Assembly: GCA_017470535.1 (NCBI GenBank) | Contig: JAFUYP010000057.1 | Span: 1 to 32,105, forward strand | Length of the DNA: 32,105 bases | Reading direction: 5' to 3' | DNA from: Ruminococcus sp. | GTDB taxonomy: Bacteria > Bacillota > Clostridia > Oscillospirales > Ruminococcaceae | Shown: piece after piece, positions 1 through 32,105 of the stretch | How the letters are laid out: the number at the start of each line of letters is the position of its first letter | How positions within the stretch are numbered: position 1 is the first letter of the stretch | Notes under the pieces: model-generated | The model's database searches: none | What the model saw: only the letters and a program-made list of their open reading frames with translations | Told to the model about the DNA's origin: nothing | Program-made: the position numbers and the translations under genes

Positions 1-147
1 CTCTGCACATCATCTGCTTGCCAGCTTTCCGTCATATTACCCAAATTCTCCTTGACTTGCGTCAGCAAGCCTGCGTCGAATTTAGGCAATCTGACGAAAA
101 TCTGGACGGCGCATCTGATGCACAGGGGTCGTGCGGTGTTGCCTTAA
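1..147 (+). repeat. Palindromic dispersed element, copy A (left end outside window)
   Basis: This is the right three-quarters of the dispersed element. It differs from copy E (26195-26374) at only two positions over the shared 147 nt that I compared by eye. The apical hairpin is CTTGC (56-60), loop GTCA (61-64), GCAAG (65-69). The right terminal repeat GTGCGGTGTTGCCTTAA ends at 147, 43 nt before the rel start codon. No promoter is visible between the element and rel. Confidence 0.9.
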
Positions 148-190
148 GAGAAAAAAGCAAATAGCAGCTGCAAATGAAAGGGTGATATTT

Positions 191-2467
191 ATGGAAGAAA
201 GAGAGAAAACAGTACCGCAGGCACAGGAGGAGATAACTGTCGCTTCATCAAGCTCGAAGTTTATCCCGGAGCCTAAGGAATATACGATAGATGTGCTTAT
301 CCAGAAGATACTTGATACGGATAAGCAGTATGATCTGTCAAAGATAGTTTCTGCATATGAGCTTGCCGAAAAATATCACCACGACCAGAAACGTGAATCG
401 GGAGAGCCGTATATAGTTCACCCGGTAGCTGTGGCGTATATACTTTTGGAGCTGGGTATGGATACAGATACTATCTGTGCGGCACTTCTGCATGATGTGG
501 TGGAGGATACGCCGTGTACACTTGAAGAGCTGCACAAGCAGTTCGGCTCTGATGTGGCAATGCTCGTAAACGGCGTCACAAAGCTCGGCAAGGTGGAGAT
601 ATTCACAAAGGAAGAACAGAAGGCTGAAAATATCAGAAAGATACTTTTAGCTATGAGCGACGATATAAGAGTCATCATAATAAAGCTCTCGGACAGACTG
701 CATAATATGAGAACGCTCAATTTCTGCTCGGAGACAAAGCGCCGCACTATCGCCCACGAAACTATGAACATCTACTCTCCGATAGCGCACAGGCTTGGTA
801 TAAGCTCGATACAGAACGAGCTTGAAGACCTTGCTTTCCGCTATCTTGACCCGTTTGCGTATGACGAGATAGAAAAGCAGATGGCACTGAGAAAGGACGC
901 CAGAGAAAATCTCGTGCGTGAGATAGTGCAGACGATACGTCAGCGCCTTGCAAAGGACTTTGACCCTGTGCCGTGCGTGGAGGGGAGAGTAAAGAGCAAC
1001 TACGGTATTTACAAGAAAGTATTCCGTGACGGCAAGGAGATAGACCAGATATATGACCGCTACGCTGTAAGGGTGATAGTCAATACCGTGACTGAATGTT
1101 ACAGCGTGCTGGGTATCATACATGATATGTACCGTCCGATACCTGCAAGGTTCAAGGACTATATATCGACACCTAAGCCCAATATGTACCAGTCTTTGCA
1201 TACTACCGTTATAGGCAGGCAGGCGATACCGTTTGAGGTGCAGATAAGAACGTGGGAGATGCACCAGATGGCTGAATACGGCATCGCATCTCACTGGAAG
1301 TACAAAGAGGGCATAAAGTCCTCGGAAAAGGACGACAAGCGCTTAGCGTGGATAAGGCGTATCATCGAGAGCCAGCAGGAGTCGAACGATGTCGAGGAGA
1401 TAGTAAGGGCGATAAAGAACGACCTCGCTCCCGAGGACGTGTCGGCGTTCACGCCGAAAGGCGACATCATATCGCTGCCGGTGGGGTCTACTGTCATAGA
1501 CTTTGCGTATGCGATACACACCGAGGTCGGGCATAAGATGTGCGGCGCCAAGGTCGATAAGAAAATGGTGTCCTACGACTACCAGATAAAGACGGGCGAG
1601 ATAATCGAGATACTCACATCAAATGTTGAGGGGCACGGTCCGTCAAGGTCGTGGCTGAATATCTGCAAGACAAACGAAGCCAAATCCAAGATACGCTCGT
1701 GGTTCAAAAAGGAGCGGCGTGAGGAGAATATCTTCGAGGGCAGGGCGGCACTTGAGCGGGAGTTCCGCCGCAATATGATAAAAGTTCCCGAGGAGGAGCT
1801 TGAAGATTTCCTTTCACTTGATATGAAGCGCCATAACTGCGAAACGGTGGATGATTTCTTTGCGGCTATCGGCTACGGCGGCGTTGTGCTGTCAAAGGTC
1901 ATGCAGCGCCTGAAATCAGAGTACAACAAGCGCTATATCGAAAAGGTAAAAGAGGACAACGAGGAGCTTCAGAACAAGCCCCGGAGAGCTGCTACGAGCA
2001 ATTCCGGCGTTATTGTTGACGGGGTGGAGGACTGCGCTGTTAAATTCGCACGCTGCTGCAATCCTATCCCGGGCGATGATATAGTAGGGTTCATCACCCG
2101 TGGACACGGCATAAGTATCCATAAAAAGGACTGCCAGAACTACCTCTCCCAGCGCAACAGCGAATCTGCGAAAGACCGCTGGATAAAAGCATCGTGGGAA
2201 AGCTCTGACAGCTCAAGGCAGTCGGCGTACTTCAAGGCGACGCTCGATATTATCGCTGTTGACCGTATAGGTCTGCTTGCTGATGTGTCGTCAGCGCTTG
2301 CGATGATAAATGTATACATCTACGAAAGCTCATCAAGAGAGCTTAAAAACGGCAACGCTATCCTGTCTGTTACTCTTTCGGTAGCAGGCATGGATATACT
2401 CAATTCAATAATCGACAAAATAAAGAAGATAAGAAACGTTATATCAGTTGAAAGAAGTGGTAAATGA
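191..2467 (+). CDS. rel: Bifunctional (p)ppGpp synthetase/hydrolase, RelA/SpoT (Rel) family
   Basis: Cytoplasmic stringent-response enzyme of 758 residues that makes (p)ppGpp from GTP/GDP plus ATP and also hydrolyses it. Domains in order: HD hydrolase (about 45-200, with H77 and the H101-D102 pair in HDVVEDT), synthetase (about 260-375, with RFKDYI, YQSLHT and EVQIRTWEMHQMAEYG), TGS (about 410-470), a Cys-containing region (FARCCNPIPGD) and a C-terminal ACT domain. The RFKD motif is the basic form typical of bifunctional enzymes, and the intact HD motif argues that hydrolase activity is kept. I chose ATG 191, with AAAGGGTG upstream. An in-frame GTG at 131 lies inside repeat copy A and would add 20 residues encoded partly by the repeat. 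The stop overlaps the next start (ATGA), so the next gene is probably translationally coupled. Confidence 0.96.
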   Translation: MEEREKTVPQAQEEITVASSSSKFIPEPKEYTIDVLIQKILDTDKQYDLSKIVSAYELAEKYHHDQKRESGEPYIVHPVAVAYILLELGMDTDTICAALLHDVVEDTPCTLEELHKQFGSDVAMLVNGVTKLGKVEIFTKEEQKAENIRKILLAMSDDIRVIIIKLSDRLHNMRTLNFCSETKRRTIAHETMNIYSPIAHRLGISSIQNELEDLAFRYLDPFAYDEIEKQMALRKDARENLVREIVQTIRQRLAKDFDPVPCVEGRVKSNYGIYKKVFRDGKEIDQIYDRYAVRVIVNTVTECYSVLGIIHDMYRPIPARFKDYISTPKPNMYQSLHTTVIGRQAIPFEVQIRTWEMHQMAEYGIASHWKYKEGIKSSEKDDKRLAWIRRIIESQQESNDVEEIVRAIKNDLAPEDVSAFTPKGDIISLPVGSTVIDFAYAIHTEVGHKMCGAKVDKKMVSYDYQIKTGEIIEILTSNVEGHGPSRSWLNICKTNEAKSKIRSWFKKERREENIFEGRAALEREFRRNMIKVPEEELEDFLSLDMKRHNCETVDDFFAAIGYGGVVLSKVMQRLKSEYNKRYIEKVKEDNEELQNKPRRAATSNSGVIVDGVEDCAVKFARCCNPIPGDDIVGFITRGHGISIHKKDCQNYLSQRNSESAKDRWIKASWESSDSSRQSAYFKATLDIIAVDRIGLLADVSSALAMINVYIYESSSRELKNGNAILSVTLSVAGMDILNSIIDKIKKIRNVISVERSGK

Positions 2468-3087
2468 TGAGAGTTTTCAGATTAAAGCCTTTGAGCGTGT
2501 GTGACACTAACTGCTACATCGTGGCAAGCGATGCGGGAAATGCCGCTCTTATAGATGCGCCCGATGATGCGCCGTATATACTTGACCAGCTGGATTTTTA
2601 TAATCTCACACTAAAAAAGATACTGCTCACCCACGGTCATTTTGACCATATAGGCGCTGTGGCAGATCTTCAGGAGGCGACAGGGTGCGAGGTGTATATA
2701 CATACTGACGACTATGTAAAGCTCAAAGATACAGGCTCGGCGCTTACCGGCTTTTTCGGCGTGGGCGGTGTGAAGCCTATCAAAAATGCCATCCCGATAA
2801 CCGAGGATACTGTAATAGAGCTTGATGAGATACAGTTTGATGTTTTGCATACACCGGGGCACACGAGCGGCTCTGTGTGCTATATCGCAGGGAATGTGAT
2901 GTTCTCGGGAGATACGCTGTTTGCAAGGAGCATCGGCAGGACGGATATGCCGGACGGAGATATGAAAAAAATGATGCAGTCGCTTGAAAAGATAAAGGAC
3001 CTGGGCGGCGATCTGACTATCTACCCCGGGCATATGTCACCGACGACGCTTGAAACGGAAAAGCGGCTCAATCAATATCTTAACTAA
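2464..3087 (+). CDS. MBL-fold metallo-hydrolase, glyoxalase II-like (YcbL type)
   Basis: Predicted cytoplasmic metallo-beta-lactamase-fold hydrolase of 207 residues, of the small glyoxalase II-like group. The metal site is complete: H57-x-H59-x-D61-H62 (THGHFDH), H133 (TPGHTSGS), D150 (FSGDTLF) and H190 (YPGHMSP). The longer C-terminal substrate domain of classical GloB is missing, so hydroxyacylglutathione may not be the substrate. The start overlaps the rel stop by 4 nt (ATGA). A second ATG at 2467 is equally possible. The TAA stop (3085-3087) also forms the first bases of repeat copy B, so the element begins exactly at the end of the gene. Rel with this type of MBL protein is a familiar Firmicutes pairing, but the functional link is not known. 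Confidence 0.93.
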   Translation: MMRVFRLKPLSVCDTNCYIVASDAGNAALIDAPDDAPYILDQLDFYNLTLKKILLTHGHFDHIGAVADLQEATGCEVYIHTDDYVKLKDTGSALTGFFGVGGVKPIKNAIPITEDTVIELDEIQFDVLHTPGHTSGSVCYIAGNVMFSGDTLFARSIGRTDMPDGDMKKMMQSLEKIKDLGGDLTIYPGHMSPTTLETEKRLNQYLN

Positions 3088-3282
3088 GGCAACACCGCAC
3101 AACCACCGGCTCACGCCTTTGTGTGCCATCTGCTTGCCGGATTTCCGTCATAATACCCAATTTTACCTTGTCTTACGTCAGTAAAACTGCGGCAAAAATG
3201 GGCATTCTGACGAAAATCCGGTGTGTTCAGCAAAGCTGAACAACTGCATACTGACACACAATGGTCGTGCGGTGTTGCCTAA
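3085..3282 (+). repeat. Palindromic dispersed element, copy B (complete, 198 bp)
   Basis: Full-length copy. Its left end overlaps the stop codon of the MBL gene and its right end (GCGGTGTTGCCTAA) is 47 nt before the hemZ start. The arms pair over the whole length: terminal repeats of about 20 bp; TTGTGTGCCA (3119-3128) with TGACACACAA (3252-3261); CCGGATTTCCGTCA with TGACGAAAATCCGG; and an apical stem TTAC/GTAA (3173-3184) around loop GTCA. Compared with D and E it carries an extra small perfect hairpin, GTTCAGC-AAA-GCTGAAC (3225-3241), on the right arm. Confidence 0.93.
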
Positions 3283-3287
3283 TGATC

Positions 3288-3309
3288 AGGCAGCACACAA
3301 TTGCTGCCT
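3288..3309 (+). terminator. Stem-loop in the hemZ leader, possible weak terminator
   Basis: AGGCAGC (3288-3294) pairs perfectly with GCTGCCT (3303-3309) around an 8-nt loop. The sequence TAACTTTT follows. It lies between repeat B and the hemZ ribosome site. It may terminate the rel-MBL transcript, which would place repeat B between a gene and its terminator as seen for copies C and D. The T-run is poor, so an attenuating or purely structural hairpin is equally possible. Confidence 0.4.
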
Positions 3310-3329
3310 TAACTTTTACAGGAGAAAAT

Positions 3330-4805
3330 ATGAAACTGATATTTGTCGGCAACGACTATAAATACGAGATAGAGGGTGTTATGAAGCTTTTTATCCCGGC
3401 ATCATTGTTCGACCTGTCCTATCCGGATAACGTACCAAAGAGCATCGAGGGCGACTATGCGCTGATAGTCAGAGAAAAAAATGATGATGATACTCATTTG
3501 CAGGTATCTGCAAGGGTGGGCGGTAACACTCAGACACGTTCGGGTGAGCTGTTAAATACGACACCCGACTATGATAATGAGTGTGAGCTGCTGCTCTCAA
3601 AGCTGCTGTTTGGGTGCATGAAGGAGCTTACAGGCATCACCCCCGGCTGGGGCGTGATAACAGGCGTGCGTCCGGTAAAGCAGGTAAATAAGCTGATAGA
3701 TAAGGGTCTTGGTGATGACGAGATACGAGAGTATATGCACTTACGCTACCTATGCTCCGATAAAAAGACAGACATCGCCATAAAGACCGCACACACCCAG
3801 TCGGATATACTTAAAACGCTTGATAAGCGCTCTTTCGGGCTGTATGTGTCTATACCCTTCTGCCCGACGAGGTGCTCGTACTGCTCGTTTGTGTCTACTA
3901 CGACAGAGAGCAGTAAAAGCCTTATCCCACAGTATGTCGCACTGCTTTGTCAGGAGATAGAGCATACTGCAAAAATATGTGAAAAAGCAGGTATCTACCC
4001 TGACAGTATATATTTCGGAGGGGGTACGCCCACTACGCTGTCAGCATCGCAGTTAAGAGCAGTAATGGGTAAAATTTCGGACTGCTTTGATATGTCGCAC
4101 GTCCGTGAGTATACCGTTGAAGCCGGCAGACCCGATACTATAACACCTCAAAAGCTTCACGCTATCAAAGAAATGGGTGCAGGCAGAGTGTCTATAAATC
4201 CCCAGTCGCTCAGTGATAAAGTGCTTGAAAACATAGGCAGAAAGCATACAGTGTCACAGTTTTTCGATGCTCTTGAAATGGCGCAGCAGACAGGTTTTGA
4301 GTGTATCAACACTGACATCATAGCAGGGCTGCCGGGTGATGATATTGGCAGCTTCAGGAATACCGTCGATACTTTAATATCCAAAGCTCTTGACAATATC
4401 ACTGTGCATACGCTTTCTATCAAGCGTGCGGCAAGGCTCAACCACGAGGGCACGGCAGACGCACTTAAAAACCCTGCCGGAGAGATGATAGACTATGCAA
4501 CAGACAGCCTTATAAAAAACGGCTACGCCCCGTACTACCTCTACCGGCAGAAGAATATGCTTGAAAATCAGGAAAACATCGGCTGGTCAAAGCCGGGCAA
4601 GGAGAGCCTTTACAACATCTGCATAATGGAGGAAGTACAGACTATAATCGCAGTAGGTGCAGGCGGCTCTACAAAGCTGGTGGACAGGGACGGCGGCAGG
4701 CTTGAAAGGATATTCAATTACAAGTACCCCTATGAGTATATAAAGGGCTTTGATGAGATACTTAAACGCAAAAACGGAGTAGAGAGCTTTTATGAAGAAA
4801 AATGA
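3330..4805 (+). CDS. hemZ: HemZ-type radical SAM protein (oxygen-independent coproporphyrinogen dehydrogenase family)
   Basis: Radical SAM enzyme of 491 residues related to oxygen-independent coproporphyrinogen III oxidase. The [4Fe-4S]/SAM cysteines are C178-x3-C182-x2-C185 in PFCPTRCSYC. The family motifs YFGGGTPTTL and VEAGRPDTI follow, and the last 80 or so residues match the HemW/HemZ C-terminal region. The roughly 165-residue N-terminal extension before the radical SAM core is typical of HemZ rather than HemW. I start at ATG 3330, with AGGAGAAA just upstream. An ATG at 3261 lies inside repeat copy B and has no ribosome site. The 3' end overlaps the next gene by 14 nt. Whether it really acts on coproporphyrinogen or on another substrate (a HemW-like haem chaperone role is possible) cannot be read from sequence. 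Confidence 0.9.
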   Translation: MKLIFVGNDYKYEIEGVMKLFIPASLFDLSYPDNVPKSIEGDYALIVREKNDDDTHLQVSARVGGNTQTRSGELLNTTPDYDNECELLLSKLLFGCMKELTGITPGWGVITGVRPVKQVNKLIDKGLGDDEIREYMHLRYLCSDKKTDIAIKTAHTQSDILKTLDKRSFGLYVSIPFCPTRCSYCSFVSTTTESSKSLIPQYVALLCQEIEHTAKICEKAGIYPDSIYFGGGTPTTLSASQLRAVMGKISDCFDMSHVREYTVEAGRPDTITPQKLHAIKEMGAGRVSINPQSLSDKVLENIGRKHTVSQFFDALEMAQQTGFECINTDIIAGLPGDDIGSFRNTVDTLISKALDNITVHTLSIKRAARLNHEGTADALKNPAGEMIDYATDSLIKNGYAPYYLYRQKNMLENQENIGWSKPGKESLYNICIMEEVQTIIAVGAGGSTKLVDRDGGRLERIFNYKYPYEYIKGFDEILKRKNGVESFYEEK

Positions 4806-6153
4806 TATAGTACCTCTTGAAATAACAGGCATGACCAACGAGGGCAGCGGTGTCGGCAGATATGAGGGCATGGCAGTGTTCGTGCCGCTGACGGCAGTCG
4901 GTGATAAGATAGATTGCAGGATAGTCAAGGTGAACAAAAGCTACTGCTTCGGGATAGTAGATTCGATAGTCACGCCCTCGCAGCACAGATGTGAGCCGGG
5001 GTGTGAGGTGTTCTCAAAATGCGGCGGCTGTGCATTTCGCCACTTTACCTATGAGCAGGAATGTGAGATAAAGCTGGACTTTGTGCGTGCGTCATTTGAG
5101 CGCATAGGAAAGCTAAGTCTTCTGCCGGACAGTATTCTCGGCGCTGAGAGCATATCCCACTACCGCAACAAAGCACAGTACCCTGTAACGATGCAGGACG
5201 GCAGGGCGGTGTGCGGATTTTATTCAAGGCGCTCACACAGAGTAGTGCCGTTCACAGACTGTGACTTGCAGCCGGAGGTATTCAGTGAGATCACTCAAAG
5301 CGTACTTGACTATGTAAATGACAGGTCTTTATCTGCCTATGATGAGATATCGGGCAGGGGCGTGCTTCGCCATATCTATCTCAGGCGTGGCGAGAATACC
5401 GGGGAAATAATGCTGTGCCTTGTTATCACATCAAAGAGCAGAGCCGGTGACTTCAAAGACCTCTGTGAGCCGCTTTCGGAAAGATTCTCGGATATAAAAA
5501 GCATAGTCGTCAATATAAACCCTAAACAGACAAATGCTATACTCGGCAAGGAATATATGACGCTTTTTGGCAGTGATACGATAGATGATATTATGTGTGA
5601 CAGAAGGATAACTCTCTCACCTGCGTCATTCTATCAGGTCAATACCGTTCAGGCACAGAGGCTTTATAAGCTCGCCGCAGAGTATGCAGACCTCAGAGCA
5701 GGACAGATACTGCTTGATCTTTACTGCGGTACAGGCACTATCGGGCTGAGCGTTGCCGATAAGGATACACGGCTCATCGGCGCTGATATAGTGCCCTCAT
5801 CAATTGAGAACGCACGGCGCAATGCTTTGCAAAACGGCTTTGAGAACGCAGAGTTTGTCTGCGCTGACGCTGCAAAGGCTTCCGAGATGTTCTTTGAAAG
5901 GGGAGAGCGCCCCGGAGTGATAATAGCCGACCCGGCACGAAAGGGCTGCGACAGAAAGACTCTTGAATATATGGCTAAAATGCAGCCGGAGCGTATAGTG
6001 ATGATCTCATGCGACCATTCGACTGCCGCAAGGGATATAGCGATACTGAGAGATATGGGGTTTGTACTTACAAAAGCACAGGCAGTCGATCTCTTTCCCC
6101 GTACTGCTCATGTGGAGTGTATCTCTTTGCTTGAAAACCGTCATATTCAGTAA
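4792..6153 (+). CDS. rlmD: 23S rRNA (uracil-5-)-methyltransferase, RlmD/RlmCD type
   Basis: SAM-dependent RNA methyltransferase of 453 residues, TrmA/RumA family, predicted to place 5-methyluridine in 23S rRNA. In Firmicutes the related RlmCD modifies two positions. A TRAM RNA-binding domain covers about residues 1-60. The iron-sulfur cysteines are C71-x5-C77-x2-C80 plus C157. The Rossmann SAM motif is LLDLYCGTGTIGLS, and the catalytic cysteine is C407 in MISCDHSTAARD, preceded by IIADPARKGC. A likely base is the glutamate in HVECISLL. The start at 4792 lies inside the end of hemZ (14-nt overlap, GGAG about 12 nt upstream), which implies co-expression with hemZ. The stop TAA (6151-6153) overlaps the first of three half-sites near the next promoter. 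Confidence 0.94.
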   Translation: MKKNDIVPLEITGMTNEGSGVGRYEGMAVFVPLTAVGDKIDCRIVKVNKSYCFGIVDSIVTPSQHRCEPGCEVFSKCGGCAFRHFTYEQECEIKLDFVRASFERIGKLSLLPDSILGAESISHYRNKAQYPVTMQDGRAVCGFYSRRSHRVVPFTDCDLQPEVFSEITQSVLDYVNDRSLSAYDEISGRGVLRHIYLRRGENTGEIMLCLVITSKSRAGDFKDLCEPLSERFSDIKSIVVNINPKQTNAILGKEYMTLFGSDTIDDIMCDRRITLSPASFYQVNTVQAQRLYKLAAEYADLRAGQILLDLYCGTGTIGLSVADKDTRLIGADIVPSSIENARRNALQNGFENAEFVCADAAKASEMFFERGERPGVIIADPARKGCDRKTLEYMAKMQPERIVMISCDHSTAARDIAILRDMGFVLTKAQAVDLFPRTAHVECISLLENRHIQ

Positions 6154-6206
6154 ATATAATAATTACAAAATATTTACTTGAAAATATTGTAAATATATGT
6201 TATAAT
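6150..6206 (+). promoter_or_regulatory. Sigma-A promoter with three alternating 8-bp half-sites (SNF transporter)
   Basis: The -35 box TTGAAA (6178-6183) and -10 box TATAAT (6201-6206) are separated by 17 nt. Three identical 8-mers in alternating orientation surround them: GTAAATAT (6150-6157), ATATTTAC (6170-6177, touching the -35 box) and GTAAATAT (6189-6196, inside the spacer). Centre spacings are 20 and 19 bp, close to two helical turns. This looks like an operator for a dimeric repressor. The regulator is not identifiable from the sequence. Confidence 0.7.
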
Positions 6207-6242
6207 GTTATTTGTATATTTTTGAATGATGGGAAGACATTT

Positions 6243-7646
6243 ATGGAACATACAAATAAACGAAATTCATTTTCAAGCTCACTCGGTTTTATCCTTGCGG
6301 CAGCAGGAAGTGCGGTCGGGCTTGGCAATATCTGGCGCTTTCCGTACCTTGCGGCTAAGGACGGCGGCGGAGTATTCTTAGTCATTTACATAGGGCTTGC
6401 GCTCACATTTGGCTTTACACTTATAATCACCGAGGTGGCGATAGGCAGAAAGACACGGCAGAGCAGCCTTACCGCATACGGCAGGTTAAATAAAAAGTTC
6501 AGCTGGATAGGCGGCTTTTCGGCACTCGTGCCGTTTCTGGTACTGCCGTACTATGCTGTAATAGGCGGCTGGGTGACTAAGTATATGGCAGCCTATTTAG
6601 TGCCTGTTACAAATGTCACACCGGCAGACAAGGGGTATTTTGACAGCTTTATAACCAGCTATGCACAGCCGCTCATATTCACGGCGATATTTTTGCTGTT
6701 CACGGCGTTTGTCATCTATAAGGGCGTAAATTCCGGGATAGAAAAGATCTCAAAGGTGCTTATGCCGGCGCTTATCGTGGCAGTTATAGGCATAGCGATA
6801 TTCTCTGTAACTATCAAGGGCAACGACGGCAGGACAGGTCTTGACGGTCTTAAAGCCTTTGTTATCCCGGATTTCTCGGGTATGACCTTCAAGGATATTT
6901 TCATGGTAGTGATTGACGCTATGGGGCAGCTGTTTTACAGCATCAGCGTTGCTATGGGTATCATGGTGACATACGGCTCATACTATAAAGACGACAGCAA
7001 TCTTATCAGGAGCGTAAACAGTATAGAGATCTTTGATACAGTAGTTGCGATCCTTGCAGGCGTTATGATAATACCGCCGGTGGTCGCATTCATGGGCGTT
7101 GACACTATGAAGAACACCGCAGGTCCGTCACTGATGTTTGTAAATCTCCCGATAGTATTCGAGCAGATGGGCACTATCGGCAAGATCGTGGGTGCTTTGT
7201 TCTTTGTAATGGTCTTTTTTGCGGCGCTCACAAGCTGTATATCCATTATGGAGGCGGTCGTTTCGGGTCTTATAGACAAGTTCGGCTGGAGCAGGAAAAA
7301 GGCAGTTATCATCGAGACATTAGTTGCTATGGGTCTTGCGGTGCTTGTATGCCTCGGCTATAACGCACTGTTCTTTAAAACAAGGCTTCCCAACACCTCA
7401 GCAGACGGCTCGGCGCAGCTACTCGATATATTTGACTATGTATCAAACAATATCCTTATGCCGGTAGTTGCGATAGGCACCTGTATACTGATAGGCTGGG
7501 TGGCAAAGCCTAAGACGGTCATCGACGAGGCTACCAAAAACGGCGAGAAGTTCGGCAGAAAGACACTTTATGTGGTGATGATAAAGTATATCGCACCTGT
7601 GCTGCTGTTCGTGCTGCTGTTAGGGTCGTTCGGACTGTTCAACTGA
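6243..7646 (+). CDS. Sodium-dependent transporter, SNF/NSS family
   Basis: Integral membrane symporter of 467 residues in the neurotransmitter:sodium symporter family, with a LeuT-like fold and about 11-12 hydrophobic segments. The first segment has the family signature GSAVGLGNIWRFPYLA followed by GGGVFL, which forms part of the sodium and substrate site. Substrates of bacterial members are mostly amino acids; which one is used here is not evident. ATG 6243 is chosen over the in-frame TTG 6222 because GGGAAG lies 6 nt upstream. It has its own promoter (6178-6206) with an operator-like arrangement, so expression is probably controlled separately from rlmD. One nt after its stop lies the short repeat copy C, then a strong terminator. 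Confidence 0.94.
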   Translation: MEHTNKRNSFSSSLGFILAAAGSAVGLGNIWRFPYLAAKDGGGVFLVIYIGLALTFGFTLIITEVAIGRKTRQSSLTAYGRLNKKFSWIGGFSALVPFLVLPYYAVIGGWVTKYMAAYLVPVTNVTPADKGYFDSFITSYAQPLIFTAIFLLFTAFVIYKGVNSGIEKISKVLMPALIVAVIGIAIFSVTIKGNDGRTGLDGLKAFVIPDFSGMTFKDIFMVVIDAMGQLFYSISVAMGIMVTYGSYYKDDSNLIRSVNSIEIFDTVVAILAGVMIIPPVVAFMGVDTMKNTAGPSLMFVNLPIVFEQMGTIGKIVGALFFVMVFFAALTSCISIMEAVVSGLIDKFGWSRKKAVIIETLVAMGLAVLVCLGYNALFFKTRLPNTSADGSAQLLDIFDYVSNNILMPVVAIGTCILIGWVAKPKTVIDEATKNGEKFGRKTLYVVMIKYIAPVLLFVLLLGSFGLFN

Positions 7647-7684
7647 TTAAGGCAACACCGCACGACCACCGGCTCACGCCTTAA
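7647..7684 (+). repeat. Palindromic dispersed element, copy C (internally deleted, 38 bp)
   Basis: This copy starts immediately after the transporter stop. It matches the left end of copies B and F through CACGCC and then ends in TTAA. The remnant is bounded by TTAAGGC (7647-7653) and GCCTTAA (7678-7684), as the full elements are. This is what a deletion between two GCC triplets, one in the left arm and one in the right terminus, would leave. Confidence 0.75.
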
Positions 7685-7696
7685 AATCAAAAAGAC

Positions 7697-7738
7697 AAGG
7701 TATCGCTGTGATCTAAGACACACGGCGATACCTTTTTG
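7697..7738 (+). terminator. Rho-independent terminator after the SNF transporter
   Basis: AAGGTATCGC (7697-7706) pairs perfectly with GCGATACCTT (7725-7734), and the stem extends inward through TGTG/CACA. A T-run follows. It closes the transporter transcript downstream of repeat remnant C. Confidence 0.88.
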
Positions 7739-7804
7739 TTTTTTGCGTGTGTATCACCTGAAAATGGAAAAATGCGGAAAATACAGATCATTAGTGGGTA
7801 AGGG

Positions 7805-7833
7805 TTGCAAATCTTAACGCAGTATGGTATAAT
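7805..7833 (+). promoter_or_regulatory. Sigma-A promoter of the GH95-GH26 operon
   Basis: TTGCAA (7805-7810), a 17-nt spacer and TATAAT (7828-7833), preceded by TGG (extended -10). The distance to the GH95 start leaves a leader of about 35 nt. Confidence 0.8.
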
Positions 7834-7873
7834 AGTAAATGTATTTATTATTGTAACGAAAGGCGGTAGTATT

Positions 7874-10177
7874 ATGAGATCCGGTATGAATACAACATCT
7901 GTACTTTGGTACAAGGCTCCTGCTGATGACTGGAACAAAGCTCTCCCTCTGGGGAACGGCAGGATAGGCGCTATGGTCTTTTCCCAGCCGCTCGAAGAGC
8001 GCATACAGCTCAATGAGGATTCTATATGGTCGGGCGGATACAGGGAGAGAAACAATCCCGATGCACTTAAAAATCTTGAAAAGGTAAGGCAGCTGCTTTT
8101 TGAAGAGAAGATAAGCGAGGCAGAGGAGATAGTAAATGACCTTTTCTGCGGCACGCCTGTGAATCAGCGCCATTATATGCCGCTCGGCGATATGACGGTA
8201 AAGCATATAGGGCAGAGCGTGGCAGACTTCCACAGAAGATACTTAGACCTTGAAAGGGCTGTCAATGTTACCGAGTATGCGATAGACGGCAGGGAATACA
8301 CAAGAGAAGTATTCATCTCCTACCCCGATCAGGTGCTTGTTATGAAAATAAGCTGCGATACTCCCGGGGGTGTCACCGTAAGGACGGGCATTGACGGCAG
8401 AGATGATTATTTTGATGACAACACTCCTTTGTCGGACAGCGAGATACTGTTCTACGGCGGCTGCGGCGGCGAGGACGGGATAAATTTTGCGGCGTTCATC
8501 AAAGCTGTCAACAAGGGCGGTGAGCTTAAAACTCACGGCAGCTTTATAGATGCGTGCGGCTGCGATGAGGTCGTTATACTTTTAGGGGCGCAGACCTCTT
8601 ACAGGGCTGAGGACTACAAGGGTCAGGCAAGGTTCGACGTTGAGCAGGCGCTGAGATACTCATTCGATGAGTTGTTAGAGCGCCATGTGAGCGACTATAA
8701 AAGCTACTTTGACAGAGCCTGCATAGAGCTTGATGACAAGGACAATGAGCAGGAAATATCCTTGCTTGCGACCGATGAAAGATTAGAGCGTGTAAAGCAG
8801 GGCGGTCAGGACAATAAGCTGACGGTGCTTTATCATAATTTCGGGCGGTACTTATATATAGCCGGCAGCCGTGAGGACACGCTGCCTATGAACCTGCAAG
8901 GCATATGGAACAAGGATATGTGGCCGGCGTGGGGCTGCAAGTTCACGATAAACATAAATACCGAAATGAACTACTGGGCGGTCGAGAGCTGCAACCTCAG
9001 CGAGCTGCATTCACCGCTGTTTGACCATATAGAGAAGATGCGTCCAAACGGCAGAGAGACCGCAAAGAAGATGTACGATTGCAGGGGCTTTGTGTGTCAT
9101 CATAACACCGATATCTGGGGCGATACCGCTCCGCAGGATCTGTGGATGCCGGCGACCCAGTGGCCTATGGGTGCGGCGTGGCTGTGCCTGCATATATGGG
9201 AGCATTATCAGTTTACGCTTGACAAGGATTTCCTTGATAAGAAGTACGATACTTTAAGAGAAGCAGCACTGTTCTTTGTTGACTTCCTGATAGAGGACAA
9301 GCAGGGACGGCTCGTCACCTGTCCGTCGGTGTCGCCCGAGAATACATATATTACCGAGAGCGGCACGAAAGGCTCTCTGTGCATAGGACCTTCTATGGAC
9401 AGCCAGATAATATACTGCCTGTTCACAGCGGTGATAGAAGCCGGAAAGATACTTGGCAGAGATGAAGTGTTCGGCGAGCAGCTGAGCAGAATGCGTGAAA
9501 AGCTGCCAAAGCCCGAGATCGGCAAGTACGGTCAGATCAAGGAATGGGCGATAGACTACGACGAAGCAGAGCCGGGGCACAGGCACGTTTCACAGCTGTT
9601 TGCGCTCTACCCGGCGGCGCTTATCTCAAAGAGAAGGACGCCCGAGCTTGCTGATGCGGCAGCTGCAACGCTGGAGCGGCGCTTGTCGCACGGCGGCGGA
9701 CACACCGGCTGGTCAAGGGCGTGGATGATAAATTTCTACGCAAGACTGTTTGACGGCGAAAAGGTGTATGATAATATTAAAGCGCTGTTTAAAAATTCAA
9801 CTGCCGACAATATGTTCGATATGCACCCGCCTTTCCAGATAGACGGAAACTTCGGTGCGGCAGCAGGCATCACAGAGGCACTTTTGCAAAGCGAGAACGG
9901 GGAAATAATAGTCCTGCCGGCACTGCCGAAAAAATGGAGCAGCGGCAGCTTCAGGGGATTAAAAGCAAGGGGAGGCTTCACAGTCGGCTGCAAGTGGGAA
10001 GACTGCAAGGCGGCTGAGATAGTTATAACGGCAGCACACGACGGCAGATGCCGGGTGCTTGCTGATGAAAATATCAGAATACTCAGCAGCGGCGATGAGG
10101 TCGTATTTGACTACGAGGACGGCTGCGCTGTATTTAGTGCTGTAAAGGGCAGAAAATATCATCTTATCTGCCAATAA
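7874..10177 (+). CDS. GH95 family glycosidase (probable alpha-L-fucosidase)
   Basis: Glycoside hydrolase of 767 residues with the full GH95 layout: an N-terminal beta domain beginning ALPLGNGRIGAMVF, an (alpha/alpha)6 barrel and a C-terminal beta domain. Candidate active-site residues by analogy with Bifidobacterium AfcA are N360 and N362 (TININTEMNYW), E489 (PSVSPENTY) and D657 (QIDGNFGA). GH95 enzymes mainly release alpha-1,2-linked L-fucose, though some are alpha-L-galactosidases. No signal peptide is present, so it should act in the cytoplasm on imported oligosaccharides. ATG 7874 follows AAAGGCGG; upstream in-frame codons lie in the promoter. The next gene begins 26 nt after the stop. 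No fucose catabolism or sugar transporter genes are nearby. Confidence 0.93.
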   Translation: MRSGMNTTSVLWYKAPADDWNKALPLGNGRIGAMVFSQPLEERIQLNEDSIWSGGYRERNNPDALKNLEKVRQLLFEEKISEAEEIVNDLFCGTPVNQRHYMPLGDMTVKHIGQSVADFHRRYLDLERAVNVTEYAIDGREYTREVFISYPDQVLVMKISCDTPGGVTVRTGIDGRDDYFDDNTPLSDSEILFYGGCGGEDGINFAAFIKAVNKGGELKTHGSFIDACGCDEVVILLGAQTSYRAEDYKGQARFDVEQALRYSFDELLERHVSDYKSYFDRACIELDDKDNEQEISLLATDERLERVKQGGQDNKLTVLYHNFGRYLYIAGSREDTLPMNLQGIWNKDMWPAWGCKFTININTEMNYWAVESCNLSELHSPLFDHIEKMRPNGRETAKKMYDCRGFVCHHNTDIWGDTAPQDLWMPATQWPMGAAWLCLHIWEHYQFTLDKDFLDKKYDTLREAALFFVDFLIEDKQGRLVTCPSVSPENTYITESGTKGSLCIGPSMDSQIIYCLFTAVIEAGKILGRDEVFGEQLSRMREKLPKPEIGKYGQIKEWAIDYDEAEPGHRHVSQLFALYPAALISKRRTPELADAAAATLERRLSHGGGHTGWSRAWMINFYARLFDGEKVYDNIKALFKNSTADNMFDMHPPFQIDGNFGAAAGITEALLQSENGEIIVLPALPKKWSSGSFRGLKARGGFTVGCKWEDCKAAEIVITAAHDGRCRVLADENIRILSSGDEVVFDYEDGCAVFSAVKGRKYHLICQ

Positions 10178-10203
10178 GAGCAAAAAGGAGAATCATAAAA
10201 CAA

Positions 10204-11928
10204 ATGGAGATAATAAAAAGGGCGGCAGCGGCAGTCATAGCAGTTACTGTCACCGCTGGTATGTCCGCCTGCGGAAAGAAGATAGACAACAACGATCCGG
10301 GTATAGCCGAGTCGGATATGGTGTTTACCAATGCGGACAAGAATACGACAACGACTGCCGAAGCGCAGCCGGCTGCGGAGACCGTGACTACCATTGACGA
10401 GACTGCACCGCAGGTCGATGAGGTCAAATACACAAAGTATTCAAAGACGATAGAGGCAGAGCTTGCGGCACTCTCGGGCAGTCTTAAAACTGCAAAGAAG
10501 AGAAAGGGCTTCAAGGGCGACGGGTACATAACTTCCTTCAAGGGCAAGGAGGACAAGGCTGATTTTGCGTTCACGCTCGACAAGAGCCAGTTCTACACTG
10601 TAAAGATAAGGGCAGCATCTGACAAGGGCGCAAAGCTCATGGTCAGGGTAAACGACCAGGTCAGATATGTAAGTGTTGATGAGAAGAAGTTCTCAGACTG
10701 CCTTATCTCCAATCTATATCTTGAAGAGGGCGTGCTGAGCATCTCACTCTCGCCCGAGAGCGGAGAGGCTGATGTTGACAGGATAACGGTTTCTGCGTCT
10801 GAGGACGTGGAAAAGCTCGACCTGACCATAAAGAAAGCAGAGCTTTCAAACAAGAATGCAGACGCTCCGACCATTGCACTGTATCAGTATATATGCAGCA
10901 CCTACGGCAATAAAACTCTGCTCGGGCAGTATGATTCGGCAGGGACTAATGTTGAGACTGATGCTGTGTATAAGCTGACCGGTAAGTACCCGGCTATACG
11001 CTTCGGCGATCTTATGAACATAACGGGCGATGATACAACTGTTGCGGACGAAGAGATAAAAAAGACTATCGACTGGCATGACGACGGCGGCATAGTAGGG
11101 CTTATGTGGCACTGGTATGCGCCTGACAAAAAGGACGAGTATTATTCTGAAAAGACAGACTTTGACCTTAGCAAGGCAGTGACAAAGGAGAATGTCGCAG
11201 AGCTGTCGGCGCTTGAAATAGAAGAGCTTGTAAAGAAAAAGAAGATAAATCAGGAGTGTGCTGACATAATAAGCGACATAGACGCAGTATCAGAGCGGCT
11301 CAGCGACCTGAAACAAAAGGGTATCCCGGTGCTGTGGAGACCTCTTCATGAAGCGAGCAACGGTTACTTCTGGTGGGGCAGGGACGCTAAAAGCTACAAG
11401 TGGCTGTGGAAGCTGATGTACGACAGAATGACAAAGCTGCACGGGCTTGATAATCTCATCTGGGTGTGGAGCGCACAGAACTCGGGGTGGTATGTCGGTG
11501 ATGAATACTGTGATATACTCTCGCTTGATATTTACGACCAGGGCAACCTTGACGGGCAGATAGACAGGCTGCTGTTTTTGAGGAGCATAAACCAGAGCAA
11601 GCCTATCGCCATGAGCGAATGCGGGAACTTCCCGGCGGTGGAGAGCATGGTGCGTGAAAAGGCTATGTGGGCGTACATCGGTCAGTGGGGAGGCAACTTC
11701 CTGCTAAACTCTGACGGTGAGCTGGAGGAGAGCTTCAACACCGCCGAGAACCTGACTGATGTTTACAATAACGAATACACAGTCACAAGGGACGAGCTGC
11801 CGGATCTTTCAAAGCCTGCAAAAGCCGAAGAAGAAAAAGCTGATGAAAAGAAGACTGACGAGAAAGAAAAGAAGTCGGACGACAGCAGCGACAAGGATAA
11901 AAAAGCAGCCGAGAGTAAGAAAGAGTAA
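10204..11928 (+). CDS. GH26 lipoprotein with CBM35-like domain (probable beta-mannanase)
   Basis: Surface lipoprotein of 574 residues. The N-terminal signal ends in a lipobox with C23 (GMSACGKK), followed by a Thr/Ala-rich linker. A CBM35-like beta domain covers about 78-200 (YSKTIEAELA, GYITSFKG, VDRITVSA). The GH26 catalytic domain follows, with acid/base E383 (WRPLHEASNGYFWWG) and nucleophile E472 (IAMSECGNFP). GH26 is mostly endo-beta-1,4-mannanase; other GH26 activities cannot be excluded. The last 36 or so residues are a Lys/Glu/Asp/Ser tail with no dockerin, so membrane anchoring replaces cellulosome attachment. AAGGAG lies 13 nt before ATG, a slightly long spacing. It is co-transcribed with GH95. 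No terminator is visible after it, so read-through toward the T-box is possible. Confidence 0.92.
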   Translation: MEIIKRAAAAVIAVTVTAGMSACGKKIDNNDPGIAESDMVFTNADKNTTTTAEAQPAAETVTTIDETAPQVDEVKYTKYSKTIEAELAALSGSLKTAKKRKGFKGDGYITSFKGKEDKADFAFTLDKSQFYTVKIRAASDKGAKLMVRVNDQVRYVSVDEKKFSDCLISNLYLEEGVLSISLSPESGEADVDRITVSASEDVEKLDLTIKKAELSNKNADAPTIALYQYICSTYGNKTLLGQYDSAGTNVETDAVYKLTGKYPAIRFGDLMNITGDDTTVADEEIKKTIDWHDDGGIVGLMWHWYAPDKKDEYYSEKTDFDLSKAVTKENVAELSALEIEELVKKKKINQECADIISDIDAVSERLSDLKQKGIPVLWRPLHEASNGYFWWGRDAKSYKWLWKLMYDRMTKLHGLDNLIWVWSAQNSGWYVGDEYCDILSLDIYDQGNLDGQIDRLLFLRSINQSKPIAMSECGNFPAVESMVREKAMWAYIGQWGGNFLLNSDGELEESFNTAENLTDVYNNEYTVTRDELPDLSKPAKAEEEKADEKKTDEKEKKSDDSSDKDKKAAESKKE

Positions 11929-11944
11929 TTTTACAAATTAGCAC

Positions 11945-11972
11945 TTGACAAAATTTTTCAAAGTGATATAAT
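11945..11972 (+). promoter_or_regulatory. Consensus sigma-A promoter of the ilvA-ridA operon
   Basis: Perfect TTGACA (11945-11950), 16-nt spacer, perfect TATAAT (11967-11972). Transcription would start near 11979 and produce the T-box leader. Confidence 0.9.
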
Positions 11973-11978
11973 TGATTT

Positions 11979-12227
11979 ATAGGTTTAAAGGCTATGACGG
12001 AAACGGGCGCTGCGTTTACCGCTTTCAGAGAGCTGCACATAGGTGAAAGTGCGGCAGCAGGCAGCAGTGTCAGATCATTCCGGAGCTTACAGGCTGAAAG
12101 CATATGTCATTAGGTCTGTACGTTTTCCCTGCGTTAAAGGGTCAGAGCGGCAGGGGCTTCCCTGCAATCAGAGTGGTAACACGGAGTTTACAGCTTCGCC
12201 TCTTGACGGGCGAGGCTTGTTTTTTTG
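11979..12227 (+). promoter_or_regulatory. T-box riboswitch leader, probably sensing tRNA-Ile
   Basis: The landmarks come in T-box order: CGGAA pairing with TTCCG at the base of Stem I, AGAGAG, a CTGCAC/GTGC stem carrying AGGTGAAA, a GCTGC/GCAGC helix, the T-box motif AGAGTGGTAACACGG (12170-12184), then terminator GCCTC/GAGGC (12198-12216) with a T-run. The specifier is probably ATC (12074-12076) in the 3' strand of the specifier loop, followed by A; the overlapping ATT would also read isoleucine. No threonine codon fits. The bulge TGGT would pair with tRNA ending ACCA, meaning discriminator A, as expected for tRNA-Ile. Uncharged tRNA would favour the antiterminator and allow ilvA expression. 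Confidence 0.92.
12198..12226 (+). terminator. Regulated terminator of the T-box leader
   Basis: GCCTC (12198-12202) pairs with GAGGC (12212-12216), and a T-run ends at 12226. It competes with the antiterminator formed around the T-box motif. The ilvA ribosome site GAGGAGG (12227-12233) follows immediately. Confidence 0.85.
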
Positions 12228-12240
12228 AGGAGGAATAAAA

Positions 12241-13443
12241 ATGCTTACACTTGACAAGGTTTATGACGCATCAAGGGTACTTAAAGAGGTGGTAAGACCT
12301 ACTGCCTGCATCTATGCGCCGAAGGTCAACCCCGGGGTGAACACATATCTTAAAACGGAAAATCTTCAGGTGACGGGTTCATTCAAGGTAAGGGGCGCAT
12401 ACTACAAGATCTCGCAGCTTTCAGACGAGGAAAAGTCGCACGGCGTTATCGCCTGCTCGGCAGGCAACCACGCACAGGGCGTCGCACTTGCCGCACAGAA
12501 AAGCGGCATCAAGGCTGTTATCTGCCTGCCGGACGGTGCACCTATCTCAAAGGTGGAGGCTACAAGGAGCTACGGCGCTGAGATATGCTTAGTACCGGGC
12601 GTTTATGATGACGCTTACAACGAGGCGATAAGACAGCGTGACGAGCATGGGTATACATTCGTACACCCGTTTGATGACGAGAATGTCATTGCCGGTCAGG
12701 GTACGATAGGTCTTGAGATATATAACGAATTGCAGGACGTTGACGTTGTGGTAGTACCTGTCGGCGGCGGCGGACTTATCTCGGGCGTCGCTTATGCGAT
12801 AAAGCAGTTAAAGCCTTCGGTAAGGGTATACGGCGTTCAGGCAGAGGGCGCTCCGTCAATGGTAAAGAGCCTTGAAGAGGATAAGATACTCACACTTGAC
12901 AGCGTGCATACTATCGCCGACGGCATACAGGTAAAGGAGCCGGGCGAGCATACCTTTGAATACTGCAAGCAGTTCGTGGACGGCATAGTTACCGTGTCTG
13001 ACGACGAGGTGTCGTCGGCTATACTTCACCTGATAGAAAAGCAGAAGCTCATAGCAGAGGGTGCAGGCGCTACACCGGTAGCGGCGGTGATGTTTGACAA
13101 GATACCCGATATAAAGGGCAAGAATGTAGTGTGTGTAGTTTCGGGCGGCAATATCGACGTTACTATACTTTCAAGAGTTATCAAGAGAGGTCTGCTCAAA
13201 TCCGGCAGATCAGATACGCTCACCATACAGCTTGAAGACAAGCCGGGTCAGCTCAAGGGCGTATCCGCTGTCATATCCGACCTCGGCGGTAATGTCGTGT
13301 CTATCCACCACGAGAGAGCAAGCGAGGACAGCGATATTACAGAATGTCTGTTAAGACTCGTGCTTGAAACAAGGAACTACGAGCACATCAAGGAAATAAG
13401 AGCCGCACTTAAAAAGAACGGCTTCAAAATAGTCAATAAATAA
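12241..13443 (+). CDS. ilvA: Threonine ammonia-lyase (threonine dehydratase)
   Basis: PLP enzyme of 400 residues that converts L-threonine to 2-oxobutanoate and ammonia, the entry step to isoleucine. The Schiff-base lysine is K49 in TGSFKVRGAYYK, and the phosphate-binding loop is VPVGGGGLISG. The C-terminal 75 or so residues form one ACT-like regulatory domain (LTIQLEDKPGQLKGVSAVISDLGGNV), the short single-ACT form common in Clostridia rather than the two-domain IlvA of E. coli. GAGGAGG lies 7 nt before the start. Control by an isoleucine T-box favours a biosynthetic role over a purely catabolic TdcB role. The next gene, ridA, follows in the same transcript and handles the unstable intermediate this enzyme releases. 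Confidence 0.95.
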   Translation: MLTLDKVYDASRVLKEVVRPTACIYAPKVNPGVNTYLKTENLQVTGSFKVRGAYYKISQLSDEEKSHGVIACSAGNHAQGVALAAQKSGIKAVICLPDGAPISKVEATRSYGAEICLVPGVYDDAYNEAIRQRDEHGYTFVHPFDDENVIAGQGTIGLEIYNELQDVDVVVVPVGGGGLISGVAYAIKQLKPSVRVYGVQAEGAPSMVKSLEEDKILTLDSVHTIADGIQVKEPGEHTFEYCKQFVDGIVTVSDDEVSSAILHLIEKQKLIAEGAGATPVAAVMFDKIPDIKGKNVVCVVSGGNIDVTILSRVIKRGLLKSGRSDTLTIQLEDKPGQLKGVSAVISDLGGNVVSIHHERASEDSDITECLLRLVLETRNYEHIKEIRAALKKNGFKIVNK

Positions 13444-13463
13444 TCAAAAAAGGAGTTTTTATC

Positions 13464-13838
13464 ATGGCAACAACAGTTTACACAAAGAACGCACCCGATG
13501 CGATAGGTCCTTATTCACAGGCAAAGATCGTGGGGGATCTGGTATTCACCTCCGGTCAGATAGCTATTGACCCGGCTGTGGGCGACGTTAAGGCTAAAAC
13601 TATCGAGGAGCAGACAAAGCAGGTATGTGAGAACCTCAAAGCAGTTCTGGAAGAGGCTGGCTCTTCACTTGAAAAGGCAGTAAAGACTGTATGCTTTTTG
13701 AAGAATATGAGCGATTTTGCGGCATTCAACGGGGTGTATGGCGAGTATTTCACATCAAAGCCTGCACGCTCCTGCGTAGCTGTAAAGGAACTGCCCAAGG
13801 ACGTTCTGGTAGAAGTAGAGGTCATAGCTGAGAAGTAA
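13464..13838 (+). CDS. ridA: RidA family 2-iminobutanoate/2-iminopropanoate deaminase
   Basis: Small cytoplasmic enzyme of 124 residues, usual length for the YjgF/YER057c/UK114 family, normally a trimer. It hydrolyses reactive enamine/imine intermediates released by PLP enzymes such as threonine dehydratase. Family motifs are GPYSQAKIVGDLVFTSGQIAID, the substrate-binding arginine R102 (ARSCVAVKELP) and E117 (VLVEVEVIAE). AAAGGAG lies upstream of ATG 13464. Only 20 nt separate it from ilvA and a strong terminator follows, so the two genes form a complete bicistronic unit under the T-box: the enzyme that generates the imine and the one that clears it. Confidence 0.96.
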   Translation: MATTVYTKNAPDAIGPYSQAKIVGDLVFTSGQIAIDPAVGDVKAKTIEEQTKQVCENLKAVLEEAGSSLEKAVKTVCFLKNMSDFAAFNGVYGEYFTSKPARSCVAVKELPKDVLVEVEVIAEK

Positions 13839-13854
13839 ATATCATAACCAATGT

Positions 13855-13887
13855 ATACCGCTCTTTGCAAAGGGCGGTATGATTTTT
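13855..13887 (+). terminator. Terminator of the ilvA-ridA operon
   Basis: ATACCGCTCTTTG pairs with CAAAGGGCGGTAT (13855-13880) over 13 positions with one G-T pair. GATTTTTG follows. Confidence 0.9.
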
Positions 13888-13940
13888 GTCGGGATTTATG
13901 TTAAATTTTCATAAAATGAATTGCAAAAACTGTAAATCAA

Positions 13941-13969
13941 TTGACATTTAATAGATTAAGTGATATAAT
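13941..13969 (+). promoter_or_regulatory. Consensus sigma-A promoter of trkA-trkH
   Basis: Perfect TTGACA (13941-13946), 17-nt spacer, perfect TATAAT (13964-13969). The leader to trkA is about 55 nt, too short for a cyclic-di-AMP riboswitch. Confidence 0.9.
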
Positions 13970-14030
13970 GATTTGTTGTAGGTAATGTGCCTGCATATTA
14001 TTATTTAAACAAATATGAGGAAATTAGGCT

Positions 14031-15389
14031 ATGAAAGTTGTTATTGTCGGCAGCGGAAAGGTCGGCGGCAGTATCGCATCCTCCCTCTCGGACGAGGGGC
14101 ACAGCGTTACTATCGTTGACACAAAGGCTGATGCACTCAAAAGAATACAGAATACAAAGGACGTTATGTGCATAGAGGGCAACGGTGCTACCCTTGTAGT
14201 ACAGAAGGACGCAGGTGTCAACAAGGCAGGTCTGCTCATTGCGGCAACGCCGTTTGACGAGCTTAATATGCTCTGCTGCCTGCTCGCTAAGCGTCTTGGC
14301 TGCAAGCAGACTATTCCGAGAGTAAGGAATCCTGCTTACTTCGGGCAGATAGACACTGTAAGAGAAGACCTGGGCGTATCAATGGTGATAAACCCGGAGT
14401 TTACGACGGCGGAGGAATTTGCAAGAGTGCTTATTTTCCCGACTGCTGCAAAGGTCGAGGTCTTTGAAAAGGGCAGGATAGAGCTGGTAGAGCATAAGCT
14501 CGCCGAGGATTCAACGCTTGACGGGCTTTCGCTCGCCGAGATATATAAAAGGACAAATATCAGATTCCTTATATGCGCTGTGCAGAGGGATTCCAAGATA
14601 TTCATCCCGACAGGTGATTTTATACTTCGCTCGGGCGACAGGATAAATATAGTCGCATCGCATAAGGACCTGGAAAGATTTTTCAGAATGTGCGGCGCTC
14701 TCAAAGACAAGATAAAGACTGTTATGATAGTCGGCGGCGGTAAGATATGCTACTACCTGTCAAAACAGCTTTTAAGCATGGGAATGAGAGTAAAGATAAT
14801 AGAGCGTGACTATAACAGATGCACAGAGCTTGCAGAGATCCTGCCGAAGGCTACTGTGATACACGGCGACGGTACGGATCAGGAGCTGCTTGAAGAAGAG
14901 GGTATCCAGGAAGCAGATTCCTTCGTGGCGATAACGGGCATTGACGAGGAAAACATCATTATGTCGCTGTATGCCAAGATGAACACCAATGCAAAGGTCG
15001 TCACAAAGGTAAACAGGGACAGCTACGTCGATCTTGCATCGCAGATAGGGCTTGACACTGTTATATCACCTAAATACATAATAACCAGTAATGTGCTCAG
15101 CTATGTAAGATCGCAGGGTCCTGCGATGGATTCAAATATCGAGTCACTGTATCACCTTGTATCAAACAGGGTCGAGGCGATAGAGTTCAAGGTCAGGGAG
15201 AATATCCCGGGTGTCGTCGGCATTAAGCTGATGACTATGGAGCTTAAAAAGGATATACTTATCTGTGCTATCGTCAGAAAGCGTGACATCATCATACCGA
15301 GCGGTAATGATACGATAGAGATAGGCGACAGCGTGGTCGTCGTATCTAAGGAACACAGGATCTCTGATCTGAAGGATATTCTTGAATAA
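14031..15389 (+). CDS. trkA: Trk potassium uptake system regulatory subunit TrkA
   Basis: Peripheral cytoplasmic subunit of 452 residues that gates the TrkH channel. It contains two RCK units in tandem. Each unit has a Rossmann NAD/nucleotide-binding domain (VVIVGSGKVGGSIASSL near residue 3 and VMIVGGGKICYYLSKQL near 227) followed by a TrkA-C domain (around 140-215 and 365-450). This matches the usual full-length two-RCK TrkA, as opposed to the single-RCK KtrA. The start has GAGG upstream in a short leader after a consensus promoter. The trkH gene follows after 12 nt with its own strong ribosome site, so the two subunits are made from one transcript. Confidence 0.95.
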   Translation: MKVVIVGSGKVGGSIASSLSDEGHSVTIVDTKADALKRIQNTKDVMCIEGNGATLVVQKDAGVNKAGLLIAATPFDELNMLCCLLAKRLGCKQTIPRVRNPAYFGQIDTVREDLGVSMVINPEFTTAEEFARVLIFPTAAKVEVFEKGRIELVEHKLAEDSTLDGLSLAEIYKRTNIRFLICAVQRDSKIFIPTGDFILRSGDRINIVASHKDLERFFRMCGALKDKIKTVMIVGGGKICYYLSKQLLSMGMRVKIIERDYNRCTELAEILPKATVIHGDGTDQELLEEEGIQEADSFVAITGIDEENIIMSLYAKMNTNAKVVTKVNRDSYVDLASQIGLDTVISPKYIITSNVLSYVRSQGPAMDSNIESLYHLVSNRVEAIEFKVRENIPGVVGIKLMTMELKKDILICAIVRKRDIIIPSGNDTIEIGDSVVVVSKEHRISDLKDILE

Positions 15390-15401
15390 CGGAGGAACGT
15401 G

Positions 15402-16847
15402 ATGAACAAGCAGCTCGTTTTTCATTACCTTTCTAAAATACTGCTTTTAGGCTCGCTTCTGTTTTTGCTGCCTATGGTGGTAAGCCTTTACTACCATGAG
15501 CAGAAAACGGCAACGATATTCCTGATAGTAGGTGTAGGAACGGCTATTGCAGGTGTTCCGCTGACGGTGATACCGCCTAAGAACAAGCATATGTACGACC
15601 GTGAAGCACTTGTGATAGTGGCGCTGATGTGGGTCGTGTACCCGATAGTCGGGGCGCTGCCATTCTGGCTCAGCGGCGAGATACCGCATTTTGTTGACGC
15701 TGTATTTGAGAGCGTGTCCGGCTTCACTACGACAGGCTCGACGATACTCACTGATGTTGAGGCGCTTTCCCGTGGTATGCTCTTTTACAGGAGCCTTACC
15801 CACTGGGTCGGCGGTATGGGCGTTCTCGTACTGGCGATAGCTATACTGCCGTCGTCAAATGATGCGCTCACTCTTATGAGGGCAGAATGTGCAGGACCGC
15901 AGGTCAGCAAGATAGTGCCCAAGGGCAAATGGTCGGCGGCGTATCTTTATATCATTTACACGGTACTGACTATCATCACGGCGGTGCTGCTCATAGCCGG
16001 CGGTATGCCGCTGTTTGACAGCGTGTGTCACGCTATGGGTACAGCAGGTACAGGCGGCTTCGGCATCAAAAATGACGGCGTGGCGTTTTATAATTCAAGC
16101 TACATAGATGCCGTTATAACAATCATGATGGCGCTGTTCGGCGTGAACTTCTCGCTTTACTACTACATCATAGCCAAAAGGCTCGGCGATGTGTGGAAGA
16201 ACACCGAGATAAAGGTGTATTTTATAATCATGGCAGTTGCCACCGGGCTTATAATGATAGACATTCGTGGGATATATCATTCATTCTCGGGGTGCCTGAG
16301 ATATGCCGGCTTCCAGGTGTCGTCTATCATGACATCTACCGGCTTTGCAACGGCTGACTATACTACATGGCCGGGGTTCTCGCAGATGATCCTGGTGATA
16401 CTGATGTTCATTGGTGCGTGCGGCGGCTCGACCGGCGGCGGCTTCAAGGTCGCAAGAGTGATAATACTCTTTAAAAACTCAATGAGATCGCTCAGAAAGA
16501 TGCTCAGCCCCAACTCTGTGAACGTCGTAAAGAGCGACTCAAAGACTATGGACGTTCAGGTGGTACACAGTATACAGAATTACCTGTCTATCTATATAGG
16601 GCTTCTGATAGTATCGCTTTTGTTCGTGGCGATAGACAATGCGGACTTCTCGACGACCTTCTCGTCGGTCACGACCTGTATAAACAACATAGGTCCGGGT
16701 CTTAACAGAGTAGGACCTCTGGGCAACTTCTCGTTTTATTCCGACACTTCAAAGATAACCCTTACTCTTGATATGCTGCTCGGAAGACTTGAATGTCTGC
16801 CAATGCTGATACTCTTCTCACCGTCTGCGTGGAGAAGGAATTTCTGA
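15402..16847 (+). CDS. trkH: Trk potassium uptake system channel subunit TrkH
   Basis: Membrane channel subunit of 481 residues made of four fused M1-P-M2 units. The four pore loops with filter glycines are visible: SGFTTTGST, GTAGTGGFG, TSTGFATADY and NNIGPGL. It moves potassium with TrkA as its gating partner. ATG 15402 lies 6 nt after GGAGG (15391-15395); the overlapping GTG 15399 would be too close. Repeat copy D begins 10 nt after the stop, and the operon terminator lies beyond the repeat, so the 3' end of the mRNA should contain the whole element. Confidence 0.95.
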   Translation: MNKQLVFHYLSKILLLGSLLFLLPMVVSLYYHEQKTATIFLIVGVGTAIAGVPLTVIPPKNKHMYDREALVIVALMWVVYPIVGALPFWLSGEIPHFVDAVFESVSGFTTTGSTILTDVEALSRGMLFYRSLTHWVGGMGVLVLAIAILPSSNDALTLMRAECAGPQVSKIVPKGKWSAAYLYIIYTVLTIITAVLLIAGGMPLFDSVCHAMGTAGTGGFGIKNDGVAFYNSSYIDAVITIMMALFGVNFSLYYYIIAKRLGDVWKNTEIKVYFIIMAVATGLIMIDIRGIYHSFSGCLRYAGFQVSSIMTSTGFATADYTTWPGFSQMILVILMFIGACGGSTGGGFKVARVIILFKNSMRSLRKMLSPNSVNVVKSDSKTMDVQVVHSIQNYLSIYIGLLIVSLLFVAIDNADFSTTFSSVTTCINNIGPGLNRVGPLGNFSFYSDTSKITLTLDMLLGRLECLPMLILFSPSAWRRNF

Positions 16848-16857
16848 TAAAGATATG

Positions 16858-17037
16858 TTAAGGCAACACCGCCGGGCCACCGGCATTCGCCTTTGTATGC
16901 CATCTACTTGCATATTTTCCGTCATATCGCCCAAATTTACCTTGAAATACGACAGTATTCCTGCGGTAAATTTAGGCAATCTGACGAAAAATCTGACTGC
17001 GTATCTGGCATACAATGGTCCGGCGGTGTTGCCTTAA
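16858..17037 (+). repeat. Palindromic dispersed element, copy D (complete, 180 bp)
   Basis: This is the most divergent copy and shows the palindrome most clearly. Stems are TTGTATGCCA with TGGCATACAA; TTTTCCGTCA with TGACGAAAA; AAATTTACC with GGTAAATTT; and an apical hairpin AATAC (16946-16950), loop GACA, GTATT (16955-16959). The terminal repeats read CACCGCCGG against CCGGCGGTG where other copies have CACCGCACG against CGTGCGGTG, so both arms changed together. It lies between trkH and its terminator. Confidence 0.93.
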
Positions 17038-17067
17038 AGACTGCTGCATACTGCGGCAGTCTTTTTT
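17037..17067 (+). terminator. Terminator of trkA-trkH, downstream of repeat D
   Basis: AAGACTGC (17037-17044) pairs with GCAGTCTT (17056-17063), followed by a T-run. It starts at the last base of repeat D. Confidence 0.87.
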
Positions 17068-17105
17068 GCTATAACCTGAAATCATACCGTTATGCAAAAT
17101 TGGTA

Positions 17106-17135
17106 TTGTACATTTTCAAAAAACTATTGTATAAT
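17106..17135 (+). promoter_or_regulatory. Promoter of the flavodoxin-domain lipoprotein gene
   Basis: TATAAT (17130-17135) with TTGTAC (17106-17111) 18 nt upstream. The -10 box is perfect; the -35 box is a partial match. Confidence 0.65.
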
Positions 17136-17164
17136 ATAAAAAACAGTTCCATGGAGGAAACACT

Positions 17165-17905
17165 ATGAAAAAGATGATAACATTGCTTCTTATCACATCA
17201 GCACTTCTCACCGCCTGCGGCAGTTCGTCAGACAGCGGCTCAAACTCAAAGCCTGCACAGACTGCAAAACAGGTCGGTGTCACAAAAAGTGCAGATGCAT
17301 CGTCTGCTGAGCAGACTTCTGACAGCATAGCTGAAAGCTCTCAGGCAGAGCAGACTGAAAGCGGCTCTGACAGCAAGATACTGGTCGCATATTTCACCCC
17401 GGCAGAGAACGGTGAGCTTGATGCTGTCACCTCGGCTTCAAAGGTCAATTTCTGGGGCGAGGATATGGGAAACGCCGAAGCAATTGCAAATGTCATAGCA
17501 GCCTATACCGGCGGTGATCTTTTCTCTTTACAGACGGTCAAGGACTATCCTGTCGATTATGATGACCTTGTAAATGACGCCAAAGCCGAGCAGGAGGCAG
17601 GCACGCTCCCCGAGCTTGCGACAGCTGTGGATATTTCCGGCTATGATACAGTGTTCATGGTATATCCGGTATGGTGGTATACGATGCCGCAGCCTATATA
17701 CACATTCTTAAATGACTATGACTTCTCAGGGAAGAATATCATACCTGTCACCACCCACGAGGGCAGCGGTATGGCAGATTCTGTTTCCAAGCTGTCTGAG
17801 CTTGAACCCGACGCATCGGTCGGTGAGGGATACTCTGTCGCCGGCGGAGATGTTGCCGGCTGTCAGGAGGATATTGAGAGCTGGCTCAAAGACGAAGGAT
17901 TCTGA
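17165..17905 (+). CDS. Flavodoxin-like domain lipoprotein
   Basis: Predicted lipoprotein of 246 residues: a basic N terminus, a hydrophobic stretch and a lipobox ending at C18 (LLTACGSS). A Ser/Gln/Ala-rich linker runs to about residue 70. The rest is a flavodoxin-type alpha/beta domain: KILVAYFTPAENG at the phosphate loop, DTVFMVYPVWWYTMPQPIYTFL at the second flavin loop, and VTTHEGSGMADSV. This is the flavodoxin group often annotated as flavodoxin_4 or NAD(P)H-dependent oxidoreductase-like. An FMN protein outside the membrane would need flavin supplied there, so it may bind FMN noncovalently or have lost binding. GGAGG lies 7 nt before ATG. It is a single-gene unit with its own promoter and a bidirectional terminator. 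Confidence 0.85.
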   Translation: MKKMITLLLITSALLTACGSSSDSGSNSKPAQTAKQVGVTKSADASSAEQTSDSIAESSQAEQTESGSDSKILVAYFTPAENGELDAVTSASKVNFWGEDMGNAEAIANVIAAYTGGDLFSLQTVKDYPVDYDDLVNDAKAEQEAGTLPELATAVDISGYDTVFMVYPVWWYTMPQPIYTFLNDYDFSGKNIIPVTTHEGSGMADSVSKLSELEPDASVGEGYSVAGGDVAGCQEDIESWLKDEGF

Positions 17906-17920
17906 CAACCCCTATATATT

Positions 17921-17960
17921 AAAAACAGCAGCGCCGCTTGACCGTGACGCTGCTGTTTTT
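17921..17960. terminator. Bidirectional terminator between converging genes
   Basis: AAAAACAGCAGCG (17921-17933) is the exact reverse complement of CGCTGCTGTTTTT (17948-17960). It carries an A-run on one side and a T-run on the other, so it can end both the lipoprotein and the GH25 transcripts. Confidence 0.92.
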
Positions 17961-17961
17961 G

Positions 17962-20394
17962 TTATTTCTTAGCTGTTTTGAAAGTCAGCACTTCCGACAG
18001 ATAGCCCAGATACCTTACCTTGCCTATCTTTCTGAATGCTCTTACCTGATAGCTGTATGATGTGTTCTTTTTAAGACCTGTAAGCTCGTAGCTCTTCTTT
18101 TTGGATGTATCAACAACCGTTGTCTTGCCCTTTTTGTTTACCTTGTAGATGATGTAGCCGTTTGCACCCTCAGTCTTTGTCCATGAGAGCTTAGCGCTGT
18201 TTTTAGTGATCTTTGTAGCCTTGAAGCCTGTGACCTTTGCAAAGCTCGTAGCACAGTTAAGTACCTTTGAATACTCGGAAAGGATCGCCTTCTTGCCGTT
18301 CATGTAATATGCCCTTACGACATAGTGTGTATCCGTGCCTGCTTTAAGACCCTTGACCTTGAAGGAGGTATCCTTTGTGTCGCAGAGCTTTTTGTACTTG
18401 TTCTTCACCGGGTCGTAGGAGTAAAGCCTGTAACCTGCCGGCTTGTAGCTTGTCACCTTGTTCCAGCCGATAGTCTGTGTCTTGCTCGTGTTGCTTAGCA
18501 CCTGCACGCCTGTTACCTTGGGTGCAAGCGTTCCTGTTAAGAGCTTTGAGCTTCTCTGTGACCAGATCTTTTTGCCGTTGGCAGTGTAGAAGCTCTTTAC
18601 AACGAATGTGTAGGGCGTTGTCTTACCAAGACCCTTGACTGTGTATTTTCTGTCAGTAACATCTGCAAGTGCTGTGTACTTGCCGGTCTTTGCATCGTAT
18701 GAATATACTCTGAAGCCCTCTTCCTTGCCGGACTGGCACTGCTTCCATGTGAGCTTTATCGAAGTCTCGGCAGTCTTTGCTTTAAGCTCGAGCGGCTTTG
18801 ATGAAGCTGTTATGACCTCGACAGGCTCGCTGTTCTTTGAGAGCACTACCATGTCTTTGGTCTTGTAATAGGACCTTACCATAAGGCTGTATTTCTTCGC
18901 ACTTCCAAGACCTGTCACTCTTGTGCTCGTTTCAGTGACATCTGCGAGCTTTTTGTACTTGCCGGTCTTTTTGTCAAGCACATATACTCTGTAACCGTTC
19001 ACCTTGCCTGATGCCGGTGCAGACCAGCTGAGCGCAACACCGTTATAATAGCTCTTTCCGGGTGTTATCTGCTCGATAGCCGGGTTTTTAGTGCCTGTTT
19101 TCAAGGTCTTGCTTACATCGGAGAGCTTTGAATAGCCTTCCTTGAATTCTTTGCTGCCATTTTTGTTATAGTATGCTGCAACAGTGAATGAGTATTTCTT
19201 GCCCTGTTTGAGATCTGTTATCTTCATTGTCAAGTCGTTTGTGTAGCCTATCGGTGTGTACTGAGTGCCCTCATCAAAGAACACTACATAGCCGCTTGCG
19301 TTCTTAACGCCCTTCCAGCTGAGCTGGATGCTCTTTGCATACGGCTTTGCCGAAAGCTCATACGGTACCTGCGACTGGACCTTTACCTGCGCTGATTTAG
19401 GACCGAGCGTGACAGTGCCGTCGCTTGATTTTCTGTAAGCTCTTACTATGTATTTAGCAGTCACCGGAGTAGCATCGACCTCATATGAAGTCTTAGGTGC
19501 TTTTACCGTTGCTATCTTTGAAGCCTTGCCGTTGTCATCGACCTTATATACTCTGTAACCGGTTATGCCGCTTTGTGCCTTCCAGCTGAGTGTAGCCTTG
19601 TTGCCGTAGTTTGTGACATCAAGACCCATTACCTTTGCAGGCTTGCCTAAAACATACATAACGTCAAGATCGACATTTGTGGGTATACCGCTTACATATC
19701 CCGTGAATGAATACTGCCATGCTGTGTATTCGCCCTCGTAATCAGTCTGGTTTGTAACGTTTGCTATCCAGATATTGTAATCCTTGCTCTCGATAACAGA
19801 CATATCGACTTCATTGTACAGCCAGCTTATGTAGGAATAGAACCCCGGGTCATAGCCGCCCTTTCTGATAGTGTCGCAGAAAGTCGTTGCCATAGAAGTC
19901 ATAAGGCTCTTGGATATATTTGCAGGATCTACACGCCCGTCGCTGCATTCCTGATCCATGTATACGGGAAGATCGAGCTGTGTATTGCCGAGTATTTTTA
20001 AAACATACTCAGCCTCTGATTTTGCTTCCGCTTTGGTGAGTGCAGTCGAGTAGTAGTAAACGCCGACCATAAGTCCTGCTTCCTTGGCGTTTTTAAGATT
20101 TTCATAGTACCTTACGTCTGTGTTGTGTACACCTGTCGAATGATCTGAATAGCCGAGTCTTATGATGCAGAAATCTATACCGTCCTTCTTTACCTTTTTC
20201 CAGTCTACCTCAGTCTGCCAGATAGACACGTCAACTCCGTTAAGTACCTGATACCCGTCAAAACGTGGGTTATGTACCAGTGCCTGTGCATGGATACTGC
20301 TTTTACCTGCAAACATGACAAAGCCTATGATAAGGCATATCATCAGCGCTGCGGCAGAAGCCTTTTTGCTGTTTGCTAATAGAATAATGATCAC
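17962..20394 (-). CDS. Secreted GH25 lysozyme with six fibronectin type III-like repeats
   Basis: Secreted protein of 810 residues. The hydrophobic signal ends near residue 38 (SIHAQA). A GH25 muramidase domain covers about 50-253, with the family acids D55 (GVDVSIWQ), D147 and E149 (LPVYMDQE), and predicted activity on peptidoglycan between MurNAc and GlcNAc. Six FN3-like modules fill the rest, each with a core such as LSWKAQSGITGYRVYKV and a closing YxVRAYY-type strand. No choline-binding, LysM or SH3 module is seen. The start is GTG 20394 after AAGGA. The first internal ATG would cut into the signal and has no ribosome site. No phage genes are nearby, so a cell-wall remodelling or competition enzyme fits better than a prophage endolysin. 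Confidence 0.92.
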   Translation of the reverse strand: MIIILLANSKKASAAALMICLIIGFVMFAGKSSIHAQALVHNPRFDGYQVLNGVDVSIWQTEVDWKKVKKDGIDFCIIRLGYSDHSTGVHNTDVRYYENLKNAKEAGLMVGVYYYSTALTKAEAKSEAEYVLKILGNTQLDLPVYMDQECSDGRVDPANISKSLMTSMATTFCDTIRKGGYDPGFYSYISWLYNEVDMSVIESKDYNIWIANVTNQTDYEGEYTAWQYSFTGYVSGIPTNVDLDVMYVLGKPAKVMGLDVTNYGNKATLSWKAQSGITGYRVYKVDDNGKASKIATVKAPKTSYEVDATPVTAKYIVRAYRKSSDGTVTLGPKSAQVKVQSQVPYELSAKPYAKSIQLSWKGVKNASGYVVFFDEGTQYTPIGYTNDLTMKITDLKQGKKYSFTVAAYYNKNGSKEFKEGYSKLSDVSKTLKTGTKNPAIEQITPGKSYYNGVALSWSAPASGKVNGYRVYVLDKKTGKYKKLADVTETSTRVTGLGSAKKYSLMVRSYYKTKDMVVLSKNSEPVEVITASSKPLELKAKTAETSIKLTWKQCQSGKEEGFRVYSYDAKTGKYTALADVTDRKYTVKGLGKTTPYTFVVKSFYTANGKKIWSQRSSKLLTGTLAPKVTGVQVLSNTSKTQTIGWNKVTSYKPAGYRLYSYDPVKNKYKKLCDTKDTSFKVKGLKAGTDTHYVVRAYYMNGKKAILSEYSKVLNCATSFAKVTGFKATKITKNSAKLSWTKTEGANGYIIYKVNKKGKTTVVDTSKKKSYELTGLKKNTSYSYQVRAFRKIGKVRYLGYLSEVLTFKTAKK

Positions 20395-20440
20395 CTTTCC
20401 TTGATTTGTAACTTCTTGTTGTCAAACTGTAACAAATCCC

Positions 20441-20469
20441 ATTATACACCATTTCACAAACTTTGTCAA
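20441..20469 (-). promoter_or_regulatory. Consensus sigma-A promoter of the GH25 gene
   Basis: Read on the minus strand: TTGACA (20469-20464), 17-nt spacer, TATAAT (20446-20441). Both boxes are perfect. It diverges from the promoter at 20554-20582. Confidence 0.88.
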
Positions 20470-20553
20470 ATGAAAGTTATGGTAATGTGAGTAGAAAAAA
20501 CTTCCTCTTGGGAAAGATATTTATTAAATTTAACGAATTGTTCGCAAAAGGGC

Positions 20554-20582
20554 TTTATTTTTTATTTTAAATATGGTATAAT
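20554..20582 (+). promoter_or_regulatory. Extended -10 promoter of the activase/dehydratase operon
   Basis: TATAAT (20577-20582) preceded by TGG, an extended -10. The -35 region TTTATT (20554-20559) is weak, at 17-nt spacing. Confidence 0.65.
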
Positions 20583-20633
20583 AACTCTATGTATTGTGAA
20601 GAATAATGTTTTGAGTTTTTTAGGAGTATTTTT

Positions 20634-23594
20634 ATGGCTAAGGTTTATTGTCTTGGGATAGACGTAGGTTCTACTACCGTCAAGACCTGTATTCTTGACG
20701 GCAGCGAGATCGTATATACAAAATATGAGAGACATTTCTCAAAGGTCGGCGAAACGGTGCTTGCTCAGCTGACTACCATAAAGGAGCAGTACCCCGATGC
20801 TGAGTTCAGGATAGCTATGACAGGCTCTGCCGGTCTTGGTATCGCTAACTCTGCCGGCATCACATTCGTGCAGGAGGTCTTTGCGGCATTCACAGCCGTA
20901 AACGAAAAATACCCCGGCACAGATGTCGTGGTAGAGCTGGGCGGTGAGGACGCAAAGATAATCTTCCTCACGGGCGGTGTCGAGCAGCGTATGAATGGTT
21001 CCTGCGCCGGCGGTACGGGAGCCTTCATCGACCAGATGGCAGGGCTTTTGGGCGTAACTCCCGATATGATGAACGACCTTGCTATGAAGCATGAGAAGAT
21101 CTACCCGATAGCATCACGCTGCGGCGTTTTCGCAAAATCAGATATACAGCCGCTCCTTAATCAGGGTGCTAAGAAGGAGGACATCTCCGCATCTATCTTC
21201 CAGGCAGTCGTTGACCAGACGGTGTCGGGTCTTGCACAGGGAAGAAAGATAGCCGGCAATGTACTTTTCTTAGGCGGTCCGCTCTCGTTCCTCCCTGCAC
21301 TCAGACAGGCATTTATAGATACTTTGCACCTCGGTGACAAGGCAGTGCTGCCAGAGCTTGCATCGTGCTTTATGGCATACGGCTGCGCTCTGCACGCTGA
21401 AAAAATGAGCGCTCCGTCAACACTTGACGAGGCTATGGAGAAGATAGCAGGTGCTAAGGCTCAGGATACGATCGCTACCACAGAGCCGCTTTTCAGATCC
21501 ACTCAGGAGTATAATGATTTTGTTGCAAGGCATAAGGAATCAGACCTTAAATATGCTGACATAAAGACCTATCAGGGCGACGCTTACTTAGGTATAGACG
21601 CAGGCTCCACCACGACAAAGCTCGTGCTGATAACGCCCGACGGTGGGCTTCTTTATCAGCACTACTGCTCCAATAAGGGTCAGCCGCTTGATGTCATCAC
21701 CGAAAAGCTTAAAGAGATATACTCCCTTGCAAACCCCGGGCTAAAAATAAAAGCCAGTGCTGTTACAGGCTACGGCGAGGAGCTTATCAAGGCAGGACTC
21801 GGGATAGATTTCGGTATTGTTGAAACTGTTGCACACTATAAAGCGGCGGCGTTCTTCTGCCCCGATGTTGACTTTATCATAGATATAGGCGGTCAGGATA
21901 TAAAGTGCTTCAAGATAAAGCAGAAGGCTATCGACAGCATAATGCTCAATGAAGCGTGCTCCTCCGGCTGCGGCTCGTTCATTCAGACCTTTGCAGGCGC
22001 TATGGGCTATGAGATAGCGGATTTTGCAAGGCTCGGGCTTTATGCTAAAGCCCCTGTTGAGCTTGGCTCACGCTGTACGGTGTTTATGAACTCCTCAGTA
22101 AAGCAGGCTCAGAAGGACGGCGCACCGGTCGAGGATATTTCGGCAGGTCTTTCGTCGTCGATAATAAAAAATGCAATATATAAAGTCATCCGTGCAAAGA
22201 GCGTTGACGAGCTGGGTAAGAATATCGTCGTTCAGGGCGGTACTTTCTTAAACGACGCAGTGCTTCGCTCCTTTGAAAAAGAGCTTGGCAGGAATGTTAT
22301 CCGCCCGGCTATCGCAGGTCTTATGGGCGCATTCGGCTGCGCACTCTTTGCTATGGAAAGAACAAGAGCGGACGAGGGCTTTGAGAGCAAGCTGCTCACA
22401 GCGCAGCAGCTTGAAGAGTTCTCCTATAAGTCCACAGCTGTCCAGTGCGGCGGCTGTACAGCGCACTGCTCGCTCACAGTAATAAGATTCAACGACGGGC
22501 ATAGGTTCACCTCCGGCAACAGATGTGAAAAGGGCGCAGGCATCAAGCTCACCGACAGGACGGAGAATATGATAGAGTATAAGTATAATACTCTGCTTGC
22601 ACTTGCAGATAAAAAGCCCTCTGTCACAAGAGCAAGGGTCGGTCTGCCGCTGATACTCAGCTTCTATGACCTTCTTCCTTTCTGGCATACGCTGTTTACA
22701 GATCTGGGCTTTGAGGTGGTGCTTTCGGAGGAATCCACAAGGGCTACATACTATAAGGGTCAGCAGACTATCCCGTCTGATACTGTGTGCTACCCTGCAA
22801 AGATAGCACACGGACATATTGAGAGCCTGCTTGAAAAGGGCGTTGACTTTATCTTCTACCCATGCATGAGCTATAACTTCAACGAGGGCGGCAGCGATAA
22901 TTACTATAACTGCCCGGTCGTGGCATACTATCCGGAGCTGTTAAAGGCAAATAATGAAAAGCTCAGTGATGATAATTTCATAATGCCGTATCTTGACCTT
23001 AACAACAAAAAGCACGTTGCAACAGTTCTCGGCAGAGAGCTTTCACGCTTCGGCATCACAGCTAAGGAGGTGAACTCTCACCTCAACCATGCTCATTCCG
23101 AGCAGGTAAGGTTCAGAAGAGCAAACGAGAGAAAGGCGCTCGACATTATCTCGCAGGCAAGGGCAAAGGGTGAAAAGATAATCGTCCTTGCAGGCAGACC
23201 TTACCATATCGACCCCGAGATAAACCACGGTATACATAAGCTCATCGCATCACTTGGCTTTGCGGTCGTCACAGAGGACAGCGTGGCAGGACTTGTTGAT
23301 GTTCCGCCTGTTGACGTGCTCAATCAGTGGACGTACCATTCAAGACTTTACAGGGCTGCGGAATATGTCTGCGAAAATGACGATATGCAGCTCGTTCAGC
23401 TGGTGTCCTTCGGCTGCGGCATAGATGCCGTCACTACCGATGAGGTAAGAGCGATACTCGAACAGAAGGGCAAGCTCTATACTCAGCTCAAAATAGATGA
23501 GATAACCAACTTAGGTGCTGCAAAGATAAGACTTCGCTCGCTCGCAGCGGCACTTGAAGAAAAGGACGCACAGAAAAAAGGCATAACTGCCTGA
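20634..23594 (+). CDS. Tandem acyl-CoA dehydratase activase with a dehydratase-like (DUF2229-type) region
   Basis: Cytoplasmic protein of 986 residues. It has two BadF/HgdC-type ASKHA ATPase domains in one chain: about 1-265 (GIDVGSTTVK, GGEDAKII) and about 315-575 (GIDAGSTTTK, DIGGQDIK). Both keep the cysteines that hold the [4Fe-4S] cluster between activase subunits: C124 and C163, then C442 (C446 also nearby) and C481. A Cys-rich patch follows (C605, C608, C612, C631), then a region of about 350 residues resembling a 2-hydroxyacyl-CoA dehydratase subunit with C719, C744 and C928. Known activases use ATP to drive one electron at very low potential into a dehydratase or double-cubane protein. 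The substrate here is unknown. In many Clostridia this protein and the next appear fused in one chain of about 1400 residues. Confidence 0.88.
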   Translation: MAKVYCLGIDVGSTTVKTCILDGSEIVYTKYERHFSKVGETVLAQLTTIKEQYPDAEFRIAMTGSAGLGIANSAGITFVQEVFAAFTAVNEKYPGTDVVVELGGEDAKIIFLTGGVEQRMNGSCAGGTGAFIDQMAGLLGVTPDMMNDLAMKHEKIYPIASRCGVFAKSDIQPLLNQGAKKEDISASIFQAVVDQTVSGLAQGRKIAGNVLFLGGPLSFLPALRQAFIDTLHLGDKAVLPELASCFMAYGCALHAEKMSAPSTLDEAMEKIAGAKAQDTIATTEPLFRSTQEYNDFVARHKESDLKYADIKTYQGDAYLGIDAGSTTTKLVLITPDGGLLYQHYCSNKGQPLDVITEKLKEIYSLANPGLKIKASAVTGYGEELIKAGLGIDFGIVETVAHYKAAAFFCPDVDFIIDIGGQDIKCFKIKQKAIDSIMLNEACSSGCGSFIQTFAGAMGYEIADFARLGLYAKAPVELGSRCTVFMNSSVKQAQKDGAPVEDISAGLSSSIIKNAIYKVIRAKSVDELGKNIVVQGGTFLNDAVLRSFEKELGRNVIRPAIAGLMGAFGCALFAMERTRADEGFESKLLTAQQLEEFSYKSTAVQCGGCTAHCSLTVIRFNDGHRFTSGNRCEKGAGIKLTDRTENMIEYKYNTLLALADKKPSVTRARVGLPLILSFYDLLPFWHTLFTDLGFEVVLSEESTRATYYKGQQTIPSDTVCYPAKIAHGHIESLLEKGVDFIFYPCMSYNFNEGGSDNYYNCPVVAYYPELLKANNEKLSDDNFIMPYLDLNNKKHVATVLGRELSRFGITAKEVNSHLNHAHSEQVRFRRANERKALDIISQARAKGEKIIVLAGRPYHIDPEINHGIHKLIASLGFAVVTEDSVAGLVDVPPVDVLNQWTYHSRLYRAAEYVCENDDMQLVQLVSFGCGIDAVTTDEVRAILEQKGKLYTQLKIDEITNLGAAKIRLRSLAAALEEKDAQKKGITA

Positions 23595-23615
23595 CAGATA
23601 AAAGGAGTGAGAATA

Positions 23616-24869
23616 ATGCCTGATAACTTTTCAGAATCCGGAAGAGTGCAGAGGACGATATTTACCGAGGATATGAAAAAGGATTATACTATCCTTGTGC
23701 CGGATATGCTGCCTATGCACTTCAAGCTGATAATAAAGATATATGAAAAATACGGCTACCATATGGAGCTGCTTGAAAACGACTCGCAGAACGTTATAAA
23801 TCAGGGCTTGCAGAATACCCATAACGATGCGTGCTACCCTGCACTTCTTGTAATAGGGCAGTTTATGGACGCTCTTGACAGCGGCAAGTATGATGTCAAC
23901 AAGACCGCCCTTATCATGTCACAGACAGGCGGCGGCTGCCGGGCATCCAACTACATACACCTTATAAGAAAGGCGATAGCGAGCAAATATCCGCAGGTGC
24001 CTGTCATCTCGCTCAATTTCAGCGGTCTTGAAAAGAACCCTGCGTTCCCTATGACACCGGCGATAGCTTTAAGGCTCATATATGCGGTGCTGTACGGTGA
24101 TATGCTGATGCTTTTGTATAACCAGTGTAAGCCGTATGAGATAAACCCCGGCATGACAGATGAGCTTGTAGCACGCTGGCAGCACAGGCTCGCAAAGCTC
24201 ATGGATACGAATGACTACCTTGTCCCCAAGCCTATCTATAAGGCTATGCTGCGTGACTTTGCAGCTATCCCGAGAAGAAAGATCAAAAAGCCGGTCGTAG
24301 GTATAGTAGGCGAGATATATGTAAAATACTCACCGCTTGCTAACAACCACTTAAATGAGTTTTTGCTCTCCGAGGGGTGTGAGCCTAATGTGCCGGGGCT
24401 TCTTGATTTCGTTTTATACTGTGCATCAGACGCACCTAACGACGCAAGGCTCTACGGCAAAAAGGACAAGAAATCATTTATCTACAATATCGGCTACGAT
24501 GTGCTTTATAAGTACCAGAAGCAGCAGATAAAGATAATCAAGGAGCATGGCGTTTTCAAGCCGCCGCATGACTTTGAGCATTTAAGAAAATGCGCCGATA
24601 AGTACATCAACCAGGGCGTTAAAATGGGCGAGGGGTGGCTGATCACAGCTGAAATGGCTGCACTCGCCGAAACAGGTGCGAAGAATATCATCTGTACACA
24701 GCCTTTCGGCTGCCTGCCTAACCATATCGTAGCAAAGGGTATGTCACGAGTGATAAAAGAGGCTTACCCCGATGCGAATATCGTGGCTATCGACTACGAC
24801 CCGGGCGCTACAAGAGTAAACCAGGAAAACCGCATAAAGCTCATGCTTGCAAATGCTGTGATCGAATAA
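23616..24869 (+). CDS. 2-hydroxyacyl-CoA dehydratase-like protein (partner of the tandem activase)
   Basis: Cytoplasmic protein of 417 residues. It resembles the dehydratase/double-cubane cluster protein fold and the C-terminal third of the preceding gene. Likely cluster ligands are C73 (NDACYPALL), C108 (GGGCRASNY) and C366 (QPFGCLPNH), with C360 adjacent. These parallel C719 (DTVCYPAKI), C744 and C928 (VSFGCGID) of the partner, so the two proteins could pair like HgdA/HgdB. ATG 23616 is chosen over the overlapping GTG 23607 because AAAGGAG ends 8 nt upstream. The stop of the first gene and this ribosome site are clean, so the split is not a frameshift. No CoA transferase, electron-transfer flavoprotein or acyl-CoA gene is adjacent. 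Confidence 0.86.
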   Translation: MPDNFSESGRVQRTIFTEDMKKDYTILVPDMLPMHFKLIIKIYEKYGYHMELLENDSQNVINQGLQNTHNDACYPALLVIGQFMDALDSGKYDVNKTALIMSQTGGGCRASNYIHLIRKAIASKYPQVPVISLNFSGLEKNPAFPMTPAIALRLIYAVLYGDMLMLLYNQCKPYEINPGMTDELVARWQHRLAKLMDTNDYLVPKPIYKAMLRDFAAIPRRKIKKPVVGIVGEIYVKYSPLANNHLNEFLLSEGCEPNVPGLLDFVLYCASDAPNDARLYGKKDKKSFIYNIGYDVLYKYQKQQIKIIKEHGVFKPPHDFEHLRKCADKYINQGVKMGEGWLITAEMAALAETGAKNIICTQPFGCLPNHIVAKGMSRVIKEAYPDANIVAIDYDPGATRVNQENRIKLMLANAVIE

Positions 24870-24873
24870 TACG

Positions 24874-24908
24874 AAAAAAACGGACTGTTAAAGCGCAGTC
24901 CGTTTTTT
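24874..24908. terminator. Bidirectional terminator
   Basis: AAAAAAACGGACTG pairs with CAGTCCGTTTTTT across a short loop. It ends the activase operon and, on the other strand, the minus-strand membrane genes. Confidence 0.92.
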
Positions 24909-24935
24909 GTCTATACTCTCAGGTGCCTGAGCGCA

Positions 24936-25223
24936 TCAGTATTTTCTGTCGGGATTTTTGGGGAACCAGCCCTTCATAACACGTTTTTCCTGCTCAAAAA
25001 GCTCATGTATGCTCCATAGACAGCTTGCAGAGATTATGGCGAAAATACTGCTTATGAAGATCGAATCTATAAAAACAGATATTATAAGAAATACAGCGCC
25101 TGCAAGTGCGAATACGCCCCATATCCTTTTGGAAAAACGATACTCTGCCCATATGACTATGGGGTGAAATATACCTATGATAAGAAAGGTGATGATCGCA
25201 AGCAGTATGCCTGTGAAGTTCAT
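24936..25223 (-). CDS. DUF4491 family small membrane protein
   Basis: Membrane protein of 95 residues with three hydrophobic segments (about 4-24, 36-52, 54-72) and a conserved C-terminal stretch HELFEQEKRVMKGWFPKNPDRKY that I recognise as typical of DUF4491. The N-terminal FHPIVIWAEYRF also fits. Its function is unknown. GGAGGAGG lies upstream of the start. It follows the 294-residue membrane gene on the same strand after 67 nt and ends at a bidirectional terminator, so the two probably share a transcript. Confidence 0.88.
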   Translation of the reverse strand: MNFTGILLAIITFLIIGIFHPIVIWAEYRFSKRIWGVFALAGAVFLIISVFIDSIFISSIFAIISASCLWSIHELFEQEKRVMKGWFPKNPDRKY

Positions 25224-25290
25224 GTTTTTGCCTCCTCCTTGAAATGTTGTAAGTCTGAACGTTTGATATGTAATAAAGCTGATGCGTAGG

Positions 25291-26175
25291 CTACCACATT
25301 CTGTGATCTATCGGCTGGTCGGAAAGCTCATCGGGCAGGTCATCGGCCTTTTTCGCTCTCGGGTCAAATACAGGGTCATCTACCGGCTGTGCAGTCATTC
25401 TGCCGGGGCGGCGTCTGCTTATTATCAGAAGTATTATCCCGACAACGCCGAATATAGCCACACCTACGACTATCTTGTAGCGGAAGGGCGTCGTCATTAT
25501 GTTGTCAGCGGCATCAGCGAAAGCCTTTTGCAGCGATTCGTCATCGTTTATTTTTTCTATCTGATCCTTGTACCTTACCTCTGATGGGTCTTTGAAAAGA
25601 TCCTTTGTAAAGGTCTCCTTTATTATCGTCAGCGCCTCGGTGTCGAGCGTGTCCCTTGTGTCAGTGCCTGAGTGAACACCTATGTAGTAGCTGCCGCTTC
25701 TTTTGATGACCATTATCATCAGGTGCTTCTCGTCGTCGAATACCTCCTCGTAGGCGTCTTTGGCGTATTCGTCCATGTCCTCCTTGAAAAAGATCATACC
25801 CTTATCTTTAAATTCAGTAAAATACAGCACCGGGTAGATCCCTGTCTTGTCATAGAACTGCTGCATAGCACCTGTGACGGTGTATTCGTTTTGCAGTAAG
25901 CCTTTATCGCTGTATATCAGCTTTTGAGGCTTTTCAGAGGTGCCGGAGTAGGCTTCTCTGTGTCTGGTGGACTGAGTGACCGACGGCGGTGAGGTAAAAT
26001 GAACTATCGTAAATATCACAAATGCCAGTATGATCCCGCCCATTATCAGCACATACATAAGCGACTGCGACGGAGACATCATTCTGACGCCGAAACGTGA
26101 ATACCGTGAGTAACGTGGCATCATGTTAAGATCCCTCGTCAGGATACTTTTATTCTTTTCGTCAAGAGATCCCAT
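25291..26175 (-). CDS. Membrane protein with an extracytoplasmic TPM-like domain
   Basis: Predicted protein of 294 residues with two membrane spans: MYVLIMGGIILAFVIFTIV near the N terminus and IVVGVAIFGVVGIILLIIS near residue 235. Between them lies a domain of about 160 residues resembling TPM (TLP18.3/Psb32/MOLO-1) domains (GIYPVLYFTEF, AKDAYEEVFDDEKHLMIMVI, DTLDTEALTIIKETF). The C-terminal tail is acidic and Pro/Asp-rich. The family link is tentative and the function unknown. The 7-G run GGGGGGG is 7 nt from ATG 26175 but only 1 nt from ATG 26181, so I use 26175. Repeat copy E starts 14 nt upstream of 26181, and the only visible promoter is on the far side of the repeat. Confidence 0.75.
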   Translation of the reverse strand: MGSLDEKNKSILTRDLNMMPRYSRYSRFGVRMMSPSQSLMYVLIMGGIILAFVIFTIVHFTSPPSVTQSTRHREAYSGTSEKPQKLIYSDKGLLQNEYTVTGAMQQFYDKTGIYPVLYFTEFKDKGMIFFKEDMDEYAKDAYEEVFDDEKHLMIMVIKRSGSYYIGVHSGTDTRDTLDTEALTIIKETFTKDLFKDPSEVRYKDQIEKINDDESLQKAFADAADNIMTTPFRYKIVVGVAIFGVVGIILLIISRRRPGRMTAQPVDDPVFDPRAKKADDLPDELSDQPIDHRMW

Positions 26176-26194
26176 TGCCATGCCCCCCCTTTTT

Positions 26195-26374
26195 TTAAGG
26201 CAACACCGCACGACCCGCGGCTAACGCCTCTGCACATCATCTGCTTGCCAGCTTTCCGTCATATTACCCAAATTCTCCTTGACTTGCGTCAGCAAGCCTG
26301 CGTCGTATTTAGGCAATCTGACGAAAATCTGGACGGCGCATCTGATGCACAGTGGTCGTGCGGTGTTGCCTTAA
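26195..26374 (+). repeat. Palindromic dispersed element, copy E (complete, 180 bp)
   Basis: Complete copy, nearly identical to copy A. Ends are TTAAGGCAACACCGCACGAC and its complement. Inner pairing: CCAGCTTTCCGTCA with TGACGAAAATCTGG (two mismatches), and an apical hairpin CTTGC (26283-26287), loop GTCA, GCAAG (26292-26296). It lies between a minus-strand gene and that gene's promoter, so it is expected to be transcribed as the reverse complement. Because it is palindromic, the transcript can fold the same way. Confidence 0.93.
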
Positions 26375-26377
26375 AAG

Positions 26378-26406
26378 ATTATATCATATGTATGCAGATT
26401 TTTCAA
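26378..26406 (-). promoter_or_regulatory. Minus-strand sigma-A promoter immediately outside repeat E
   Basis: Read on the minus strand: TTGAAA (26406-26401), 17-nt spacer, TATAAT (26383-26378). The predicted start near 26371 falls at the edge of repeat E. The 294-residue membrane gene would therefore have a leader of about 195 nt consisting almost wholly of the repeat. An inverted repeat, GTATGCA (26390-26396) with TGCATAC (26408-26414), overlaps the spacer and -35 region. Confidence 0.75.
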
Positions 26407-26502
26407 GTGCATACTGCGTTACAAAGCGCTTGTTAATATTACATTCATAAATCAATGTTATTAAATTGGCAGCAGGGAACTGTTTTTACGCAGGGTAATA
26501 AA

Positions 26503-26589
26503 ATGAGTAAAAAACAAATACTTATGTGTATAGTGATAGCTATGCTGCTAAACGGCGCAAATGTTGAAACGCTCATTATAGCAGAATAA
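26503..26589 (+). CDS. Candidate small hydrophobic peptide (28 residues)
   Basis: A short reading frame starts MSKKQILMCIVIAMLL: a basic N terminus, a hydrophobic core of about 10 residues, then a less hydrophobic tail ending IIAE. AGGG lies 8 nt before the ATG, a modest ribosome site. A strong terminator hairpin begins 7 nt after the stop, as expected for a small independent gene. No convincing promoter is visible upstream. It could be a small membrane peptide, a secreted-peptide precursor or a degraded gene start. Unrecognised. Confidence 0.4.
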   Translation: MSKKQILMCIVIAMLLNGANVETLIIAE

Positions 26590-26595
26590 ATGTGT

Positions 26596-26629
26596 GAGCA
26601 AAGAATACCGGTATTTTGCTCTGTTTTTT
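26596..26629 (+). terminator. Terminator after the 28-codon frame
   Basis: GAGCAAA pairs with TTTGCTC around the palindromic AATACCGGTATT (26596-26622, one bulged G). TGTTTTTT follows. It implies a transcript entering from the left that does not belong to the AgcS gene. Confidence 0.8.
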
Positions 26630-26650
26630 GTAAACAAAATGCGAATAATA

Positions 26651-26679
26651 TTGATTTATTTATAAAAGTATGATAAAAT
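26651..26679 (+). promoter_or_regulatory. Promoter of the AgcS transporter gene
   Basis: TTGATT (26651-26656), 17-nt spacer, TAAAAT (26674-26679). One or two mismatches from consensus in each box. Confidence 0.6.
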
Positions 26680-26722
26680 AAGAAAGTTAAGGCTGTGCCT
26701 TGACAGCGGTATAAAACAGATC

Positions 26723-28210
26723 ATGGGAAACAGCACAAAGGTCTTGCTTCCCAGTTTGAAAAAGGGCGGTGTTTATTTGGGGTTCAATGAGGTGCTTGCG
26801 AAGATAGATGATATTATATGGGGCGTACCTATGATAGTGTTTATCATGGGGTGCGGGATCATACTTACGATCAGGCTCGGCGGCGTGCAGATAAGAAGGC
26901 TCGGGCTTGCACTTAAATACATGGTAAAGAACGAAGAGGGCGGCGACGGTGATATTTCGAGCTTCGGGGCTTTGTGTACTGCACTTTCTGCTACGATAGG
27001 CACAGGTAATATCGTGGGTGTTGCGACAGCTATCGCTGTGGGCGGTCCGGGTGCGCTCTTCTGGATGGAGGTCGCAGCTTTACTCGGAATGGCTACAAAG
27101 TACACAGAGGGCTTTCTTGCAATAAAATACAGAGTCAACTCATCAGATGGGCATAAGCTCGGCGGTCCGTTCTACTATATAGAAAACGGCATGGGCAAAA
27201 AATTCAAGCCGCTGGCTAAGATATTTGCGCTTTTCGGGCTGCTCGTAGGTCTGTTCGGAATAGGAACTTTTACTCAGATAAACGGCATAAGCTCGGCTGT
27301 GAATAATTTCTTTGACGGCGACAACAGCACTAAGATAGAGCTGTTCGGCAACAGCTATTCACTGGTAACAGTCATCACAGGCTGTCTTGTGACTATTTTT
27401 GCAGCGCTCGTCATACTGGGCGGCATAAAGAGCATTTCCAATGTTTCACAGGTAGTCGTGCCTTTTATGGCGATCCTTTATATACTTGCAACACTCACTC
27501 TTATAGTAACGAATATCGACAAGGTGCCCGGCGCTGCCGCTGAGGTCGTGAGCGGTGCATTCGGGTTCAGACCGATAGGCGGCGCTACAATGGGTGGTGC
27601 AATTATGCTCGCTATGCAAAAGGGCGTTGCGAGGGGCATCTTTTCAAACGAAGCAGGGCTTGGCTCTGCACCTATCGCCGCCGCTGCCGCAAAGACGAGC
27701 GACACGGTAAGGCAGGGGCTTGTCACGATGACAGGAACGTTTATCGACACTATATGCCTTTGCACGATGACAGGATTGTCTATCGTTATCTCAGGTGCGT
27801 GGAAGGATACCTCCCTTGAAGGCGTTGAGATAACTTCTGCGGCTTTCAGAAAAGGTCTGCCTTTGCCGGAGGTGGCGTCAGAAGCTATAATAATGGTATG
27901 CCTTGTGTTCTTTGCGTTTACAACGATACTCGGCTGGAGCTATTATTCGGAGAGATGTCTTGCATACCTGCTGGGCAAGTATTTCTCAACTGCTGCGACT
28001 AAGATATTCGATGTGGTATATATCGCAGCTGTATTTATAGGACCGTATCTGACAGTACAGGCTGTATGGACTATCGCAGATGTTTTAAACGGTCTTATGG
28101 CACTGCCAAACGTCATAGCGCTGATAGCACTGTCCGGCATAACGGCTAAGGAAACAAGAGCCTACAAAAAACATACCCAGACTTTGGAGGATATGACTCA
28201 GAGCGGATGA
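26723..28210 (+). CDS. Sodium:alanine/glycine symporter, AgcS family
   Basis: Multi-pass membrane symporter of 495 residues (about 10-11 hydrophobic segments) that imports small neutral amino acids with sodium. Family motifs are GTGNIVGVATAIAVGGPGALFWM, KYTEGFLAIKYR and the FSNEAGLGSAPIAAAAA box. The start is uncertain. ATG 26723 has no ribosome site, whereas TTG 26777 is preceded by AAAGGGCGG and would begin GFNEVLAKIDDIIWG, the usual N terminus of this family (477 residues). A stem TGGGAA/TTCCCA spans the first codons after ATG 26723. The stop codon sits in the loop of the terminator. Confidence 0.92.
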   Translation: MGNSTKVLLPSLKKGGVYLGFNEVLAKIDDIIWGVPMIVFIMGCGIILTIRLGGVQIRRLGLALKYMVKNEEGGDGDISSFGALCTALSATIGTGNIVGVATAIAVGGPGALFWMEVAALLGMATKYTEGFLAIKYRVNSSDGHKLGGPFYYIENGMGKKFKPLAKIFALFGLLVGLFGIGTFTQINGISSAVNNFFDGDNSTKIELFGNSYSLVTVITGCLVTIFAALVILGGIKSISNVSQVVVPFMAILYILATLTLIVTNIDKVPGAAAEVVSGAFGFRPIGGATMGGAIMLAMQKGVARGIFSNEAGLGSAPIAAAAAKTSDTVRQGLVTMTGTFIDTICLCTMTGLSIVISGAWKDTSLEGVEITSAAFRKGLPLPEVASEAIIMVCLVFFAFTTILGWSYYSERCLAYLLGKYFSTAATKIFDVVYIAAVFIGPYLTVQAVWTIADVLNGLMALPNVIALIALSGITAKETRAYKKHTQTLEDMTQSG

Positions 28211-28225
28211 TCTCCGCTCTTTTTT
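28200..28225 (+). terminator. Terminator overlapping the AgcS stop codon
   Basis: AGAGCGGA (28200-28207) pairs with TCCGCTCT (28213-28220), followed by a T-run. The TGA stop (28208-28210) lies in the loop. Confidence 0.9.
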
Positions 28226-28253
28226 CTTTATCTGCTCTTTTCTTTAAATGTCA

Positions 28254-28282
28254 TTGACGAAAAGCTGAATTTGTGGTATAAT
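28254..28282 (+). promoter_or_regulatory. Sigma-A promoter of the MBOAT operon
   Basis: TTGACG (28254-28259), 17-nt spacer, TATAAT (28277-28282) preceded by TGG (extended -10). Confidence 0.85.
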
Positions 28283-28318
28283 AACTGTGTATACATTCTG
28301 TATGAGGAGGTAGATCAC

Positions 28319-29725
28319 TTGACATTCAGTTCGGTGATATTCCTGTTTATTTTTCTTCCTTTGACTTTTGCGCTTTACTGCGTAAGTACAAAGGTGCTTA
28401 TAAGAAATATTCTGCTCGTGGCGGCAAGCCTTATCTTCTACGCATTCGGTGAGCCGGTGGCAGTGCTTATCATGATAGCGTCGGTGCTGATAAACTATTT
28501 TTTAGGCGTCGTCATATCAAAGGGCAGGCACGATAAAATGGCACTTGCGGCAGCTTGTGTCCTGAATTTAGGACTGTTGCTGGCGTTTAAGTATACAGGC
28601 TTCTTTGCGCAGTGTATAAATGATGTGCTGCCTGTAAATATCCCTGTGCCGCAGATAAAGCTGCCGATAGGCATATCGTTTTTTACGTTCCAGGGGCTTA
28701 GCTATGTCATAGACGTATACCGTGATAAGCAGTCGGTGCAGAAAGATCTCTTGTCGGTAATGCTTTACATATCGTTTTTCCCGCAGCTCATAGCCGGACC
28801 TATCGTCAAGTACCACGACATCGAGGCTCAGCTCAACAACCGTGTGGTAACAGCTGACCGTGTGTCAAAGGGCATAAACCGCTTTATCACGGGTCTTGGC
28901 AAAAAGGTGCTTATCGCAAATCAGATGGGGCTTGTGGCGGACACTGTGTTCTCGCTCGATACTGACAGTCTGGGCGCTGCGGCGGCGTGGACAGGCGCTG
29001 TATGTTACAGCTTGCAGATATTCTTTGATTTCTCGGGATACAGTGATATGGCGATAGGGCTTGGGTGTATGTTCGGGTTTGACTTTAAGGAGAACTTCAA
29101 CTACCCGTTCTCAGCCGGCAGTATGCAGGATTTCTGGAGAAGGTGGCATATATCGCTCTCTACCTGGTTCAAGGAGTATGTGTATATCCCCCTGGGCGGC
29201 AACCGTAAGGGCAAGATACGCACGGACATAAACAAGATAATAGTTTTCTTCCTTACAGGCTTCTGGCACGGGGCGAATTTCACGTTCATACTGTGGGGGC
29301 TTATGCACGGCGGCTGTCTGCTGCTTGAAAATCATGGCATCATCCCCTCAAAGAGCAAAAAGCTAAGACCGCTCCTGCATATCTATACACTTCTTGTGGT
29401 AGTCGTTACATTCGTTATTTTCAGAGCGGACAGCGTGTCGCAGGGATTTGGCGTGATAGCGGCGATGTTCGGCGCACATACGCCTGATGCGGCGGCGACT
29501 GCAACAGTGCTTTCGATGCTAAACGGTCTTGTGATAGTGTCGTTTGTTTTCGGCGTGATACTATCGACACCGATAGTGCCGTTTATAAGAGAGAAGATAA
29601 AGGGCAGGAGCTTCTACCCGGCGGCTGAGTATGCAGGGTATACCGCAACGCTTTTTATCTTTGCACTTTGTGTTTTGTCACTTGTGTCGTCAAGCTACAA
29701 TCCGTTTATATATTTCAGGTTCTAA
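28319..29725 (+). CDS. MBOAT family O-acyltransferase (AlgI/DltB-like)
   Basis: Membrane-bound O-acyltransferase of 468 residues with about 10-12 hydrophobic segments. It is predicted to pass acetyl groups across the membrane to a surface polysaccharide. Signatures are FDFSGYSDMAIGLG, MQDFWRRWHISLSTWFKEYVYIPLGGNRKG and the two histidines H317 (TGFWHGANFTFILWG) and H330 (LMHGG). The start is TTG 28319, 7 nt after GAGGAGG, giving MTFSSVIFLFIFLPL, the usual AlgI-type N terminus. An upstream TTG at 28271 overlaps the promoter. The next gene, 16 nt away, encodes the AlgX/DHHW partner expected for this system. The substrate glycan is not evident because no polysaccharide synthesis genes are in the window. 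Confidence 0.94.
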   Translation: MTFSSVIFLFIFLPLTFALYCVSTKVLIRNILLVAASLIFYAFGEPVAVLIMIASVLINYFLGVVISKGRHDKMALAAACVLNLGLLLAFKYTGFFAQCINDVLPVNIPVPQIKLPIGISFFTFQGLSYVIDVYRDKQSVQKDLLSVMLYISFFPQLIAGPIVKYHDIEAQLNNRVVTADRVSKGINRFITGLGKKVLIANQMGLVADTVFSLDTDSLGAAAAWTGAVCYSLQIFFDFSGYSDMAIGLGCMFGFDFKENFNYPFSAGSMQDFWRRWHISLSTWFKEYVYIPLGGNRKGKIRTDINKIIVFFLTGFWHGANFTFILWGLMHGGCLLLENHGIIPSKSKKLRPLLHIYTLLVVVVTFVIFRADSVSQGFGVIAAMFGAHTPDAAATATVLSMLNGLVIVSFVFGVILSTPIVPFIREKIKGRSFYPAAEYAGYTATLFIFALCVLSLVSSSYNPFIYFRF

Positions 29726-29741
29726 AGGGGGGCAGGTGTAG

Positions 29742-31211
29742 ATGAATAAAGCATTCAGGATAGTTTACAGCGCTTTGTTTTTTACCGCCCTTGCAGCACC
29801 GCTTTGTCTGATGCCGTTTATAAAGCCTGATACGGACATTGAAAAGCGTGAGCTTGCCAAAGCTCCGTCACTTATCGAGGACGGAAGTATAAATACGCAG
29901 TTTTCCGAGCAGGCGGAGGCGTGGTATAATGACAGACTGCCGTTAAGGTCAAAGCTGCTCGAGGGTGCGAGCTTTATAAAAGGCGAGGTGTTCGGCGCTC
30001 AGTCAGGCAATGTCATTCCCGGCAAGGACGGCTGGCTTTTTTACGAAAGCACTGTCGCAGACCATATGGACACCAATGCGCTGAGTGAGCGGCAGATAAG
30101 CAGCATCGCCGTGTCGATAGGTCTTGTCGAGGAAAAGGCAAAGGCTATGGGCGGCAGGTTCTTGTTTGTGCCTATGCCGAATAAATCGGCAGTCTATCCC
30201 GAATATATGCCCGTGTGGTACACTCATGCAGATGAGAACAACTATACACGCCTTGCAGATAAACTGAAAAGCATGGGTGTGAGCTTCCTTGATATGAAAG
30301 AGGTGCTGACCTCTAATAAGGACATGGGGCTTTACCATAAGAGGGATACTCACTGGAATTACTTAGGTGCGCTTGTCGGCTATAACGCTATGATGGACGC
30401 ACTCGGCAAGGAGCATAAGACTTATGACAGCGCTTCTTACACTATAACAAATGACTGGGTAGGCGATCTTGAAAAGCTGTTGTACCCGTCAGACCCGGGG
30501 TATGATGAGCAGTACAGGTTCGATATTGAGTATGATGATTTCAACTTCCTTATGCCGCCGACGGCTAAGGATACAAAAAAGTCGCTTGAAGTATTCATGA
30601 GCGACCTTGAACAGAATGACATAAGGATAAAGACCCAAAAGACCGCAAAGACCGGTCAGGGGGATCTGTATATGATAAGGGATTCGTTCGGGCGTGCGCT
30701 TTTGCCGTTTATGATAGACAATTACGACACAGCGATGTTTGAGCGCAGGACTACCCCAAATATGAGCCTTATGCCGCAGGGTGGTGATCTGATATTCGAG
30801 ATAGTCGAGAGAAATCTCGGCAGCCTGCTTTACAGCGTTCCTGTAATGGCAGCACCGCTCCGGGAGGTGACTGATTTTACCGGTGACTACGCCGCAGACG
30901 GCAACGCCGCATTCTCGGCTGACGAGCAAAACGGTGTAAGGGTTTTCGGAACTGTTGATGATAACTTTTTGAGTGACGATACAAGGGTCTATGTAAGGCT
31001 TGACGGGGAGCAGAGCTTTACGTTCGAGGCGTTCCCGTTAGTTGACAAGGACAGTCTCAAAAGCGAAGGTGTCGAGGACGCTGAAAACGGATTTTCAGCA
31101 CTCATAGAAAAAGGCTCAGTCCCCGACGGTGAATACAGTGTAAGTATAATAAGCAATAAAATGAAAAGCGTAGAGCTTGCAAAAATAAAAATAGAAGGAG
31201 CTAATGAATGA
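29742..31211 (+). CDS. AlgX/AlgJ-like (DHHW) SGNH acetyltransferase, MBOAT partner
   Basis: Extracytoplasmic protein of 489 residues held by one N-terminal hydrophobic segment (about 6-27). The SGNH-type catalytic set of the AlgX/AlgJ family is present: D202 and H204 in HKRDTHWNYLGA and S315 in MIRDSFGRALLP. It should take acetyl groups delivered by the preceding MBOAT protein and transfer them to a glycan outside the cell. The C-terminal 100 or so residues form an extra beta-rich domain after the catalytic core. AGGGGGGCAGG precedes the start. The stop overlaps the next start (ATGA at 31208-31211), so the downstream lipoprotein is probably coupled to it. Confidence 0.92.
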   Translation: MNKAFRIVYSALFFTALAAPLCLMPFIKPDTDIEKRELAKAPSLIEDGSINTQFSEQAEAWYNDRLPLRSKLLEGASFIKGEVFGAQSGNVIPGKDGWLFYESTVADHMDTNALSERQISSIAVSIGLVEEKAKAMGGRFLFVPMPNKSAVYPEYMPVWYTHADENNYTRLADKLKSMGVSFLDMKEVLTSNKDMGLYHKRDTHWNYLGALVGYNAMMDALGKEHKTYDSASYTITNDWVGDLEKLLYPSDPGYDEQYRFDIEYDDFNFLMPPTAKDTKKSLEVFMSDLEQNDIRIKTQKTAKTGQGDLYMIRDSFGRALLPFMIDNYDTAMFERRTTPNMSLMPQGGDLIFEIVERNLGSLLYSVPVMAAPLREVTDFTGDYAADGNAAFSADEQNGVRVFGTVDDNFLSDDTRVYVRLDGEQSFTFEAFPLVDKDSLKSEGVEDAENGFSALIEKGSVPDGEYSVSIISNKMKSVELAKIKIEGANE

Positions 31212-31948
31212 TGAACAAAGCAAAGATCTTGGCAGGTGTTTTGGCGGTGTCTGCTGTTATGGGAATGACTGCGTGCGGTGATGATGCGTCAAGCAGCTCA
31301 AAGTCAGGCACAGTATCGCTCATGACGACTACGACAACGGCGGCGGAAAGCTCTTCCGAGGAGACCACTACCACAACAACTGCAAAAGAGACGACCACGA
31401 CGACGGAGGAAACTACTACCACAGCTGAACAGACCACTACCACAGCAGAAGAGACCACCACTGCCGCCAAAGAGACAGAAAAGGAGACCACCACCACCGA
31501 GGAGAAAAAGGAAGAGAGTTTTGCTGACAAGCTGACTATGCTTTACGGTGATACGCCCGTATATGTAGGCGAGTCGCAGGCAGATGTAGAAAGCTCGCTC
31601 GGTGCGCCCACCGACAAGACGCAGTCAGCTCACTGCATAGGTGAGGGCATGGACGATATTTACTGGTATAACGGGCTAAATGTCAACATCTTTGACGGTA
31701 AGGTTACATCTTTGGAGCTTATGGATAACGGCTTTATAGGTAAGTATGAGATAAATACGTCAAGCGGCGTAAATCTAAGCTGCACCGCCGCAGACATCAA
31801 GGAAAAGCTCGGCGAACCTGTATTGGAGGACGACACAGGGCTTTATTTCTCAAAGGACGGGATGTATGCTTACGCTATGGCTGATGACAGCGGGTGTACA
31901 TATCTTATCATCACAGATGTGAAAGAAGCTATCCCGGGAATGCCATAA
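31208..31948 (+). CDS. Lipoprotein with a threonine-rich linker, function unknown
   Basis: Predicted lipoprotein of 246 residues. The signal ends at lipobox Cys C23 (GMTACGDD). Residues of about 38-105 are a Thr/Glu-rich linker built from units such as ETTTTTE and AEETTTA, a likely extended, possibly O-glycosylated stalk. The C-terminal 140 or so residues hold two similar small beta modules (YVGESQADVESSLGAP and NLSCTAADIKEKLGEP), reminiscent of BamE/SmpA-like or PepSY-size folds, but I cannot assign a family. AAGGAG is 7 nt before ATG 31208. An equally possible ATG is at 31211. The 4-nt overlap with the DHHW gene suggests a role in the same surface acetylation system. Confidence 0.8.
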   Translation: MMNKAKILAGVLAVSAVMGMTACGDDASSSSKSGTVSLMTTTTTAAESSSEETTTTTTAKETTTTTEETTTTAEQTTTTAEETTTAAKETEKETTTTEEKKEESFADKLTMLYGDTPVYVGESQADVESSLGAPTDKTQSAHCIGEGMDDIYWYNGLNVNIFDGKVTSLELMDNGFIGKYEINTSSGVNLSCTAADIKEKLGEPVLEDDTGLYFSKDGMYAYAMADDSGCTYLIITDVKEAIPGMP

Positions 31949-31965
31949 GCGCCACTTTGAAAGCT

Positions 31966-32105
31966 TTAAGGCAACACCGCACGACCACCGGCTCACGCCT
32001 TTGTGTGCCATCTGCTTGCCGGATTTCCGTCATAATACCCAATTTTACCTTGTCTTACGCCAGTAAAACTGCGGCAAAAATGGGCATTCTGACGAAAATC
32101 CGGAC
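31966..32105 (+). repeat. Palindromic dispersed element, copy F (right end outside window)
   Basis: Left three-quarters of a copy close to B; two differences were noted by eye over the shared part (A to G at the left end, and loop GTCA to GCCA). The apical hairpin is TTAC (32055-32058), loop GCCA, GTAA (32063-32066). It begins 17 nt after the lipoprotein stop with no terminator in between. Confidence 0.9.

Follow-up and report, generated by a model that had tools for sequence, protein, structure and literature searches.

The 172-nt repeat at positions 26199-26370 of this stretch is probably an IS5-type MITE that would be moved in trans and spread between genera, with a core whose strand-specific fold would act as RNA. 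In this study, we analysed contig JAFUYP010000057.1 of Ruminococcus sp. (32,105 nt; the window) together with the genome it belongs to (G000; 2.1 Mb in 86 contigs, 76% complete) and a complete relative of the genus (G005; 99% complete). The strand-specific fold of the repeat, and an orientation that in the two largest recent bursts of G005 follows the replication arm, exceed what an ordinary MITE displays.

The repeat and its target duplications

An initial annotation had placed six copies of an unrecognised palindromic element in the window, and all six were found at those positions. Their exact limits are as follows.

1..143, plus strand: copy A, the 3' 143 nt remaining, the rest lost at the contig edge; TTAA at 144-147
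3088..3279, plus strand: copy B, 192 nt, with a self-complementary insert of about 20 nt; flanks CTAA/TAAT, without an exact target duplication
7651..7680, plus strand: copy C, about 30 nt, the left end alone, with TTAA on each side
16862..17033, plus strand: copy D, full 172 nt, CGGGCC type, target duplication TTAA/TTAA
26199..26370, plus strand: copy E, the feature under study, full 172 nt, ACGACC type
26199..26370, minus strand: better-folding strand of copy E, RNA fold of -100.7 kcal/mol vs -74.1 on plus
31970..32105, plus strand: copy F, the 5' 136 nt, truncated by the contig edge; left flank TTAA

Copy E is flanked by a TTAA/TTAA duplication at 26195-26198 and 26371-26374. The length first given for the element, 180-198 bp, described a real repeat but counted these duplications; the exact unit of 172 nt starts GGCAACACCGC and ends GCGGTGTTGCC, and the flanking TTAA is target sequence. 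Judged from its junction, copy C is probably an in-place deletion derivative of a full copy, formed between two GCCTT direct repeats. The single orientation claimed for the element holds in the window, where nhmmer placed the five longer copies on the plus strand and alignment placed the left end of copy C, unscored by nhmmer, there as well; elsewhere it does not hold, and some contigs of the same genome are mixed. Likewise, one copy per 5 kb is correct locally, but across the genome copies lie about 20 kb apart on average (205 ends in 2.1 Mb). Since both window edges fall inside a copy, it is probably the repeat that broke the contig. A 192-nt variant is common to the own genome and G005 (window 3088-3279; L122 10811-11002; L113 2713-2904). 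Elsewhere in the window, a T-box leader at 11985-12206 (Rfam RF00230, 107 bits) precedes the ORF at 12241-13443.

The family has the terminal repeats GGCAAYACCGC(ACAA). Exact GGCAAYACCGC ends occurred 205 times in G000 and the reversed control 0 times; a 12-base version of the end had 305 matches in G005, again with 0 for the control. The genome-wide count proposed in the initial annotation thus gave about 100 copies in the own genome, far above chance, and 109 were found in 1.6 Mb sampled from G005. These G005 stretches and about 0.77 Mb of the own genome formed a census of 158 paired copies, 121 of them near-full (165-200 nt), and 102 of the 121 were exactly 172 nt long. No gene of its own was seen in the repeat, as had been stated, and in nine of the 119 oriented near-full copies the overlap with a call of a simple gene caller exceeded 60 nt.

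Identical 4-bp sequences lay on both sides of 97 of the 121 near-full copies, the other 24 being without an exact duplication. In 5000 shuffles of the flanks, the mean was 31 and the maximum 43. Many of the duplications are palindromic (TTAA, TATA) and could belong to longer terminal repeats; 33 are non-palindromic, and 0 non-palindromic pairs showed the inverted pattern expected of a longer terminal repeat. These results indicate that the 4-bp repeats are target duplications. Their consensus was YWWR in 96 of the 97, with T or C first and A or G last in all 97. The proposed TA or TTAA target was right in that TTAA is frequent, but the target is YWWR and not strictly either of the two.

Short forms of 31-103 nt were also observed (28 in all, in L127 at 400-443, L133 at 3804-3863 and G005 stretches), and 14 had target duplications. 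From their sequences, these 28 forms are probably in-place deletions. Identical 46-nt forms with different duplications were considered as mobile mini-elements, but their junctions carry direct repeats, which favour deletion in place. A stretch of about 18 kb in G005 (C2 151007-169489; L101, L102) carried eight full copies and one adjoining partial copy. A nested copy at 157 kb in G005 was set aside, as it was no clean empty site.

Spread between genera and candidate helper elements

In a sample of 41 relatives, the carriers were all seven genomes of the genus and three others, one of which (G008) matched in the core alone. A scan of named genomes gave at least 118 stretches, mostly from Ruminococcus, Oscillospiraceae and Clostridia and many from rumen or gut; among the matches listed, R. 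flavefaciens FD-1 carried copies, and a few stood under the labels Roseburia, Anaerotignum and Eubacterium. All 118 stretches were read for copies. Seven gut phage records matched the element, nothing was found in plasmid records at E 0.1, and 63 stretches of viral contigs contained no parent element. Copies 97-98% identical to the window copy were present in G005 and in another genus (G093). Where the own genome and G005 can be aligned over more than 400 bases, their mean identity is about 77% (26 alignments), and against this background such copies point to recent horizontal movement.

A search for a transposase with matching ends, suggested in the initial annotation, yielded probable helpers of 1.07-1.14 kb in other genera, with a transposase of the IS5 family. 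In an uncultured Clostridiales MAG, a 1067-bp element (L387) has ends identical at 11 of 11 positions, a TTAA/TTAA duplication and a frameshifted transposase, whose longest frame passes both IS5_4 (NF033581; 182.7 bits, cut-off 140) and PF01609 (70.3 bits, cut-off 23). A second element, of 1127 bp, comes from Oscillibacter ruminantium GH1, a named isolate (L431, 6289-7415), also with 11/11 ends and TTAA/TTAA; its transposase is split over two frames, the longer scoring 186.3 bits on IS5_4 (cut-off 140). Relatives of the L387 frame were present in 33 of 396 genomes of the bacterial family; in G209 and G130 the IS5-type transposase has an uninterrupted frame of 329 aa. When 30 transposase loci were fetched, six (L449, L450, L451, L454, L455, L457) had the ends, with 0-2 mismatches and spanning 0.66-1.14 kb around the gene, and three of these six had exact duplications. 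The 660-bp locus among them is probably a deletion form. L476 had a weaker end pair without a duplication, and in the remaining loci of the 30 the ends were not found. The small element was present in 8 of 13 tested genomes with transposase matches (13 of the 33 were examined).

About 15 terminal bases are common to the MITE and the IS, and no likeness was seen between the MITE core and the IS interior. In the own genome, two 45-bp stretches match the end of L457 (100% and 97.8% identical), and a helper was therefore probably once present there. A relative of the L387 frame was looked for in all seven genomes sampled from the genus (G000-G006; G000 76% and G005 99% complete) and not found, which counts against our main reading, although the copies of the largest G005 burst are 99.4% alike. 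A search for PF01609 found nothing in the own genome, and matches in two of nine relatives were without paired ends of this kind.

Several other candidates were rejected. A 2733-bp end pair in the own genome (C5 1063-3795), flanked by TTAA, resembled the parent but enclosed a gene pair that we read as ptsI/HPr-like, with a relic of an IS end on one side and another end on the other. In G004 C1, the gene next to a lone end is no transposase; we take it to be adenosylhomocysteinase-like. Nine repeated G005 stretches (A-I) had ends unlike those of the family. PF13546, which we take to be an IS701-type domain with 4-bp duplications, occurred in 2 of 148 genomes and was absent from the own genome. 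Closely spaced, same-strand pairs of a PF01609 element were observed in G005 C2 at 557-560 kb and 1885-1888 kb (L087, L088, L090, L092); at 1885-1888 kb the copies abut head to tail.

In G008, a genome from another genus, three elements (L068, L077, L085; two of 172 nt, one of 193 nt) combine the same core with other terminal repeats, GGYYGCATCTAAAAACC. Duplications of 4 bp (TCAA/TCAA and ATAT/ATAT) were read at two of these three loci, and the minus strand folded better in all three. The second kind of end was on no transposase among four G008 loci fetched and one of G219. Compared by eye, these ends and those of the family share 9 of 17 positions, so both gradual divergence and an exchange of ends are possible. 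We consider it rather unlikely that the element is a transposable structured-RNA gene, in which a core of about 136 nt with its own selected function would be borne between genera on exchangeable IS5-type ends.

Strand-specific folding and orientation along the replication arm

The reverse complement of the window reading (minus strand) folded better in all 119 oriented census copies; for two of the 121 near-full copies the orientation was unclear. A further 85 copies came from other species, other genera and viral contigs. Four of these were already counted and 12 were unoriented, and the minus strand was better in 68 of the other 69, the sole plus-strand exception being a match of 208 nt whose orientation was weakly called. 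Mean fold energies by type (113 of the 121 copies, four end types) were -90 to -105 kcal/mol on minus vs -67 to -80 on plus, and DNA fold energies had the same asymmetry (-51 to -58 vs -39 to -48).

Pairing was examined in an alignment of 127 copies reduced to 29 at 90% identity, using a structure derived from own and G005 copies (102 of exactly 172 nt, 77 distinct), some of which are also in the alignment. Standard pairs filled 96.1% of cells on the minus strand; with the structure mirrored, the plus strand reached 85.3%. The consensus energies were -97.8 kcal/mol on minus vs -43.6 on plus. Changes on both sides of a pair were seen in 39 of 64 pairs on minus (shuffles 20) and 40 of 64 on plus (shuffles 24), with shuffles that do not keep the relatedness among copies. 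Such changes must be equally common on plus and minus; only the G.U against A.C balance and the paired fraction distinguish the strands. Among imperfect cells on minus, 220 were G.U and 20 were A.C. The U.G pair at columns 47-115 was identical in all 29 copies, and unpaired inner columns were as conserved as paired ones (0.82 vs 0.81). The initial suggestion of a structured RNA is partly supported, as a second layer: a fold with covariation is kept on one strand, and its transcript is putative. No element matched an Rfam family at gathering, and for window 26150-26420 there was no match up to E 10. For 73 tandem sites, gene direction predicts that read-through makes RNA of the minus strand at 35 and of the plus strand at 38, so nothing here points to selection on the sense of the element in messages.

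The orientation of insertions was then compared with replication in G005, the one complete genome examined for it. The origin was taken at 3.099 Mb, where the stronger of its two matches to the DnaA domain lies; the terminus would then be near 1.32 Mb. Copies of the ACAAAG type were 14 plus and 2 minus on the right arm and 3 plus and 20 minus on the left arm (Fisher 6e-6). Of the two largest near-identical clusters, one had 32 of 36 copies and the other 13 of 17 in the orientation of the arm (45/53 together). Flanks were mostly independent. In stretches fetched after the idea arose, agreement was 9/10 for the ACAAAG type and 18/24 for all types; overall, 64 of 87 copies of all types agreed. 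The bias was absent from the older ACGACC and ACAACC types in G005, and orientation was even (6 plus, 6 minus) between 1.6 and 2.0 Mb. Gene direction was compared for 118 of the 121 near-full copies. At tandem genes running head-on, 12 of 15 copies of the ACAAAG and CGGGCC types still followed the arm, indicating that the bias does not come from gene direction. The window contig has a positive GC skew (0.084), with 18 of 21 called genes on the plus strand. The uniform orientation of its six copies may be due to replication-arm bias, yet other contigs of the same genome are mixed.

Competing explanations and known systems

The MITE reading offered at the outset is well supported by the terminal repeats, the 4-bp duplications and the IS5-family elements that share the ends. 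If this is a MITE of the ordinary IS5 type, the strand asymmetry would be a by-product of biased mutation or common descent, which we consider improbable. The copies do stem from few masters, a relatedness that our shuffle controls do not preserve, and PMC10969869 describes MITE transcripts as forming stable stem-loops. However, low-frequency mutations in near-identical clusters, read on the minus strand, were 14 C>T and 19 G>A. There is thus no C>T bias of the kind that could mimic the G.U excess, and the minus fold seems to be kept by selection. Recent changes in Watson-Crick pairs of these clusters gave G.T 22 vs A.C 11, against 220:20 in diverged copies, and controls with a slid structure fail, pairing just 33-47% of minus cells. 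A hairpin of the REP/RAYT type moved by a Y1 transposase, the REP-like alternative of the initial annotation, can be set aside as scarcely credible: the hairpin, the many copies, their mostly intergenic sites and Y1 matches in 5 of 10 genomes would suit it, but the target duplications contradict it, the own genome has no Y1 match, and 0 of 10 Y1 loci had paired copies alongside (a single end-like match at 3 of 10).

A stronger competitor, although we judge it unlikely, is that the conserved minus hairpin is single-stranded DNA, which would form when strands separate at replication or excision and be needed for movement, as in single-strand transposition. The arm-following orientation of recent bursts, the short forms that seem to have lost the sequence between direct repeats at the base of the hairpin, and the asymmetry shared by the DNA energies all suit this explanation. 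On the other hand, the constant 4-bp length of the duplication and the IS5 type of transposase point to double-strand DDE chemistry, and the position of dnaA and the orientation of copies imply that in bursts the better-folding strand is not on the lagging-strand template. RNA is favoured over single-stranded DNA because the tolerated imperfections are RNA-like.

Under the preferred reading of an IS5-type MITE with an RNA fold, IS5-family transposases would recognise GGCAAYACCGC(ACAA) ends in trans and duplicate 4 bp (YWWR). The family would amplify in bursts and apparently spreads among rumen and gut genera of Oscillospiraceae/Ruminococcaceae via visiting helpers that later decay to relics. 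In recent bursts the orientation of copies tracks the replication arm, and insertion therefore appears to be coupled to the fork. Apart from the ends, a core of some 136 nt is kept as a strand-specific fold, in which the minus strand forms one long hairpin with bulges and a small side stem, and this strand would act as RNA, a long hairpin produced by read-through or from nearby promoters.

Fibre-degrading bacteria of gut and rumen carry the element in abundance, and it probably interrupts metagenome assemblies, as both contig edges lie inside it. If the RNA function is true, this would be a MITE whose RNA is under selection, supported by comparative evidence of unusual clarity, and the question becomes what role a mobile, helper-dependent hairpin RNA plays. 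The arm bias of a nearly palindromic element also offers a test of how an IS5-type enzyme distinguishes its two ends at the fork. Literature searches on the end sequence, on Ruminococcus MITEs or palindromes and on MITE covariation gave no paper describing the element in its title or abstract opening, mostly outside subscription journals.

The closest known systems are the IS5-family IS (NF033581, IS5_4) and their MITEs, which have the same ends and the transposase family of the end-sharing elements. In the present family no likeness of the core to the IS interior was seen beyond about 15 bases, and the core fold is strand-specific. The IS5 target is given as YTAR in PMC10359306; the duplication here is also 4 bp and near YTAR, but just 58 of 97 are exact YTAR, the remainder being mostly other YWWR.

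Short length, mostly intergenic sites, many copies and a hairpin in transcripts, which are putative for the present family, are shared with NEMIS/Correia, ERIC, pneumococcal BOX and SPRITE, which are RNA-folding MITEs. Their ends and hosts differ, and a G.U-rich fold on one strand was measured for the present family. SPRITE and BOX are treated in PMC10969869. The stem loops of Borrelia (PMC2674063, PMC2775950) are alike in their conserved folds, which PMC2775950 ties to a mobile element; there the link is to IS605/200, whereas the present family is linked to IS5. According to PMC5371812, Tn7/TnsE and IS200/IS605 are oriented by the direction of replication. The repeat described here resembles them in orientation but is almost palindromic, and its likely enzyme belongs to the IS5 family.
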